A stretch of 64,000 nucleotides of DNA. Source: an uncultured Lachnospiraceae bacterium. Lineage in GTDB: Bacteria > Bacillota > Clostridia > Lachnospirales > Lachnospiraceae. The stretch lies in the NCBI GenBank assembly GCA_944376125.1, contig CALWBQ010000034.1, positions 62,001 to 126,000 on the forward strand, in the 5' to 3' direction. Under the pieces are notes generated by a model that made no database searches, was not told the DNA's origin, and saw nothing but the letters and a program-made list of their open reading frames with translations. This document shows positions 1 through 64,000 of the stretch, in pieces. Positions within the stretch are counted from its first letter, which is position 1; each line of letters opens with the position of its first letter. The translations under genes and the position numbers were made by a program.

Positions 1-2991
1 ATCATGGTGAGGCGGCGGAGAAATCAGGCTGACGCCCGGAGTTGAGTGGCGGGTCTTGGCAATCCAGGGATAAACCTTTCCTGCAGGAAGATGGCCGCCC
101 TCCCCAGGCTTAGCGCCCTGAGCCATCTTGATCTGGATCTCCTTAGCACTTACCAGATAGCGGCTAGTGACGCCGAACCGGCCGGAAGCCACCTGCTTGA
201 TGGCTGAAGAGCGATCGTGGTCTGTCCCCATAGAGTCCAGACGCTCCTCACTCTCACCGCCCTCTCCGGTATTGGACTTTCCGTGAATATGGTTCATGGC
301 AAGAGCCAGAGCCTCATGGGCCTCCTGGGAGATGGAGCCGTATGACATTGCTCCCGTCTTAAACCGGACCATGATAGACTCCTCGCTCTCTACCTGCTCC
401 AGAGGAATCCCTTTCTTGGGATATGCAAATTCCAGCAGGCTTCTGACATTTCCGCAGTTTTCCTGATCTGCCATCTCCGTGTATTTTTTAAACAGGCTGT
501 AATCCTTCTGCCAGGTGGATTTCTGGAGCAGATGAATGGTGTTGGGATTGTACCTGTGCTCTTCCCCGTCGCTTCTTGCCTTGTGGAAGCCTTCGCTGTC
601 CAGGGTCAGATCTGTAGAGAGCCCCAGAGGATCAAAGGCCCTGGAATGAAGGTCATCTGCCGCCTTTGCAATATCTTCCAAGGTGATCCCGCCGATTCTG
701 CTGGTTGTTCCGGTAAAGTACTGATCCACTACTTCCTCGGAGATGCCGATAGCCTCAAAAATCTGAGAGCCCTGATAGGACTGGACTGTGGAGATACCCA
801 TTTTAGAAGCAATCTTTACGATTCCGCTGAGGACAGCTTTATTATAGTCTTCCACTGCCGCATAGTAATCCTTGTCCAACATTCCGTCGTCTACCAGCTT
901 GCGGATCGTCTCCTGAGCCAGGTAGGGATTGACACCGCAGGCTCCGTAGCCTAAAAGCGTCGCAAAATCGTGGACTGTCCTAGCTTCCCCGGTCTCCAGA
1001 ATGATCGCCAGAGAAGTTTTCCTTCTAGTTCTGACCAGATACTGGTGAACCGCAGAGACTGCCAGCAGGGACGGAATCGCCACATGGTTCTCATCCACGC
1101 CCCGGTCAGACAGAATCAGGATATTGCACCCATCCCGGTACGCCTTATCCACTTCAACAAAAAGATTTTCGATAGCCCTCTTCAGCCGGGTGCTCTTGTA
1201 GTACAGAATCGGCACCGTCTCCGGGTGAAAACCAGGCTTATTCATATATTTGATCTTCAAAATATCTGTGCTGGTAAGGATCGGGTTGTTGATTTTCAGC
1301 ACCTGGCAGTTCTCTGGCTTTTCTTCCAAGAGATTGCCGTCCCGCCCGGCATAGACCGTGGTGCTGGTGACTACCTCTTCACGGATGGCATCGATAGGAG
1401 GGTTGGTTACCTGGGCAAACATCTGGCAGAAATAATGAGACAGCGGATGGTACTGATCCGACAGAGCTGCCAGAGGGGTATCTGCCCCCATAGCGCCTGT
1501 AGCCTCAGAGCCGTGGAGCGCCATATTGTAGATCACATCCCTGGTATCCTCATAGGTATATCCAAATGCCTTTTGAAGCCGTGCCAGGCTCTCATCGCTG
1601 TAGCGCTCCACGCTTTTATTGGGGATCGGCAGATCCTTCAGTTTGACCAGACCTCCATCCAGCCACTCGCCGTAAGGCTTCCTGGTGCTGTAATACCGCT
1701 TCAGCTCTTCATCCCGGTACAATTTCCCCAGCCGGGTATCGACCAGCAGCATCTTTCCAGGATGCAGCCGTTCCTTTACAATGATCTTTTCCTCCGGGAC
1801 GTCCAGAACCCCAACCTCAGAGGACAGGATCAGCATCCCATCGCTGGTAATGTAATATCTGGACGGGCGGAGGCCATTCCTGTCCAAAACTGCCCCCATC
1901 ACATCGCCGTCAGAAAAAAGAATGGACGCAGGGCCGTCCCAGGGCTCCATCATAGTGGCATAATACTGGTAAAAATCTCTTTCCTCCTGGGGCATAGCCT
2001 TGTTGTTGTCCCAGGGTTCCGGGATCGCGATCATCACTGCCAGAGGCAGATCCATACCATTCATCATCAAAAATTCCAAGGTATTGTCCAGCATAGCAGA
2101 ATCAGATCCGCCGCTGTGAATGACTGGGAGGACTCTGTGAAGATCCTCGCCAAGGCAAGAAGATTCCATCGTCTCCTCCCTGGCCAGCATCTTATCTGCA
2201 TTTCCCTTGATGGTATTGATTTCTCCGTTGTGGACAATCAGACGGTTGGGATGTGCCCTCTCCCAGCTTGGGTTTGTGTTCGTGCTGAATCTGGAATGAA
2301 CAATGGCAATGGCCGACTCATAATCCGGATCCATCAGATCTGCAAAAAAGGTTCTCAGCTGTCCGACCAAAAACATCCCTTTATAAACTACCGTGCGGCT
2401 GGACAGAGAAACCACATAGGTATTGTCATTGCTCTGTTCAAAAATACGTCTGGCAATGTAGAGCTTTCTGTCAAATTCCAGACCAGGCGCCACACCCTCT
2501 GGTTTTTTGATAAAAGCCTGCATGATATAGGGCATACATTCCCGCGCTTTGTGTCCCAAAACTTCCGGGCATACCGGAACTTTCCTCCAGCCCAGCAGTT
2601 CCATGCCTTCTTTCTCTACGATGATCTCGAACATTTTCCGGGCCTGGCCCCTCTTTAGCTCTTCCTGGGGGAAAAAGAACATTCCGACTCCGTATTCCCG
2701 CTCTCCGCCCAGGGCAATGCCCGCTTCTCGGCATACTTTGGAAAAGAATTTGTGAGAAATCTGCAGGAGGATGCCGACACCATCCCCAGTTTTCCCCTCC
2801 GCATCTTTTCCGGCCCTGTGCTCCAAATGTTCTACAATGTGCAGAGCCTGATCTACAGTGTCATGGCTTTTGATGCCTTTCATCTGGACCACGGCGCCGA
2901 TGCCGCAGTTATCGTGCTCAAATTCTGGCCGATAGAGTCCGCTGTTCTTTCCATATTTCCCGGAAGGCTGGTTCTGGATTTTCATTTTCAT
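1..2991 (-). CDS. gltB: Glutamate synthase large subunit (GOGAT alpha), C-terminus cut by the window edge
   Basis: Makes glutamate from glutamine and 2-oxoglutarate in the cytoplasm. The frame is open from 2991 to base 1, giving 997 residues of a protein usually near 1500. The N-terminal class II amidotransferase domain begins with [11 protein letters not shown], so Cys29 would be the nucleophile exposed after removal of a short propeptide. The central domain follows, and the last visible residues, [12 protein letters not shown], are a hallmark of the FMN-binding synthase domain. The ATG shares four bases (ATGA) with the pyrG stop, so the two are probably one transcript and translationally coupled. 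The missing part should hold the FMN and Fe-S sites and the structural C-terminal domain. The identification is secure; only the 3' end is missing. Confidence 0.96.
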
Positions 2992-4613
2992 ATGGCTTCT
3001 CCCTTCTGTCTGTTTTTATACTCTTCCGCTGCCCTGACAAAGCCGGCAAAGAGCGGATGGGGACGGTTAGGTCTGGATTTAAATTCTGGATGGGCCTGAG
3101 TGGCAATAAAGAATGGGTGATCCTTCAGCTCCGCCATCTCCACGATCCGGCCGTCCGGCGACAAGCCTGACAGCACCATCCCGTGATCCTTCAAAACATT
3201 TCTATAATCGTTATTGACTTCATAGCGGTGTCTGTGACGTTCAAAAATTTCTTCTGTCCCGTACAATTCACGCGCTTTGCTTCCCTCTGCCAAAACACAG
3301 GGGTAGGCCCCCAGTCTGAGGGTTCCTCCGATATCTTCCAGCCCATTCTGCTCCGGCATCAGGGCAATTACTGGATGAAGAGTATCCGGCGCCAGTTCAA
3401 TGCTGTGGGCATCTGCATAGCCCACTACATCCCGGGCAAATTCTACAATAGCAAGCTGCATTCCAAGGCAGAGCCCCAGATAGGGCACCTTGTGAACTCT
3501 TGCATACTCGATAGCAGCAATTTTTCCTTCCGTTCCTCTGGTTCCAAAACCTCCAGGTACCAGGATTCCATCTACATCCTTCAGGATTTCCCCGGCATTT
3601 TCCCTTGTCACAGTCTCGGAATCCACCCATTTCATGCGAACCGCGCAGCGGTTTGCGATTCCTCCATGTTTTAAGGCTTCCACCACGCTCAGGTAGGCAT
3701 CGTGGAGCTGGATGTATTTTCCCACCAGGGCGATAGTCACTTCTGTCTCCGGCGTCTTCAGCGCTGCCACCATCTCTTCCCAATCCCGCAGATCTGGCTG
3801 GCGCTGCGGCAGCTTCAGACATTCCAGAACCACCTGGGCCAGATGTTCTTTTTCCATAGCCAGAGGAGCTTCATACAGATATTCTACATCCAAATTCTGG
3901 AGGACATGGCTGCTGGGAACATTGCAGAACAGGGCGATTTTGTCCTTGATCTCCTGCGTCAGCGGCTTTTCAGAGCGGCAGACCAAAATATCCGGCCAAA
4001 TTCCCATACCCTGAAGCTCCTTTACACTGGCCTGGGTCGGCTTTGTCTTCATCTCCCCTGATGCCTTCAAATAAGGGATCAGCGTCACATGAATCAGAAT
4101 AGCATTTTCATGGCCTACATCATGCTGAAACTGGCGGATGGCCTCTAAAAACGGCTGGCTCTCAATATCGCCTACCGTTCCCCCCACCTCAATGATAGCA
4201 ATCCGGTCCTCATCCGGCGTCTTTCCCCGGTAAAACCGGCTTTTAATCTCATTGGTAATATGGGGAATCACCTGAACGGTTCCGCCATTGTAGTCTCCAT
4301 GGCGTTCCTTTTGGAGGACACTCCAGTACACCTTCCCGGTGGTAACATTGGAATTCCGGTCCAGGCTCTCATCGATAAATCTCTCGTAATGGCCCAGATC
4401 CAGGTCTGTCTCCGTCCCGTCATCCGTCACAAAAACTTCCCCGTGCTGAATTGGATTCATCGTACCGGGATCTACGTTAATATAGGGGTCAAACTTCTGC
4501 ATGGTAACACTGTATCCCCTTGCTTTTAAAAGTCTTCCCAGGGATGCCGCGGTAATTCCTTTTCCCAGACCGGACACCACGCCGCCTGTCACAAATACGT
4601 ATTTCACTGCCAT
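2988..4613 (-). CDS. pyrG: CTP synthase (glutamine-hydrolysing)
   Basis: Converts UTP to CTP using ATP and ammonia from glutamine. At 541 residues it is the family's normal length. The N-terminal synthetase domain opens with [16 protein letters not shown] (P-loop). The C-terminal class I amidotransferase domain has the nucleophile Cys near residue 380 in YLGLCLGMQ and the His-Pro-Glu partner in [11 protein letters not shown] chose the ATG at 4613 because GGAGGG sits 7 bases upstream; the open frame extends five codons further to a TTG that overlaps this ribosome binding site. It is the first gene of a pyrG-gltB unit and overlaps gltB by 4 bases. A promoter and an intrinsic terminator lie ahead of it, suggesting attenuation. 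Confidence 0.97.
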
Positions 4614-4741
4614 AACTTTTCCCTCCAAAATTGATCAATCAAGAAGCCTGCCCCGCAGGACTAGGCCGCACCAACGGCATTGGCCCGCCGCAGGGCGTTA
4701 TCTGCGGAGCATTTTTTTCATAGGGAACGCTCTTTCCTATG

Positions 4742-4781
4742 AAAAAAAGCGTCAGCATGCTCTTTGAAAAGCATCTGACGC
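4742..4781 (-). terminator. Intrinsic terminator inside the pyrG-gltB leader (putative attenuator)
   Basis: Read on the minus strand, GCGTCAG-ATGCT pairs with AGCAT-(one bulged base)-CTGACGC and is followed directly by seven T. It lies between the pyrG promoter (4824-4852) and the pyrG start, with no gene upstream on this strand, so it should act as an attenuator. Immediately downstream a second perfect 13-bp hairpin (4712-4724 with 4736-4748) uses the T-tract itself as one arm, so the two structures compete. The controlling signal is not visible. Confidence 0.7.
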
Positions 4782-4823
4782 CATTGTCCGAATCATATTT
4801 TATAATTTGAAATTCAAGTCTAA

Positions 4824-4852
4824 ACTATACTACGGTTTTTTTCATTTGTAAA
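4824..4852 (-). promoter_or_regulatory. Sigma-A type promoter of pyrG-gltB
   Basis: On the minus strand TTTACA (4847-4852) and TATAGT (4824-4829) are separated by 17 bases. Transcription would start near 4817, leaving a leader of about 200 bases. No G-run lies at the predicted start, so the slippage mechanism known for Bacillus pyrG is not evident. Confidence 0.65.
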
Positions 4853-4876
4853 GTGAAATTTTTCTGCAAAAAACTA

Positions 4877-4904
4877 TTGACAAGAAAAAAGTTTGGTGTA
4901 TAAT
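4877..4904 (+). promoter_or_regulatory. Sigma-A type promoter of glnA-purF
   Basis: TTGACA (4877-4882) and TATAAT (4899-4904) are both perfect consensus hexamers with a 16-base spacer. The start point should lie near 4911, just at the base of the first leader hairpin. So strong a core promoter fits control exerted later, by termination in the leader. Confidence 0.8.
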
Positions 4905-4913
4905 ACTGCCCAT

Positions 4914-4959
4914 AAGCAAGGTCGCTTGGAACATGGAGTTCCTGCCCCTTGCTTTTTTT
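4914..4959 (+). promoter_or_regulatory. ANTAR-like two-hairpin leader and terminator upstream of glnA
   Basis: Hairpin P1 is AAGC/GCTT (4914-4927) with a six-base loop AAGGTC; hairpin P2 is GGAAC/GTTCC (4928-4942) with loop ATGGA. Both loops have A at position 1 and G at position 4, the signature of RNAs bound by ANTAR antiterminators. A third, exclusive structure pairs AAGCAAGG (4914-4921) with CCTTGCTT (4947-4954) and runs into a seven-T tract, forming an intrinsic terminator. Stabilising P1 would therefore prevent termination. The P2 loop is five bases, not the canonical six. No ANTAR protein is encoded in the window. Known: the ANTAR loop rule. Inference: its use here. Confidence 0.6.
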
Positions 4960-5078
4960 GTTTCGCAGGGAAGTGCTCCCTAACAACCTTTGGCTTTCCT
5001 GCCGAAGCAAATAACCCTCCGGGGAGGCTCTGCTGAGTCTCCCCGTCTCAAGATCAGCAACAGAAAGGAGTTTCCCCT

Positions 5079-7178
5079 ATGAGCAAAAACATTCCTGAAC
5101 TTTACGGAAGCCTGGTCTTTAACGATAAGATCATGCGTAATAAGCTGCCAAAAGACGTCTACAACGCCCTCCAGAAAACTATCCAGACGGGTACCCACCT
5201 GGAGCTTGACGTAGCAAACGCTGTGGCCGTTGCTATGAAAGAATGGGCTGTAGAAAATGGGGCTACCCATTTTACTCACTGGTTCCAGCCCATGACCGGC
5301 ATTACAGCAGAAAAGCATGACAGTTTCATCACCCCCACCGGAGGCGGAGAGATTATTATGGACTTTTCCGGAAAAGAGCTGGTAAAGGGCGAACCAGACG
5401 CCTCCAGCTTCCCTTCCGGCGGTCTGCGGGCTACCTTCGAGGCCAGAGGCTACACAGCCTGGGATCCTACTTCTTACGCATTTATTAAGGACCAGACTCT
5501 GTATATTCCCACTGCTTTCTGCTCCTACACCGGGGAAGCTCTGGATAAAAAGACGCCGCTCCTCCGCTCTATGGAAGCACTCAATAAAGAAGCCACACGG
5601 CTGCTGCATATTTTGGGCCACGATGAGGTAAAAAGCGTCAATACAACCGTAGGGCCTGAGCAGGAATATTTCCTGATCGACAAAGCCCTGTACCGGGCAA
5701 GGAAAGATCTGGTATTCTGCGGCAGAACCCTGATCGGCGCCGCGCCGCCAAAGGGCCAGGAAATGGAAGATCACTATTTCGGCGTTCTGAAGCCCAGAGT
5801 ATCTGCCTACATGCACGAGCTGGATGAAGAGCTGTGGAAGCTGGGTGTTCCCGCAAAAACTAAGCACAATGAGGTAGCTCCTGCCCAGCACGAACTGGCT
5901 CCGGTTTATGATACCACCAATGTAGCTGTTGACCACAATCAGCTTACCATGGAAATGATGAAAAAAGTAGCTGATAAGCATGATCTGGCCTGCCTGATCC
6001 ATGAGAAGCCTTTTGAAGGCATCAATGGCAGCGGCAAACACAACAACTGGTCTATCAGTACGGACACGGGCCTAAACCTGTTAGATCCCGGCAAAAATCC
6101 AGGCAGCAACCTGGTATTTCTGGTATTCCTCACCGCTGTCATCAAAGCTGTAGATGAGTATGCTGACCTGATGCGCATCTCTGTTGCCAGTGCCGGAAAC
6201 GATCACCGTCTGGGAGCCAATGAAGCTCCGCCGGCTATTGTGTCAATATTCCTTGGCGATGAGATCAACCGGGTCGTTGAATCTCTGGAACAAGATTCTG
6301 AATTCCACAACCATGCTCAAGTGCAGATGGAGACAGGCGCCCATGTCCTTCCTCACTTTATGAAGGATAATACAGACCGGAACCGCACTTCACCTTTTGC
6401 TTTTACCGGAAATAAGTTTGAGTTCCGTATGCCTGGTTCCTCTCTCTCTGTGGCTGGCCCCAACATTGTCCTGAATACCGCGGTCGCTGAGGAGGTTCGC
6501 CAGTTTGCTGATGCTCTGGAAGGAACGCCGTCTGAGGATATGGAGAAGGCTGTTCGCAAGCTGTTAAAGAAAGCCATCTCTGATCACAAACGGATTATCT
6601 TCAACGGCAACGGATATACCGATGAATGGGTTGAAGAGGCAAAACGCCGCGGGCTGTACAACCTGAAGGCTCTTCCTGATGCTATGCCCTATTTTATCGC
6701 TCCCAAAAATGTGGAGCTGTTTACGAAGCATCACATTTTTACAGAGGGTGAGATTCACGCCCGGTATGATATTTTGCTGGAAAACTACAGCAAAGCGATT
6801 CATGTGGAATCCAAAACCATGGTGGAAATGCTTCAGAAAGACCTGATGCCCCCGCTTCTGGCCTTTACCGGAGACACTGCCCAGGCTGCTGCCCAGAAGA
6901 AAGCCTTTGCACCTTCTATCTCTACGGCATCTGAAGAAAAACTGGTGGCTGAGCTCTCTTCTCTGTATGATACCCTTGCAGCGGGTGTTGAAAAGCTGGC
7001 GGCTGATACCGCTCAGGCAGAACATATCTCCGATCCGCTGGAGGCTGCAATCTATTACTGCCGCACTGTCCTGGAGCAGATGAATACTTTGCGGGTGTCA
7101 GCAGACAAGGCGGAATCTTTGATTCCAGATACTTATCTGCCTTATCCTACCTACGATGAACTGCTTTTCTCAGTATAA
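5079..7178 (+). CDS. glnA: Type III glutamine synthetase (GlnN family)
   Basis: Makes glutamine from glutamate, ammonia and ATP. The 699-residue length and motifs PTGGGEIIMDF (about 87-97), KHNEVAPAQHELAP (about 262-275), GSGKHNNWS (about 320) and NDHRLGANEAPPAI (about 375) identify the long type III class typical of Bacteroides and Clostridia, not the 450-residue type I enzyme. The ATG follows AAAGGAG by 8 bases. purF begins 29 bases after the stop on the same strand, so the two are likely co-transcribed. Expression is probably governed by the leader terminator at 4914-4959. Confidence 0.96.
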   Translation: MSKNIPELYGSLVFNDKIMRNKLPKDVYNALQKTIQTGTHLELDVANAVAVAMKEWAVENGATHFTHWFQPMTGITAEKHDSFITPTGGGEIIMDFSGKELVKGEPDASSFPSGGLRATFEARGYTAWDPTSYAFIKDQTLYIPTAFCSYTGEALDKKTPLLRSMEALNKEATRLLHILGHDEVKSVNTTVGPEQEYFLIDKALYRARKDLVFCGRTLIGAAPPKGQEMEDHYFGVLKPRVSAYMHELDEELWKLGVPAKTKHNEVAPAQHELAPVYDTTNVAVDHNQLTMEMMKKVADKHDLACLIHEKPFEGINGSGKHNNWSISTDTGLNLLDPGKNPGSNLVFLVFLTAVIKAVDEYADLMRISVASAGNDHRLGANEAPPAIVSIFLGDEINRVVESLEQDSEFHNHAQVQMETGAHVLPHFMKDNTDRNRTSPFAFTGNKFEFRMPGSSLSVAGPNIVLNTAVAEEVRQFADALEGTPSEDMEKAVRKLLKKAISDHKRIIFNGNGYTDEWVEEAKRRGLYNLKALPDAMPYFIAPKNVELFTKHHIFTEGEIHARYDILLENYSKAIHVESKTMVEMLQKDLMPPLLAFTGDTAQAAAQKKAFAPSISTASEEKLVAELSSLYDTLAAGVEKLAADTAQAEHISDPLEAAIYYCRTVLEQMNTLRVSADKAESLIPDTYLPYPTYDELLFSV

Positions 7179-7207
7179 TGGCGGCTGACAGAAAGGGATT
7201 TTGATCC

Positions 7208-8650
7208 ATGATAGACCAATCTTTTGATAATGACCCTGCTTTTGCCGATGATAAGCCCAGGGAAGAATGCGGCGTCTTTGGCATCTACGATCTGGACGGC
7301 GGCGAAACCGCCGAAACTATCTGCTGCGGGCTCATGGCTCTCCAACATAGAGGCCAGGAGTCCTGCGGCATCGCCGTTTCCGACACTTCCGGCCCCCGCC
7401 GCAATACATGTTTTCATAAAGGTCTCGGACTGGTCTCTGAGGTCTTCAAGTCGGAAACTCTGTCAAAACTCCACGGGAACCTGGGCATCGGCCATGTCCG
7501 TTATGCCACCTCCGGTTCTACCACAGCGGAAAATGCACAGCCGCTGGTTCTGAACTATGTCAAAGGAACCATCACTCTGGCCCACAACGGAAATCTGGTC
7601 AATGCCGCTGCGCTCAGAAGAGAAATGGAATACACCGGCGCTATCTTCCACACAACCGTTGACTCGGAGGTGATCGCCTTCCAGATTGCCCGGGAACGGC
7701 TGTCTGCTCCCACTGCAGAGGAAGCTGTGCGCCGGGCGGCTTCCAAGCTCCACGGTGCCTACGCCCTGGTCATCACCAGTCCCAGGAAACTTATCGGAGT
7801 TCGGGATCCCTACGGCCTGAAGCCTCTGTGCCTGGGACGCCGCGGGCATGCCTGGATCCTGGCATCAGAGAGCTGTGCGCTCTCTTCCGTGGGGGCTGAA
7901 TTCATCCGGGATATTCTTCCCGGTGAGATTGTCACAATTACAAAAGACGGTGTGTCTTCCTCCTTCATTTCCTCCTTAGGAGCCAGGGCACACTGTGCTT
8001 TTGAATATATCTACTTTGCCCGGCTGGACAGCACCATAGATGGGGTCAATGTCTACGAGGCCAGAACCCGTGCAGGAGCCTGTCTGGCAAAAGCCTGTCC
8101 AGCTGCGGCAGACCTTGTGGCCGGTGTCCCGGAATCCGGGATCCCGGCGGCTCAAGGTTATGCCAAGGCCCTCGGAATTCCGTTTGGAACAGTCTTTTAT
8201 AAAAACAGCTATGTGGGCCGAACCTTTATCAAACCCAGTCAGGCTGAGAGGGAAAACAGTGTAAGGCTGAAGCTGAGTGTGCTGAAATCTGTGGCGGAAG
8301 GCAAACGCATCGTGCTGGTAGACGATTCCATTGTCCGTGGGACGACCATGGCAAATTTGATCTCAATGCTGAAACAGGCGGGTGCAAAATCCGTCCATGT
8401 ACGAATCTCGTCCCCGCCTTTTTTATATCCATGCTATTTTGGAACCGATGTTCCTACTGGAGGCCAGCTGATCGCCTCGTCTCACTCCAGCGATGAAATC
8501 TGCCGGATGATCGGAGCCGATTCTCTGGGCTATCTCCCTCTGGAAAGCCTTTCGGAGATGGCAGGCGGCCTCCCTCTGTGCTGCGCCTGTTTTGATGGCC
8601 GCTATCCAATGGAAGTCCCCAGGCAAAATATCCGGAACATTCTGGAATGA
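7208..8650 (+). CDS. purF: Amidophosphoribosyltransferase
   Basis: Catalyses the first committed step of purine synthesis, PRPP plus glutamine to phosphoribosylamine. The N-terminal Ntn amidotransferase starts with EECGVFGIYD after a propeptide of about 20 residues, so Cys21 is the expected mature N-terminal nucleophile. The PRPP-binding motif IVLVDDSIVRGTT lies near residue 365. Cysteines in AHCAFEY, PCYFGTD and LCCACFDG match the [4Fe-4S] ligands of the Bacillus-type enzyme. Length (480) is normal. It follows glnA by 29 bases; pairing a glutamine maker with a glutamine user is suggestive. It is usually found in a pur operon, which is absent here. Confidence 0.95.
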   Translation: MIDQSFDNDPAFADDKPREECGVFGIYDLDGGETAETICCGLMALQHRGQESCGIAVSDTSGPRRNTCFHKGLGLVSEVFKSETLSKLHGNLGIGHVRYATSGSTTAENAQPLVLNYVKGTITLAHNGNLVNAAALRREMEYTGAIFHTTVDSEVIAFQIARERLSAPTAEEAVRRAASKLHGAYALVITSPRKLIGVRDPYGLKPLCLGRRGHAWILASESCALSSVGAEFIRDILPGEIVTITKDGVSSSFISSLGARAHCAFEYIYFARLDSTIDGVNVYEARTRAGACLAKACPAAADLVAGVPESGIPAAQGYAKALGIPFGTVFYKNSYVGRTFIKPSQAERENSVRLKLSVLKSVAEGKRIVLVDDSIVRGTTMANLISMLKQAGAKSVHVRISSPPFLYPCYFGTDVPTGGQLIASSHSSDEICRMIGADSLGYLPLESLSEMAGGLPLCCACFDGRYPMEVPRQNIRNILE

Positions 8651-8690
8651 TTCCATAACAATCCAGATCCCCGCAGAATCTTTCCGCTCA

Positions 8691-9920
8691 TCACTCCTGC
8701 TGTCCCAGCAGCCTGGCCAGGGAAGGCTGAATGTGGAGAAATTCCATGATCTCTTTCAGCTCTCTCTCATTGTGCTTTGGCCTGCCTTGATAGACAGCCC
8801 GGATCAGAAGGTTCTTAGGTGTGTGCTCCATATCAATAAATTCTAATATCTGGGTTCGGTAGCCCCTCTGTTCCAAAAGCTCTGCTCTCAGGGCATCAGT
8901 ATAGAGGGCTGCCATCCGTTCTTTTATGATACCATATTGGAAGACCGGCTCAAGCAGCCGGTTTTTCATCTGTCTGTTTAATTCATGCTGGCAGCAGGGG
9001 ACGGAAAGAATTACGCTGGCTCCCCAGCGCACCGCCTTGTCCAGCGCATAATCTGTAGCCGTATCACATGCGTGGAGGGTCACGACCATATCCACATGGT
9101 TCTCCCCCTCATATCCGGCAATATCGCCGCAGGCGAAATCCAGGCCATCCTCATAGCCATATTTGCGGCTCAGACGGCTGCAGTGCTCTATCACATCTCT
9201 CTTTAAATCCAGCCCTGTTATCCTGACTGGATACCCCATCTTCTCTTTCAGGTAATAATACATGGCAAAGGTCAGATAAGATTTCCCGCATCCGAAATCA
9301 ATGATCCTGTTTTCCCGGCTTTTGTCCAGCTTTGGCAGTACATCTTCAATAAATTCCAGAAACCGGTTGATCTGGCGGAACTTATCGTACCGGGATCGCA
9401 CAACTCTTCCCTCCGGCGTCATAACGCCCAAATCTACCAGGAAAGGAACTGGAATCCCCTCCTCCAGGATATAGCGTTTCTGGCGGTTATGGGCCAGATG
9501 CCCTAATTTTTCTCGGCTCTCTGATGGCTTCCATGCCGCTTCCAGAGATTCCCCCTTTACGCCTGCTTCCGCACCGCCTAAATCTGTCCCCGGCACCTGT
9601 TTTTTTACTTTCACAGTCATCTTTCCCTTTTTGCTGACCAAGGCATGGGCAGAGCCCAGGGAGGACGACAATTCCATCTGTTTAAACTGATCTCTCAACG
9701 CATTTTCAATATAAAGGGCAGCCTGATCCCGATCCATATTTTTGTGAAAGGCTTGCTTTTCTGTAAATTCCTCTGCCTGGAAATACAATTTTCCCTTTAT
9801 CGCCACAGGGCGGAGCTGCACCTTGACCACCCCGCCTTTTTGTCTGGGATTGCTGAGGATTGCACCGTTCAGATTCTCATTTAAAAACCGCTCTAAAACA
9901 GCGGAAAGCTCTTCCTTCAT
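8691..9920 (-). CDS. Class I SAM-dependent methyltransferase, substrate unknown
   Basis: The C-terminal half is a Rossmann methyltransferase: IIDFGCGKSYLTF is motif I, followed by ITGLDLKRDVI and VVTLHACDTATDYAL, then a cysteine pair in SVPCCQHEL. This pattern matches the Methyltransf_32-like family (relatives of GSTCD); the substrate is not known to me, with RNA or protein as guesses. The N-terminal 170 residues are less conserved and may bind substrate. I start it at the ATG at 9920 (AGAGGAG six bases upstream), giving 409 residues; the frame extends upstream only into repeat DNA. It converges on purF with 40 bases between. Confidence 0.8.
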   Translation of the reverse strand: MKEELSAVLERFLNENLNGAILSNPRQKGGVVKVQLRPVAIKGKLYFQAEEFTEKQAFHKNMDRDQAALYIENALRDQFKQMELSSSLGSAHALVSKKGKMTVKVKKQVPGTDLGGAEAGVKGESLEAAWKPSESREKLGHLAHNRQKRYILEEGIPVPFLVDLGVMTPEGRVVRSRYDKFRQINRFLEFIEDVLPKLDKSRENRIIDFGCGKSYLTFAMYYYLKEKMGYPVRITGLDLKRDVIEHCSRLSRKYGYEDGLDFACGDIAGYEGENHVDMVVTLHACDTATDYALDKAVRWGASVILSVPCCQHELNRQMKNRLLEPVFQYGIIKERMAALYTDALRAELLEQRGYRTQILEFIDMEHTPKNLLIRAVYQGRPKHNERELKEIMEFLHIQPSLARLLGQQE

Positions 9921-9960
9921 CTCGTCTCCTCTGATTTCGCCTGACTCTAAATGAAATTTT

Positions 9961-10204
9961 CTTGCCTTTCTCTCAGACGGCTCTCTTCTTGCCGCAAAAC
10001 GGCAAGAAGCATCGGATGAGCATCCGATGCTGCCGGACAGCACACAGGCAAGTCTCCAAATTCATTTGTTTCTTGCCTTCCTCTCAGACGGCTCTCTTCT
10101 TGCCGCAAAACGGCAAGAAGCATCGGATTGAGCATCCGATGCTGCCGGACAGCACACAGGCAAGTCTCCAAATTTATTTGTTTCTTGCCTGTGTGCTGTC
10201 CGGC
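9961..10204. repeat. Tandem 111/112-bp palindromic repeat with an inverted end
   Basis: Two nearly identical units, 9961-10071 and 10072-10183, stand in tandem. Each contains CTTGCCG/CGGCAAG and GCATCGGAT/ATCCGATGC hairpins and ends with a 21-base arm. That arm occurs at 10032-10052 and 10144-10164, and again inverted at 10184-10204, so the second unit and the tail form a 21-bp stem with a 19-base spacer. The units differ by a few substitutions and one inserted base. It lies between genes and encodes nothing credible. It looks like a REP- or MITE-type element that has duplicated. No transposase or clear target duplication is seen. Confidence 0.8.
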
Positions 10205-10225
10205 TTCGCCGTCTGACTTTAGGCC

Positions 10226-11590
10226 TCAGTTTTTGAAGCTGTGGATGGGGGCTGGGATCCGCCCGCCGCGGGTTACGAAGTCTGCGCAGGAATATGGATT
10301 CACCGGCATAACAGGGGCATATCCCAACAGGCCGCCGAATTCTACGGTATCTCCCACTGTTTTTCCAATAACCGGGATAATCCGAACTGCAGTAGTCTTC
10401 TGATTAATCATGCCGATAGCCGCCTCATCCGCAATAATACCCGCAATGGTAGTATCGGGCGTATCTCCCGGGATCGCAATCATGTCCAGCCCCACTGAAC
10501 ATACGCAGGTCATCGCCTCCAGCTTCTCCAGAGTCAATGCCCCTGCTGCCACCGCATCAATCATCCCCTGATCCTCGCTGACCGGGATGAACGCTCCTGA
10601 CAGGCCGCCTACATAGGAAGACGCCATGATTCCGCCTTTTTTAACCTGATCATTGAGCATAGCCAGAGCCGCTGTCGTTCCGGGGGCACCTACACGCTCC
10701 AGACCGATCTCCTCCAAAATCTCCGCCACACTGTCTCCAATAGCGGGAGTAGGGGCCAGAGAAAGGTCAATGATACCAAACGGAACCCCCAGCCTTCTGG
10801 ACGCCTCCTGAGCTACCAGCTGACCTACCCTGGTGATCTTAAAAGCAATTTTCTTTATGGTCTCACAGAGAACCTCAAAATTTTCTCCTCTTGCCTGCTC
10901 CAAAGCCGTCTTGACTACGCCAGGGCCGCTGACACCCACATTGATGATGGCATCTGCCTCTGTAACACCATGGAAGGCTCCCGCCATAAAGGGATTGTCG
11001 TCCGGCGCATTGCAGAATACCACCAGCTTGGCACAGCCAAGAGAATCTTTCTCCTTGGTCGCCTCTGCCGTTTTCTTCACAATCTCGCCCATCAGCCGGA
11101 TGGCATCCATATCCAGACCCGTTTTCGTGGACCCTACATTCACGGAGCTGCAGACCCGCTCTGTCTCCGCCAAAGCCTGGGGAATTGAGAGCATAAGATT
11201 CCGGTCTGCCGTTGTCATCCCTTTATTGACCAGCGCGGAATAGCCGCCGATAAAATTAACCCCGACTTCTTTTGCCGCCCGGTCCAGAGTTTTGGCGATC
11301 GTGACGAAATCCTCCGGTGTCCTGCAGGCAGCAGCGCCAACCAGGGCGATGGGGGTCACAGATATCCTTTTATTTACAATGGGAATTCCGTAATCTCTGG
11401 AGATCTCCTCGCCAGTCGCCACAAGATTTTTGGCCAGGGACGTAATCTTCCGGTATATTTTTTCATTGACCGCATCCAGGTTCCCGTCTGCACAGTCCAG
11501 AAGGCTGATGCCCAGCGTGATGGTCCGGACATCCAGGTTTTCCTGTTCGATCATCTTATTGGTCTCGTTTACTTCATATATATTTATCAT
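10226..11590 (-). CDS. UPF0210 (PFL family) conserved protein
   Basis: A 454-residue protein of the UPF0210 family, recognised from its start ([14 protein letters not shown], then [15 protein letters not shown]) and the glycine-rich middle. The family is widespread in Firmicutes and almost always paired with a small ACT-domain protein, as here: the ACT gene ends 18 bases upstream. A homologous streptococcal pair is known structurally, but a biochemical function is not established. No signal peptide or membrane segment is visible, so it is cytoplasmic. The ATG at 11590 follows AAAGGCGGG. The repeat element begins right after its stop and may serve as the transcript end. Confidence 0.88.
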
Positions 11591-11608
11591 GGAAAGCCCG
11601 CCTTTCTT

Positions 11609-11881
11609 TTAAATCCGGTGCATCTTTGTAAAAATTTCTTCTCTCTGGCACTTGATGGAAACGCCGATCTCCTGTCCAATCTCATCCAGGCCGCTGGCCA
11701 CCGCCTCAAAAGATGCCGCAGCATTTTCCATATCCACAATCATCATCATATTAAAAAAGCCCTGAACAATGGTCTGGGAGATGTCCAGGATATTGACCTG
11801 ATTCTCTGCCAGATATGTGCAGACCTTCCCGATGATACCCACTGTGTCTTTTCCTACTACCGTAATGATTACCTTATTCAT
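11609..11881 (-). CDS. ACT domain protein (UPF0237)
   Basis: Ninety residues forming a single ACT fold: KVIITVVGKDTVGIIGKVCTYLAENQVNILDISQ. ACT domains usually bind amino acids or similar small ligands, and this stand-alone family is typically encoded immediately before a UPF0210 protein, as here. It probably senses a ligand for its partner, but neither ligand nor action is known. AAGGAG lies 7 bases before the ATG. Confidence 0.88.
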   Translation of the reverse strand: MNKVIITVVGKDTVGIIGKVCTYLAENQVNILDISQTIVQGFFNMMMIVDMENAAASFEAVASGLDEIGQEIGVSIKCQREEIFTKMHRI

Positions 11882-11918
11882 ATGCGTTCTCCTTTTCTCT
11901 CATTTCCATTCAGGCAGG

Positions 11919-12716
11919 CTAAACTGTAACAATCTGGGACATTCGCTCCCTTCCGGCCACGCTGATCGAAAAATCTTCTGCCTTGTAGGGGGTATCTCCC
12001 TCTGTGATCTCCAGACGGACCGTTTCGTAGGCCAGCTCCTCATAATTATTTTCCTTGCTCAGGTGGCCCAAAAAAATGTGCTTCAGACCATCGTGAAGGA
12101 TCTGGCAGAGCAGTCTGCCCGCATTTTCATTGGAAAGGTGGCCGTGATCCCCCAAAATTCTCCTTTTCAGGTAATACGGGTAAGGACCGGTCTCCAACAT
12201 TCGCACATCGTGGTTGGATTCCAGCAGGACCGCGTCCAGATTCTGAAGATGGTTGATAATATACTGGTCAAAATGGCCCATATCCGTCGCCACCGCGATG
12301 GACTTTCCCTTGCTCTTTACCCGGTAGGCCACGGGGTCTGCCGCATCATGGTCCACACGAAATGGCTGGATCACCATATCGCCGGCAGTAAACTCTACAT
12401 CCGGCAGGATCGGCGTCAAAAGTTCCTTGTCAAAGGATCCCAGAGAAGTGTTTTTCTCAATCTCCTCCAGAGTCCCTGCCGTCCCGTAAATGGGAATCCC
12501 AAATTTTCGTGCCAGAACCCCCAACCCTTTGATGTGGTCGGAATGTTCGTGGGTAATCAAAATTCCATTGAGCTCTGTCCCTTTGATCCCAATCTCATTG
12601 AGGCCCTGCTCAATCCGTTTTCCGCTGATGCCGGCATCGATCAGCAAATGGCTCTCATCTGAGCCCACATAGATACAGTTTCCGCTGCTCCCGCTTGCAA
12701 TACTTACAAATCTCAT
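11919..12716 (-). CDS. walJ: Metallo-beta-lactamase-fold hydrolase, WalJ/YycJ type
   Basis: A 265-residue MBL-fold protein starting MRFVSIASGSSGNCIYV, typical of YycJ/WalJ. Metal ligands are visible in THEHSDHIKG, DMGHF and GHLSKEN near the C-terminus. In Bacillus the gene belongs to the walKR operon and is linked to cell wall and DNA metabolism; here it follows coaE by 13 bases with no walKR nearby. I used the ATG at 12716 because AAAGGA precedes it and the product then matches family length; a longer reading extends into coaE. Confidence 0.87.
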   Translation of the reverse strand: MRFVSIASGSSGNCIYVGSDESHLLIDAGISGKRIEQGLNEIGIKGTELNGILITHEHSDHIKGLGVLARKFGIPIYGTAGTLEEIEKNTSLGSFDKELLTPILPDVEFTAGDMVIQPFRVDHDAADPVAYRVKSKGKSIAVATDMGHFDQYIINHLQNLDAVLLESNHDVRMLETGPYPYYLKRRILGDHGHLSNENAGRLLCQILHDGLKHIFLGHLSKENNYEELAYETVRLEITEGDTPYKAEDFSISVAGRERMSQIVTV

Positions 12717-12729
12717 CCTGCCTGTTCCT

Positions 12730-13314
12730 TTACTCATTCCTATTGAAAAGCTGCCTAATCTGCGCTCTGGTCTCCTCCAGCGAGCCATTATTGTCGATTA
12801 TCTGGCTGCATATTTCCCGAAACTCCGACTCGGAAGCCTGGCTTTTGATAATGCTGAGAGACTTTTCCCTGGTATATCCTCTGTCCCTCATAAGCCGTGC
12901 CACCCGTTCCTCTACTGAAGTATAAACATACCACATTTCACTGAAATTGTCACGCTGATCTTTTCCCATCAGGGCAGATTCCACTGCCACCAAATCTTCC
13001 GGCGCCTCCCGGGCCTCCCGGAAGACCTCCTCCCACACCATCGGATGGATAATGGAATTGACAGTCTCCCGGGCCTTCTCATCAGAAAAAATTCGGTCTG
13101 CCAGGCGTTTTCTGTCGATGGATCCATCTGGGGCTAAAATATCATTTCCCAGAGCATGTTTCACTTCCTGCCAGCCTCTCTCCCCTTTTTCCATCAGCTT
13201 GTGAGCTGCCTGGTCTGTCAAAATCACTCTGGCCCCAAAATCGTCCTTCAATATCTGCAGCACCCGGCTCTTGCCCGCGCCGACCCCTCCGGTGATCCCT
13301 ATAATCCGCTTCAT
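12730..13314 (-). CDS. coaE: Dephospho-CoA kinase
   Basis: Final step of coenzyme A synthesis, phosphorylating dephospho-CoA. The P-loop GITGGVGAGKS is at residues 5-15, followed by LTDQAAHKL and RLADRIFSDE. The start at 13314 (AAAGGGGGATCAG then ATG) gives 194 residues, the usual size. It is followed after 13 bases by walJ, so the two are likely co-transcribed. Confidence 0.93.
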   Translation of the reverse strand: MKRIIGITGGVGAGKSRVLQILKDDFGARVILTDQAAHKLMEKGERGWQEVKHALGNDILAPDGSIDRKRLADRIFSDEKARETVNSIIHPMVWEEVFREAREAPEDLVAVESALMGKDQRDNFSEMWYVYTSVEERVARLMRDRGYTREKSLSIIKSQASESEFREICSQIIDNNGSLEETRAQIRQLFNRNE

Positions 13315-13378
13315 CTGATCCCCCTTTTCTGGTGTTAAACCGCTGAATTCTCTAAGCTGCATCTCTTACTTGCACAGA

Positions 13379-13439
13379 ACAAAAATGGTTTAAAAATCAT
13401 AGCTCATCGGGAGAACGCGTTATGACTTTTAAACCATTT
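13379..13439 (-). terminator. Terminator after the citrate synthase gene
   Basis: On the minus strand AAATGGTTTAAAA pairs perfectly with TTTTAAACCATTT over 13 bp, extended inward by TCATA/TATGA, and is followed by TTG. The 3' arm and T-run overlap, so the U-tail is about five bases. It ends the transcript of the NlpC/P60 and citrate synthase genes. Confidence 0.8.
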
Positions 13440-13446
13440 GCGGCTC

Positions 13447-14778
13447 CTAGCGCTCGTCTGCTTTCACGAACTCTACGTTCTCTCCTACGTATTTCGTCGC
13501 CGGGCGCATAATCCTGCCGTCGTACAGCTTATTTTCAATATTATGGGCCAGCCAGCCTACCAGCCTGCTGGTGACAAAGAGAGGCGTATAAAGCTCTCTC
13601 GGAATCCGCAGCATATCGTAGGCAAAGCCGCTGTAATAGTCCACATTGGTAGGAATATTCCGGCCCTTATCCTCTTTGATAACTTCCTTTACACAGTCCT
13701 CAAATAATTTATAGAAAGCAAATTCCTTTGTCTTTCCCTGCTCCTTGGCCACGTTTTCACAGACATCCCGCAGAAGCTCAGCTCGCGGATCCGAGATGGT
13801 GTAGACAGCATGGCCAAAGCCGTATACCAGACCTGTGCGGTCATACAGTTCCTTGCCGGTAATCTTGCGGATGACTGCCTTCACTGCCTTCCGGTCCGCG
13901 GTATAGCCGACCTCGGAGATCACCTGATCCATCATCTCTGAAACCTTAATGTTGGCCCCGCCGTGGCGCGGCCCCTTTAAAGAGCCGATTGATCCGCAGA
14001 TCGTAGAGTAGATGTCCGTTCCTGTGGAGGAGATCACCACATTGGTAAAGGTGGAATTATTTCCGCCGCCGTGATCTGCGTGGAGCATCAAAAGGACATC
14101 CAAAAGATTAGCCTCTTTTTCTGTAAACTTCCGGTCCTCCCTCAGCATATATAAAATATTTTCCGCAATGGAATACTCTTTTTTGGGATAATGGAGCACC
14201 AGGCTCTGGCGGTTAAAATAATGCATCTTGCTGACATACTCGTAGCAGATAATGGACGGCATCTTTGCAATCAGGTTGACGCCCTTGATCAGTGTCTTAT
14301 ATTCATCGATATCATCCGGCTCATCGTCATAATTATACAACGCCAGAACAGCCTGCTGGAGCTTATTCATCAAGTTTTTAGCCGGCGTGCGGAGAATATT
14401 GGTCTCCAAAAACTCATACGGAAGCTCATACATCTCCTTCAGAACGTCGCAAAAACGGGACAGCTCCTCTTTCTTCGGCAGATATCCGAAGAGAAGGAGA
14501 AAACAGATCTCCTCATAGCCATGTGTCGGCTGCTTGTTTGCGATCAGATCCCGGATGCTGTAGCCCCGATAATACAGGTCACCGGGAGCATCCTCCTTTT
14601 TTCCCTCTTTCTGGGTGTATCCCACTACATCAGATACTTTTGTCAGGCCGATTCTGACGCCGGTTCCGTCTTCATTCCGCAGCCCTTTCTTCACATTGTA
14701 CTCTGCATAAAGCCGGTTAGGAATATCGGTATAATTCTGGGATTTTCCAAAAAATTGTGCAAGGTAATTGTTTTTCAT
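13447..14778 (-). CDS. gltA: Citrate synthase
   Basis: Condenses oxaloacetate and acetyl-CoA; in a fermenter this serves mainly 2-oxoglutarate and glutamate supply. The 443-residue protein holds catalytic histidines in LHADHGGGNNSTF and GFGHAVYTISDPRA and the arginine-bearing C-terminal region DYYSGFAYDMLRIP. It belongs to the longer clostridial group with an N-terminal extension of about 50 residues. The ATG at 14778 follows GGGGGATC. It starts 14 bases after the stop of the NlpC/P60 gene, an unusual partner. Confidence 0.94.
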   Translation of the reverse strand: MKNNYLAQFFGKSQNYTDIPNRLYAEYNVKKGLRNEDGTGVRIGLTKVSDVVGYTQKEGKKEDAPGDLYYRGYSIRDLIANKQPTHGYEEICFLLLFGYLPKKEELSRFCDVLKEMYELPYEFLETNILRTPAKNLMNKLQQAVLALYNYDDEPDDIDEYKTLIKGVNLIAKMPSIICYEYVSKMHYFNRQSLVLHYPKKEYSIAENILYMLREDRKFTEKEANLLDVLLMLHADHGGGNNSTFTNVVISSTGTDIYSTICGSIGSLKGPRHGGANIKVSEMMDQVISEVGYTADRKAVKAVIRKITGKELYDRTGLVYGFGHAVYTISDPRAELLRDVCENVAKEQGKTKEFAFYKLFEDCVKEVIKEDKGRNIPTNVDYYSGFAYDMLRIPRELYTPLFVTSRLVGWLAHNIENKLYDGRIMRPATKYVGENVEFVKADER

Positions 14779-14792
14779 GTTTATGATCCCCC

Positions 14793-16427
14793 TTAATCTC
14801 CAAGTATATTTCGTATTGTCTTTACCTTCCTGTAATTCCATGTGGAAATCTTGATTCCGCTCCTGCGGCTTGCTGCGTGGACGATCTGTCCATTTCCAAT
14901 ATACATCGCCACATGGTTAACCGTTCCGGAGCTGTTGGCGTAGAAAATCAGATCTCCCGGCCGCATTTCACTGGAGCTGATTGCCTTTCCCATCTGAGCC
15001 TGAGACCCAGAATAGTGAGGCAGGGAAATTCCGAAGTTTTTATATACCTGCATAGTAAAGCCGGAGCAGTCTACACCGTTGGTCAGGCTGGTGCCTCCCC
15101 ATACGTAAGGATTGCCCACAAACTGAAGGGCGTAATTGACAATCTTTGCCCTGCGGGATGCGGATGCATTGGCTGCCTCCTCCAGGGGGGAGAACTTGAT
15201 TGCCTCATTCAAGGCGTACCGGACCTCCACATTGTTGTCCCTGGTGGAAACGTAAGCTCTGTCCACCTCGCCGTCCTCGCTGTCCCCGGCATCCAGCTCA
15301 ATCTCCACCCAGCCGTCAAGCTGGCTGAGAACAGGGTAACGCTCCTCTTTGGATATCTGGGTCCATATTTTGGCATCTGTTGACGGTTCTGTACGGACAT
15401 TCAGCATATCTGTATTAACGATTGCCATCAGGGTGGCAGTCCCCATGGCGATATCCTTGGCCTCCTGGCCCGTAGCAGTATACTGCGGATCAGCCGTGAT
15501 GTACCCGATAATATTGCCGGATTTAATATGGTACCAGCCCTCTGTAGAACTGTCCAGAATCTCACCTGCAGCTTTGCTGGTCATCTTTCCGATGATCTTT
15601 CCGTCTGTAGACGGTTCTTCTCTGACATTTAAGTATGTGTCTACCTTCGAGATGACCAGATTCGTATACTGATTGATCGCCATAGACTGGATGTCCAGCT
15701 TTCTGGCCTCGTTCAGCCCATACTCTACCTCAGCGTAATCGGCGGAAATGTAGCCGGCCGTTGTCAGGATCCACCCGTCTATCTCATCCTCCACCACGTA
15801 CCTTTCATCCTGGACTGCATTTCCGATGACATTGGCCGGATCGATCACTGGTTCCTGACGAATATTGACGCTGTCTCCGGTAATAATGGCCATCTTCTTT
15901 ACCAGCGTTCTGGCTTTTTCCTTGGCCTCATCCCCTGTCAGCACGTAATCTTTGTGAATATAGCCGGTCAATCCGCCGGAACTGATATGGTGCCAGTCCC
16001 CCTCCGTGTCTAGGATATCGCATGCGCTGTCCCCATCCAGCTTTCCAATCACTTTTCCGTCAGATGCCGGTGTCTCCCGAATATTCAAATATCCAGACAC
16101 CTGGACAATTCCCAGATTTTGATAGGATCCCAGCACGCCATCGATGGCTGCTTCCAACTCCTGGGCCTCTATCTCCTCCTCCGAGAGGGTGGGAGCTTCC
16201 GTCACCTCCGCCTCCGCAGATGCCTCAGTCTCCTCCCCGTCTCGGGCCTGTCCCTGACCTGAGAGAGCCGGCCTCAGTCTTCGGGACAGAAAGACACCTC
16301 CCCCGATCAGCAGAGCCAGAACCAAGACCACTGCCAAACCGATCAGGAGATATGTTGGATCAAATCTGCGGTTTCGTCTTCTTCTGGCCTTGTTGAGCCG
16401 GCTGATATAATCTTTATTGTCCAGCAT
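14793..16427 (-). CDS. Membrane-anchored peptidoglycan hydrolase: SH3 repeats plus NlpC/P60
   Basis: Predicted peptidoglycan endopeptidase of 544 residues. A basic N-terminus (KARRRRNRR) precedes a membrane anchor at about 26-48, then an acidic Glu/Ala linker. Four bacterial SH3 modules follow, recognised by LNIRETPASDGKVIG, VNIRQEPVIDPANVIG, LNVREEPSTDGKIIG and LNVRTEPSTDAKIW. The C-terminal NlpC/P60 domain has the catalytic Cys near residue 452 in NGVDCSGFT and histidines in NHVAMYIG and IVHAAS. It would act outside the membrane on stem peptides during wall growth or separation. It has its own promoter at 16484-16512 and may carry citrate synthase on the same mRNA. Confidence 0.9.
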   Translation of the reverse strand: MLDNKDYISRLNKARRRRNRRFDPTYLLIGLAVVLVLALLIGGGVFLSRRLRPALSGQGQARDGEETEASAEAEVTEAPTLSEEEIEAQELEAAIDGVLGSYQNLGIVQVSGYLNIRETPASDGKVIGKLDGDSACDILDTEGDWHHISSGGLTGYIHKDYVLTGDEAKEKARTLVKKMAIITGDSVNIRQEPVIDPANVIGNAVQDERYVVEDEIDGWILTTAGYISADYAEVEYGLNEARKLDIQSMAINQYTNLVISKVDTYLNVREEPSTDGKIIGKMTSKAAGEILDSSTEGWYHIKSGNIIGYITADPQYTATGQEAKDIAMGTATLMAIVNTDMLNVRTEPSTDAKIWTQISKEERYPVLSQLDGWVEIELDAGDSEDGEVDRAYVSTRDNNVEVRYALNEAIKFSPLEEAANASASRRAKIVNYALQFVGNPYVWGGTSLTNGVDCSGFTMQVYKNFGISLPHYSGSQAQMGKAISSSEMRPGDLIFYANSSGTVNHVAMYIGNGQIVHAASRRSGIKISTWNYRKVKTIRNILGD

Positions 16428-16483
16428 AAATCAAATCATTCCTTCTTGCTTTCTTCTATCTCTTTATCAACAAACTACCGCCT

Positions 16484-16512
16484 AGTATACCACAGGCAGC
16501 TGAAAATGAAAA
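16484..16512 (-). promoter_or_regulatory. Probable promoter of the NlpC/P60 gene
   Basis: On the minus strand TTTTCA (16507-16512) and TATACT (16484-16489) are separated by 17 bases, about 57 bases ahead of the gene. Confidence 0.5.
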
Positions 16513-16561
16513 TAGTTTTTTCCCCGCTGCCAGAGCTTTACAGACGCCTAAAACTGCAGAA

Positions 16562-16588
16562 CGCCTGCCTTCATTACGCAGGCAGGCG
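16562..16588 (-). terminator. Hairpin ending the phosphate operon
   Basis: CGCCTGCCT pairs with AGGCAGGCG over 9 bp; the loop contains the kinase stop codon. The downstream sequence (TTCTGCAGTTTTAGG on the minus strand) has only a weak U-tail, so termination may be incomplete or the hairpin may protect the 3' end. Confidence 0.5.
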
Positions 16589-17968
16589 CACAGTAAATTC
16601 GGTTCCCTCATCCAGTTTCGACTTTACATCTATTGTTCCCTTATAGTAGGTAACGATATGTTTGACAATGGCAAGGCCAAGGCCCGTTCCCCCAGCCTTC
16701 TTGCTTCTTCCCTTCTCCACCCGGTAGAAACGCTCAAAAATCCTGGGGAGAGACTCCTCCGGAATCCCCATCCCATTGTCCCTCACCTGAATAACAACGG
16801 ATGAGGCTTCTTTCTCATCTTTCACTACAACCCAAACCTGGCCTCCCTGCCGGTTGTATTTCACTGCATTGGAGACCAGATTGCTGATCAATTCCCGCAT
16901 CTGCTTCTCATCCGCCCAGATCACTGCAGGGTCACACCTCTTATGGACATATATCTGATTTTTATCTGCCATAGGCTGCAGGGAATCCACCACCTCATCT
17001 ACAATCCGCTTCAGATCCACATTGACATAGGACAGTCTGGCCTCCCGGGATTCCAGCCTAGAAATCATCAGGATATCGTTGATCAGGCTGGTCATGTTGG
17101 AAGCCTCCATCCGGATCCTGTGTATAAAATCCTGGCGCATGGCTTCATCCTGTATCAGGCCGCTCTCCAAAAGCTCTGCATAGCCCTGAATGGAAGTGAT
17201 CGGCGTCTTCAGCTCATGGGAGGCATTGCTGAAAAATTCTTCCCTTATCTTGCCCTGCTGCTCAATCTGTTTTAAATACTCCCGAACCTTACTGCTCATG
17301 GCCACTGTGGTGCTTCCAATGATATTAATCTCCGGATACTGGCAGGGCTCAAAGTGAAACAGCTCTCCGTTGCCCTTCATCTTCTCCATCTCCCCCGCAA
17401 TCTCCCTCAGAGGCCGGGTGACAGTTGAGACAAAATGCTCCGTTGTCATAAAGGAAGCCAGGAGAGCCACTGCAAAGCTGAGCCAGGCAGCTGGCAGAAA
17501 CATGGGAAGATATTCGCTGAGGCCGAGGTAGGGAGCCGCCAGCCGAAGAATCAAGCCGCTCTTCTGGGAATAATAAGCCACATAAATCATGTCCCTTCCA
17601 AGAGTGGAAGAACGGCGGGTAGCCTCCCCTGTTCCCTTCTTGAGAGCTTCCTGGACCTCTTCCCGCTCCAGATGATTGTCCAGACCTTCTGACCCCTCCA
17701 GGCCGCTGTCCACCAGCACCTCCCCGTCAGAACGGATAATGGTAAACCGGTTTTGGTTTTCATCAGAGGCAGCTTCCAGCAGAGCAATCTGTTCCTCCAA
17801 ATCGCCGGAGTAATCCAGCAGGCTGTCCAAAGCCCTCAATGTGTAAAGCATATCTTTTCTGGCTGTCTCCTGCATCGCACTGCTGCTTGCTATGTAAAAA
17901 ATAACGCTGTTCAGCAGGAGGGCAACCAAAAGAACCTGTATAAATTTTTTCAGAATGGTTTTCTGCAT
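16574..17968 (-). CDS. phoR: Membrane sensor histidine kinase, PhoR-like
   Basis: A 464-residue sensor kinase. Transmembrane segments lie at about 9-29 and 155-180, flanking an extracytoplasmic sensor of about 120 residues. The H-box SHELKTPITSIQGYAELL, N-box LISNLVSNAVKYNRQGG and G-boxes VRDNGMGIP and GGTGLGLAIVKHIV are all present. The gene follows its response regulator by 11 bases, downstream of a Na/Pi cotransporter and Pho-box-like sites, so phosphate is the likely signal. The symbol rests on that context; cell-envelope stress sensing is an alternative. Confidence 0.88.
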   Translation of the reverse strand: MQKTILKKFIQVLLVALLLNSVIFYIASSSAMQETARKDMLYTLRALDSLLDYSGDLEEQIALLEAASDENQNRFTIIRSDGEVLVDSGLEGSEGLDNHLEREEVQEALKKGTGEATRRSSTLGRDMIYVAYYSQKSGLILRLAAPYLGLSEYLPMFLPAAWLSFAVALLASFMTTEHFVSTVTRPLREIAGEMEKMKGNGELFHFEPCQYPEINIIGSTTVAMSSKVREYLKQIEQQGKIREEFFSNASHELKTPITSIQGYAELLESGLIQDEAMRQDFIHRIRMEASNMTSLINDILMISRLESREARLSYVNVDLKRIVDEVVDSLQPMADKNQIYVHKRCDPAVIWADEKQMRELISNLVSNAVKYNRQGGQVWVVVKDEKEASSVVIQVRDNGMGIPEESLPRIFERFYRVEKGRSKKAGGTGLGLAIVKHIVTYYKGTIDVKSKLDEGTEFTVRLPA

Positions 17969-17979
17969 TCAGCCTCACC

Positions 17980-18669
17980 TTATTTTTCTTCCGGCACAAC
18001 CAGCCGGTAGCCAACACCCCGGATTGTCATAACATAGGAGGCCCCTTCCTCCCCCAGTTTCTGACGCAGAGTCCGGATATGCATATCCAGGGTTCTGGTT
18101 TCCCCGGCGTACTCGTATCCCCAGACGTGATCCAAAAGCTCTTCCCGGGTCACCACACGGTTCCGGTTCTGGGCCAGATACCACAGCAGTTCAAATTCCT
18201 TTAAGGTAAGCCGGACGGGATTTCCGCCAAAATAGACCTCCCGGACCGATTTCTCGATCTTCAGCCTGCCGACTTCCAGGGTGTCGCTGCTCTCCTGGCG
18301 CCCACTCCTCCTCAGGAGGCCGCGGATCCTGGCCCCCAATTCCAGTACGCCGAAGGGCTTGACCATATAGTCATCTGCACCGCAGTCCAGACCAGTCACC
18401 TTATCCATCTCCCGCTCTTTCGCTGTCAGGAGCATAATCGGGAGACGGCTTCCGGCCTCTGTCCTTCTCAGTTTCCGGATGGCAGTGACCCCATCCATTC
18501 CGGGCAGCATCCAGTCAAAGATCACCAGAGAGGGAGGATTCTCCTCAATCCGTTTCAGTCCCTCCTCAGCAGTTTCAAAACATTCCGCCTCATATCCAAA
18601 ACTTTCCAGAGATACTTTCAAAAGGTTTTGGATATTCTCATCGTCTTCAATTACATAGATCCGCTCCAT
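17980..18669 (-). CDS. phoP: OmpR/PhoB-family response regulator
   Basis: A 229-residue regulator: receiver domain with acidic pocket EDD (8-10), phosphoacceptor Asp52 in VIFDWMLPG and Lys in LLTAKE, then a winged-helix DNA-binding domain ending GASYVMTIRGVGYRLV. It overlaps the transporter gene by 19 bases and precedes the kinase by 11 bases. Its likely targets include the 11-bp phased TGTAAA motifs at 20524-20562 at the head of its own operon (autoregulation, inference). Confidence 0.9.
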   Translation of the reverse strand: MERIYVIEDDENIQNLLKVSLESFGYEAECFETAEEGLKRIEENPPSLVIFDWMLPGMDGVTAIRKLRRTEAGSRLPIMLLTAKEREMDKVTGLDCGADDYMVKPFGVLELGARIRGLLRRSGRQESSDTLEVGRLKIEKSVREVYFGGNPVRLTLKEFELLWYLAQNRNRVVTREELLDHVWGYEYAGETRTLDMHIRTLRQKLGEEGASYVMTIRGVGYRLVVPEEK

Positions 18670-20327
18670 GCCGACTCCTCCTTGACATAACCAGCTATAT
18701 TCACTGCATGGTCAGAAATTCTCTCCAGGTTGCTGACGGCGTCTAAAAAGATCACGCCGTTTTCCATTGTACATTCCATGTCAGCCAGCCGCTGCATATG
18801 GTTTTCTCTCAGATCCTCCTCCAGGCTGTCCACCTCTTCCTCCTTGCGGAATACCTGGCGCACCAGCGTCATATCGTGTTCCTTCCTGGCAGCCACAGCG
18901 CTGTCCACGGCCTCCTCGACAGATCGGATCATATTGTCCATCTCCTGGGATGCCTCACCGGAGAAGACGATACCGCTCTTTCTCTTTTCATCTGCCAGCT
19001 CTGCAAGGTTTTCACAGTGGTCACCCATCCGTTCCAGATCATTGATGGAATAAAACAAGTTCTTTACCAAAAGGTGCTGCTCATCATTCAGGGAATGATT
19101 ATTGATCTGAACCAGGTATCCGGTAAGGATCTTCTGCATGTTATTGATGATTTTCTCATTTTTATAGACCTGTTCAGCGCTGGCTTCTGTGTTGTGCAGA
19201 AGGGCATCGGCGGCAAGCCTCAGATTATCCTTCACCGTCTCTCCCATAGCAATGATCTCATGCTGGATCTGCTCGATGGCCAGAGAGGGGGTTTCCAAAA
19301 TACGTGCGTCCAGATGGCGGGACATTTCCTGATCCGGAGCATTTTCGTCCTCCTCGCCCTTTTTCTTCGGCACCAAAAAGCCTGACGCCTTCACCAGAAG
19401 ATTGGCAAAGGGGAAGAGAATAATCGTGTTGATCGTATTAAAGGAAGTATGGAAAATGGAGATATCCACACTGGTAATCGTTGAATTGGCCAGGACAGGG
19501 TTCATAGCAAAGACAATCGCCATCGCGATTCCAAAAATAACCGTTCCCACTACGTTAAAGAGCAGGTGAACAACTGCCGCCCTTTTTGCTGTCCTGTTGG
19601 CACCGATACTAGACAGGATCGCCGTAATACAGGTGCCGATATTCTGTCCAAGAGTGATAAAGATAGCTGACTGCCAGTTTACAATTCCGTTGAAAGCAAG
19701 GGTCTGAAGAATACCCACAGATGCAGACGAGCTCTGGATGATGGCTGTCACCACGGTTCCTGCCAGAATTCCCAACAGCGGGTTCTTTCCCAGCACGGTA
19801 AAAATCTGTGAAAAGATTGGTGCATCCTTGTAAGGCTCAATGGATGAGGACATAAACGTCAGACCGACAAAGAGAAAGCCAAATCCCGTTATGATCTCGC
19901 CGATATCCTTCTTCTTCGAATCTTTTGCGAACATGATCACAGCGGCGCCGATTCCTACTAACAGGGGCGCAAAGAAATCAGGCTTTAAGATCTCTCCCCA
20001 CTCACTCATAGAAACGATCCAGCTCGTCACCGTAGTACCGATATTGGCGCCCATGATGACCCCAACCGCCTGAGCTAAGTTCATAATCCCCGCATTTACA
20101 AATCCAACTACCATAACAGTCGTTGCAGAGCTGCTCTGGATGATGGCCGTAATCCCGGCTCCCAGGAGCACTCCCATCAGACGGTTTGAGGTCAATACCT
20201 CCAGCAGCCTCTGCATTCTGTGCCCCGCAGACTTCTGCAGGCCGTCTGCCATCTGATTCATTCCATACAGGAACATTCCCAGGCCGCCAATAAATTGGAA
20301 CAATACGCCAAGTGCTTCAATCTTCAT
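18651..20327 (-). CDS. Na+/phosphate cotransporter with C-terminal PhoU-like domain
   Basis: Sodium-driven inorganic phosphate importer of the NptA/PNaS family. Two inverted Na_Pi modules carry the signature glutamine-serine loops IIQSSSATTVMVV (about 61-73) and IIQSSSASVGILQ; eight or more membrane helices cover residues 10-320. A C-terminal helical PhoU-like region (about 350-550) probably couples transport to signalling. The ATG at 20327 follows GGAGG, giving 558 residues; upstream in-frame codons lie in the leader. It heads an operon with a two-component pair, replacing the pst-phoU arrangement usual for phosphate sensing. Confidence 0.92.
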   Translation of the reverse strand: MKIEALGVLFQFIGGLGMFLYGMNQMADGLQKSAGHRMQRLLEVLTSNRLMGVLLGAGITAIIQSSSATTVMVVGFVNAGIMNLAQAVGVIMGANIGTTVTSWIVSMSEWGEILKPDFFAPLLVGIGAAVIMFAKDSKKKDIGEIITGFGFLFVGLTFMSSSIEPYKDAPIFSQIFTVLGKNPLLGILAGTVVTAIIQSSSASVGILQTLAFNGIVNWQSAIFITLGQNIGTCITAILSSIGANRTAKRAAVVHLLFNVVGTVIFGIAMAIVFAMNPVLANSTITSVDISIFHTSFNTINTIILFPFANLLVKASGFLVPKKKGEEDENAPDQEMSRHLDARILETPSLAIEQIQHEIIAMGETVKDNLRLAADALLHNTEASAEQVYKNEKIINNMQKILTGYLVQINNHSLNDEQHLLVKNLFYSINDLERMGDHCENLAELADEKRKSGIVFSGEASQEMDNMIRSVEEAVDSAVAARKEHDMTLVRQVFRKEEEVDSLEEDLRENHMQRLADMECTMENGVIFLDAVSNLERISDHAVNIAGYVKEESAWSGSM

Positions 20328-20497
20328 ACTTTCCTCCATATTATTTTCCCATGATTTTGAGTAACCGTTCCGCCCTGCAGAATCATTTGACGGCCAATTC
20401 CTTTTATATTGGCAATTTTGCCGCATCCGTCCAAGTATGAATGGCACGGCGAAACCATTACGCTTTTGGCAGATGCCCTTTCGGGCAGAACCTTACC
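20328..20497 (-). other. Long structured leader of the phosphate operon
   Basis: About 160 bases separate the predicted transcription start near 20490 from the transporter ATG. The leader contains GCCC/GGGC with a GAAA loop (about 20474-20485) and a second hairpin, TTGCC with GGCAA-like sequence, near 20400-20420. It matches no riboswitch I can name. Confidence 0.35.
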
Positions 20498-20562
20498 ATT
20501 ATATTTTCACTCTATCAGCACAATGTAAAGTCTTTCTATGGCGAATGTAAAATTTATGTAAA
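20498..20562 (-). promoter_or_regulatory. Phased Pho-box-like repeats and -10 element of the phosphate operon
   Basis: Three TGTAAA motifs (TTTACA on the coding strand) start at 20524, 20546 and 20557, i.e. spaced 22 and 11 bases, one face of the helix; a degraded fourth (TCTATG) sits at the missing 20535 position. A TATAAT (20498-20503) lies 20 bases downstream of the nearest motif, which occupies the -35 region. PhoB/PhoP regulators bind 11-bp direct repeats of this type; the assignment to the regulator encoded here is inference. Confidence 0.65.
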
Positions 20563-20569
20563 ATTATGT

Positions 20570-21565
20570 CTATGACAGCAGTTCCCGGTACAGGTTCAGC
20601 ACATTTCTGTAAAATACTGCCTCGATCTCTGACGTAGTAAAGCCGGCTTTCTCCATGGCCTGGGCCAGTTTGGGCAGAGCAGCCGCTGAGGACAGCTCCA
20701 AACGGCCTCCGATCCCATCAAAATCAGAGCCCAGGCCAATGCAGCCGATCCCTCCTACCTGTCTGATATGCTTAATGTGGCGAACCATATCTTCCACCAG
20801 GCTCACCTCATCCTCCTCCCTCTCCCAGTCTCTCAGAAAAGCGGCGCAGAAATTGATTCCCATCACGCCGCCCCGGTCTGCCAGCTTCCGAATCATCCCG
20901 TCTGTGAGGTTTCTCGGGTGGGATGCCGCAGCCCTGGCATTGGAATGGCTGGCCACAAAGGGCTTCTTTGTGTGGGCAAACACATCCTGAATGCCGCGGT
21001 CGTTTAAGTGGGAGATATCTATGATCATACCCAGGCGCTCCATCTCTTCCAGAAAAGCGATCCCGGTCTCTGTCAGCCCATGCTCCGTGTCCGGAACTGT
21101 TTTTCCGGCGTCCGGTCCATCCCACACGATGCGGTTTGGCCAGGCCAGTCGGTTTGGGTAGTTCCAGGTGAGCGTCATCATCCGCACTCCCAGGCGGTAG
21201 AAATCTCTCAGCAGCTCCAGCCTGCCTAGGCAGACATCCCCCTCCTCAATGGTCAGAAGGGCCGACATCCTCCCGGCGCCCCAGTTTTCTTCAATCTCGC
21301 CCCAGGTTGTGACTGGGCGGATCCGGTTCCGGTTTTGATCCATCTCCTGGTAAAAAAGGTCTGCCATCTCCATCGCCTGCTCAAATGGCCGCTCATTGTC
21401 CTTAAGGCAGATAAAAAGAGCGAAATTCTGCAGGCCGTAATCCCCGGCCTCCATCTTGTCAAGGGCCACATGCAGGCCGTTCTCTGCCAGAGAAGCCTCT
21501 ATTCCCTCTTGTCTGAGCCGGTAAAGCTCGCCTATGGTATCGCAGTGCATGTCAGCTACTTTCAT
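20570..21565 (-). CDS. Membrane dipeptidase, peptidase family M19
   Basis: Renal-dipeptidase-type zinc enzyme of 331 residues. Metal site signatures: ADMHCDT (residues 4-10), the bridging Glu in LTIEEGD, and histidines in IDISHLND and VASHSNARA; GLGSDFDGIGG closes the active site. Members split dipeptides, often those with a D-amino acid, and related small amides. No signal peptide is visible, so it is probably cytoplasmic. It is flanked by the PspA gene terminator upstream and the Pho-box region downstream, so it seems to be a single-gene unit. Confidence 0.9.
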   Translation of the reverse strand: MKVADMHCDTIGELYRLRQEGIEASLAENGLHVALDKMEAGDYGLQNFALFICLKDNERPFEQAMEMADLFYQEMDQNRNRIRPVTTWGEIEENWGAGRMSALLTIEEGDVCLGRLELLRDFYRLGVRMMTLTWNYPNRLAWPNRIVWDGPDAGKTVPDTEHGLTETGIAFLEEMERLGMIIDISHLNDRGIQDVFAHTKKPFVASHSNARAAASHPRNLTDGMIRKLADRGGVMGINFCAAFLRDWEREEDEVSLVEDMVRHIKHIRQVGGIGCIGLGSDFDGIGGRLELSSAAALPKLAQAMEKAGFTTSEIEAVFYRNVLNLYRELLS

Positions 21566-21602
21566 CTCTTCCTCCTCGTTTCAGCACTCAAAATTTCCAA
21601 AA

Positions 21603-21662
21603 TCAAATGAAAATATCCCCGCCGGAATTTCTGTTCTTCTGCGCAGAATTTTCCAGCGGGGA
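21603..21662 (-). terminator. Terminator after the PspA-like gene
   Basis: GCGGGGA/TCCCCGC arms (21616-21622 with 21656-21662) enclose a second stem of GGAA/TTCC and CAGA/TCTG. On the minus strand ATATTTTCATTTGATTTTG follows. It lies just ahead of the dipeptidase gene. Confidence 0.6.
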
Positions 21663-21671
21663 CAGCGCGCG

Positions 21672-22340
21672 CTACTCCATTCCCAATTTCTTTTTTAATT
21701 CTGCCAGGGCATCATCCACATCGGGAGCAGAATACTTCGCCTTCAAATCTTCCTCTGCCGCATCTTCCGCCCCTGTCAACTCCGCCATAGCCTCCTGAGC
21801 GGCCAAATCTGCATCGATTCTCTCAGCCATCTCATTGAATTTGCTCAGGCTTCCAGCTACATTCCTGGATTTCAGCTCATTGGCCTTCTGCTGGCTTCTG
21901 GCTGCCACGGCCTTGGATTTCAATTCTTCCTTTTTCATCTCCATCCCGCGGATCTGATCTGCAAAGGAATTGAGGGCAGCCTCCGCTTTTTCGGCCGCCT
22001 CTTCACATTTATCTACATCCTCCTGCTGGGCTTCGCTCTGACTCTTTGCCTCCATCATATTCTGCAGAGCTTTTCTGGCATCACCGTCGTTTCCGGCTTT
22101 TACTGCCTTCTCCGCGATCGACTGCCATTGGGCCTCCTCCCCTTTCAGCTCATCCAGCTTCTTCCTGGCCACAGTCAGGCTGCCTTTTACGGAAGCCGTC
22201 TCCTTCAGCATCACCGCATACTCTTCTTTTGCATCAACCAGGCATTGGTCAATGATCTTCTCCGGATCCTCAAAACGGGTCAGTAAATCGTTTACATTTG
22301 ATTTTACAATCAAACTGATTCTCTCAAAAACAGTTGCCAC
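21672..22340 (-). CDS. PspA/IM30 family membrane-remodelling protein
   Basis: A 222-residue, almost wholly helical coiled-coil protein of the PspA/IM30 (ESCRT-III-like) family. It has the amphipathic start ATVFERISLIVKSNVNDLL and the conserved segment FEDPEKIIDQCL, then long coiled coils rich in Glu, Lys and Ala. Such proteins bind and repair the inner leaflet of the stressed membrane. The start is GTG, chosen because GGAGGAG lies at the proper distance and the frame opens there. It begins only 3 bases after the TPM-like gene, so both are translated from one mRNA. Confidence 0.88.
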   Translation of the reverse strand: MATVFERISLIVKSNVNDLLTRFEDPEKIIDQCLVDAKEEYAVMLKETASVKGSLTVARKKLDELKGEEAQWQSIAEKAVKAGNDGDARKALQNMMEAKSQSEAQQEDVDKCEEAAEKAEAALNSFADQIRGMEMKKEELKSKAVAARSQQKANELKSRNVAGSLSKFNEMAERIDADLAAQEAMAELTGAEDAAEEDLKAKYSAPDVDDALAELKKKLGME

Positions 22341-22343
22341 AAT

Positions 22344-23396
22344 CTACTCCTCCTTCTTCTCACTATATTTTTCTTTCAGCTCAGCATCTGCAAGATTTTC
22401 AATCGGTGTCTCCAAGATTTTTCGCTTCTCTTCCGCCGCTTTCGCATCTGCACGCTTTTTATTTACAATCACGCAGCCGCAGACTGCAATCACCGCAACG
22501 GCACCGACTGCAATCACAACCCCCATCAAAATATCTTTCGATGTCGTTGTCTTTCTCATAATCCGCTGGCCGGCCTTCTCAAATACCTCAGAAAAGTATT
22601 CATTGTCATCCAGGTCCGATGTATAATAGTAATCCGCGTAATCATAGATGATCTCCTGAGCCTCCTCGTCGATCACGGAAGACGCCTGATTCCCTATGTA
22701 CAGGTACTCTTTGTACTGGCCCGCCGCATATTCCATGAACAGGAAAATCAGGTGCCCCTCATCCTGAAACAGCGAATCATAGGTTTCCTGCAGATAGCTC
22801 TCGGCCTCCCCGTCTGTAAGGTCTGCACCTTTCCCATTGACCTGGTCCGTAATAATCACATAGGGCTGCACCCCTGTGTCCTCGTAGAATTTTCTCAATC
22901 CCCGGATCATCTCTGACTTGTTTGTGATCCAGCCAGAATGATCTTCAAACCATTCCGTACTTTCCACACAGCTCCCGGACGGAAGAGGCTCCCGGTTTAC
23001 CGTGCTGACGGTCACCTCCCCGTTGCTGCTGGTTTTCCAGCCGGATGGCCTTGCCATAAAAAACATACAGCAAATCACGATCAGGAAAATAACAGCGGCT
23101 GAGAGGAGCCCGGCCCCCACTCCTTCATACCTGGGCCTGCCGTAGACTCTTGGTCTTCCCCAGAAGATCCATTCTCTTCGGGGCGGTCTGGGCGGCCTCG
23201 GCGGTCTGGGTGCTCTGGGCTGTCTGAACGGCCCGGGTCCAAATGAAGGACCAGCTCCCCTAAGGGGTCTTCCGCCTCTGCCTGATGATGTACTTGATCT
23301 TGATCTCCCTGAAAAACTTCTGGAAGAGCTGGAATGGCTGGAACTGCTTCTCCCTGGCCTTCCGCCTCTTCCCCCTGATGCGCCTCCTCTGCCCAT
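22344..23396 (-). CDS. Two-helix membrane protein with TPM-like domain and Gly/Ser/Arg/Pro-rich N-terminus
   Basis: A 350-residue protein. Residues 1-75 are low complexity (GRGG, SSSS, then PRPPRPPRPPRR); a membrane segment follows at about 98-118. The next 140 residues (CVESTEWFEDHSGWI, VQPYVIITDQVNG, YLQETYDSLF, HLIFLFMEY) resemble a TPM-type domain, and a second membrane segment lies at about 284-306 before a charged tail. Function is unknown. It is coupled to pspA, suggesting a role in envelope stress. Arg-rich N-termini of similar composition also occur in the VanW protein of this window. Confidence 0.7.
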   Translation of the reverse strand: MGRGGASGGRGGRPGRSSSSHSSSSRSFSGRSRSSTSSGRGGRPLRGAGPSFGPGPFRQPRAPRPPRPPRPPRREWIFWGRPRVYGRPRYEGVGAGLLSAAVIFLIVICCMFFMARPSGWKTSSNGEVTVSTVNREPLPSGSCVESTEWFEDHSGWITNKSEMIRGLRKFYEDTGVQPYVIITDQVNGKGADLTDGEAESYLQETYDSLFQDEGHLIFLFMEYAAGQYKEYLYIGNQASSVIDEEAQEIIYDYADYYYTSDLDDNEYFSEVFEKAGQRIMRKTTTSKDILMGVVIAVGAVAVIAVCGCVIVNKKRADAKAAEEKRKILETPIENLADAELKEKYSEKKEE

Positions 23397-23474
23397 GGGT
23401 CACCTCCCAATCTCCATTTGTCTGACGCTATGATTTACTAGTATACCGTATTCTTCCCAAAAAAGATACTTCTT

Positions 23475-23521
23475 TTTAAAAATAAGACATGGGATGCCGG
23501 CTGCACGGTGCCCCATGTCTT
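23475..23521 (-). terminator. Terminator of the exporter operon
   Basis: AAGACATGGG pairs with CCCATGTCTT (23484-23493 with 23512-23521) and is followed on the minus strand by ATTTTTAAAAAG. It lies 14 bases past the permease stop. Confidence 0.85.
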
Positions 23522-23535
23522 ATCTTTCTTTTTGC

Positions 23536-24714
23536 TTACTCACTCCTCAGAGCATCTATCGGATTGAGCCGGGCGGCCCTGTTTGCTGGCATATAGCCGA
23601 ACAATAATCCGATGCCGACTGATACGCTGAAGGAGATCAGGATCGCTCCGAAGGTCGGATTGGCCGTGATTCCCATGAGAGAACCCACCAGCCTGGTCGC
23701 CACACTTCCTACCAGAATGCCGATAACACCTCCCATGGAGCTGGTCACTGCGGCCTCGATGACAAACTGCTGCATAATCACACGTTTCTTTGCCCCCAGA
23801 GATTTGCGGATGCCAATCTCCCGGGTTCTCTCCGTAACAGAAACCAGCATGATGTTCATAACGCCGACACCTGCTACCAGCAGGGAGATCCCGGCAATGC
23901 CTCCCAGCATGGCAGACATCATACCAATCTGCTCATTTAGAGAATCCAGCATCTCGCTGTTGGCAGTGACATTATACAGATCGTCGTCCTTAAAGATTCC
24001 CTGGAGAAATTCCTCCAGAAGGTCTTTGCATTCTTCTGTATCGTCCGTACTGTTGGTTGCAAAAATATAGTTTGTAATATCTGCATTCCTGGACATCTTT
24101 GTCGCAACGCTGTAGGGCATCCAGACGAAATCATCCGTCCCGCCTTCTTCCAGCTCATCCTCATCCTGGCGCTCTACCACACCTACAATCTTAAACGCAT
24201 ATCCGCCGATCTTTAGAGTCTGGTTTAAAGCGGCCTCTACGCCTCCGTACAGCTCATTGGCTACAAAATATCCTACCACACAGACTTTCTGCCGGCTCAT
24301 AATGTCCGAATACTGAATATTCCGCCCTACGGCCAAATCATAGCCCATCATATCCAGATATTCCTCACTGTAACCTCCTACACTGGTAGCAGACAGATTG
24401 TCGTTTCCATGCTTGATAACCGTAGCAACCGAAACCTGCGGGGTCATTTGGGCAAAAAGATCCTTATGCTCTTCGTAAAATCCGTACATGTCATCATCAC
24501 TGACTGACCTGGTCTCAATATTGGTCACCCGGACAGTCATCCGGTTGACGCCCATGCTGGCAAAACTTTCTACCACCGTGGACATATAGGCATTGACCAC
24601 ACTGACCAGGATGATAACAGAGGCAACGCCGATAATAATTCCCAGCATTGTCAGAAAAGACCGCATTTTGTTGCCTCTGATACTTCTCAGGGCCATTTTA
24701 AAGGATTGCAGCAT
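23536..24714 (-). CDS. MacB/FtsX-type ABC transporter permease
   Basis: A 392-residue permease with one N-terminal membrane segment (about 18-40), a MacB-like extracytoplasmic core of about 220 residues (VRVTNIETRSVSDDD onward), and three C-terminal membrane helices forming the FtsX domain (ERTREIGIRKSLGAKKRVI is its signature loop). MacB-type transporters are mechanotransducers that drive extrusion by partner proteins. The start overlaps the ATPase gene by 17 bases. With the adaptor and ATPase it forms a MacAB-like exporter for a peptide, drug or lipid, cargo unknown. Confidence 0.92.
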   Translation of the reverse strand: MLQSFKMALRSIRGNKMRSFLTMLGIIIGVASVIILVSVVNAYMSTVVESFASMGVNRMTVRVTNIETRSVSDDDMYGFYEEHKDLFAQMTPQVSVATVIKHGNDNLSATSVGGYSEEYLDMMGYDLAVGRNIQYSDIMSRQKVCVVGYFVANELYGGVEAALNQTLKIGGYAFKIVGVVERQDEDELEEGGTDDFVWMPYSVATKMSRNADITNYIFATNSTDDTEECKDLLEEFLQGIFKDDDLYNVTANSEMLDSLNEQIGMMSAMLGGIAGISLLVAGVGVMNIMLVSVTERTREIGIRKSLGAKKRVIMQQFVIEAAVTSSMGGVIGILVGSVATRLVGSLMGITANPTFGAILISFSVSVGIGLLFGYMPANRAARLNPIDALRSE

Positions 24715-25420
24715 ACTCTTTTACATCTCCGTCAAAATTAATCTTCCCATCATGGATCCGGACAACCCTCTTGGCCTCCATAGCTATGGAACTGTCGTGG
24801 GTAATCATCACGATGGTATTCCCTTCTTCATTAAGCTGTTTCAAAAAATTCAGCACATCACGGCTCGTTCTGGAATCCAGAGCTCCTGTCGGCTCATCCG
24901 CCAAAATCAGGGAGGGATTTCCTGCCAGGGCCCTTGCAATAGAAACCCTCTGCTGTTGGCCGCCTGACAGCTGAGAAGGCATATTTTTGTATTTTTCTTT
25001 CAACCCTACTTTTTCCAAAGCTGCCATGGCTCTCTCTCTCCGCTCGGCAGCTCCCACCCCTGCATATAAAAGGGGCAGCTCTACATTCTCCAGAAGATTC
25101 AATTTGGGAAGAAGATTGTACTGCTGGAAGATAAAACCGATCATCTTGTTGCGGATCTCTGCCAGCTCGTCGTCCGTCATATCGCTGACATCCTCACCGC
25201 CCAAATGGTATTCTCCTTCTGTCGGCACATCCAGAGCACCGATAATATTCATCAGGGTAGACTTTCCGCTTCCCGATTTGCCGACAATGGCGACAAACTC
25301 CCCCTTGTAGATGGTCAGTGTGATCCCGTCATTGGCGCGAACCTCCTCATCCCCCATCTGGTAGATCTTATAAATGTCTTTCAGCTCAATCAGCGGCTCT
25401 CTGTTTTCCCTTTCTTCCAT
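24698..25420 (-). CDS. ABC transporter ATPase, MacB/LolD type
   Basis: A 240-residue nucleotide-binding subunit: Walker A GKSGSGKST, Q-loop FIFQQYNLL, signature LSGGQQQRV, Walker B LILADEPTGALD and the H-loop histidine in MITHD. The sequence class is that of LolD/MacB ATPases that pair with FtsX-type permeases, as with the overlapping next gene. The ATG at 25420 follows GGGAGG; a TTG seven codons upstream is less likely. Confidence 0.94.
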   Translation of the reverse strand: MEERENREPLIELKDIYKIYQMGDEEVRANDGITLTIYKGEFVAIVGKSGSGKSTLMNIIGALDVPTEGEYHLGGEDVSDMTDDELAEIRNKMIGFIFQQYNLLPKLNLLENVELPLLYAGVGAAERRERAMAALEKVGLKEKYKNMPSQLSGGQQQRVSIARALAGNPSLILADEPTGALDSRTSRDVLNFLKQLNEEGNTIVMITHDSSIAMEAKRVVRIHDGKINFDGDVKEYAAIL

Positions 25421-25502
25421 GGAATCCTCCCTCTTTGACAAATCCGGCCTGGCCGGCTGGATTTTTACATATCAATCATCTCTCTGCCGGAGGAACCTGC
25501 CG

Positions 25503-27191
25503 TCAAGGCCGGCCGCCTCCCGGGCCGCCTCCGCCGGGCATTCCGCCGCCTCCCGGGCCGCCCATCATCATGCCCATCATGCCGTTGCTGCTGGCTGAGG
25601 ATTCATTGACGTAGACTTCATCTCCTTCTGACAGGCCATCCAGGATCTCAACATACTCATCATTGGTCAGCCCTACCGTCACTTCCACGGACCGGAAACC
25701 TGCCGGGACTCCGTCCACAGACTCTGTAACCGTATCATCCTTGACATACACCCGGTTTCCTCTCATCAGCGCATCCACCGGTATGGTCAGGGCATCCTCC
25801 GCCTCATCCAGAATAATGACGCCGTCCACATTCATTCCTGGGAGCAGATCCCCCGCATCATCCAGGGTCACAGTCACCGGGTAATTGGTAACCCCGTTGC
25901 TGTAGCTGCTTTGCAGGCTCACATTCGTCACAGTCCCCGTAAAGGTCTGCCCCTCAAAGGCATCTGCCGTCACCTCAACCTTCTGTCCCACCTCCACGCT
26001 CTGGATATCCAGCTCGTCAATAGACATCTCAAAAGTCAGGGCAGACAGATCATAAATCACTGCCAGGGTTGTGTCAGAGGAACTGGAACGGCTGATATTG
26101 TCCCCCGCCTTCACCGCTTTCTGTATCACTTCACCAGAGATCGGCGCTGTAATCGTATAATTTTCCAGATTGTTCTGGGTTGTCTCCAGATTATTCTGGG
26201 CATTTTCCAGGCTTTCCTCCGCCTGGTCTATAGCATCTTCATAGTTCTTCAGCAGATCGCTGGCAGATTTAGCCGTAATAGTAAAAATAGGCGTCCCCTC
26301 TGTAACATAATCGCCTTCGCTCACCAGAAGGGTCTCTATCTGTACGTTCGCATTGCCTGACATGTCAACGCTCATAGTCTTGTCTACCGATACTGTAAAG
26401 GTCCCCTCCGCGCTGCAGACAAAATCTCCCACCTGAGCCGTCGCCGCCATATCGGTCGTCATACCTCCGGGGTTGGCCACCGTGATGGTGACGTAGCGCA
26501 CCAGCCGTCCTCCGCTCAGAGTCTCATCCATGCTGCTGACAGTTGTAACCATCCCCGGCAGCTGCTCTCCAGTAGCAGTCAGCGTTATGATGGCATTGCT
26601 GCCCACTGCAATCTGCTCTGCCTCTTCCCTCAGGAAAGGGACTCTCAATTTCATCATGGCATCGCTGTAGATATCTGCGATCTGGGAGCCGTTGCTGACC
26701 TTATCTCCAGCTTCAATATATAAGTTTTTAATGTAGCCGGTTTCCGTAGCTTTATATGTATTTCCGCTCCACTCTGATGCAGCCTCATTGTAGTCAGCCT
26801 GAGCCTCTGCGTAAGATTTCTGAGCTCTCTCCAGACTGTTGTTTGCAGATTCTAACTGGGAATCAATTGAAGAAGGATCGATCTCATAGAGGATCTGGCC
26901 TTCTGTCACCTGATCCCCTTCCTCGAAATCAGCAGAGAGCACTTCCCCTTCCACCAGGGATGTGATGGTATAGGTATCCTTTGCCTGAAGCGTTCCAGAA
27001 GAAGACAGCTCCGATGTGATGTTCTGCCGGGTCACGACAGCCGTTCGCTGGTTCTCAGCTTCCCCAGAGACGGGCCTTGCTCTCCTCATGGACATTGCCG
27101 CCACGATCGCCGCAGCGATGACCGCCAGTATGATGAGAATCACCACTGACTTTTTCACTTTTCTTTTTTTCTTTCTGCTTTTCTTTTCCAT
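25503..27191 (-). CDS. HlyD/MacA-like membrane-fusion adaptor with a double lipoyl region and Gly-rich tail
   Basis: A 562-residue adaptor subunit. A Lys/Arg-rich N-terminus precedes a membrane anchor at about 17-38. Two lipoyl-like segments follow, the first around TYTITSLVEGEVLSADFEEGDQVTEGQIL and the second around LVSEGDYVTEGTPIF, each with its own coiled-coil stretch (SLERAQKSYAEAQADYNEA; SLENAQNNLETTQNNLEN). A beta-barrel region (MSIDELDIQSVEVGQKVEV) is next, ending in a Met/Gly/Pro-rich tail. The two lipoyl units suggest internal duplication, making it longer than typical MacA (about 370). AGGAG precedes the ATG at 27191. It directly follows the SLH gene. Confidence 0.87.
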   Translation of the reverse strand: MEKKSRKKKRKVKKSVVILIILAVIAAAIVAAMSMRRARPVSGEAENQRTAVVTRQNITSELSSSGTLQAKDTYTITSLVEGEVLSADFEEGDQVTEGQILYEIDPSSIDSQLESANNSLERAQKSYAEAQADYNEAASEWSGNTYKATETGYIKNLYIEAGDKVSNGSQIADIYSDAMMKLRVPFLREEAEQIAVGSNAIITLTATGEQLPGMVTTVSSMDETLSGGRLVRYVTITVANPGGMTTDMAATAQVGDFVCSAEGTFTVSVDKTMSVDMSGNANVQIETLLVSEGDYVTEGTPIFTITAKSASDLLKNYEDAIDQAEESLENAQNNLETTQNNLENYTITAPISGEVIQKAVKAGDNISRSSSSDTTLAVIYDLSALTFEMSIDELDIQSVEVGQKVEVTADAFEGQTFTGTVTNVSLQSSYSNGVTNYPVTVTLDDAGDLLPGMNVDGVIILDEAEDALTIPVDALMRGNRVYVKDDTVTESVDGVPAGFRSVEVTVGLTNDEYVEILDGLSEGDEVYVNESSASSNGMMGMMMGGPGGGGMPGGGGPGGGRP

Positions 27192-27210
27192 CTTTGCTCT
27201 CCTGCTCACA

Positions 27211-28323
27211 TTATTCTTCCAGGAAATCCACTACCCGGTAACTCGGCTCGCCGTCGCTGTTGGTCGTCTTCTCACAGATCAGCACCACATCATCCCCCAC
27301 CTGCACGGTTCCGTACATAGAAAAGGCATACTGCAGCTCGGAAGAAGACAGCACATACTCTGCCTGTGGGTCATCCTCGTCGTCGTTGTCCAGAAGAACA
27401 GCGCTGGGCACCATCACTTCTGCTGAATTATAGTAAATGTGAGTTACTTCTCCTCTGACTACGACACGGCCGGTATCCTCATCATCGCTGTCTGCCGAGT
27501 AGTACCAGACCGTCTTTGTAGAAGAATTCCAGTAAATAACTCCAAAACCATCGTTCTGGAGAGCACTCTTGATGGTCTCCAGCCGCGCAGAGCTTCCATT
27601 TAAGAAAAAGCTGGCCTCCGACACATCAAAGGGGATAATGCTGGTAAGGTTCTGGGTTCTGCGCACCAGCTTCGGGCCGGTCATACTGTTGTCCACCATA
27701 TTCAGCGGATTGATCTCGCCATCGTCTGTCAGCTCGCAGTCCAGGATGCTTCCGTAAATAGTTGAGGACCCCTTGGGCTCCGTCCTCAGAAGGTTATAAA
27801 ACAGGTTGATGCAGTCCGTCTTTGTCAGCACTTCATCGCTCTCCCGATCAATCCCTTCATTCAGCTCCAGAAATTCAAACTTAGCTGTCCTGCCGTTTAC
27901 TTGATCCCCAGTGAAATCTTCATCTGTATACCCAAGGAGAGCCAGAATCGCTTTTCTGGCATCCTGCATGGTTATGTACTCATCCGGTTTAAACAATCCC
28001 CCCAGATACCCGCTCATCCATCCTTCCTGGGCGGCGATTCTGACGTAAGAAGCGTACTCGCTGTCCCTTGGAACATCAGAATACACAGAAACGCTGCTGA
28101 CAGAACTGACTACACTCCTCTGCTCAGAAGCCTTCACCAGCATCTGTGCAAATTCTCCTCTTGTCACATTCTTTCCAGTTTCATAGGTATCCATGATCCC
28201 AGACAATTCGATTACCCGCTCTCTCATATCGTAGCTCATAGAAGCCTGAGCTTCCATGGGAGCCATCAAAGACATTGCCGCCGCGACGACGGCAACGGAA
28301 GCAAACACTTCTCCCGATCTCAT
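27211..28323 (-). CDS. Secreted S-layer-homology (SLH) protein heading the exporter operon
   Basis: A 370-residue exported protein. A signal peptide (hydrophobic stretch VFASVAVVAAAMSLMAP, then EAQAS) is followed by two SLH modules (about residues 40-80 with KNVTRGEFAQMLVKA, and 85-145 with YVRIAAQEGWMSGYLGGLFKPDEYITMQDARKAI split over the module). SLH domains bind secondary wall polymers. The remaining 220 residues have an unassigned beta-rich region with Ser/Asp clusters. The ATG at 28323 follows AGGAG by 8 bases and places the signal peptide at the start. The gene ends 19 bases before the adaptor ATG, so it may deliver or organise the exporter at the wall. Confidence 0.82.
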   Translation of the reverse strand: MRSGEVFASVAVVAAAMSLMAPMEAQASMSYDMRERVIELSGIMDTYETGKNVTRGEFAQMLVKASEQRSVVSSVSSVSVYSDVPRDSEYASYVRIAAQEGWMSGYLGGLFKPDEYITMQDARKAILALLGYTDEDFTGDQVNGRTAKFEFLELNEGIDRESDEVLTKTDCINLFYNLLRTEPKGSSTIYGSILDCELTDDGEINPLNMVDNSMTGPKLVRRTQNLTSIIPFDVSEASFFLNGSSARLETIKSALQNDGFGVIYWNSSTKTVWYYSADSDDEDTGRVVVRGEVTHIYYNSAEVMVPSAVLLDNDDEDDPQAEYVLSSSELQYAFSMYGTVQVGDDVVLICEKTTNSDGEPSYRVVDFLEE

Positions 28324-28399
28324 AGCGCAAACTCCTCTCCTGTTCATTTATTCCTACAAGGAAAATCAAAATACCCTGCTGCTTCGGGACATTTTGATA

Positions 28400-28437
28400 C
28401 CCCCTGCCGCAGAAACAGGGGGATTTTATTTTTTTAC
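28400..28437 (+). terminator. Orphan plus-strand terminator-like hairpin ahead of the SLH gene
   Basis: CCCCCTG pairs with CAGGGGG (28400-28406 with 28416-28422) and is followed on the plus strand by ATTTTATTTTTTT. It is preceded by a second hairpin, ATCAAAAT/ATTTTGAT (28365-28372 with 28391-28398) enclosing CCC/GGG. No plus-strand gene lies upstream. On the minus strand the same elements sit in the SLH leader. Confidence 0.5.
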
Positions 28438-28494
28438 TTTACCAGAAGAATGTGTTTATTTTGTGTTTCGATCTTAATAAATTTGTAATTGTTT

Positions 28495-28551
28495 AAAAAA
28501 AATACAAAAAATGCCGGAGCCCCTCTCCTAAGCAGGAAAAAGCGCTCCGGC
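28495..28551 (-). terminator. Terminator of metY
   Basis: GCCGGAGC pairs with GCTCCGGC (28513-28520 with 28544-28551), followed on the minus strand by ATTTTTTGTATTTTTTTT. It lies 15 bases past the metY stop. Confidence 0.9.
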
Positions 28552-28566
28552 TGTAATATTCAATAA

Positions 28567-29847
28567 TTAATCCTCTAATGCCTGACGGATATCCTCAATA
28601 ATGTCCTCCGCATTTTCAATACCTACACTGAGGCGAATCATCGCCGGATCCACCCCTGCCTCTTTCAGCTGTTCATCGTTAAGCTGTCTGTGGGTGTGGC
28701 TGGCAGGATGGAGCACACTGGTTCTGGCATCTGCCACATGGGTGACAATAGCCGCCAGCTTCAGCTTGTCCATAAAGACCTCCGCTGCCTTTCTTCCTCC
28801 CTTCAGGCCAAAAGAGATGACGCCGCAGGTGCCTGACGGCATATATTTCTGAGCCAGCTCATAATACTTATCACCCTTCAGCCCTGGATAATTCACCCAC
28901 GCTACATCCTCCCTCTTTTGAAGGAAAGAAGCCACTTTTAAGGCATTCTCACAGTGACGGGGCATCCTGAGATGGAGAGTCTCCAGACCTACATTGAGAA
29001 GAAATGCATTCTGAGGGGACTGGATGGAACCCAGATCTCTCATAATCTGAGCCGTAGCCTTGGTGATATACGCGGCTTTTCCAAACCGCTGCGTATAGAT
29101 AATGCCGTGGTAAGACTCATCTGGTGTGGTCAGTCCCGGAAACTTATCTTTGTGGGCTTCCCAATCGAAGTTGCCGCTGTCCACGATGCATCCTCCTACG
29201 CACATTGCGTGGCCATCCATATATTTAGTAGTGGAATGGGTCACAATGTCTGCCCCCCACTCAAAGGGGCGGCAATTTATTGGAGTTGCAAAGGTATTGT
29301 CCACAATCAGCGGAACACCGTGCTTGTGGGCCAAGCGGGCAAATTTTTCAATATCCAGCACCACCAGGGCCGGGTTGGCAATGGTCTCGCCGAAAACAGC
29401 TTTTGTGTTAGGCCGGAACGCCTTCTCCAGCTCTTCCTCCGGTGCGTCCGGGTCTACCAGCGTTACGTCAATGCCCATCTTTTTCATGGTAACGGTAAAC
29501 AGATTGGAAGTCCCTCCATAGATGGTCGCCGCACTGATCACATGGTCGCCGGCGGAGCAGATGTTGAAGACTGCGTAAAAATTGGCTGCCTGACCAGAAG
29601 AAGTCAGCATAGCCGCAGTTCCTCCCTCCAGCTCACAGATTTTTTTCGCCACAGCGTCATTGGTGGGATTTGCCAAACGGGTGTAGAAATAGCCATCCTC
29701 CTCCAGGTCAAACAGGCGTCCCATCTGTTCACTTGTTTCATATTTAAATGTAGTGCTCTGATAAATAGGGAGCACTCTGGGTTCTCCGTTTTTCGGCTCC
29801 CAGCCGCCCTGGATGCAGATCGTGTCCAGTGAACGTTTCTTATCCAT
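28567..29847 (-). CDS. metY: O-acetylhomoserine sulfhydrylase / aminocarboxypropyltransferase
   Basis: PLP enzyme that makes homocysteine from O-acetylhomoserine and sulfide (methionine synthesis by direct sulfhydrylation). At 426 residues it is the usual MetY length, longer than MetB/MetC (about 380). Cys/Met-metabolism PLP family signatures include YTRLANPTNDAVAKKI, TSSGQAANF, VDNTFATPI and the PLP lysine in THSTTKYMDGHAM. GGAGG precedes the ATG. It is monocistronic between a divergent promoter region and its own terminator. No SAM riboswitch or T-box is visible in the 150-base upstream gap. Confidence 0.93.
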   Translation of the reverse strand: MDKKRSLDTICIQGGWEPKNGEPRVLPIYQSTTFKYETSEQMGRLFDLEEDGYFYTRLANPTNDAVAKKICELEGGTAAMLTSSGQAANFYAVFNICSAGDHVISAATIYGGTSNLFTVTMKKMGIDVTLVDPDAPEEELEKAFRPNTKAVFGETIANPALVVLDIEKFARLAHKHGVPLIVDNTFATPINCRPFEWGADIVTHSTTKYMDGHAMCVGGCIVDSGNFDWEAHKDKFPGLTTPDESYHGIIYTQRFGKAAYITKATAQIMRDLGSIQSPQNAFLLNVGLETLHLRMPRHCENALKVASFLQKREDVAWVNYPGLKGDKYYELAQKYMPSGTCGVISFGLKGGRKAAEVFMDKLKLAAIVTHVADARTSVLHPASHTHRQLNDEQLKEAGVDPAMIRLSVGIENAEDIIEDIRQALED

Positions 29848-29932
29848 GTCCTTGTCCTCCTGATTCTGTCATTTTTTAGGATAGTCTATCACAAAAATGA
29901 GAGATTGAAAATACCATTATCCATTTTAGGTC

Positions 29933-29961
29933 TTGAATTTTCCCTCTTTTCCCTGTATGAT
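29933..29961 (+). promoter_or_regulatory. Promoter of the small multidrug-export-family gene
   Basis: TTGAAT (29933-29938) and TATGAT (29956-29961) are separated by 17 bases, about 39 bases ahead of the ATG. On the minus strand TTTTCA-17-TAGACT in the same gap may serve metY. Confidence 0.55.
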
Positions 29962-29999
29962 AGTAAAGACTATTTTTTCAGAAAGAGGTCTTTGATTTT

Positions 30000-30509
30000 A
30001 TGACAGACGCACTCGTTCAATGGTTCACCGTCCATCTGTCCGGACTGGTGGCAAAGGAAGGAATTATTTTTATTATTTCTATGATTCCCATTCTGGAGCT
30101 GAGAGGAGGACTCCTGGCCGCGTCCCCTGCTCTGCTGAATGTGCCGATCCTCCGTGCTATCCCCATTTGCATTATCGGCAACATCCTGCCAATTCCGTTT
30201 ATCCTGCTTTTGATCAACCGGATCCTGGACTGGATGGAGACGGTCAAAATCTTCCGCCCCGTGGCGCTGTGGCTGAAAAATAAGGCTATGAGCAAGCGTG
30301 ATCAGGTGGAGCGGTATGAATTTTGGGGATTGGCCATTTTTGTCGGAATCCCCCTTCCGGGCACCGGCGCCTGGACCGGAGCTCTCATCGCTTCCCTGCT
30401 CCACATGAAATTCTGGAAGGCATTTCTCTCGATTCTCATTGGGATCGCCATGGCTACTATCATTATGTCTATTGTCTCCTACGGCGTGCTGGGAGTATTG
30501 TTTGGATGA
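30000..30509 (+). CDS. Small multi-drug export family (COG2426) membrane protein
   Basis: A 169-residue integral membrane protein with about four to five helices. The pattern ISMIPILELRGGLLAA near residues 26-41 and FVGIPLPGTGAWTGALIASLL near 113-133 marks the family named 'putative small multi-drug export protein'. These two Gly/Pro re-entrant-like motifs resemble those of DedA-type transporters. The family name rests on weak evidence; substrate and direction are unknown. It is monocistronic, ending at a strong bidirectional terminator. Confidence 0.85.
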   Translation: MTDALVQWFTVHLSGLVAKEGIIFIISMIPILELRGGLLAASPALLNVPILRAIPICIIGNILPIPFILLLINRILDWMETVKIFRPVALWLKNKAMSKRDQVERYEFWGLAIFVGIPLPGTGAWTGALIASLLHMKFWKAFLSILIGIAMATIIMSIVSYGVLGVLFG

Positions 30510-30523
30510 CCGCAATTTTTACA

Positions 30524-30574
30524 AAAGAAGGAGCGCTTCGCTGCCCATATAAGGCTGCCGAGCGCTCCTTCTTT
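30524..30574. terminator. Bidirectional terminator
   Basis: AAAGAAGGAGCGCT pairs perfectly with AGCGCTCCTTCTTT (30524-30537 with 30561-30574), a 14-bp stem with T-rich sequence on both strands. It separates the convergent exporter and zinc-ribbon genes. Confidence 0.85.
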
Positions 30575-30577
30575 GAT

Positions 30578-31024
30578 TTAGTCTGATTGTGTTTTCTCAT
30601 CTTCCAATACTGTCAGAGCTGGAATTCCCTCTGCTTCTTTCTGGCTGTCTTCCTCCTGATCTGGATGGAGCTTCCTGCCGCATCGGCTGCAGTAGACAGC
30701 CTCCTTTGCCGCCCGGCAGCCACATTCAGGGCAGATGGTCACGTCCTCCAGATCTTTCAGCTTCTCCTCCAGATCTCTGATTCTCTGCTCTCCCTCCCGG
30801 ATCGCCTCAAAAACCCCCTGCTGAGGATGACCTTCTTCTTCCCAGTGCTCTTTATAATACAGATGCCCTAGAGCGGCGAAGGCTTCCTGGAGTTTTCTTC
30901 TTTCCGCATTGATCTGAGCCTTCACCTGAACAGCCTCTGTCAGATCCCTTGCCTTGGACGCAGCGGCTTTTCCCTTGTCTGCAATCGTCCTCCCCAGTTC
31001 GCCAAACAGTGCTTCCATATCCAT
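30578..31024 (-). CDS. Coiled-coil protein with C-terminal zinc ribbon
   Basis: A 148-residue protein, unassigned. Residues 1-95 are helical and charged (MDMEALFGELGRTIADKGKAAASKA, then INAERRKLQEAF). At about 105-130 a zinc ribbon is formed by CPECGCRAAKEAVYCSRCG, two CxxC pairs. The tail is acidic. Lachnospiraceae and Clostridia often encode such proteins; function is unknown. The ATG at 31024 follows GGAGGAG, and a promoter sits just upstream. Codons further upstream in frame would fall in the promoter and are excluded. Confidence 0.75.
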   Translation of the reverse strand: MDMEALFGELGRTIADKGKAAASKARDLTEAVQVKAQINAERRKLQEAFAALGHLYYKEHWEEEGHPQQGVFEAIREGEQRIRDLEEKLKDLEDVTICPECGCRAAKEAVYCSRCGRKLHPDQEEDSQKEAEGIPALTVLEDEKTQSD

Positions 31025-31054
31025 AACCTGCTCCTCCTTCTTTGCTTTCCTCCA

Positions 31055-31083
31055 TTTTAATAAACGTTCCGCACCTATGTCAA
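31055..31083 (-). promoter_or_regulatory. Promoter of the zinc-ribbon gene
   Basis: On the minus strand TTGACA (31078-31083) and TTAAAA (31055-31060) have a 17-base spacer. This promoter lies between the DUF2264 stop and the zinc-ribbon gene, so that gene is not dependent on the glycan operon. Confidence 0.6.
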
Positions 31084-31094
31084 GAGGCCGGCGC

Positions 31095-33167
31095 TTACAG
31101 CGCCAGCCTCCCTTCGATTCCTTCATAGTCCACAGTAATCCTGCGTCCGTCTTTCAATTCTATCATAATAGGCCCGTAGCCCCCGCAGTTCTGGGGATCT
31201 GTAAAAGTGATCTTCCGGATCGGGAATAATTGATCGTCCGTCCAGTCTCTCCCGTCCTTTTTGGTGAGCATGGCCGAAATCATTACATAGGGGAGATACG
31301 AATAATACCGCTCTCTCCGGCTCGTCCCAACGATTATTTGGCTCTTTTTCTCTGCCGGGTTTACGCCTTCCCGGACTGTCACGGAGCAGGCGTCAAATCC
31401 TGCATAGAACACCATGGCCACCTGGCCGTATGCACCCTTGACTATTTTTGCCTTTGCCCCCGTTAACGGGCAGATCCGCTCCTCCTCCTCTGAGTCAGAG
31501 CCCTCGGGGATCGGAAGGCCGTAAGAACCCAGTGTCAGAGTGTAAGGTCTGTCCGGAATCCGGCTTTTATCTACCCGGATTAATCCCGATGCTACTGGAA
31601 AATCTGCCAAATCGATCGAAGCCTTATCCTGGAAGGTACAGGTAAAATCAAAATATTCCTTCCTGTAGAGAACACCGTCTCTGACACCTCCGTATAGGAG
31701 AATATTGGGAATCTGCGGCTTGGATGGCAGAGGATCTTTCCTGCCTGCTCCCCATTCATCGTAAGTCAAGCTGTACTGCATAGCCTCCTGTCCCCCGAAA
31801 TCAAACGCCTCCCAGGGGAATTGGCTGTTAAAAGCCACTCTGGAATATCCATTTAAATTATTGTTATCTGATTGGAACAGAACCTTCGCCGTCCTAAATT
31901 CCGTAATTCCGGTTTCCAGGTGATTATCTAGAACAATGCCCGGGCCATCCAGCACAGTTGTCACGGTCCGGCATTCCCGTGTGCTGTCCGTCTCCTCATC
32001 ATCCTCCCAGACCCCGTTCTTTTCCGTCTCAGCCCAGAAAGGATGATCCGGCGGAAGAATCAGGCACACAAAGGAATTCGCAATCCAAAACGGGCTTGCA
32101 GCGCAGCTGTAGCTCTGGAGGATCGGCTCAAATGGTCCGTAAAAGCCCAGCGCAGGAATCCCCTCATAAAAACAGTCCTCCCGGGTAACAAACTGGAGCA
32201 GAGCGCCGCTGGCAATCCGTCTGGCAAGTCCCGGATCTGCTTTAGGATTCTTCAAAAGGAAGTTAGCCGCCAGCGGTGCCGATGCAGCACTGCGGTAGAT
32301 GCCGCTCCGCCCCCACATGGTCACATGGCCGTCCCGGTCAAACATGTTGGGGAAGGTCTCAACCAGGCGGTTGGAATACTCTTCAATCTTTGCGGCCAGC
32401 CAGGGTTCTTTTTCATACCCATACCATTGGTTCCACAGAGCGCCGTACACATGAAAAGCCCAGGGGCAATAATAATCAAAGCTGTGTCCATCCCGGTACC
32501 AGCCGTCTCCAGCATAGTAAGAGACAATAGCCTGAGCATGATCCCGCATCATATCGCGGTCAATCTCATAGCCTTCCCGATCTAAGAATCCCAAAATCAG
32601 CATGTTGAAAAGACGCCAGTTGTGGTGGCTGGTAAAAGAATGACCGAAATCTGACAGATATCCCGCAATCCGATCCTTCTCCTCTTTCGTGTACGTCTCC
32701 CATATCACCTCTCTGCACATAGAAAGGCCGATAACCAGGGAAGCGCACTCGCAGGTGTGCTGAAAAGCCTTTTCACCTGGAAGTGCCTCTGGGAAAATCT
32801 CCTTAACGCTCAGCAGGTAGTTGGGGGTTCCCGGAGTCACCGAAAGCAAAATCTGATCTTTATAGTATTCTCTCATAGAATAGCCGCAAACTTTTGCATC
32901 CGGCTCATTGTGAAGCAAAGGGGCCGCAATCAGAAAGCTCCTGGCCAGTCCCTCAAACCGCTCTGACGCCTTTCTCCATTTTGGTCCTCCCGGCTGAGGA
33001 TAACTAACCTTCGTCTCATGGCGGGGTGCCAGAATCGGATCGTGGATATCTTTCACATGACGAAAGATCCCTGACAGGAAGAAATGGCTGACTTCCAGCC
33101 AGTCTTCCCTTGTCATTCCCGTATAAGGGCTCTTTTTCCAATCAGGTTCTTTTATGGTAAATTTCAT
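31095..33167 (-). CDS. DUF2264 family protein, probable carbohydrate-active enzyme
   Basis: A 690-residue cytoplasmic protein beginning EPDWKKSPYTGMTREDWLEV, characteristic of DUF2264. Its first 400 residues are rich in aromatic and acidic motifs (TSHHNWRLFNM, DGWYRDGHSFDYYCPWAFHVYG, YFYEGIPALGFYGPFEPILQSYS-like) as in alpha/alpha-toroid glycan enzymes; the last 280 form a beta-rich domain. No signal peptide. As last gene of a transporter-GH88-sulfatase operon, it likely acts on an imported uronate oligosaccharide; I recall links between this family and beta-glucuronidases but cannot verify it. It starts 12 bases after the sulfatase stop. Confidence 0.82.
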   Translation of the reverse strand: MKFTIKEPDWKKSPYTGMTREDWLEVSHFFLSGIFRHVKDIHDPILAPRHETKVSYPQPGGPKWRKASERFEGLARSFLIAAPLLHNEPDAKVCGYSMREYYKDQILLSVTPGTPNYLLSVKEIFPEALPGEKAFQHTCECASLVIGLSMCREVIWETYTKEEKDRIAGYLSDFGHSFTSHHNWRLFNMLILGFLDREGYEIDRDMMRDHAQAIVSYYAGDGWYRDGHSFDYYCPWAFHVYGALWNQWYGYEKEPWLAAKIEEYSNRLVETFPNMFDRDGHVTMWGRSGIYRSAASAPLAANFLLKNPKADPGLARRIASGALLQFVTREDCFYEGIPALGFYGPFEPILQSYSCAASPFWIANSFVCLILPPDHPFWAETEKNGVWEDDEETDSTRECRTVTTVLDGPGIVLDNHLETGITEFRTAKVLFQSDNNNLNGYSRVAFNSQFPWEAFDFGGQEAMQYSLTYDEWGAGRKDPLPSKPQIPNILLYGGVRDGVLYRKEYFDFTCTFQDKASIDLADFPVASGLIRVDKSRIPDRPYTLTLGSYGLPIPEGSDSEEEERICPLTGAKAKIVKGAYGQVAMVFYAGFDACSVTVREGVNPAEKKSQIIVGTSRRERYYSYLPYVMISAMLTKKDGRDWTDDQLFPIRKITFTDPQNCGGYGPIMIELKDGRRITVDYEGIEGRLAL

Positions 33168-33179
33168 ACTGCTCTCCTT

Positions 33180-34577
33180 TTATATTCCCCGGAACAGGAA
33201 GGGATCTCCCAGCTGATCCAGATACTCTCTCAGCCTCTTCCGGAAGCCCAGGATGATTTCGTCCTTACAGTCCGGGCTGATCTCTCTGGGACTCATCTCA
33301 TAATAGTCCTCTTTGCAGTCATACAGCCACTCATGGGGTTCCTCGCCGGGCTCATATCCATTGTAGCACACATAAGTGTACCTCTCCGTCTTGATCCCTC
33401 TCCACCCATAGGCTTTGTGGGTCATTCCCCTCTTTGCGTAGGCCGCCACCATGTCGGCCCCTCCCGGGTACGAGCAGATAAACATATCCTTCGGCGCCTT
33501 CTCGTCTTTCCCTGTCAGAATCCCCTCTGCATGGCTGTACCCCTCACAGGTGTCCGGCACCGGAAGCCCCAGCAGTTCCAACACGGTGGGCATATGGTCC
33601 GGGCTGGCAAACAGATCCTTCTCCTCTCCCGGCGTCAGACGCCCCTTCTGCCTCATCATCAGCGGGATATGCAGGGATTCCTCATACCACACGTTCTTGC
33701 TCATCCGGGAATGGGACCCCATCATCTCCCCGTGGTCAGCAGACAGCACCACCAGCGTGTTTTCCTCCAGGCCATTGTCCTTTAAATACTGGTAAATCCG
33801 GCCAAACTGGACGTCCAGCCCGTGGACCGCCGCAAAATACTGGCGGGCTTTGGTCTCCATCTCCGGCGTCCTCATGGATTCCGGCACGTTGGGCCTCCAG
33901 CAGACATCCTTGTCCTTGTACAGCTCATAGTACTCATCCGGCACCAGCTCATAGGGAAGGTGGGGCGGATTCCAGGAGACAAACAGCGCAAAGGGCTTCT
34001 CCCCGTCCTTGTGAGCTTCTATGTACTCCAGCGCCTTGTCTGTCTCAAACTCGGCAGACCATTTCCCAGGCTTGATCTGCCTGGGCGTGTCTTCCCAGTA
34101 GTGGGGATCCAGGTGATTATCGCAGGCCCCATAGGAGAGCCAGTAATCAAAGCCCTGTCTCCTCTCTCCCGGCGGGGTAAAGGCATCCCACTCTTCGGCC
34201 CCGGATTCCGGGTGGGAAGTAAAGTTCAGCTCTGAGGAATCCAGATGCCACTTTCCAATGTAGCCCGTATCGTACCCATTGTCCTTCAGCACATTGGCAA
34301 TGCAGGTTTCCTGGGGCTTCAGCATAATCTTCTCCTCCAGCCCGATCTTGCAGTTGGTCCACAGCCCGATGGAGAAAGGGTATTTTCCGGTCATCAGGGA
34401 CCCTCTGTGGGGTGTGCACAGAGGAAATGTACTATAGGCGTGGGAGCAGCAAACGCTCTCCCTGCAGAACTGATCCATCCAGGGGGTCTCCACCGGATCT
34501 TCCCCCATATAGCCTACAGCGTGAGCCCGCCACTGGTCAGCAAAAATATACAAAAGGTTTGGTCGTTTGTCTGCCAT
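33180..34577 (-). CDS. Cys-type sulfatase (formylglycine-dependent)
   Basis: A 465-residue type I sulfatase. Metal ligands are in LLYIFADQWR (residues 8-17); the active-site C-x-P-x-R is Cys54-Thr-Pro-His-Arg in TFPLCTPHRGSLMTGKY, and Cys54 must be converted to formylglycine. VVLSADHGEMMGSHSRMSKN supplies more metal ligands, and GKWHLD a substrate-site Lys/His. There is no signal peptide, so it removes sulfate from imported oligosaccharides. The maturase (anSME) is not in this window. The gene is preceded by a 14-bp hairpin separating it from GH88. Confidence 0.9.
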   Translation of the reverse strand: MADKRPNLLYIFADQWRAHAVGYMGEDPVETPWMDQFCRESVCCSHAYSTFPLCTPHRGSLMTGKYPFSIGLWTNCKIGLEEKIMLKPQETCIANVLKDNGYDTGYIGKWHLDSSELNFTSHPESGAEEWDAFTPPGERRQGFDYWLSYGACDNHLDPHYWEDTPRQIKPGKWSAEFETDKALEYIEAHKDGEKPFALFVSWNPPHLPYELVPDEYYELYKDKDVCWRPNVPESMRTPEMETKARQYFAAVHGLDVQFGRIYQYLKDNGLEENTLVVLSADHGEMMGSHSRMSKNVWYEESLHIPLMMRQKGRLTPGEEKDLFASPDHMPTVLELLGLPVPDTCEGYSHAEGILTGKDEKAPKDMFICSYPGGADMVAAYAKRGMTHKAYGWRGIKTERYTYVCYNGYEPGEEPHEWLYDCKEDYYEMSPREISPDCKDEIILGFRKRLREYLDQLGDPFLFRGI

Positions 34578-34640
34578 GATTCGTTCTCCTTCATTTTATT
34601 ATAATGTCTGCAGCAGCTTACATTTGCCCGCAGGTTTAGA

Positions 34641-34689
34641 CTCCAAAAGGCGGATTACCGCCTTAATAGGGGCATTCCGCCTTTTGGAG
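34641..34689 (-). other. Intercistronic hairpin between GH88 and sulfatase genes
   Basis: CTCCAAAAGGCGGA pairs perfectly with TCCGCCTTTTGGAG (34641-34654 with 34676-34689) across 21 bases. On the minus strand it is followed by TCTAAACC, not a U-run, so it should not terminate strongly. An mRNA processing or stabilising role is likely. Confidence 0.65.
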
Positions 34690-34703
34690 AAATTTGCCAT
34701 GCT

Positions 34704-35882
34704 TTACCAGTAAGGATTCCAGTCTTTCATCCTTCTGGTCAGCGCTTCCATATAAAAATAGTCTCCCCAGGTATTGCATTCATCCACGCCGCGGTTTTTG
34801 CAGGTATTCTCCTTTGAATCTCTCGCATAGGTGCCGTGGAGAAGCAAACCGTTGGATACAGATGTGTCGGTATTGGCGCAGCGGTCGATCAGCGCTTTCA
34901 GCATTTTGTCAGCCGCCTCCAGATACTTATCTGCCTTTTCCTTGGGAAGGTACTTGCACATCTCCAGGATCCCGCATACAGCGATGGCGGATGCAGAAGA
35001 ATCTCTCGGCTCCGTGCTTCCTGTATCGAAGTCAAAATCCCAATAGGGAACAAGATCATCCGGCAAGTGCTCCACAAAGTAATCCGTTACCCGGCAAAAT
35101 AGATCAATGTATTCCGGATTTTTCAAATACCGATAGCTTAAAGCCACACCGTAAACGCCCCATGCCTGTCCTCTGGCCCACGCGGAGCCATTCCGGTTTC
35201 CCTGATGAGTCACACCGTAGGTAGGTTCCCCGGTGTTGACATCAAAGAAATGGGTGTGGTAGGTTGAATTATCGGGCCTCACCAGACATTTCATAGCAGT
35301 CTGGATATGCCTCTTTGCCTTGTCTGCATAGGAAGGATCCCCAGTAACCTCGGAGGCCCAGTACAAAATTGGCAGATTCAGCAGGCAGTCGATGATTAGC
35401 CGATACTCTTTAGGCTCTCCTGGGTCACCCCACGCCTGAAGGAACTGGCCCTTTTCCCGGAACCTCTCAGCTAAATGATCGGCAGCCAGAATAGCCGCCT
35501 TCTTAGCATGTTCATTTCCAGTCAGCTTATAGGCTGCAACACAGGAAAGGCTGAATAAGAATCCCATATCATGGTGGTTCACATCGTTTTTTTTCTCAAT
35601 CCGCTCTAAAAAGCTCTCAACCTGGATCGATGCAGCCTTCTTAAAGGCTTCGTCTCCAGTAAACTCATATGCCAGCCAAATCACGCCGGTCCAAAAGCCC
35701 GTCGTCCACTCTACATTGTCCGTCGGCTCATAGAACCCATTAACAGAATTAGAGGATTCAAATTTATCTGTAAATTCCGGCAGATTGCTGCGAACCACAG
35801 CAACTGCACCTTCCATTGCCTTGCGGATCTCTTCATTGGAAGCTCCGGGATAAGTCTTGATCGTATCGAATGTCTGAGCCAT
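34704..35882 (-). CDS. GH88 unsaturated glucuronyl hydrolase
   Basis: Removes the delta-4,5-unsaturated uronate from the non-reducing end of lyase-generated oligosaccharides. The 392-residue alpha/alpha-barrel matches the GH88 family length. Aspartates at 105 (VNHHDMGFLF) and 165 (RLIIDCLLNLPILYWAS) align with the catalytic pair known in Bacillus UGL, and EWTTGFWTGVIW and RGQAWGVYG are family motifs. There is no signal peptide, so it is intracellular. With the sulfatase and transporter beside it, sulfated glycosaminoglycan disaccharides (chondroitin or heparan type) are the best guess; other uronate glycans remain possible. Confidence 0.92.
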   Translation of the reverse strand: MAQTFDTIKTYPGASNEEIRKAMEGAVAVVRSNLPEFTDKFESSNSVNGFYEPTDNVEWTTGFWTGVIWLAYEFTGDEAFKKAASIQVESFLERIEKKNDVNHHDMGFLFSLSCVAAYKLTGNEHAKKAAILAADHLAERFREKGQFLQAWGDPGEPKEYRLIIDCLLNLPILYWASEVTGDPSYADKAKRHIQTAMKCLVRPDNSTYHTHFFDVNTGEPTYGVTHQGNRNGSAWARGQAWGVYGVALSYRYLKNPEYIDLFCRVTDYFVEHLPDDLVPYWDFDFDTGSTEPRDSSASAIAVCGILEMCKYLPKEKADKYLEAADKMLKALIDRCANTDTSVSNGLLLHGTYARDSKENTCKNRGVDECNTWGDYFYMEALTRRMKDWNPYW

Positions 35883-35893
35883 ATTTCCTCCTT

Positions 35894-36721
35894 TTAGCCC
35901 TTAATACCGCTGGCAGCCACGCCTTCTACGAAGAATCTCTGGCAGCTCAGGAATATAATGACAACCGGAATCAGGGAGCATACAGATGCAGCCATGATGT
36001 ATGCATAGTCAGCACCGTACTGGGAAATAAAGGTACGGATACCAAGCTGAACCGTCTTCTTCTCCTGGGTCTTTAAGTAGATCAACGGACCCATAAAGTC
36101 GTTCCACACATTGGTGAATGTAAAGATTGTCAGAGTAGCCATAGCCGGCTTTCCTAATGGGAATACAACCTTCCGGAAAATACCGTACTCATTCAGGCCG
36201 TCGATCCGGGCTGCCTCGCACAGCTCATTGGGGATGCTGAGGTAGAACTGACGGATCAGGAATACGCCGAATGCAGAGAATGACTGCATCAGGATCAGTC
36301 CCAGATGAGTGTCGTTTAATCCTATCTTAGAAATTAAAACGAACTGAGGAATCATATATACCTGCCACGGCACTGCGATGGTGGTAACGTACATTAAGAA
36401 AATTGTGTCTCTTCCTTTAAATCTGCATTTTGTGAAACCGTAAGCTGCGAAACAGCTGGTGCACAGCTGAATGATCGTGGTGATGATGGTCAACTTTGCA
36501 GTGTTCTTAAAATACGTTAACAGCGGAATCTTTTCCCAAATTCTCTGGTAGTTTTCCCAGTGCATAACCTGGGGCCACCACTGCATAGGAACGGAAAATA
36601 CGTCTTTGTTCTCTTTCAGAGAAGAAATTACCATCCAATAGAAGGGAACCAGCATGAACACAGTAAGGGCGATCAGCAGTACGTATAAAAAGATTTTTGT
36701 TGCTTTCTGTTTCTTTTCCAT
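35894..36721 (-). CDS. ABC sugar transporter permease, MalG type
   Basis: A 275-residue inner-membrane permease with six helices and the EAA loop ELCEAARIDGLNEYGIFRKVVFPLGKP that contacts the ATPase. The C-terminus ends in RFFVEGVAASGIKG, typical of the MalG/CUT1 group. It follows the partner permease by 15 bases. No ATPase gene is in the operon, so a shared MsmX-type ATPase elsewhere is expected. Confidence 0.93.
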   Translation of the reverse strand: MEKKQKATKIFLYVLLIALTVFMLVPFYWMVISSLKENKDVFSVPMQWWPQVMHWENYQRIWEKIPLLTYFKNTAKLTIITTIIQLCTSCFAAYGFTKCRFKGRDTIFLMYVTTIAVPWQVYMIPQFVLISKIGLNDTHLGLILMQSFSAFGVFLIRQFYLSIPNELCEAARIDGLNEYGIFRKVVFPLGKPAMATLTIFTFTNVWNDFMGPLIYLKTQEKKTVQLGIRTFISQYGADYAYIMAASVCSLIPVVIIFLSCQRFFVEGVAASGIKG

Positions 36722-36736
36722 CTCTCTTCCTCCCTC

Positions 36737-37654
36737 TTACATGTCTCTGGACCATTTCTTTTCGCCGCGGAACTGAATCAGGGTGATTACCAGCACTACA
36801 GCAAACAGAACGATAGCACCTGCGCTGGCCGGACCCAGCTCCCAGCTTGTAAAGGCTTTCTCATAGATATAGTTAACCAGAGTCTTGGTGGAGTTGCCAG
36901 GACCGCCGCCGGTCATAACGTATACCAGGTCGAATACCTTGAAGCACTGAATGGTCAGCATGATTAAAACGAAGAATGTGGTAGGCGTCAGCATAGGAAT
37001 TGTGATATATCTCAGCTTCTGCCAGCTGTTTGCGCCGTCCAGGCTGGCTGCCTCATACAGCTCGCCGCTGATGCCCTGCAGAGCTGCCAGATAAACAATC
37101 ATATAGTATCCCATGTACTTCCATATACTTACAATCGATATGGCCACCATAGCCCAGTCTGTACTGACGACCCATCTGGGAGGATTATCGATTCCGATAA
37201 ATTTCAGGAATTGGTTGATCGGGCCGAAATCTGGCTGGAACAGCATGTTCCACACAGCACCTACTGCCACGATAGAAGCAATGTAGGGGAAATAGAACGC
37301 GGTACGGAAGATCGCCACACCTTTTAATTTGTTGTTCAGGAGCACTGCCAGAAGCAGAGCCAGGATCAAAGTCGGGATAACGGTCATCAATGCATACTGG
37401 ATTGTGTGAACAAAAGAGCTTCTGAAGACTCTATCCCCAAAAATGTCAGCGAAATTTGCCAGGCCGACAAATTTCATGGGTGCCTGAGATGCATCCCACT
37501 CCATAACGCTCAAGACAAAGGAAAAGCATACCGGAAGGAATACAAAGAGGGAATATCCCACCAAGTTAGGGATAATAAAAGAATATCCTACCAGATTGGT
37601 CCGAATCGCACGTTTCTGATGGGAAGTCAAGCCACCGGCTTTTTTCTCGCTCAT
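36737..37654 (-). CDS. ABC sugar transporter permease, MalF type
   Basis: A 305-residue permease with six membrane segments (the first near residues 22-45) and EAA loop GELYEAASLDGANSWQKLRYITIPML. It belongs to the CUT1 oligosaccharide transporters and would pair with the MalG-type subunit downstream. A terminator hairpin upstream (37685-37730) probably lowers its expression below that of the binding protein. Confidence 0.93.
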   Translation of the reverse strand: MSEKKAGGLTSHQKRAIRTNLVGYSFIIPNLVGYSLFVFLPVCFSFVLSVMEWDASQAPMKFVGLANFADIFGDRVFRSSFVHTIQYALMTVIPTLILALLLAVLLNNKLKGVAIFRTAFYFPYIASIVAVGAVWNMLFQPDFGPINQFLKFIGIDNPPRWVVSTDWAMVAISIVSIWKYMGYYMIVYLAALQGISGELYEAASLDGANSWQKLRYITIPMLTPTTFFVLIMLTIQCFKVFDLVYVMTGGGPGNSTKTLVNYIYEKAFTSWELGPASAGAIVLFAVVLVITLIQFRGEKKWSRDM

Positions 37655-37684
37655 AATTTACCTCCTTCTTTACATAACCTGCAT

Positions 37685-37730
37685 AAAAAGAGAGCGCACC
37701 TTCAGGATGCTTTCTAAGGGAGCGCTCTCT
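37685..37730 (-). terminator. Leaky intercistronic terminator between binding protein and permease genes
   Basis: AGAGAGCGC pairs with GCGCTCTCT (37689-37697 with 37722-37730), followed on the minus strand by TTTTTATGC. Placed after the first gene of the operon, it should raise the binding protein over the permeases, as in many sugar ABC operons. Confidence 0.8.
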
Positions 37731-37759
37731 TGTTGGTTGCTATTTTATGCGGCTGCGTT

Positions 37760-39121
37760 TTACCATCCCTTGATTTCAGCTACTCTGGTAGTCAGCTCTT
37801 CGATACCTTCATCAACGGTGTACTCACCGATCATAATCATATCGTGAACTTCGTTCAGCACTGTACGAATCTCTTCGATCTGAGGATCCAGAGGACGGTC
37901 AAATACATAGTGAGTATAGTTCAGAGCTTCCTTGTTGCTGTCACCCTCCGGGAAGAACTCGTTGGAAGCGATCGTATTGATGGACTCCTCTGTCTGGATA
38001 CCGGTAAATACGCCTACGCCTGCCAGGATGTTTGCAGCTTCCTCAGAAGAAGCAAATTTTACGAAATCCCAAGCCAGATCAGGCTGGTCAGTAAATGCGC
38101 TGATAGATACAGGTGTGATAGCACCTACAGTGTATCCGCTCTCGCCTTCAGAGTGAGGAATGTTGGCAACGCCCCAGTTGAAGTTGGTCTCGCCTTCCTG
38201 ATTGGACTGTTCCATAGTAGCGATGAACCAGGTTCCCATCGGCATCATAGCGCACTGCTGATTCTTAAATACAGAAGCGTACTGGATGTTGGAGGTCTTT
38301 AAGGTAGCGTAGTCCTGAATGTAGCCATTGTTCTGAAGCATTAATGCATCCTCATACCAGGGCTTTAAGAAGCTGTAGTCCTTCTCAACTACGGTGTGCT
38401 CGCCATCCTGTACAGCCCAGTTGGTTACCAGTGCCTGCCAGGTGTGGTTGTGGCTGCCGTATACTTTGGAGCTGCCCTCGCCGGAAGTCATCTTTGCTGC
38501 CAGGTCATAGTACTCTTGCCAAGTCATATCGTTGGAAGGATACTCAACGCCTGCTGCATCGAACAGGTCTTTGTTGTAATACAGAACATACCAGTCATTT
38601 CTGTAAGGCATGCCGTATGTAGCGCCATTGTAAAGGAGCTGCTCAAAAGCGCCGTTGTAAACAGATGTGTCAACGCTGTCCTGAGCGATGAAGTCATCCA
38701 GAGGCATAAGCTGGTTCTTATCTGCCATCTGAAGCATGGAACCCATATCCTTTACGAAGATAACATCCGGGTCTGCTGCCGCTGCAGATAAGCTGATGCC
38801 CAGAGAGTTATTGTACTCATCTGCGGATGTGTCGATAACTTTGATCTTAACGTTGGGGTTCTTAGCCTCATAAGCCTCTACGACTGCAGAGAACTGAGGT
38901 GAAGTCTCATAGTCCCAAGTGGTAATAGAAAGTTCAACCTGCTCGCCGCTGGCTGCGGTCTCCCCTTCTGCTGCTGTAGTGTCGGCTGCAGCATCCCCTG
39001 CTGCTGTGGTAGTTGCTTCAGCTGCTGCTGTGGTAGCGGTATCGCCGCTTCCGCCGCATGCTGCCAGGCTAAGTACCATAGTGGAAGCCATTGTTGCTGC
39101 AACAATCTTTTTAAGTCTCAT
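37760..39121 (-). CDS. Extracellular solute-binding lipoprotein (oligosaccharide)
   Basis: A 453-residue family 1 binding protein. A signal peptide ends in the lipobox LAACGG, so the mature protein is anchored through a cysteine near residue 22; an Ala/Thr/Glu-rich linker follows to residue 60. The ligand-binding fold starts QVELSITTWDYETSPQF. It should capture the sulfated or uronate oligosaccharide outside the cell for the two permeases. GGGAGG precedes the ATG. It is transcribed away from the yesM gene across a 209-base AT-rich control region. Confidence 0.93.
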   Translation of the reverse strand: MRLKKIVAATMASTMVLSLAACGGSGDTATTAAAEATTTAAGDAAADTTAAEGETAASGEQVELSITTWDYETSPQFSAVVEAYEAKNPNVKIKVIDTSADEYNNSLGISLSAAAADPDVIFVKDMGSMLQMADKNQLMPLDDFIAQDSVDTSVYNGAFEQLLYNGATYGMPYRNDWYVLYYNKDLFDAAGVEYPSNDMTWQEYYDLAAKMTSGEGSSKVYGSHNHTWQALVTNWAVQDGEHTVVEKDYSFLKPWYEDALMLQNNGYIQDYATLKTSNIQYASVFKNQQCAMMPMGTWFIATMEQSNQEGETNFNWGVANIPHSEGESGYTVGAITPVSISAFTDQPDLAWDFVKFASSEEAANILAGVGVFTGIQTEESINTIASNEFFPEGDSNKEALNYTHYVFDRPLDPQIEEIRTVLNEVHDMIMIGEYTVDEGIEELTTRVAEIKGW

Positions 39122-39330
39122 AGCAAATTCCTCCCTTGTTTTGATGGTTTTACTTTACCAGAAAAATACATAAAAATCCATTTTTAAAATTCAGAATTCT
39201 ATTACTTTTTACTATTTTTCATATATTATTTTCATATTCATATACTTTTTTCATCTTTTCTACCCATTTTTTACTTTTTTCATATATAATAGAAGCACCG
39301 GCCAATGCCTCAGAAGGAGAATCGGAGCAT
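39122..39330. promoter_or_regulatory. AT-rich divergent control region with repeated TTTTTCATATAT motifs
   Basis: Motifs TTTTTCATATAT (39215-39226), TTTTCATATTCATATAC (39229-39245) and TTTTTTCATATATAAT (39275-39290) recur between the binding-protein gene and yesM. The last includes a TATAAT that can serve as the yesM -10 element. They are candidate sites for the AraC-type regulator YesN encoded next door, by position only. Confidence 0.45.
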
Positions 39331-41109
39331 ATGAAAACACAAGCCTATATTCCTAAGACATTTCAGCGGAAAATCATTTTATACAATCTTATAATTGTCA
39401 TCGCCATCGCCTCTGTCATCAGCTACTATAACTTTACCTCCTATAAAAATGATACTATAGAGATTGAGACGCGAAATTCCCAAAACACAATCCAGCTGCT
39501 GGCCGAGCGGCTGGATCTGGCTTACCAGGAAATGATCAACCTTTTGCTGAACTGTTCCGAGCGCCAGTCCCAATTTTTTTCCAGCTACAGCATTTCTGAC
39601 AGTTCCTACATGGAATTAAATGCCTCGAAAGTCCTGAAAGATTACTGTGCCATTTCCGGCTACAGCGAGTATATCTTCCGGCTGTCGCTATATGACAAGG
39701 ATCGCTTTTTTCTCCAGGCCGGGAGCCTGGCCGGCTCCTCCACAGACTTGGAATACATTATGTCCTCGCCATGGTTCCAGGAAAGGCTGTACCTAAATAC
39801 TAACCAATATACCCTTACCTTGGTGGACAATCCCTTTCCCATCGGAAAAGGCTCAACACCCCAAATTTTTTCCCTTGTCCGTCCCTTAAACTACCGGTAC
39901 GGGCAGGCTCCGGAAGACTCCTGGGTATTCCTGGCGATCTCCCCCAGGCTATATACAGACGCCCTCCAGAGCCTTGGCGGAAACCATCTGCTCTACGCCG
40001 CCTGCGCTGACAATGCCGTCATCACAGCACCGGACGGAGACCCCTTTGACGGTGAGGCAGTGGCTTCCTATCTCAATGATCTGGGAAAATCGGATGGTTC
40101 TGTTCGCCTTACCCTAAACCAGGAGCCGGTTATCGTCTCATACCACAAACACAGCGTCAGCGGAATTCTGCTCTTCGAAATCCTGCCGATCTCTTCTATT
40201 GTCATAGACCAGCAGGTAGTGGTACGGACCATCGCTATTATTTTCTTTTTCTGCCTGGTGATCGGCCTCGGCCTGTCATACCTGATCTCCAGACAGCTAG
40301 GCCGCCCGATCCTCCGTCTGATCAACCGGCTGGATCTGATTGCAAAAGGGGATTTTTCACCAGATCCAGCCATTGAAAGCAACGATGAGATCGGCATCAT
40401 CGGCCGCCACATCAATCAGATGTCTGGCCAGATCAACGCTCTGATTGACACCCGCATCCAGGGAGAAAAAGAAAAAAAGGATCTGGAGCTGAAGATGCTT
40501 CAAGCCCAGATCAATCCCCATTTTCTGTACAATACCCTGGATTCTATCAAGTGGATCGCCACTATCCAGAAAAACAGCGGCATTGTTCAGACTGTGACTT
40601 CTCTCTCGTCTCTCCTAAAAAACATGGCGAAGGGGTTCAATGAGAAAGTCACCCTGCAGCAAGAGTTAGATTTTCTCAATGATTACGTTATTATTGAAAA
40701 AGTCCGGTATGTGGAAATGTTCGATATTGACATCCAGGTTGATTCCCCGGAATTATACCAGGCTCAGATCATCAAGCTGACTCTTCAGCCCTTGGTAGAA
40801 AATGCCATATTTAATGGGATTGAGCCGTCCGGCCGCATGGGCATCATCCAGATCCACGCCTGGGCAGAAAACAGTGTTCTCAAGGTCAGCGTCCGGGACA
40901 ACGGAATTGGAATGTCCGAAGAACAGTGCAGAAAGATTTTGACCGATACTGCCCGCGTAACGAGAAGCACCATGAGCGGCATTGGCCTCCCCAATGTAGA
41001 CCGAAGGATCAAGCTGGTATATGGAGATCAATACGGTCTGACCATCACCAGCGAGCTAGATCAATATACCCAGATAACGATTTCTATTCCTCTGGAAATT
41101 ATACAATAG
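39331..41109 (+). CDS. yesM: YesM-type sensor histidine kinase
   Basis: A 592-residue kinase. N-terminal membrane helix (about 18-36), an extracellular sensor of about 250 residues, a second helix (about 300-320) and a HAMP linker (RQLGRPILRLINRLDLIAKGDF). The cytoplasmic His_kinase motif QAQINPHFLYNTLDSIKW carries the phosphorylated His; the ATPase domain has VENAIFNG and VRDNGIGMS. This family senses sugars in gut Firmicutes and pairs with AraC-type response regulators, as here (next gene 19 bases on). It probably detects the glycan handled by the divergent operon. Confidence 0.92.
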   Translation: MKTQAYIPKTFQRKIILYNLIIVIAIASVISYYNFTSYKNDTIEIETRNSQNTIQLLAERLDLAYQEMINLLLNCSERQSQFFSSYSISDSSYMELNASKVLKDYCAISGYSEYIFRLSLYDKDRFFLQAGSLAGSSTDLEYIMSSPWFQERLYLNTNQYTLTLVDNPFPIGKGSTPQIFSLVRPLNYRYGQAPEDSWVFLAISPRLYTDALQSLGGNHLLYAACADNAVITAPDGDPFDGEAVASYLNDLGKSDGSVRLTLNQEPVIVSYHKHSVSGILLFEILPISSIVIDQQVVVRTIAIIFFFCLVIGLGLSYLISRQLGRPILRLINRLDLIAKGDFSPDPAIESNDEIGIIGRHINQMSGQINALIDTRIQGEKEKKDLELKMLQAQINPHFLYNTLDSIKWIATIQKNSGIVQTVTSLSSLLKNMAKGFNEKVTLQQELDFLNDYVIIEKVRYVEMFDIDIQVDSPELYQAQIIKLTLQPLVENAIFNGIEPSGRMGIIQIHAWAENSVLKVSVRDNGIGMSEEQCRKILTDTARVTRSTMSGIGLPNVDRRIKLVYGDQYGLTITSELDQYTQITISIPLEIIQ

Positions 41110-41128
41110 TATACAGGAGCGTAAATCT

Positions 41129-42748
41129 ATGTATCGAGTAATTTTAATTGATGATGAACCATTAATTTTAGCTGGAATTGCATCCCTGATCAACTGGGAA
41201 GAAAATGACTGTGTGATTGTAGGAAAGTCCACGATTGCCACTCAGGCAAAAGAAATGATCCTGGAACTGAACCCAGATATCGTCATCACTGACATCCGGA
41301 TGCCAGTGATGAATGGCCTGGAGCTCATTGAATCCTGCAAGCGGGAGGGCTGTCAATTTGAATTTATTGTTCTCACAAATCTGGAAGAGTTCAATCTCGC
41401 CCGTAAAGCGCTGACCCTGGGAGCCGTAGATTATCTAGTCAAGCTCAACCTCTCCCCGGAAGATTTATGCTCAACCTTGGAGCGCGCAAAAAAACGCTGC
41501 CAGCTTAGCCACAAAGACTTCAGCCCTGCCCAGGGCGGCCGCCAGTCCGGCCTGGAGTCTGTCCGGCTCTATCTAAGACAGGTGATCCATGCCAGGCTTG
41601 CCTCTGATATCCTGCTTCCGGATGCCGCAGCCAGCAGCCTTTTTCCATACCCCTTTGTAGTGCTGTTCTCCCTCTGTCCCAATCACGTGTACTTTCACTC
41701 TGAGGAGGATCCCTATGATTTCTGTTCCATCTCCAATCAGATAGAAGACATTGTTGTAAAAATATCGGATCGTTTCTTTTCCTCGTCTATCCTGATGGAA
41801 TACGATGGAAAAAATACGTATCTTCTGACAGCCTCCCTGCCGGAAAATGGGGATATGAAAACTCTTCTGTCAGAATTTGTGAACCGAACCACGACAGCTC
41901 TCACGACCTATTTTGAACTGGGAGCGGTGTACGGCGCCAGCCAGCCCAAGACCTCCCTGGCTGAGATCCCTGTGGCTCTGTCGGAGGCCAGAACCGCCCT
42001 GGAATATTATTACTACAATTCCTCCAGTCCTCTGGTCATCTTTGACCATCAAAGCTACCACGTAAGCCAGGCAAAAAATTTTAATATCAACTTTTTTAAA
42101 AAAGATCTGGCGGCCTCTGTCCAGCAGAACGACAGCGCCCGGCTCAGAGCAATTTTTCAGCAGATTATTGATCTCTTTTCATCCTGTATGCCGCGAAAAG
42201 AGCAGGCTATCAGTGCCTGCATCAACATTTATACCTATCTTTACTCCTTCTTTGAAGGGGACAAGGAAGATTACCAGGAAATCTTCCCCTATACCATCAA
42301 TATTGCCGATCAGCTTGGCCATTTCAACTGTCTGGCAGATATTTTAAAGTGGCTGGAGAGTTTCTGCGATAAACTCTGCACCCTTCTGTCGGAGCGCAAA
42401 GAAACCCGCTCTGACACGCTGGTAGAGCAGGCCAAGGCTTTCATCAACAGCCACTACTCGGAAAAGCTCGCTCTGGCCGATGTCTCTGAATATTTAAATA
42501 TTAGTTCCGGCCACCTGAGCAATACCTTCAAAAAGTTTACTGGTGTAACCATCTCCGACTATATCGCCTCCGTAAAAATCGACCATGCGAAAGAGCTGAT
42601 CGACACCCATAAATATCTGATGTATGAGATTTCTGACCTCTTGGGCTTTGAAAATCCATATTATTTCAGCAAAGTTTTTAAAAAGGTAACGGGTATCGCC
42701 CCCAGAGAGTATGAAAACCGAAGCAGCCATAGAACCAGTGAATTCTAA
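41129..42748 (+). CDS. yesN: YesN-type response regulator with AraC DNA-binding domain
   Basis: A 539-residue regulator. The receiver domain has acidic residues Asp8-Asp9, phosphoacceptor Asp55 (IVITDIRMPVMNG) and the Thr/Lys switch. A long middle region (about 150-420) is variable. The C-terminus holds two AraC-type helix-turn-helix units, with LADVSEYLNISSGHLSNTFKKFTG and EISDLLGFENPYYFSKVFKKVTG. It is expected to activate the oligosaccharide transport and degradation operon. It is followed by a terminator hairpin. Confidence 0.92.
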   Translation: MYRVILIDDEPLILAGIASLINWEENDCVIVGKSTIATQAKEMILELNPDIVITDIRMPVMNGLELIESCKREGCQFEFIVLTNLEEFNLARKALTLGAVDYLVKLNLSPEDLCSTLERAKKRCQLSHKDFSPAQGGRQSGLESVRLYLRQVIHARLASDILLPDAAASSLFPYPFVVLFSLCPNHVYFHSEEDPYDFCSISNQIEDIVVKISDRFFSSSILMEYDGKNTYLLTASLPENGDMKTLLSEFVNRTTTALTTYFELGAVYGASQPKTSLAEIPVALSEARTALEYYYYNSSSPLVIFDHQSYHVSQAKNFNINFFKKDLAASVQQNDSARLRAIFQQIIDLFSSCMPRKEQAISACINIYTYLYSFFEGDKEDYQEIFPYTINIADQLGHFNCLADILKWLESFCDKLCTLLSERKETRSDTLVEQAKAFINSHYSEKLALADVSEYLNISSGHLSNTFKKFTGVTISDYIASVKIDHAKELIDTHKYLMYEISDLLGFENPYYFSKVFKKVTGIAPREYENRSSHRTSEF

Positions 42749-42764
42749 AGGAGCGGCGGAAGAA

Positions 42765-42801
42765 AAATGGGAGACGCGCATCATTGCGCTGCCTCCCATT
42801 T
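42765..42801. terminator. Bidirectional terminator between yesN and the ABC exporter operon
   Basis: AAATGGGAG pairs with CTCCCATTT (42765-42773 with 42793-42801); an inner GCGC/GCGC stem adds stability. CTTTTG follows on the plus strand and TTTTTC on the minus strand. It separates two convergent units. Confidence 0.75.
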
Positions 42802-42834
42802 CTTTTGAATTGCCCTCATTCCCTATGAAAGCAA

Positions 42835-45042
42835 TCACCGCATCTGGTTTTCCAACTCCGCCTTCAGCGCCTGGACAACAAAGTCCGGCTCTTCCCCCAC
42901 CGGGAATCTGGCTGTCACATTGGACTGGCTGCCATTCTCATTCCGGATCGTGATGTAGATAACCGGCGTTTCTATTTCTGCAAGCCAGTTCATATTAAGA
43001 TAATCTTCCAGGACAGCGTTGGCAAGAATTTCCTTTATCTCCTCCTGATTCCGGTAGCTTACCTGATAGAAAATATAGCGCTCTGAGGATGCCATGAAAT
43101 CTTCACTGCTCTCCTGAGCCATCGCGCTGGAATCTTCTATTATAATTTCCTCAGCCTGCACATGATCCCAGACAGTCTCCGGCTCCATGCCCGCCTGCCT
43201 CATCAATTCCAGTGTCCTGACAAAAGAGGGGTAGACCGGATAATAACCGCCGTCCTGAGCCCAGCTGTCATAGCTGTCTTCTTCTGTCTTAACGTCTGCA
43301 TATTCCGCCTCTGTCTCATCTAAAAACCGGAGCTGCGCTATGGGATTTTCGCTTTTCATAGTGTCAATATCAAGACCTCTCAGCTCCTCTTTGTATACCC
43401 GCAGAAGTTCTTGAACCTGCTCGCCGGAAGAAAGCTCCGCTGTCTGCAGAACCGTGCCTCCGCTGCTGACCCGGTACTCTGCGCGCACTACCTCCGTCTC
43501 ACTTTTAGACAGAATCGGATATTTTCCATACTGATACTGCGGATCCTCCCACAGTTCCTCCACAGCGTCCATGACTTCGGATAACGGCATACGGTAATAC
43601 CTTCTCCTCACTTTCCTGCCGTTTTTCAATGTGTACTGGATATTTACAGTTGTCCAGTACTCTCCCCCATCTGAATTCTCCTGATCTTCCGCCAAACCGT
43701 ATTCTATTCCTTTCGCTGCAATCTCCAGAACCGGCTGCAGGTTGGTGATCTTCATATGTTCAAACTGATAATCCAGATCATTTTTGTAATTCCGCACGGC
43801 ACTGCCGTCCTCTTTCCTGACAATCTCGTCATAGGTGATCCAGTAATCCTGCCCCAGATCCACAGCAGCCTCCGCCACCTGATCGACCTCCGGCAGGTAA
43901 GTATCGTACCCCAGCCAGTCATTTTTAAAGCAAAACAGGACTGCAAGCCCCGCCGCAGTGCAGACTGCAAGCTGCAGTTTGTGGGCAAAAAGTTTTCGGA
44001 AATCAAAGTGATAGATAATTTCAACAATACAGTGGCACAGCACAGCGCCTGCTACAACCCCAAATACGGCCCATCCGCTGGTAGAATGGAGGCCCCAGAA
44101 GAAAAGCCCGCCTGACAAGGAGAACAGCAGAACCAGGGCAATCCGTACTGCCGGTTTGCTGACAGAGAAGGCCATAGCCTTTCCTGCAGCTTCTGAAGGA
44201 CGTTTCTGATAGAGAATGGCTGCCAGAGCCGTTACCGCTGCCGCCGCGATCACGCTGACTGCGATCAGAGATGCGGCGCCCTCCCCTGGCTGAAGGCTGT
44301 TATAGGCCAGCAGGTAAAGAGAGCAGGGCGATATTCTTTCCAGAATATCCATAATCGTCCTCTCCCCATACGTGGGAAGATAGGTCCGGAAGAAAGTTGA
44401 AAAATACGCTGAGATTACGCTTCCCAGAGCTGGGAAATACAAGTAAAATACAGTGGTTCCCAGCAATCCCACCACCAGATTTCCTGTCATCATCATCGCC
44501 AGCACTGCAACACTGTACAAAAGCCAGAAGTAAAGCATGTGAAATGCCCATCCCACTGCTGCCGATGAGGCCACAGTTCCCAGGGAAACTCCGTACCCTG
44601 CTGCCACTCCCAGAGCCAAAACCAAGTTCAGCGCGTAGGCAGCCGCTGGAATCAGGAGTCCTGTGAGAAACGCTGCGGCAAAAAGTGTCGCCCTCTTCAC
44701 CGGAATGCTGTGATAGAAGTCTACCTTCTTCTTATTGTGAAGGTAAGAAAAGCTGGCAGCCCCGCAGACCACCGCAGCGGCGATCATCAGAACTATCATC
44801 ATCCCATTTTTGGAAGCTGACACATAGTTCAAAACTGTCTGGGTCAGAGTTTCTGTCCTGGACACCAGTATGATCTGCCCGCTTTTTACCATCGTATCGT
44901 ACCGCTCCGCCGCGTTGCTCAGGCCCAACGCCAAGCCTACCGGCATTGCAAAGAAAAATACCAGGAAAGCCAGGGCAGCCAGCCACAATTTTCTCTTCCA
45001 CTCTTCTTTCTCCAATTTAAAGAATAAGTTTTTTGATGTCAT
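42835..45042 (-). CDS. Large ABC-2-like transporter permease
   Basis: A 735-residue membrane protein: one helix at about 20-42, five or so between about 80 and 330, and two more to about 380, followed by a soluble C-terminal region of about 350 residues rich in acidic residues (DLGQDYWITYDEIVRKEDG onward). The architecture matches Firmicute exporters encoded next to YtrA-like regulators. Substrate is unknown; antimicrobial peptide or lipid-targeting antibiotic resistance is a common role. The ATG at 45042 follows GGAGG; it overlaps the ATPase gene by 26 bases. Confidence 0.82.
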   Translation of the reverse strand: MTSKNLFFKLEKEEWKRKLWLAALAFLVFFFAMPVGLALGLSNAAERYDTMVKSGQIILVSRTETLTQTVLNYVSASKNGMMIVLMIAAAVVCGAASFSYLHNKKKVDFYHSIPVKRATLFAAAFLTGLLIPAAAYALNLVLALGVAAGYGVSLGTVASSAAVGWAFHMLYFWLLYSVAVLAMMMTGNLVVGLLGTTVFYLYFPALGSVISAYFSTFFRTYLPTYGERTIMDILERISPCSLYLLAYNSLQPGEGAASLIAVSVIAAAAVTALAAILYQKRPSEAAGKAMAFSVSKPAVRIALVLLFSLSGGLFFWGLHSTSGWAVFGVVAGAVLCHCIVEIIYHFDFRKLFAHKLQLAVCTAAGLAVLFCFKNDWLGYDTYLPEVDQVAEAAVDLGQDYWITYDEIVRKEDGSAVRNYKNDLDYQFEHMKITNLQPVLEIAAKGIEYGLAEDQENSDGGEYWTTVNIQYTLKNGRKVRRRYYRMPLSEVMDAVEELWEDPQYQYGKYPILSKSETEVVRAEYRVSSGGTVLQTAELSSGEQVQELLRVYKEELRGLDIDTMKSENPIAQLRFLDETEAEYADVKTEEDSYDSWAQDGGYYPVYPSFVRTLELMRQAGMEPETVWDHVQAEEIIIEDSSAMAQESSEDFMASSERYIFYQVSYRNQEEIKEILANAVLEDYLNMNWLAEIETPVIYITIRNENGSQSNVTARFPVGEEPDFVVQALKAELENQMR

Positions 45043-45916
45043 AACCTGCCACCTCCGTTTCACTGATAAAGATTTCTTCTAATGACAAGGGAATCAGCTC
45101 AAAGAAAATCGGCTCAAACCCGGCCATTTTCTCCTCCACCTCTTCCCGGCTGCCCCTGACTGTCAGGGTAGACAGACTTCCCCTCTTCTCGATCTTAACA
45201 ATCTCCAGCCCCTTCAGCTCCTCCGGCTCCATTCCCGGCTTTAAAACGCACTGAAGTTTGTGGATATTCAGCTTCATCTCGTCTAAATCCTTCGACAGAA
45301 GGATTCCACCCTTGTGGAGAAGACCTACATGGTCACAGATGTCCTCCAGCTCCCTGAGGTTGTGGGATGCGATAATAGGGGTCAGATTTCTCTCCTCCAT
45401 ATCGTTGGCGAAAATACTTTTTACCGTCTGGCGCATCACCGGATCCAGCCCATCAAACGTTTCATCGCAGAACAGGTAATCCGTATTGGAGCAGACGCCG
45501 CAGATCACAGAAACCTGCTTTTTCATTCCTTTGGAGAATGTATTGATCTTACGCCTCTCGTCCAGTCCAAAATTCTTCATCAGTTTATGAAATCTCTCCC
45601 TGTCAAATTTCGGGTATACGATGGCATAGTACTCCATCATCTCCCTGGGAGTGGCATTGCTGAAAAAATACTGCTCATCTGAAATATAGAAAAATCTGGC
45701 CTTTGCCTTCGTATTTTCAAAAATCGCTTCTCCGTCAATGGTAATCCTGCCTTCATCCGGCCTCAGGACACCGCTTGCCAATCTGAGGAATGTGCTCTTT
45801 CCAGCTCCATTGGTCCCGATCAGCCCGAAAACGCTCCCGTCCCGGATCACAGCATTGATATGGTCTACTGCCACAATATCGTCAAAGCGTTTGGTCACGC
45901 CTGCTGCTTCAATCAT
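45017..45916 (-). CDS. ABC transporter ATPase, YtrB-like
   Basis: A 299-residue ATPase: Walker A GTNGAGKST, signature FSKGMKKQV, Walker B DYLFCDETFDGLDP, H-loop in IASHNLRELE. The variant signature with Lys in place of Gln-Gln is usual for antibiotic-type exporters. The C-terminal 70 residues form an extra regulatory domain. I start at the second ATG (45916) since AGGAGG lies 8 bases upstream; the first ATG, two codons earlier, is too close to it. It overlaps the GntR gene by 8 bases and the permease gene by 26. Confidence 0.92.
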   Translation of the reverse strand: MIEAAGVTKRFDDIVAVDHINAVIRDGSVFGLIGTNGAGKSTFLRLASGVLRPDEGRITIDGEAIFENTKAKARFFYISDEQYFFSNATPREMMEYYAIVYPKFDRERFHKLMKNFGLDERRKINTFSKGMKKQVSVICGVCSNTDYLFCDETFDGLDPVMRQTVKSIFANDMEERNLTPIIASHNLRELEDICDHVGLLHKGGILLSKDLDEMKLNIHKLQCVLKPGMEPEELKGLEIVKIEKRGSLSTLTVRGSREEVEEKMAGFEPIFFELIPLSLEEIFISETEVAGYDIKKLIL

Positions 45917-46307
45917 TCTCATTCCCTCCTGTCTTTTTTCCTGCCGAATCCGCTCCGGCCTCTGCTTCCCTGAGGATCCGCTCCCGCGGAACTCCCAGGG
46001 CAGCCGCCTCCCTGGAAGCCTCCCTGAGTCTCCCGCAGGCTTCCTCCTGCCTCAGTTTTCGCAGTCTGGTGCTGTCTGCCACAAAACTGCCTTTGCCTTT
46101 GACAGAATAGATATATCCCCTGCGCTCCAGCTCTGTGTAAGCCCTCTGGATCGTATTGGGGTTGATAGACAGCGCCACTGCCATATTTCTGACAGACGGA
46201 AGCTGGCTGTCTTCCTGCAGGACACCCACCAGGATCATCCCCTCCAGCTTCTCTGTCACCTGCTCGTAAATAGGCCGCCGGTCTTTATAATCCAGTTCTA
46301 TCAGCAT
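45909..46307 (-). CDS. GntR-family repressor, YtrA type
   Basis: A 132-residue regulator: N-terminal winged helix (RRPIYEQVTEKLEGMI, SVRNMAVALSINPNTIQRAYTELERRGYIY) and a short tail without a ligand domain, which defines the YtrA group. Such repressors govern the ABC exporter in the same operon, often released by wall antibiotics. The operator may be the 12-bp palindrome at 46357-46368. AAGGAGG precedes the ATG. Confidence 0.9.
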   Translation of the reverse strand: MLIELDYKDRRPIYEQVTEKLEGMILVGVLQEDSQLPSVRNMAVALSINPNTIQRAYTELERRGYIYSVKGKGSFVADSTRLRKLRQEEACGRLREASREAAALGVPRERILREAEAGADSAGKKTGGNEND

Positions 46308-46356
46308 TGCTGCCTCCTTTCCGATTGTTGCTCCCTACTGTACCAACTGTATTATT

Positions 46357-46368
46357 TGTATTAATACA
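46357..46368. promoter_or_regulatory. Palindrome TGTATTAATACA, possible YtrA operator
   Basis: A perfect 12-bp palindrome 49 bases upstream of the GntR start, with a further TGTATTA half-site 9 bases to its left. YtrA-type regulators bind inverted repeats containing such TGTA half-sites. The link is positional only. Confidence 0.4.
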
Positions 46369-46453
46369 CTAACATATCTTCCACTTTCTGTAAAGGAAAG
46401 TTTTCTTACAAATTTATGAATCTAATAAATTGCGTGCAGTTTTTTCTAAATTG

Positions 46454-46462
46454 TGGTATGAT
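46454..46462 (+). promoter_or_regulatory. Extended -10 promoter of the hemerythrin gene
   Basis: TGGTATGAT provides an extended -10 element about 35 bases ahead of the hemerythrin ATG. No good -35 hexamer is present, as is common with extended -10 promoters. Confidence 0.4.
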
Positions 46463-46496
46463 GGACAAAAGAACATCTGAAGGGAGAAAAAAGACT

Positions 46497-46919
46497 ATGT
46501 ATGCAGAATTTGACGACTCCTTAGTAACTGGAAATGATCTGATTGATTCCCAGCACAGAGAGCTGATCCAAAAAATCAATGATCTTCTTGTAAAATGTGA
46601 AAATAAAACCGACAAAGCAGGTGCAATCCGGATGTTGGACTATCTGTCTGACTATACGGAATTCCATTTTGGCGCAGAGGAAAAGCTGCAGGAAGAAATC
46701 GGTTATCCAGGAATCAAAGAACACAAGGCAAAACACGAAGAGCTTCGCCGGGCTGTATCAGAACTCCACGAAATGCTGGAGGATCAGGAAGGCCCTACGG
46801 ATGAATTTGTTGAGCAGGTTCAAAAGCAGGTAGTTGAGTGGCTCTATTACCACATCAAAACTTTCGACCGTTCTGTAGCTGAATACAAATATATGAGCGG
46901 AAATCCTGACAGAATTTAA
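46497..46919 (+). CDS. Bacteriohemerythrin
   Basis: A 140-residue non-heme di-iron oxygen-binding protein. All seven iron ligands are visible in the four-helix order: His in DSQHREL, His and Glu in EFHFGAEEKL, His pairs in EHKAKHEEL, and His and Asp in YYHIKTFD. In anaerobes it may buffer or sense oxygen or bind NO. The ATG at 46497 is preceded by AAGGGAG; upstream ATGs in frame lie in the promoter region. A single-gene unit ending at a strong bidirectional terminator. Confidence 0.9.
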   Translation: MYAEFDDSLVTGNDLIDSQHRELIQKINDLLVKCENKTDKAGAIRMLDYLSDYTEFHFGAEEKLQEEIGYPGIKEHKAKHEELRRAVSELHEMLEDQEGPTDEFVEQVQKQVVEWLYYHIKTFDRSVAEYKYMSGNPDRI

Positions 46920-46940
46920 CAGCCTGGAAACGGCTTTGAA

Positions 46941-46972
46941 AAAAGGATGGGGCTTGCTGCCCCATCCTTTTT
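46941..46972. terminator. Bidirectional terminator shared by hemerythrin and the PTS operon
   Basis: AAAAGGATGGGGC pairs with GCCCCATCCTTTT around a 5-base loop, U-tailed on both strands. It closes the long minus-strand operon running from 56963. Confidence 0.9.
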
Positions 46973-46992
46973 GCCATCTTCCCTATATACTG

Positions 46993-48087
46993 CTAGGCGA
47001 TGATCTCAAAAATATGATCCGGCCGTTTCTCCATCTCATCCAGAATCCGCAGATCTGTATCTGCAATTTTTCCCACGTAATTTCTCTGGCCGTCATTCTC
47101 AATCTCTGTAAGGACAATCTCTACTTCGCCTCTATAGTGGCTCAGGTTATCATTGACCACCAAAACATCGCCTCTTACGAACTTCTTTTTTTCACAGCTT
47201 CTCACCGGAATCGGCGTATTCTTAAAATCCAGTCTCGGAAAACTGGAGCGAATGTAATACTCGCTCGCATCGTTCCTCCCGGCATGTTTGTGGTCATAGA
47301 CAGCAGACCGCTCCGCCTCAGACAGCCCCGGCGCTGCTTCCATCCGGATGGTAGTGTTTGCCCGGTTGACGGACGCCATCTGCCTCAGTTCTTCTTCAGA
47401 TGCGTAGGCGTTTCCGATAAGGATATCATCTACTGCACCGCAGGCTACCATGTGGCGGGTCTGGGCATCGATAGGCAGAGTTCTGTCTTCCTCCAGAGTC
47501 GGCAGCCCCTGATACACAGGCCATGGCCCAAAGGTCTCCGGCTGACGGCTGGTAACAAAAGCAGCCAGCGTCAGGCCCAGGGATTTCCAGTTCTCATTGA
47601 ACCGGTCGAAGGTCTTCTGACTCAGCCCGGAATATCTCTCAGGATAGAAATTGTGGCAGATCGTCATATTTCTCCGGTCAGCCCCATGCTCAATCAGGCG
47701 TCCCACATTGGTGTCAGAGCTTCCATTAAACTCGATCTTGATCCCATAAGGATTCCGGGTCAGCAAAGCATCCTGGAAATCGTCGAAATGGCCATCCAGG
47801 CGGATGATGTCAACTCCCAGTTCATGGAACACAGCCAGATCCGAGGGGGATGCCCCAAGAGCATCAAAGACCTCCGGGTTTGTGTCCACAGCCACTTCAA
47901 AGCCCAGCTCATGGGCCTTTTTCAGAAATGCCCCAAATTCTTTTCTCACAACTTCAATGTCACGGCTGGCTGATAAAAGGCAGGTAAAAATCCTGCTGAA
48001 TCCCAGCTTTGCAGCCAGCTCCATATATGCAAAATCCTTTTCCTGAGTAGAGTGTTCCGGATAAATTGAGATTCCTAATTTTCCCAT
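46993..48087 (-). CDS. mupG: MupG-type TIM-barrel protein (DUF871), 6-phospho-N-acetylmuramidase candidate
   Basis: A 364-residue protein beginning KLGISIYPEHSTQEKDFAYMELAAKLGFSRIFTCL, a signature of the DUF871/MupG family. The Staphylococcus aureus member cleaves MurNAc-6-phosphate-GlcNAc produced by a PTS. Conserved NPEVFDALG, IIRLDGHFDDF and CHNFYPERYSGLS are visible, then a C-terminal lobe with beta-rich sequence from residue 250. AAGGAG precedes the ATG at 48087. It is the last gene of the operon, ending at the 46941-46972 terminator. Its presence with a PTS implies a phosphorylated amino-sugar disaccharide as substrate (inference). Confidence 0.85.
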   Translation of the reverse strand: MGKLGISIYPEHSTQEKDFAYMELAAKLGFSRIFTCLLSASRDIEVVRKEFGAFLKKAHELGFEVAVDTNPEVFDALGASPSDLAVFHELGVDIIRLDGHFDDFQDALLTRNPYGIKIEFNGSSDTNVGRLIEHGADRRNMTICHNFYPERYSGLSQKTFDRFNENWKSLGLTLAAFVTSRQPETFGPWPVYQGLPTLEEDRTLPIDAQTRHMVACGAVDDILIGNAYASEEELRQMASVNRANTTIRMEAAPGLSEAERSAVYDHKHAGRNDASEYYIRSSFPRLDFKNTPIPVRSCEKKKFVRGDVLVVNDNLSHYRGEVEIVLTEIENDGQRNYVGKIADTDLRILDEMEKRPDHIFEIIA

Positions 48088-48118
48088 TTGACTTCTCCTT
48101 TTTCTTATCTGCCGGCCA

Positions 48119-48985
48119 TTAATCCAGCGGCTTCTGATAAAATCCGCCGTAGAAAGTCTCTGTCGGCAGCACATTGATAATGACATGGGGATCCTGCTTC
48201 TGCATCAGGGCCACAATATCGTGGACCTCGTAGGAGGACACCACCGTGTGGAGCAGGCTCATCTTCTGATTGCTGTATCCGCCGTAGCCTTCCAAAACGG
48301 AAAGTCCATGGCGGTAATTAGCCACGTAGGCACTGATAACCGGCTCCGGTTTATGAGTAGTAATCTGAAGAGTCACCCTCTTGTAGCGATGATAGAATGA
48401 TTCAATCGTCCTGGTAGACAAAAACTGGAATAAAATAGAATACCCAGCGTACAGCCATCCGAACATAAATCCGAAAATGCACAGCATACTGCAGTTAAAC
48501 ACAAAAACATACTGCCAGATAGACTTTCCCTTTTTGTTGGACACGTAAAGAGCGATAAAATCTGTTCCCGCCGTGGAAGCATTTCCTTTCAGCGCAATCA
48601 CGATTGCCATGCCATAGCTGAATCCTCCAAAGCAGACATTCAAAAGAACATCGTCAAACAGCGGCTGGAAGGTGCACACTTTTAAGAAAAAGCTGGCTAA
48701 AAATACCTGCAGCAGTGAAAAGATTACAAATTTCTTTCCAATATGCTTATAGCAGAAAATGGCCACTGGTACATTCAGTGCGATCATGCCCAGGGAAGTA
48801 GAAAAGCTCACCCCGTACAGCGAAGTGATCTTGTCAATCAGCACCGCAACTCCTGTAAATCCGCTGGACAAAATCTGGGCTGGTGTCAGAAACGTCTGCA
48901 TGGCGAACGCCTGGAGAAGGCCGGAGCAGATCACGGCCGCCGTCGTTATTCCATACCGTTTTAAATCGTGTATCTCCCATTTCAT
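48119..48985 (-). CDS. YitT family membrane protein
   Basis: A 288-residue protein: five membrane helices in the first 200 residues (including TTAAVICSGLLQAFAMQTF and NVPVAIFCYKHI) with the family motif SGFTGVAVLIDK, then a cytoplasmic DUF2179 domain of about 80 residues (VISAYVANYRHGLSVLEGYGGYS). Function is unknown. Its ATG overlaps the CutC stop by 4 bases, so it depends on CutC translation. It may export or sense a product of the operon's pathway; the family occurs in many unrelated contexts. Confidence 0.88.
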   Translation of the reverse strand: MKWEIHDLKRYGITTAAVICSGLLQAFAMQTFLTPAQILSSGFTGVAVLIDKITSLYGVSFSTSLGMIALNVPVAIFCYKHIGKKFVIFSLLQVFLASFFLKVCTFQPLFDDVLLNVCFGGFSYGMAIVIALKGNASTAGTDFIALYVSNKKGKSIWQYVFVFNCSMLCIFGFMFGWLYAGYSILFQFLSTRTIESFYHRYKRVTLQITTHKPEPVISAYVANYRHGLSVLEGYGGYSNQKMSLLHTVVSSYEVHDIVALMQKQDPHVIINVLPTETFYGGFYQKPLD

Positions 48986-49716
48986 AATTTCAGTTCAACC
49001 ATCTTTCTCACCAATTCTCTGCTGACGCAGTCGTAGTCATCCTCGTGGGGAGACGGTCCGAAGCTGTAGCCTACCTTCTCTCCCCTGGTCGTGGGATCCG
49101 TTTCCCAGCCCCGGCAGGAGGAATGAACCTGGCTGACACCGGTCTTTTCCATCAATTCCCTGGCATTGGAGGCATTGACGCCGCTGCCTGCCAAAATCTG
49201 GATCTGGCTTCCAAAGCGCTCCACCAGCTTTTTCAGCACCGGGATCCCGTCCCAGGCTTTCTCTTCCAGCCCGCTGGTGAGGATCCGGTCAACCTTCAGC
49301 CCGATCAGCTTTTCCGCCGTCTCATAAGGTTCTTTTACACAGTCAAATGCCCGGTGAAACACAGCCGTCTTTCCAAAGCTGTGGATCAGCTCCACCATTT
49401 TCTCCGTGTTTGCTTCGTCCACCTGGCCATCCGGCGTCAGAAAGCCAAATGCCAGGCCGTCGCTGCCGTGTTCCAGAAGCTCTCTTGCCTCCGCAAACAT
49501 CTGGCGCACTTGATGCTCTGTGTAGCAGAAGCCCGCCCCTCTTGGCCTCACCATGCAGATAACCTCCAGGTCCGTCTCCGACTTTACCAGATCCAGGCAG
49601 GCTGCCGTGGGAGTCAGCCCTCCCAAAAAGAGGGCTGAATTCAGTTCAATTCTCCTGGCTCCGCCTTCATAGGCGTTCCAGGCATCTTCAAAACTTCCGC
49701 AGCAAATTTCCAGCAT
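48982..49716 (-). CDS. cutC: CutC family TIM-barrel protein
   Basis: A 244-residue TIM barrel starting MLEICCGSFEDAWNAYEGGARRIELN, typical of CutC. Conserved LTPT, MVRPRGAGFCY and ILTSGLE are visible. The family is named for copper tolerance, but its chemistry is unsettled and the placement here, between an M20 peptidase and YitT and near another TIM barrel, suggests an amino-sugar or glycopeptide role. The ATG at 49716 follows GGGGGAG; an upstream extension has no such site. Confidence 0.88.
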   Translation of the reverse strand: MLEICCGSFEDAWNAYEGGARRIELNSALFLGGLTPTAACLDLVKSETDLEVICMVRPRGAGFCYTEHQVRQMFAEARELLEHGSDGLAFGFLTPDGQVDEANTEKMVELIHSFGKTAVFHRAFDCVKEPYETAEKLIGLKVDRILTSGLEEKAWDGIPVLKKLVERFGSQIQILAGSGVNASNARELMEKTGVSQVHSSCRGWETDPTTRGEKVGYSFGPSPHEDDYDCVSRELVRKMVELKL

Positions 49717-49733
49717 ACTCTCTCCCCCTTCCC

Positions 49734-50837
49734 CTAAGCCTTGCCTGCCAAATGGTACAGGCTCAGGGCATATATCTTTGCATTGGCAATAATATCGTCT
49801 TCTTTCATCCATTCATCAGGCTGATGGCCGATCCCCTTCTGTCCTGGAAATGACGGGCCAAAGGGGACGATTCCCGGCATCAGCTTGGCATAGGTGCCTC
49901 CAGTGGTTGTCACCGGAGTCCCATCCATACCAGTCACCTTTTCATACGTATACTTCAGGGTATCGACCAAAAAGCAGTCTTTCTCAAACCGAACCGGATC
50001 ATAATTGCTGACCAGGCGCACCTTTCTGTCCCCCTGGCTCTCCTGTATCCGCTCCAGCAGCCATTCTGCTGTACACCCAGCCGGATAGCTGACAGAAAAC
50101 TGCACTCCAAAACCGTGCTCTGTTTCCAGAACTTTGTAATTGCGAACCTCCAGAACCCCAAACTCCGGATCCTGGCAGGCGATCCCAAAACGCTCCCCAT
50201 TATTTCTGGCATTAAGGATGTACTCATTTAAGAGGGCCATCAGATCCTCCGCAGACTTAGCACTGACCTCAACTACGGCCCGCCCTCTCTCCGCGTACAC
50301 TACCGGATATTTGCAGTCTGGTGTGAAGCCCATGACCGGCGGTTTTTCTCTCTCCAGATAGTATTTCAGATCTTCAAACCCTGTCTCCTCATCACAGCCA
50401 AAGATAATGCGGATCTCCTTTTCTGGCTGAAATCCCAGCTCTTTTAAGGCATAAAGGGCATAGAGACAAGTCAGGATCGGTCCCTTATTGTCCAAAACCC
50501 CGCGGCTGTAAATCACACCGTTTTCCCGGTACCCGCTGAAAGGAGGCTGACGCCAGCCGGTTCCTGCCGGAACCACATCCACATGGCCTATGGCACAGAT
50601 GTAGTCCTCCCCGCTTCCGTATCTGGCATATCCAATGTGATGATCCATATTGACAGTCTCAAACCCTAAATTGTTAGCAATCTCCAGAGCTTTGTCCAAG
50701 GCTGCTGCCACACCTTTGCCGAAAGGGGCGCCTTCTTCAGGCTGCCCCTCCGTGCTGTCGATTTGAACTAGTTCTATAATGCTGTCAATTAATTGAGGAC
50801 CTAACTCCTCTACCTTTTTTAAAATTGCTTCTTCCAT
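49734..50837 (-). CDS. M20 family dipeptidase (PepV-like), short lid domain
   Basis: A 367-residue metallopeptidase. Co-catalytic zinc ligands are visible: His-Asp in AIGHVDVVPAG, Asp in GVLDNKGP, Glu-Glu in GCDEETGFED, Asp in GFTPDCKYP, and His in KGIGHQPDEW. Family PepV proteins are usually 450-470 residues; the lid region here is about 100 residues shorter. It would hydrolyse dipeptides or an N-acyl amino acid, perhaps the peptide part of an imported conjugate. AGGAGG precedes the ATG. It sits 23 bases after the asparaginase-type gene and 17 bases before CutC. Confidence 0.87.
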   Translation of the reverse strand: MEEAILKKVEELGPQLIDSIIELVQIDSTEGQPEEGAPFGKGVAAALDKALEIANNLGFETVNMDHHIGYARYGSGEDYICAIGHVDVVPAGTGWRQPPFSGYRENGVIYSRGVLDNKGPILTCLYALYALKELGFQPEKEIRIIFGCDEETGFEDLKYYLEREKPPVMGFTPDCKYPVVYAERGRAVVEVSAKSAEDLMALLNEYILNARNNGERFGIACQDPEFGVLEVRNYKVLETEHGFGVQFSVSYPAGCTAEWLLERIQESQGDRKVRLVSNYDPVRFEKDCFLVDTLKYTYEKVTGMDGTPVTTTGGTYAKLMPGIVPFGPSFPGQKGIGHQPDEWMKEDDIIANAKIYALSLYHLAGKA

Positions 50838-50860
50838 GGTGAACCTCCTGAAAGGATTGT

Positions 50861-51817
50861 CTATTTTTCCTCCAATGGAGCCATGCGGGTACGCATGTAG
50901 TCATCCAGCCACTCCTGAGAAGCCGGCTCATGGACACATTTACCATCCACATGCCTGGTCAGGTATACAATCGGTTCCTGGTTCTCTGTTGCCACAGCAA
51001 AAGAAAATCCTTCGATATTCGTGGCGACGCCCCATTCCCCCTTGTTATTCATAGCGATCAGAGACATATCTCCTGCCTGTCCCCGGCGCTCTTTTAATTC
51101 CTGGTCAAACATGGCCACAGCCTTCTCGCAGGCTTCCTGGGGATGCAGACCATCTCTCATCAGACGGACGATCTCATAGGAAACACACCCCTTCATCACG
51201 TCTTCTCCAAGACCGGTTGCGCTGGCTCCTCCTATTTTGCTGTCCACATAAAATCCCGAACCAGCTATAGGAGAATCCCCCACTCTGCCTTTTTTCTTCA
51301 TAAACAGGCCGCTGGTAGAGGTGGCAGTGGTCATTTTGCCCTTCGTATCCAGGCAGACCATCCCTACGGTGTCATGGCCGGAATAAGGCTTGATCTCCTG
51401 GGCCGTCAGCTCCTTCACCCGGTTGCGGTAGTGAATCTTAGCCCGGTCTGTCAGCATATTCTTGCGCTCAAATCCCTCTTTGTGGGCAAATTTCTCCGCT
51501 CCCTCGCCTACCAAAAGATTGTTGACCTTCTCTTTGGAAAGGCGTCTTGCAATGGAAACAGGGTTGGCAAAATCCCGGATAGCAGCCACAGCGCCAATGT
51601 CCAGAGTATCTCCGTCCATGTAGGCTGCATCCAGCTCTACCTCCATCTCCTCATTGGGAAGGCCGCCGTAGCCTACAGATTTGTAATAAGGAAAATCCTC
51701 CACTTCTCTGACGGCTGTTTCAATCGCGTCTCCTGCATCACCGCCATTTTTCAAAATATCAGCGGCCTTTCCGACGCCCTCCGCAGCCATTCTCCATGTC
51801 GCAATAATTCCCCACAT
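50861..51817 (-). CDS. Glycosylasparaginase-type Ntn hydrolase (T2 family)
   Basis: A 318-residue protein of the N4-(beta-N-acetylglucosaminyl)-L-asparaginase / isoaspartyl peptidase group. The expected self-cleavage site precedes Thr150 in YSGHDTVGMVCLD, which becomes the N-terminal nucleophile. GRVGDSPIAGSGFYVDSKIGGASATGLGE carries the substrate-binding Arg, Asp and Gly-rich loop. Human members release asparagine from GlcNAc-Asn; others cleave isoaspartyl dipeptides. No signal peptide is present, so it acts inside the cell. Beside a PTS and MupG, a role in cutting an amino acid from an amino sugar is attractive. Confidence 0.88.
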   Translation of the reverse strand: MWGIIATWRMAAEGVGKAADILKNGGDAGDAIETAVREVEDFPYYKSVGYGGLPNEEMEVELDAAYMDGDTLDIGAVAAIRDFANPVSIARRLSKEKVNNLLVGEGAEKFAHKEGFERKNMLTDRAKIHYRNRVKELTAQEIKPYSGHDTVGMVCLDTKGKMTTATSTSGLFMKKKGRVGDSPIAGSGFYVDSKIGGASATGLGEDVMKGCVSYEIVRLMRDGLHPQEACEKAVAMFDQELKERRGQAGDMSLIAMNNKGEWGVATNIEGFSFAVATENQEPIVYLTRHVDGKCVHEPASQEWLDDYMRTRMAPLEEK

Positions 51818-51839
51818 GAAAACTGTCCCTCACTTTCTT

Positions 51840-52361
51840 TTAAAAACAGTATTTCGCAGCAGCTTCGTCCTCTCCCTGCTTATCTACCATAGCTTTTGCC
51901 AGGATACACATGCCTTCAAGAGCTTCATTCAGACCGATCCCGCCTTTCTTCGGCGTCTTTACAATGTGGATCTGGTCTTTGTATTTTGCGATCGTTTCCT
52001 CATTCTCCTGAGACATGGCAGCAAGCGCCGGGACTCCAGTGGTATCTATGATATTTTTCGTCACTTCAGCCGCCATGCGCCCATATCCCAGATAATTAAA
52101 AGCGGGGCCGCACATTACCACATCGGGCTGCAGCTTCTTTACCATAGCGCAGAGCTTGCGGCTCACTTCCTGAGGATCCGCCGCATAAAACCCATCTCCG
52201 CAGTATAGGCAGGCAATGACTCTCCCATCTGCTGCTTTCAAATAAGGCTCCATCATAATCGCAGGACCAACCGCTTCCTTTTTGGCTCCCAGCGGAACCA
52301 TATGGTCGTCCTTGATCCCGGCGCCAGCCTGAATCTGGTCATAGATCATAATTACCTTCAT
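51840..52361 (-). CDS. Stand-alone GrdB-like N-terminal domain protein
   Basis: A 173-residue protein resembling the first third of GrdB, the selenoprotein B subunit of glycine/sarcosine/betaine reductase: VPLGAKKEAVGPAIMMEPYL, ADGRVIACLYCGDGFYAADP, PDVVMCGPAFNYLGYGRMAAEV and a distinct later segment. The selenocysteine-bearing C-terminal part is absent; the frame ends in TAA, so no read-through is implied. Function unknown; it may be an oxidoreductase-type or ligand-binding domain retained by this operon. GGGAGG precedes the ATG at 52361, and it follows IIC by 18 bases. Confidence 0.75.
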   Translation of the reverse strand: MKVIMIYDQIQAGAGIKDDHMVPLGAKKEAVGPAIMMEPYLKAADGRVIACLYCGDGFYAADPQEVSRKLCAMVKKLQPDVVMCGPAFNYLGYGRMAAEVTKNIIDTTGVPALAAMSQENEETIAKYKDQIHIVKTPKKGGIGLNEALEGMCILAKAMVDKQGEDEAAAKYCF

Positions 52362-52379
52362 TCTTTTTCCTCCCACTGA

Positions 52380-53747
52380 TTATAAATCATCAAAGGACAG
52401 ATCGTCCAGAGAGATATCGTCTTCCTCCTGCTGTTCCTGAGCCTTGGCCTCATCGATCAGATACTGCTTGTCCATAATCTTAATAAACGGCATATAAACG
52501 AATACGCCCAGGATCAAGAGCAGCGCCTGAAGCAGACCTCCCACCCAGTTGGTAGCCAGAAAACCGGAAATTACCAGCGGGCAGGTCCATGGGATATTTA
52601 CGCCAGAGCAGATCGGCACAAATCCCAGAGCCATAGCGAAATAAGAAATTACAATATTCAGAGTCGGCACCAGCATAAACGGGATCAGCATAGTGGGATT
52701 CAGAACGATAGGGAGACCGAAAATAATCGGCTCATTAATATTGAAAATACCTGCTGCCAGGGACAGCTTGCCCAGATTCTTAATCCGCTTGGATTTGCAG
52801 AACAGAACCATAGCAATAACCAGGGACAGGGTAGATCCGGCGCCGCCGAAGGTAGCAAACAGATCCTGGAACTGCTGGCAGATAATGTTTCCTTCCCCCA
52901 CACCGGTCCGGAAAAATTCCAGGTTTTCCAGAGACAGGGTCTGAAGAATCGGATTAAACACAGCGCCAACTACAGAACCGCCGTTTACGCCAAAGAACCA
53001 GAAGAAATGGAGGAAGATATAGGCTACCACCATTGCTCCCAGAGTATCTCCCAGGTTCAGAAGCGGAGTCTGTAAAAATTCAAAGATAATATCAAATACG
53101 TTGGTTCCAAATGCACCGAAGATCAGGTTGATCAGGAAAAACACGCCCATAACAAAAACTGCAGGGATCAGCGCTGCAAAGGACTCCACTACCGTCGGAG
53201 GTACCCCCGCAGGCATCTTGATAACCCAGCCTTTTTTCTCAACCCAGGTGTAAATATGGACGGAGACAAAGGCGCAGATAATACCTACGAAAATTCCCTT
53301 GGCACCTAACCATCCCAGAGAAATGCCAGACAGGCTCACAGCCACAGCCGCACCGTTGACATCAACGCTGCCGGCTACTGTGTACGGCATTACCAGGAAC
53401 CAGGACATCAAGGCAACTGCTGCCCCGAACAGAGGGTTGGTCCCCAGCTGCTTGGCGAATGAGTAGGCAATGCCCATTACTGCAAATATCGCCATGATAG
53501 TGAAGGTTGCATCAGATGGCTTTGCCAAAAACGTTGCCAATGTCTCCCCTGTCTCCTGATTGATAACCGTGGCTGCCAGCCAGTCCATCCAGGCCTGGAT
53601 GGGGAAATTGGCGATAATCAGGAACACGGAGCCTGCGATCAAGAGCGGCGTTGATACCAGGAAGCCATCTCTGATCGACATCAAATATTTATTTCGCCCG
53701 ATGGCCTCTGCCAGAGGCATCAGAACTTTTTCTAATTGCTTTAACAT
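52380..53747 (-). CDS. PTS permease IIC, lactose/cellobiose (Lac) family
   Basis: A 455-residue membrane transporter of the PTS Lac family: about ten helices, conserved SIRDGFLVSTPLLIAGSVF near residue 24, GALFGAAVAL-type helices, and the NINEPIIFGLPIVLNP motif near residue 325 that holds the substrate-contact Asn-Glu. Substrates in this family are glucose-, galactose- and GlcNAc-based beta-disaccharides; the associated enzymes suggest an amino-sugar conjugate here. Its partners IIB and IIA are encoded upstream. Confidence 0.93.
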   Translation of the reverse strand: MLKQLEKVLMPLAEAIGRNKYLMSIRDGFLVSTPLLIAGSVFLIIANFPIQAWMDWLAATVINQETGETLATFLAKPSDATFTIMAIFAVMGIAYSFAKQLGTNPLFGAAVALMSWFLVMPYTVAGSVDVNGAAVAVSLSGISLGWLGAKGIFVGIICAFVSVHIYTWVEKKGWVIKMPAGVPPTVVESFAALIPAVFVMGVFFLINLIFGAFGTNVFDIIFEFLQTPLLNLGDTLGAMVVAYIFLHFFWFFGVNGGSVVGAVFNPILQTLSLENLEFFRTGVGEGNIICQQFQDLFATFGGAGSTLSLVIAMVLFCKSKRIKNLGKLSLAAGIFNINEPIIFGLPIVLNPTMLIPFMLVPTLNIVISYFAMALGFVPICSGVNIPWTCPLVISGFLATNWVGGLLQALLLILGVFVYMPFIKIMDKQYLIDEAKAQEQQEEDDISLDDLSFDDL

Positions 53748-53769
53748 ATTGTTTTCCCCTAACCTCGTA

Positions 53770-54090
53770 TTATTTATTCCCCTTAATCAGCTTGATAGCT
53801 GTTTTCAGTACTTTCTCGCCGTTCATCATCCCATAATCTCCGGCATCGATAACAGCGATCGGAATATTTTCGTGGCCAAATTTCTGTACCGTCTCGTCAT
53901 ACATGTACTTAACCTGCGGCCCTAAGAGGATGCAGTCAGGGCGGTCTGCGGCAATGATATCCCCTAATTTATTGTGGGAGAAGGCTGCCACCTTCACCGG
54001 CACATTGTGCTCATTGGCCACCTCCTGCATTTTGTTCGCCAGCATGCTGGTAGACATCCCAGCACTGCAGAATAAATAAATCTTTTTCAT
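53770..54090 (-). CDS. PTS IIB, lactose/cellobiose family
   Basis: A 106-residue phosphocarrier whose Cys8 in LFCSAGMSTSMLA is the phosphorylated residue. The fold and the GPQVKYMYDE helix are typical of CelA-like IIB. It carries phosphate from IIA to the incoming sugar. Confidence 0.95.
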   Translation of the reverse strand: MKKIYLFCSAGMSTSMLANKMQEVANEHNVPVKVAAFSHNKLGDIIAADRPDCILLGPQVKYMYDETVQKFGHENIPIAVIDAGDYGMMNGEKVLKTAIKLIKGNK

Positions 54091-54108
54091 TTCACATACA
54101 CCCCTTTC

Positions 54109-54429
54109 TTATTTTTCCAGTTCCTGAATCCGTTTGCTCAGCTTGATGTTCTCTTCGGCCATCAGCCTTACCAGCTCAGCAGACATCATCTGGTCCTCCG
54201 CATGGATCAGCAGCAGACCCGGGCTCAGATACTCTCCGGCTGCTTCCTTCTGCACAAGATCCACATGGATATCATGCCCTTTCGCATAGTACTCATCTCC
54301 TTCTTTCATCTTTGCCTCAGCCTCCTCGAACTTTCCGGCTGAAGCTGCCCGCATGGCTTCCACAAAACTGGACTTTGCCATGCCTACGGATGAGATGATG
54401 CCAAATACGATCTGCTCCATTTCGCCCAT
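54109..54429 (-). CDS. PTS IIA, lactose/cellobiose family
   Basis: A 106-residue all-helical IIA. His76 in LLLIHAEDQMMSAEL is the phosphoacceptor. The start at 54429 was preferred to an ATG two codons earlier because AAGGAG is 8 bases away rather than 2. It receives phosphate from HPr, which is not in the window. Confidence 0.94.
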   Translation of the reverse strand: MGEMEQIVFGIISSVGMAKSSFVEAMRAASAGKFEEAEAKMKEGDEYYAKGHDIHVDLVQKEAAGEYLSPGLLLIHAEDQMMSAELVRLMAEENIKLSKRIQELEK

Positions 54430-54450
54430 ATCCATTTCTCCTTTTCTTTT

Positions 54451-55032
54451 TTATTTATCCTCAAGCTGCCCCAGATATATCACCTTAGTGCCGCCAAGAT
54501 AGTCGTGAATTGCCCGGTGTCCCTTCAGCAGAACCATAACGGCTGACGCCAGACTGACCGCGATTCCCGCATACATCAGGGGGGTCACAAGGTTGATTCC
54601 CGTGGCCATACTCGCCATCTGATGCCAGATCGTGCTGGCAGACACCAGTGAACCCTCCAGCAGGACAATGCCTAAAAGCTGTCTGCGGGCCAGCATCCCG
54701 CAGGACACCTCCCCGCCGTCTGCCGCCGTGATCTTTAAATGCAGCCACCGCTTTCCTAATGTCTGTCCTTTCCACACCGCCGCTGGGACTGCCCAATAAT
54801 AAAGAACTGCGCACAGAAGACCTGCGGCGCCTGCCGCCATCCCCATAGGTGCCTCAAATTCCATAATCTGCTGATTTTTCACAGTCCCATACAGCTTCAT
54901 GGCTACCATAGAGATCGGGAGGGCCGTAGCCAGAGCCCCCACATACCAGTCAATGAGATATGCGAGGAATCTGCGAGTCACGCCCGCATCCCTTCTCGTT
55001 TCTCCCATATATTTTTCTTGTTTTCCTGTCAT
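54451..55032 (-). CDS. RDD family membrane protein
   Basis: A 193-residue integral membrane protein with RDD features: RRFLAYLIDWYVG near residue 20, then three to four helices, and LGKRWLHLKITAADGGEVS as the conserved cytoplasmic loop. Function is uncertain; some RDD proteins are Na+/H+ antiporters. It is unusual inside a PTS operon. It lies between the regulator and IIA with gaps of 20 and 21 bases, so it is part of the same mRNA. Confidence 0.85.
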   Translation of the reverse strand: MTGKQEKYMGETRRDAGVTRRFLAYLIDWYVGALATALPISMVAMKLYGTVKNQQIMEFEAPMGMAAGAAGLLCAVLYYWAVPAAVWKGQTLGKRWLHLKITAADGGEVSCGMLARRQLLGIVLLEGSLVSASTIWHQMASMATGINLVTPLMYAGIAVSLASAVMVLLKGHRAIHDYLGGTKVIYLGQLEDK

Positions 55033-55052
55033 ACGCTTTCTTCTCCTGTGTG

Positions 55053-56963
55053 TCAGCTCCCGGCCTGTCTCTCCGCCTCACGGAGCAGCTCCAGAAAGGC
55101 GCTGTAGCTTTTTTCTGAAATAAGCCTCTTGATAGCTTCCTCATTCATCATCAGCCCCAGGGCCGTCTTATAAAAATGCTCCATATCCTCCTTGCCTTTG
55201 GAAATCGACAGAAGGAATACCACCTGAACCTGATTCATGTGCCAATATACAGGCTTTTTCAGCACCGCCACCGCCACAAACGTCTCCTCCGTCATAGGAA
55301 GACAGGGGTGCGGCATGGCCACCATGGGAATCAGATCCGTCTGCATCATCTCTTCCCGCTTAAACACCTGTTCCTTAAAATCTGCCGGCAGTTCTCTCCT
55401 CTGCTCCACCAGGGTGCAGAGATATTCCAACACTTCTTTTCTGGAGGTCCCGTCCAGATCTGCAAAAAACAGATCTTCAGGAAAATACCTGGTGACATCG
55501 CCATCCTCCCTCACATCCCCCAGAATATTTTTCACCTGCGAAATATGGGCTGTGTCTAAAAAGTATTGAATCTGATATACCGGCACTGGAACGCGCGTAG
55601 CAATCGGAACAGTGGAAAAAACGCAGTCAATATCTCTGAAATCTATTTTCTCCAGCTCCATGCTGCTGCATACCGTGACCTGATTCAGATAATCCCCAAA
55701 ACATTCCCGAAACCGGTACTCAAACAGCTTTGCGCTCCCTCCTCCGGTAGCGCACACGAGAACAATATTTCTCTGGTACCGAGTCTTCTTTCTCCGCTCC
55801 ATCGCCAGTGCAAAACACAGAGCCAGGTAGCCAATCTCTGCCTCCGGAACCATAGTCCGGAAGTGGGAGGACAGCACCATCGCTGCCTGAGCTGCCACCC
55901 CATAGGAAAAGCTGTAAATCTCCCGTATCTCTTTCAGCATGGAATTTTTCAGAGTAAGATGGTACTTTAACCTTACTCTCAGGGACACCATATGCTTCCT
56001 CAGGGCAGTCTGAAGGTCAAAATCTCTGCTGAAATCCAGCTTAAATATCTTGTAGATATAGTCCAGCATCTCGTTGACCAGCCGGTTGATCTCCACATCT
56101 ACTACAAGATTTTCATCACTGGCAGCATAGAGCCCCCGCTTTCCTGAAAATTGTACCGCTAAATACTTAATCTCTCCGACCGGGAGCGCTGTCTTATAAA
56201 ATTTTTCCAGCATTCCGGCACACTTCTCTGCAGTCCGGATATCCTTCTCCTGAAGGTAATCCTGACTGTCAAATTCCTCCAAGGTCACTTCAAATCCTCT
56301 GCTATATCGAAACACACCGATTCTTAGCTGAAGAATCAGCTCTGAAAATTCATCATCATAAATTTCATAGCTTCCTGCATTCAGTCCCTCCGCCAGGACG
56401 TTCACTGCCTCGGTCTCAGGGAGGAACTCCCTGCTTACATCATCATAGAGATGACGGCCAGATCTTCTCAGAAGGAATGCCAGGCACTGCCGGCAGCCAA
56501 ACTCGCCCCCTGAGATTTTCATTCCATACCTGGGCTTCCTCTCCAGGCCCAGATTAAACATAGATAATATCCGCTCCGCCTGCTTTAAGTCAGCAGAAAT
56601 TGTCTTTCTGGATACGTAGTACCGGCTGCACAGTTCCTCTACTTTTATGTAATCTCCGCTCAAAATCAGTTCTGCCGCCAAATACTGAGAACGCCTTTCG
56701 GGGGTATCCGGGATATAACGCCTGTGCTGCTGTTCCAGAAAATGTCCAAAGAGCTCCTGATCGGTGACTGCAAGCCGATAGCCCTCACCGTACTTTCTCT
56801 CTATCAAAGCTCCCTGGCCGTTCATCATCTCCTCCAGGCGCTTCAGCAGACTGCGAACCGTCTTCTCACTGACCTGCAGCCGGGCTGTAAGATCACTAAT
56901 TTTCAGGAAGTCCTCTCCGTACAGCTCTTCAAGCAGCCTTTTCACCTGTGGGTTCATCTGCAC
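55053..56963 (-). CDS. PRD-domain transcriptional regulator with PTS IIB and IIA domains (BglG/MtlR type)
   Basis: A 636-residue PTS-controlled activator at the head of the operon. Order: N-terminal helix-turn-helix (LQVSEKTVRSLLKRLEEMM, with a second at about 95-120, RYYVSRKTISADLKQAER), two PRD segments (about 180-390; regulatory His in KHMVSLRVRLKYHL and in LSSHFRTMV), a IIB-like domain (VCATGGGSAKLFEYR near 415) and a IIA-like domain (about 500-636; phosphoacceptor His in VAMPHPCLP). Phosphorylation by HPr and the PTS sets its activity. The start is GTG, with GGGGGA eight bases upstream. A palindrome at 57061-57078 lies above it. Confidence 0.9.
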   Translation of the reverse strand: MQMNPQVKRLLEELYGEDFLKISDLTARLQVSEKTVRSLLKRLEEMMNGQGALIERKYGEGYRLAVTDQELFGHFLEQQHRRYIPDTPERRSQYLAAELILSGDYIKVEELCSRYYVSRKTISADLKQAERILSMFNLGLERKPRYGMKISGGEFGCRQCLAFLLRRSGRHLYDDVSREFLPETEAVNVLAEGLNAGSYEIYDDEFSELILQLRIGVFRYSRGFEVTLEEFDSQDYLQEKDIRTAEKCAGMLEKFYKTALPVGEIKYLAVQFSGKRGLYAASDENLVVDVEINRLVNEMLDYIYKIFKLDFSRDFDLQTALRKHMVSLRVRLKYHLTLKNSMLKEIREIYSFSYGVAAQAAMVLSSHFRTMVPEAEIGYLALCFALAMERRKKTRYQRNIVLVCATGGGSAKLFEYRFRECFGDYLNQVTVCSSMELEKIDFRDIDCVFSTVPIATRVPVPVYQIQYFLDTAHISQVKNILGDVREDGDVTRYFPEDLFFADLDGTSRKEVLEYLCTLVEQRRELPADFKEQVFKREEMMQTDLIPMVAMPHPCLPMTEETFVAVAVLKKPVYWHMNQVQVVFLLSISKGKEDMEHFYKTALGLMMNEEAIKRLISEKSYSAFLELLREAERQAGS

Positions 56964-57060
56964 GTCTTATTCCCCCAATCTTCTGTTTATAATTATAACA
57001 TTGGACAAGTATGGACTCTATATCTGATTTTTCCAATCAAAAACGGTAAATTTTTCTCCG

Positions 57061-57078
57061 ATTTCCAAAAGTGGAAAT
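57061..57078. promoter_or_regulatory. Palindrome ATTTCC-N6-GGAAAT upstream of the PTS operon
   Basis: A perfect 6-bp inverted repeat around six bases, with further TTTCC motifs at about 57028 and 57080. It sits 98 bases upstream of the regulator start and may be its binding site. No clear sigma-A promoter lies between. Confidence 0.35.
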
Positions 57079-57105
57079 TATTTCCGTTTTTTCTGTTTGC
57101 AGGGC

Positions 57106-57140
57106 AAAAATAGAGGAGCTCCTCAGTGAAGCTCCTCTAT
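57106..57140 (-). terminator. Terminator of nifJ
   Basis: ATAGAGGAGCT pairs with AGCTCCTCTAT (57110-57120 with 57130-57140) and is followed on the minus strand by TTTTTGC. It lies 24 bases past the nifJ stop. Confidence 0.9.
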
Positions 57141-57164
57141 ATTATGAACCATTATGTTCAGATT

Positions 57165-60100
57165 TTATTTATTTCCATAGAGAGTAACCAGTTTCTGCAG
57201 ATACTCATATCTCTCTCTGGACTCGCCTTCATTCTTCTCGAACAGATTCTCAGCTCTGGACGGATTCTTCAGGCTCAGGGACAGGTAACGCACCTCGCCC
57301 TTCAGGAAGTCCTGATAGCCTTCCATCTTCGGTGCCTTGCTGTCTAAGGTGAACTTATTCTCAGCAGCCGGGTTGAACCGGAACAGATGCCAGTAACCGC
57401 ACTCAACAGCCAGCTTCTCCTCAGTCTGAGCCTTGCTCATGCCCTTCTTGATACCATGGTTGATACAAGGAGCGTAAGCGATGATCAGGGACGGACCCGG
57501 ATATGCCTCTGCCTCAGCGATAGCCTTGACAGTCTGATTGTAGTCAGCACCCATTGCAATCTGTGCTACGTATACATAGCCGTAGCTCATAGCGATGGAA
57601 GCCATATCTTTCTTCTTAACATCCTTGCCGCCTGCTGCGAACTGTGCAACAGCACCGGTAGGTGTGGACTTGGAGGACTGGCCGCCGGTATTGGAATAAA
57701 CCTCGGTATCGAATACCATAACATTGATATCCTTGCCGGAAGCTAATACATGGTCAACACCGCCGAAACCGATATCGTATGCCCATCCGTCGCCGCCGAA
57801 TACCCACTGGGATTTCTTAGCCAGGAAGTCTTTGTTCTTAACGATCTCTTTGCAGGTCGGGCAGTCGCAGCCTTCCAGGGCAGCAACCAGCTTGTCTGTT
57901 GCAGCACCGTTGGTAGCACCTACATTAAAGGTATCCAGGTATTCCTGGCATGCAGCCTTCACTTCATCGGAAGCGGCATCGCTTGCCATAACCTCTTCCA
58001 CCTTTGCCTTTAAGCCATCTCTCATAGCCTTCTGAGCCAGCAGCATACCGTAGCCAAACTCAGCATTGTCCTCGAACAGAGAGTTGGACCATGCCGGGCC
58101 CTGTCCCTTAGCGTTTACAGTGTAAGGCGTGGACGGTGAGGAGTTGCCCCAGATGGAGGAACATCCTGTTGCGTTGGCAATGTACATTCTGTCACCGAAC
58201 AGCTGGGTGATCAGTTTTGCGTAAGGAGTCTCACCGCAGCCTGCACATGCGCCGGAGAACTCAAGCAGCGGCTTCTTGAACTGGCTTCCCTTAACGGTGG
58301 TCTCTTTGAATTTCGCAAGAACTTCAGCCTTCTCCGGAATGGTCTGGCCGTAGTCAAATACCTTCTGCTGCGGCAAGTTTGCTTCCATGGGTTCCATGGT
58401 CAGAGCCTTGTTGCCCTTCATGCCCGGGCATACGTTCGCACAGGAGCCGCATCCGGTACAGTCAAGAGTAGAAATAGTCATAGCAAACTTCATGCCGGGC
58501 ATACCGGTCATATCTTTCATCTTCATGTCGGCCGGTGCAGCTGCAGCTTCCTCAGCAGTCATAGCAACCGGGCGGATAACTGCGTGCGGGCAGACATAAG
58601 AGCAGAAATTACACTGAATACAGTTGTCCGGATTCCACACCGGCACATTCACTGCGATACCGCGCTTCTCATATGCAGCGGATCCAGAGGGGGTGCTGCC
58701 GTCTACATAATCTACGAATGCAGATACAGGCAGGGAATTTCCTTCCTGAGCGGAAACTTTGGACTGAATGTTGTTTACGAAATCAACAACGTCTTTTCTG
58801 TCTCCTGCTGCTGTGGTGAAGTCGAGGCCCTCATCCTCACAGTTCTTCCAGCTCTCCGGAACCTCTACCTTAACAACGCCCTTGGCGCCTGCATCGATAG
58901 CAGCCCAGTTCTTCTTAACAACGTCCTCACCCTTGCGGCCGTAGGTCTTCTGTGCAGCGTCCTTCATCAGCTGGTTAGCCTTCTCAGACGGGATGATGCC
59001 GGTCAGCTCAAAGAATGCAGACTGAAGAATCGTATTGATACGAGTCGGGCCCATGCCGGTCTCGATACCGATCTTAACACCATCGATGGTGTAGAAGTTG
59101 ATGTTGTGGTCAGCAATGAATTTCTTCACCTGGCCAGGAAGATGCTTCTCCAGACCTTCCATATCCCACGGGCAGTTCAGCAGGAAGGTACCGCCGTCAA
59201 CCAGCTCCTGAACCATGTTGTACTTCCGAACGTATGCCGGATTATGGCATGCTACGAAGTTTGCCTTGTGGATCAGGTAAGTAGACTTGATCGGCTTATG
59301 TCCAAAACGCAGATGGGACATGGTAACGCCGCCGGATTTCTTGGAGTCATAATCAAAGTATGCCTGTGCATACATATCGGTATTATCGCCGATGATCTTG
59401 ATAGAGTTCTTGTTTGCACCTACAGTACCGTCTGCGCCCAGACCCCAGAACTTACAGTTGGTGGTTCCCTCAGGAGTGGTAACCAGAGGAGCGCCTACCT
59501 CCAGAGACAGGTTGGTCACATCGTCAACGATGCCGATGGTGAATTTCTTCTTTGCAGTATTGTCATACACAGCAACAATCTGAGCAGGGGTAGTATCCTT
59601 GGAACCCAGACCATAACGGCCGCTGTAAATCGGAACCGCGTCAAACTTGGTTTCCTTCAGGGCAGCAACTACATCCAGGTACAGAGGCTCGCCCTGAGCG
59701 CCCGGCTCTTTTGTTCTGTCTAATACAGTGATCTGCTTTACAGTATCAGGAATCGCATCGATCAAAGCCTTTGCGCTGAACGGTCTGTACAGACGTACTT
59801 TTACAACGCCGACTTTTCTTCCCTGAGCCATCAGGTAATCGATGGTTTCCTCGATGGTGTCATTCACAGAACCCATAGCGATGATAACATGCTCTGCATC
59901 CTCAGCGCCATAGTAGTTAAACAGCTTATAGTTGGTTCCGATCTTAGCATTTACCTTGTCCATGTATTCCTGTACAATTGCAGGAAGAGCATCGTAGTAG
60001 GGATTGCATGCCTCTCTTGCCTGGAAGAAGATATCCGGGTTCTGAGCGGAACCTCTCTCGCAGGGGTGATTCGGGTTCAGGGCATGCTTGCGGAATGCGT

Positions 60101-60701
60101 CAATCGCATCCATATCAGCCATTTCTTTTAAATCTTCGTAATCCCAGGTCTCGATCTTCTGGATCTCATGGGAGGTACGGAAACCATCAAAGAAGTTGAT
60201 AAACGGAACTTTGCCTTTAATAGCAGATAAGTGTGCAACCGGAGTCAGATCCATAACTTCCTGTACACTGGACTCGCACAGCATTGCACAGCCGGTCTGA
60301 CGACAGGCATAAACATCAGAATGATCTCCAAAGATAGACAGCGCATGGCTTGCTACGGCACGCGCAGATACGTTGAATACGCCCGGAAGCTGCTCGCCTG
60401 CGATCTTATACAGGTTGGGGATCATCAGAAGCAGACCCTGGGAAGCAGTGTAGGTGGTGGTCAGCGCACCTGCTGCCAGAGAACCGTGTACAGCGCCAGC
60501 TGCACCTGCTTCAGACTGCATCTCGGTAACTTGTACTGTATGACCGAAAATGTTCAGCCTTCCGTCAGTCGCCCATTCATCCGTATGTTCTGCCATGACA
60601 GATGAAGGTGTGATCGGATAGATAGCGGCTACATCAGTAAACGCATAGGAAGCGTGGGATGCGGCCTGATTACCATCCATGGTTTTCATTTTTCTTGCCA
60701 T
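57165..60701 (-). CDS. nifJ: Pyruvate:ferredoxin (flavodoxin) oxidoreductase
   Basis: Oxidatively decarboxylates pyruvate to acetyl-CoA and reduces ferredoxin, the central fermentation step. The single 1178-residue chain has the full order: POR N-terminal and gamma domains (GNQAASHASYAFTDVAAIYPITPSS at residue 9 on), a ferredoxin-like insert with CIQCNFCSYVCPHA (near 695) and CTGCGSCANVCPG (near 750), and the C-terminal TPP domain with CAGCGETPYAKL and GDGWAYDIGFGG. The TPP domain also has a further cysteine for the third cluster. AGGAGG precedes the ATG; codon use and leader suggest high expression. Confidence 0.97.
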   Translation of the reverse strand: MARKMKTMDGNQAASHASYAFTDVAAIYPITPSSVMAEHTDEWATDGRLNIFGHTVQVTEMQSEAGAAGAVHGSLAAGALTTTYTASQGLLLMIPNLYKIAGEQLPGVFNVSARAVASHALSIFGDHSDVYACRQTGCAMLCESSVQEVMDLTPVAHLSAIKGKVPFINFFDGFRTSHEIQKIETWDYEDLKEMADMDAIDAFRKHALNPNHPCERGSAQNPDIFFQAREACNPYYDALPAIVQEYMDKVNAKIGTNYKLFNYYGAEDAEHVIIAMGSVNDTIEETIDYLMAQGRKVGVVKVRLYRPFSAKALIDAIPDTVKQITVLDRTKEPGAQGEPLYLDVVAALKETKFDAVPIYSGRYGLGSKDTTPAQIVAVYDNTAKKKFTIGIVDDVTNLSLEVGAPLVTTPEGTTNCKFWGLGADGTVGANKNSIKIIGDNTDMYAQAYFDYDSKKSGGVTMSHLRFGHKPIKSTYLIHKANFVACHNPAYVRKYNMVQELVDGGTFLLNCPWDMEGLEKHLPGQVKKFIADHNINFYTIDGVKIGIETGMGPTRINTILQSAFFELTGIIPSEKANQLMKDAAQKTYGRKGEDVVKKNWAAIDAGAKGVVKVEVPESWKNCEDEGLDFTTAAGDRKDVVDFVNNIQSKVSAQEGNSLPVSAFVDYVDGSTPSGSAAYEKRGIAVNVPVWNPDNCIQCNFCSYVCPHAVIRPVAMTAEEAAAAPADMKMKDMTGMPGMKFAMTISTLDCTGCGSCANVCPGMKGNKALTMEPMEANLPQQKVFDYGQTIPEKAEVLAKFKETTVKGSQFKKPLLEFSGACAGCGETPYAKLITQLFGDRMYIANATGCSSIWGNSSPSTPYTVNAKGQGPAWSNSLFEDNAEFGYGMLLAQKAMRDGLKAKVEEVMASDAASDEVKAACQEYLDTFNVGATNGAATDKLVAALEGCDCPTCKEIVKNKDFLAKKSQWVFGGDGWAYDIGFGGVDHVLASGKDINVMVFDTEVYSNTGGQSSKSTPTGAVAQFAAGGKDVKKKDMASIAMSYGYVYVAQIAMGADYNQTVKAIAEAEAYPGPSLIIAYAPCINHGIKKGMSKAQTEEKLAVECGYWHLFRFNPAAENKFTLDSKAPKMEGYQDFLKGEVRYLSLSLKNPSRAENLFEKNEGESRERYEYLQKLVTLYGNK

Positions 60702-60770
60702 TTTACTTTCCTCCTACAAATGTGAGTGATGTTAGTTTATCCCTTTTTAGAGGGTACTGACCTACCTATC

Positions 60771-60798
60771 ATTATACCAATTTTTAAATAAATTGCAA
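60771..60798 (-). promoter_or_regulatory. Promoter of nifJ
   Basis: On the minus strand TTGCAA (60793-60798) and TATAAT (60771-60776) with 16-base spacing, about 65 bases before the nifJ start. Confidence 0.7.
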
Positions 60799-60820
60799 AT
60801 GCTTATTGTATATGTATAAA
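60793..60820 (+). promoter_or_regulatory. Divergent plus-strand promoter sharing the TTGCAA box
   Basis: The palindromic TTGCAA (60793-60798) also serves as -35 for a plus-strand TATAAA (60815-60820), again with 16-base spacing. It would start transcription near 60827, at the first base of the candidate small RNA. Confidence 0.45.
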
Positions 60821-60826
60821 AAAAAG

Positions 60827-60977
60827 TCCACCTTTTTCGCCGCAGTTCGTTATAAAAATCGCCCGATTCGGCGTGGAGCCTGATATGTGCCCAGAATCCT
60901 GGGCACACTGCTTTATAAATTAGGCACAGCACATGGATGCTTCCCTGTATTTTACAGGAGGCATCCATTCTGTTTTT
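60827..60977 (+). ncRNA. Candidate small non-coding RNA divergent from nifJ
   Basis: About 150 bases with three ordered hairpins. First, TCCA and CGCCG (60827-60842) pair with CGGCG and TGGA (60869-60877). Second, TGTGCCCAG/CTGGGCACA (60886-60894 with 60899-60907) has a 4-base loop. Third, ATGGATGC/GCATCCAT (60933-60940 with 60961-60968), with an inner CCTGTA/TACAGG, is followed by TCTGTTTTTG, a terminator. A promoter fits the 5' end. No family match is recognised, and no transcript data exist here. Confidence 0.4.
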
Positions 60978-61130
60978 GCCTGGAATGTTTCCATGATGCC
61001 GTTATCACAGCAATTCCGTGCAACCACGGTTCACAAGTTTCCCCCCTCTGATTCAGTAAGAGGTGTTGGGTTCTCTTTCTTTTTTATCTTGGGGTTTTTA
61101 CATGGACGGCCTTTTGTATGAATAACGCAC

Positions 61131-61169
61131 AAAAATACCCTCCTTACCGGATGTCCAGTAAAGAGGGTA
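61131..61169 (-). terminator. Terminator of the VanW gene
   Basis: TACCCTC-TTTACTGG pairs with CCGGTAA-GAGGGTA (61136-61150 with 61155-61169, one mismatch) and is followed on the minus strand by TTTTTGTGCG. It is 45 bases past the gene stop. Confidence 0.8.
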
Positions 61170-61213
61170 CATATCACCGCAAACCTGGCGTTTTTCTCTT
61201 TATAAATAGGCTG

Positions 61214-63169
61214 TCATACACCTGGTCCATTGGTGCTGGTCACTGGGCTTGGCGCCACGGAACCCGGGCCTTCTGGGCTGCTCACCCCAGGCCCTGCAGC
61301 GGTGGTCTCCGTTCCCGGAGCAGCCGGCGCTGTCTGTGCCGGAGCGGTCGGAATCACCGCACCCGGCCCCTCAGGAGATGCCCCAGTCTGGCCTGCTCCC
61401 GGCTCAGATGCGGCGGTAGTCTCAGCCGAGGAACTCTCAGCATTTGACGATTCTGATGGAAGGGAGCCATCGGAAGACGCAATTCCTGGAACTGTCTGGC
61501 CATCTGGGAGAGTCTGACCATCCGGGAGAGTCTGACCATCCGGGAGAGTCTGGCCCGGAAGCGGCACCCACACTCCGGAAGTATTTCTCTTGACAACTGG
61601 AGCATGTCCCTTATACGTGGAAGTGTGATCAATGTCATCGCTCACAGTCTCACCATCCTTGGTGATCACCAGCCGCACTTCCCACTGGCTCCCGCTGCTC
61701 CCGGCGCTGTCCACTACCTCTGTCCCCGGCTGTACCGACTGATCCTCTACATAAGTAGGAGCCGGCGGATCAATGTCCTTTACCTTGGTTGATTTCAAAT
61801 CATATTTTACGCCATCTTCCAAAATCGGGATCGCATAGATGGAAACCGTGCAGGTCTGATTGCTGTAGCTTGCACGAATTCCGATCCCTGCAGATGAATT
61901 GTTGACAAATTCATAATCCGGGCCTCCCCAGCTCACCGTGGCGTCCATACCGGGCGTCACATAGGAAGGCTCAAAAGTGTGGGAACGCCGGACTGTCGTC
62001 TTCAGCCCTGCCCGGACAACCGCATTGTACAGCGTCGTTGAAACCTGGCAGACTCCTCCGCCGATCTCCTGCACCACTTCCCCGTTGCTGTAGGCTGCTG
62101 CAGACTGATACCCTTTCGCCTCTGTTCTCTCACCTACCCGGTCGTTGAAAGAAAAGGACTCCCCAGGCTGAAGGACAATGCCGTCGATGGCCTCACAGGC
62201 CAGGCGAACATTGGTATTTCTCTTGCTGTTAGCTGTTGTCTTTGTTGTGTACGTGCTGACAGTCTTATATTTTTCCCGCGCTTCCGCCTCTGTGATCTCC
62301 GGCTCCACTGTCTCCACCTCTGCCTCAATCACAGCATCAAAATCTTTGGAGTCCAGAGCGCTCTGAATGTCCTTCGCCAGCTTTTCCTGGTTCACAGCCT
62401 GCCCATTTTCGGCGCCGGCAAAGACAAATTTGCCTGCAGACGCGTCAAAACTGCTGATAGAACCGTTTTTAGCAGCCTTATCCCACTGAGCGGCAACAGC
62501 GGTAACCTCGGCAGCCACCGCCTCTTCCAGACCTGATGTGTCCAGTGTGTAAGATTCCTTTGGCTCTCCCTGATAAATCTCCGCCAAAAGTTCGTCTACC
62601 TTAGTCTCCATTAAATTTGTGAGAGCGATCGTCTCCCCATTCCAGGAAACTGTCATATCCCAATGGTACTGCTCTAATATTTTTTCCCTGGCAGCCTCCC
62701 TCGAAAGGCCAGTAATCGTTATATTGTCAACTTTTACTTCCTTCTGGAGCTCCGTCTCAGCTGCGCTGGTAATCTCCTGGGTTTCCTCCGCCTCAGAAGA
62801 ACGGTTTCTGAATGCGAAGACTGCTATCGCAATAGCGATAATCAAGACCACCCCTACGATGGCAATCCACAAATAATTAGGCGTCGGCTTTCTTCTGCGG
62901 TTTCCACCTCGGCCTGAAGAAGAGCTGCGCCTGCTGTAACTGCCGGAAGAGTAAGAAGAGCTGCTTCTGGAGCTCCCCCTGTAGGCCGTCCCGCTTCCCT
63001 TTCCAGAAGAAGTCCCTCTGGCGCGGCTTCCGGAAGAGCTTGTACTCCTGCGGCTGGTGCCCTGAGAAGTCCTGTTTCCGCCCGACAAGGTCCTGGAAAA
63101 CTCCGAAGAACTTCTCACTGCCCTTTGCTGTGAGCCGGCGGCCCGGCTTCTGCGACTTAATTCATCCAT
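61214..63169 (-). CDS. VanW-domain cell envelope protein with putative peptidoglycan-binding region
   Basis: A 651-residue membrane-anchored protein. Residues 1-95 are Ser/Arg/Gly rich and cytoplasmic; the membrane helix is at 98-121. Residues about 135-300 resemble the PG_binding_4 domain; the VanW domain follows (NTNVRLACEAIDGIVLQPGE, FSFNDRVGERT, GGGVCQVSTTLYNAV and ATVSWGGPDYEFVNN). A further beta-rich segment ends in a Pro/Thr/Ser-rich extracellular tail with repeated LPDGQT. VanW is found in some vancomycin-resistance clusters but its role is unknown; no van genes are here, so resistance should not be inferred. Confidence 0.88.
   Translation of the reverse strand: MDELSRRSRAAGSQQRAVRSSSEFSRTLSGGNRTSQGTSRRSTSSSGSRARGTSSGKGSGTAYRGSSRSSSSYSSGSYSRRSSSSGRGGNRRRKPTPNYLWIAIVGVVLIIAIAIAVFAFRNRSSEAEETQEITSAAETELQKEVKVDNITITGLSREAAREKILEQYHWDMTVSWNGETIALTNLMETKVDELLAEIYQGEPKESYTLDTSGLEEAVAAEVTAVAAQWDKAAKNGSISSFDASAGKFVFAGAENGQAVNQEKLAKDIQSALDSKDFDAVIEAEVETVEPEITEAEAREKYKTVSTYTTKTTANSKRNTNVRLACEAIDGIVLQPGESFSFNDRVGERTEAKGYQSAAAYSNGEVVQEIGGGVCQVSTTLYNAVVRAGLKTTVRRSHTFEPSYVTPGMDATVSWGGPDYEFVNNSSAGIGIRASYSNQTCTVSIYAIPILEDGVKYDLKSTKVKDIDPPAPTYVEDQSVQPGTEVVDSAGSSGSQWEVRLVITKDGETVSDDIDHTSTYKGHAPVVKRNTSGVWVPLPGQTLPDGQTLPDGQTLPDGQTVPGIASSDGSLPSESSNAESSSAETTAASEPGAGQTGASPEGPGAVIPTAPAQTAPAAPGTETTAAGPGVSSPEGPGSVAPSPVTSTNGPGV
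61497..61553 (-). repeat. 18-bp tandem repeat encoding LPDGQT in the VanW tail
   Basis: Just over three copies of an 18-bp unit containing GGGAGAGTCTGACCATCC give LPDGQT repeats (with one final variant, TVPG). Copies are nearly identical, which favours slippage and length variation of the exposed tail. Confidence 0.8.
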
Positions 63170-63217
63170 ATACGATTCACCTATCTCTATAACATTATCA
63201 TGTAGTATTCAGATTGT

Positions 63218-63226
63218 AGTATACCA
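63218..63226 (-). promoter_or_regulatory. Extended -10 promoter of the VanW gene
   Basis: TGGTATACT on the minus strand, about 50 bases upstream of the VanW start; the -35 region is weak. Confidence 0.4.
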
Positions 63227-63294
63227 TATTCTGTGTAAAATGGAATGACGAAAATATTAAATTTTTCCGCTAAATCTTTATTTTTTCGTCAGAA

Positions 63295-63323
63295 TTTACT
63301 TATTAATAAAAACATGTTACTAT
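63295..63323 (+). promoter_or_regulatory. Promoter of the PHP-domain gene
   Basis: TTTACT (63295-63300) and TACTAT (63318-63323) with 17-base spacing, 34 bases ahead of the ATG. Confidence 0.5.
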
Positions 63324-63357
63324 TGTGTTACTAATGTATTGCAAGGAGGTTTTTTCT

Positions 63358-64000
63358 ATGTCACTGATTGATCTTCATGTCCATTCCAACGCGTCAGACG
63401 GCACCCTCTCCCCGACAGAGGTTGTTCGCCTGGCCTTCTCTTCCGGCCTCAGCGCCATCGCCCTCACAGATCACGATACTACAGGCGGAATTCCGGAAGC
63501 TCTGTCGGCAGCCGAGGCTGTCGGAATTGAAGTGGTTCCCGGCATAGAGCTTTCCTGCGTTTACGAAAAAACTGAAATTCACATTCTCGGGCTGTTCATA
63601 GATTGGCAAGCGCCCGATTTTCAGGAAGAGCTTTGCAGGCTGCTGGCTGTCCGGGAACAGAGAAATAAAGAAATGCTCAGACGATTTCAGGCTGACGGTT
63701 TTCCTCTCACATACAGCGACCTGACAGGCGGCTGCCCGCACACTGTCGTCACCCGCGCCCATTTTGCCCGCGCCCTGACAGAGAAGGGATTCGCCTCCTC
63801 CATCAGCCAAGCCTTTCAAACATATCTTCAGTACGGAGGCAGATACTGCCTCCGCAAAGAGCTGATTACGCCGGAGCATGCCATGGAGATTCTGACCGCC
63901 AACAAGGCAGTCCCTGTCCTGGCCCACCCATGCCAATATCAATTAGGCTGGGATGAGACGGAAGCTCTGATTGCCTCCCTGTCTTCGCTGGGAATGCAGG
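63358..64000 (+). CDS. PHP-domain phosphoesterase, 3' end cut by the window edge
   Basis: The first 214 residues of a PHP-domain metal-dependent phosphoesterase. Metal ligands appear in LIDLHVHSNASDGTLSP (residues 3-19), ALTDHDTTGG, VPGIELSC and LAHPCQYQ. Relatives of similar sequence (YciV/RnmAV group) act as 5'-3' exonucleases or on 3',5'-bisphosphates; the choice cannot be made from the visible part. The full protein is expected to be about 280 residues. The ATG follows AAGGAGGT by 7 bases. Confidence 0.88.
   Translation, partial: MSLIDLHVHSNASDGTLSPTEVVRLAFSSGLSAIALTDHDTTGGIPEALSAAEAVGIEVVPGIELSCVYEKTEIHILGLFIDWQAPDFQEELCRLLAVREQRNKEMLRRFQADGFPLTYSDLTGGCPHTVVTRAHFARALTEKGFASSISQAFQTYLQYGGRYCLRKELITPEHAMEILTANKAVPVLAHPCQYQLGWDETEALIASLSSLGMQ

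Follow-up and report, generated by a model that had tools for sequence, protein, structure and literature searches.

The model of transcription antitermination by ANTAR proteins rests on two hexaloops, as in the RNA targets of EutV in the eut operon of Enterococcus faecalis. Deleting the first hairpin abolished induction; the linkers between eut hairpins are 5-12 nt long, and a 3-nt linker abolishes induction (PMC3369931). The structure of EutV (2022) showed that the dimer holds only one hexaloop per binding event, and the minimal site was redefined as a single hexaloop. That study still stated that antitermination needs both hexaloops, and it did not settle whether there are functional sites with a single hexaloop (PMC8934654). 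For another protein, NasR, the affinity for a P2 hairpin on its own is about 12 uM (PMC7496416).

Earlier work already proposed that ANTAR proteins control nitrogen genes in clostridia (PMC4676874, PMC3369931). Ramesh et al. 2012 predicted ANTAR targets upstream of glutamine and glutamate synthases using a dual-hairpin model (PMC3369931), and nitR from Clostridium acetobutylicum and a GS-GOGAT-linked ANTAR gene from C. thermocellum (Clo1313_2030) have been described (PMC4676874). Our search of the open-access literature found no paper on a single-hexaloop antiterminator.

The glnN-purF leader has one ANTAR-type hairpin

We analyzed a 64,000-nt stretch of DNA from an uncultured Lachnospiraceae bacterium ("the window"). 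The glnN-purF leader and the genes behind it contain these features:

4877..4904, + strand: sigma-A type promoter of glnN-purF, TTGACA-16-TATAAT (12/12 consensus match)
4914..4927, + strand: predicted antiterminator hairpin P1, AAGC-AAGGTC-GCTT (from stem covariation and loop conservation)
4914..4959, + strand: intrinsic terminator, mutually exclusive with P1 (arms 4914-4921 and 4947-4954; T-tract 4953-4959)
4928..4942, + strand: terminator apex, GGAAC-ATGGA-GTTCC, present in both folds; it has a 5-nt loop and is not an ANTAR hexaloop
5079..7178, + strand: glnN, type III glutamine synthetase, the gene downstream of the leader (Pfam GSIII_N, 5e-81)
7208..8650, + strand: purF, amidophosphoribosyltransferase (ORF with a glutamine amidotransferase domain)

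purF begins 29 nt past glnN, and the two genes are presumably co-transcribed. The hexaloop of P1 lies at 4918-4923 (A1 is 4918 and G4 is 4921) and is closed by a C-G pair on a 4-bp stem. The arms of the terminator are AAGCAAGG/CCTTGCTT, followed by T7. The 58-nt leader folds as the terminator with a minimum free energy of -19.0 kcal/mol (z = -2.98; none of 200 shuffled sequences was as good), versus -8.6 kcal/mol for the alternative state with P1 and the apex hairpin. An initial annotation of this DNA had proposed a consensus promoter and a mutually exclusive terminator with a U-tail, and both are borne out. It had also proposed two adjacent hairpins with A1/G4 loops, AAGGTC and ATGGA. We agree about the AAGGTC hairpin (P1) but not about ATGGA, which belongs to the apex of the terminator and abuts P1 with a linker of zero.

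A scan with Rfam 15 gave only chance matches in the leader region of the window, and no matches at the gathering score in the corresponding loci of 14 relatives or in locus L003, the adjoining part of this genome. We considered a riboswitch and set it aside: there is no ligand pocket beyond the 6-nt loop, and the unit (hairpin plus terminator) tracks a protein gene.

The unit is conserved and covaries in relatives

Among 80 loci that encode close relatives of GlnN, about 60 have the same combination of hairpin and terminator after the promoter in the glnN leader, which is far more than chance would give. The consensus unit, which is present in most leaders, is [T/A]AAGC-AANGGC-GCTTTG, then a short variable apex (GGA...TCC), and then A/G-A/G-GGCGCC-TTTTT. 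The 5' arm of the consensus terminator is formed by the hexaloop and the 3' arm of P1. The leaders of the window and of L005 build it from the 5' arm of P1 and the loop, so the terminator has been rewired while the hairpin is unchanged. The window's own terminator has diverged from the relatives' consensus, and its leader scores only 17.6 bits with our covariance model.

Using 59 units from glnN leaders, and comparing them with shuffles and slid controls, we found 13 double-change cells in the P1 stem (2.6 in shuffled alignments). The terminator in the relatives has 63 (12.7 shuffled). Across clostridial families, the P1 stem has 33 double-change cells (9.1 shuffled), and stems such as AAAGC/GCTTT, ACAGC/GCTGT, and AAGAC/GTCTT replace each other. 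All 77 model matches have a loop of six nucleotides and a C-G closing pair, and A1 and G4 are each present in 76 of 77 (the exceptions are L077 and L046); these counts are partly circular because the pattern for the seed alignment demanded A1 and G4, but the two exceptions mean that the model tolerates deviation. The initial annotation proposed checking whether the A and G of the loops are conserved, which is true of P1 but not of ATGGA: the sequence and length of the apex loop vary among relatives. On average, P1 is weak (-3.8 kcal/mol) and the whole unit is strong (-22.6 kcal/mol), which calls for a factor acting in trans.

One hexaloop instead of two

The distance from the end of the -10 box to the base of P1 has a median of 9 nt and is 7-12 nt in nearly all of 63 glnN leaders. 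Spacing is also 7-12 nt in most leaders of amtB, gltB, asnB, carA, and purF, and it is similarly short in other clostridial families. So, the predicted start of transcription is within a few nucleotides of P1, which leaves no room for an upstream hexaloop unless transcripts really start elsewhere. We also looked for strict A1/G4 hexaloops with C-G closure other than P1: of 93 units, only 2 have one upstream and 4 have one in the terminator region. Strict hexaloops are present downstream in 12 of 93, complete tandem units among them.

The unit shares several features with the dual-hexaloop ANTAR sites: an A1/G4 hexaloop (just the one), the C-G closing pair, and the exclusion of an intrinsic terminator. 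It does not have two tandem hairpins with a linker of 5-12 nt, and complete tandem units are found in a minority of cases only. The relatives' leaders lack the paired hairpins too, which by the initial annotation's own standard counts against the pair, but their single hairpin is strongly conserved.

Before a few genes, the complete unit is repeated two or three times (L150, where the copies are about 82 nt apart, and L056, L057, L070, L076, and L083). These look as if several attenuators had been placed in series.

The unit occurs with ANTAR genes

ANTAR genes are present in 108 of 120 Lachnospiraceae genomes. At E ≤ 1e-3, we found units in 85 of these 108 genomes and in 0 of the 12 genomes without ANTAR (Fisher P = 8e-8; this and the p-values below overstate independence, as the genomes are related, and the E-values from the model are rough). 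All 12 of the ANTAR-less genomes have kept glnN, and none has a unit before it. At the level of the class, units are found in 70 of 117 genomes with ANTAR versus 8 of 99 genomes without (P = 2e-16); these eight have a unit-like match and no detected ANTAR gene. Among 50 genomes that were chosen via their glnN loci, the single ANTAR-less genome also lacks the unit. When these sets are pooled, 38 of the 49 glnN genomes that have ANTAR carry the unit directly before the gene, as against 0 of the 13 that lack ANTAR (Fisher P = 3e-7).

Some Butyrivibrio have ANTAR and no unit directly before glnN. In L071, L072, and L074, there is a unit 1.8-1.9 kb upstream of glnN, where it may precede the first gene of the operon.

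A predicted nitrogen regulon

We built a covariance model solely from the glnN leaders of other species and ran it blind over the 3.29-Mb genome. The window's glnN leader ranked first and the leader of a type I glnA ranked second; the E-values of these matches are weak (0.24 and 0.86), so the argument is from their rank. A strict pattern, searched across the whole genome, matched only the type I glnA leader and the pyrG-gltBD leader, with 0 matches in the control. Weak model matches elsewhere in this genome (L087-L095) lack the hexaloop unit or have a poor stem, and we took them to be ordinary terminators. The additional features are:

4742..4793, - strand: second unit, with hairpin GAC-AATGGC-GTC and a terminator, in the leader of the divergent genes pyrG-gltBD (pattern search)
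2988..4628, - strand: pyrG, CTP synthase (ORF), which comes first in the operon pyrG-gltB-gltD-glnA(type I)-nitR, divergent from glnN
1..2991, - strand: 5' part of gltB; the operon leaves the window via gltD and type I glnA to nitR
L003 8756-8806, - strand: unit in the leader of type I glnA, in a gltD-glnA gap of about 270 nt, with its own promoter
L003 6798-7340: nitR, the ANTAR gene of the divergent operon; it is 10 kb away from glnN, a little beyond the edge of the window

With a promoter and unit of its own, glnA-nitR can be driven separately from the rest of the operon (autoregulation). In the pyrG-gltBD leader, the predicted promoter is farther upstream of the unit than usual. A second type I glnA-nitR pair adjoins carB (L004 7020-9010, - strand); neither inspection by eye nor the model nor a hairpin scan showed a unit in the leader of this pair.

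Elsewhere in Lachnospiraceae, the best units stand before glnN, gltB, amtB, asnB, carA, purF, and a gene for LL-diaminopimelate aminotransferase. The targets in the relatives are ammonium and glutamine genes. In L146, glnN, purF, pyrG, gltBD, glnA, and nitR are all in one locus with four units. The unit seems to mark out a main regulon for nitrogen assimilation in Lachnospiraceae and other Clostridia.

Two other contexts deserve mention. A unit in L120 precedes a protein with PPDK_N (the N-terminal domain of pyruvate phosphate dikinase), and the protein in L162 has a similar start; these are outside the obvious nitrogen set. In L099, a transposase-like ORF (IS200 type, by eye) is directly 3' of a perfect unit and possibly splits the unit from its gene.

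NitR is the candidate regulator

The initial annotation attributed control to an unseen ANTAR protein, but a candidate is encoded close by, in the divergent operon. This genome has two ANTAR genes, and each is directly 3' of a type I glnA. Type I glnA adjoins an ANTAR gene in all 22 loci that we examined (L147 included).

NitR matches the ANTAR domain (PF03861) at 60.5 bits, versus a cut-off of 27.3. Its predicted structure has a receiver fold and ANTAR helices, with high confidence (mean pLDDT of 91.5). The fold comparison (Z = 16.7, rmsd 1.9, 111 aligned) is for the receiver domain only, and the ANTAR assignment is from Pfam and phmmer. By alignment, the receiver has glycine at the position of the phospho-acceptor aspartate and methionine at the lysine of beta-5, so we do not expect NitR to be phosphorylated. 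Pfam reported no receiver domain in NitR, and NitR does not qualify as a two-component response regulator, as judged by the phospho-acceptor aspartate and the acidic pocket.

Of EutV's RNA-contacting residues, those of the recognition core are kept in NitR (R142, K149, E160, and M172) and others are changed: Y164 is replaced by H (AmiR also has H here), R168 by Q, R175 by G, and R177 by N/S (S in the L003 protein). These changes could reflect a single-hexaloop mode of binding or could weaken the assignment. By analogy to AmiR-AmiC and NasT-NasS, NitR is likely under the control of a protein partner. We infer that the obvious candidate for the partner is glutamine synthetase, its constant neighbor.

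L138 encodes a divergent NitR (6991-7560, - strand; 17% identical to the protein from the window's genome) between type I glnA and pyrG. The leader that accompanies it has the hairpin GAAC-AATGGC-GTTC.

Proposed mechanism and alternatives

Given these sequence comparisons, we believe that the glnN-purF leader is very likely a single-hexaloop antiterminator that is worked by the pseudo-receiver ANTAR protein NitR and serves nitrogen control. The broader claim of the initial annotation, ANTAR-type antitermination of glnN-purF in nitrogen control, is supported by the hexaloop signature, the two ANTAR proteins, and the co-occurrence and linkage of the unit and the ANTAR gene. By default, the RNA switch would stop transcription, and the ANTAR protein encoded nearby probably opens it. 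The leader would be a transcription attenuator whose default state is off. The transcript would open with one ANTAR hexaloop hairpin, and before about 20 further nucleotides had been added, a much stronger terminator would reuse the bases of P1 and halt RNA polymerase. If nitrogen or glutamine were scarce, NitR would bind and hold the hexaloop, the terminator would be blocked, and glnN-purF would be transcribed. The same unit is predicted to control pyrG-gltBD and glnA-nitR (autoregulation) in this genome and gltB, amtB, asnB, carA, and purF in relatives. We infer that NitR is the factor, which way and by what signal control runs, and that one hexaloop is sufficient. A more ambitious proposal, which strikes us as tentative, is that one hexaloop at the very 5' end suffices for protein-dependent antitermination without a recruitment hairpin, hitherto considered essential, with type I glutamine synthetase signalling to NitR as a trigger enzyme. 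This synthetase, whose gene comes before nitR in every locus examined, would take hold of NitR's pseudo-receiver or let it go, and would so set a clostridial nitrogen regulon.

We considered three other explanations. P1 might be read by another RNA-binding protein, or it might stabilize the 5' end without any protein, and ANTAR genes might co-occur with it for other reasons. Hairpins at the extreme 5' end can stabilize mRNAs, and the absence of several of EutV's contact residues from NitR fits this explanation. But the invariant chemistry of the hexaloop is the signature of ANTAR sites, the unit is missing before glnN in each of the 12 ANTAR-less genomes, and an ANTAR gene lies inside the nitrogen operon that bears the units, so we consider this explanation to be unlikely. 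That the leader is a canonical dual-hexaloop site, with the AAGGTC and ATGGA loops bridged by a dimer, seems quite improbable to us. In this one sequence, both loops do begin with A and have G as their fourth base, but a 5-nt loop in the terminator apex with no linker is not what is seen in eut, the ATGGA loop varies in relatives, and extra strict hexaloops are rare.

A strong terminator close behind a promoter could also be an ordinary terminator or insulator that is not regulated. We give this almost no credence: although the consensus terminator does not include the 5' arm of P1, this arm is conserved and covaries, and the unit recurs in the leaders of nitrogen genes and tracks the presence of ANTAR.

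Comparison with known systems

Like the EutV antiterminators of E. faecalis, the glnN unit has an A1/G4 hexaloop with C-G closure, and the hairpin overlaps the 5' side of an intrinsic terminator, with the same predicted logic of antitermination (PMC3369931, PMC8934654). P1 even fits the eut 13-mer, AGCAANGRRGCUY, except at RR (PMC3369931). In contrast, eut sites have two hexaloops (PMC3369931), while the glnN unit has one and the upstream recruitment hairpin is absent. Unlike in eut, the stem of the unit is often longer (up to 6 bp) and the hairpin is a few nucleotides from the predicted transcript start. Also, EutV is phosphorylated, which we do not expect for NitR.

NitR resembles AmiR of Pseudomonas (with AmiC) and NasT (with NasS) in joining a pseudo-receiver to ANTAR and in being presumably controlled by a partner instead of by phosphorylation, and it shares with AmiR the histidine at the position of Y164 of EutV. 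Unlike in those systems, we saw no homolog of AmiC or NasS beside NitR, where the constant neighbor is type I glutamine synthetase, and the predicted RNA target is a single hexaloop.

Other similar regulators are NitR of C. acetobutylicum and Clo1313_2030 of C. thermocellum, which are also ANTAR antiterminators encoded with genes for glutamine and glutamate synthases (PMC4676874). The part of that paper we draw on describes the regulators and not their RNA targets, whereas our analysis delimits both the RNA target and the regulon by sequence. The predictions of Ramesh et al. 2012 concern the same functional class of genes, but with a dual-hairpin model (PMC3369931). What appears to be new is the promoter-proximal, single-hexaloop architecture, along with its breadth, its covariation, and its regulon. 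Our reading conflicts with the rule of two hexaloops for antitermination, and it makes the function of single-hexaloop sites testable. It provides a large and well-conserved set of these sites, placed as predicted antiterminators in clostridia of the gut and elsewhere and accompanied by a neighboring regulator gene, and a nitrogen regulon that would work via an RNA element missed by Rfam 15 in the loci that we scanned.
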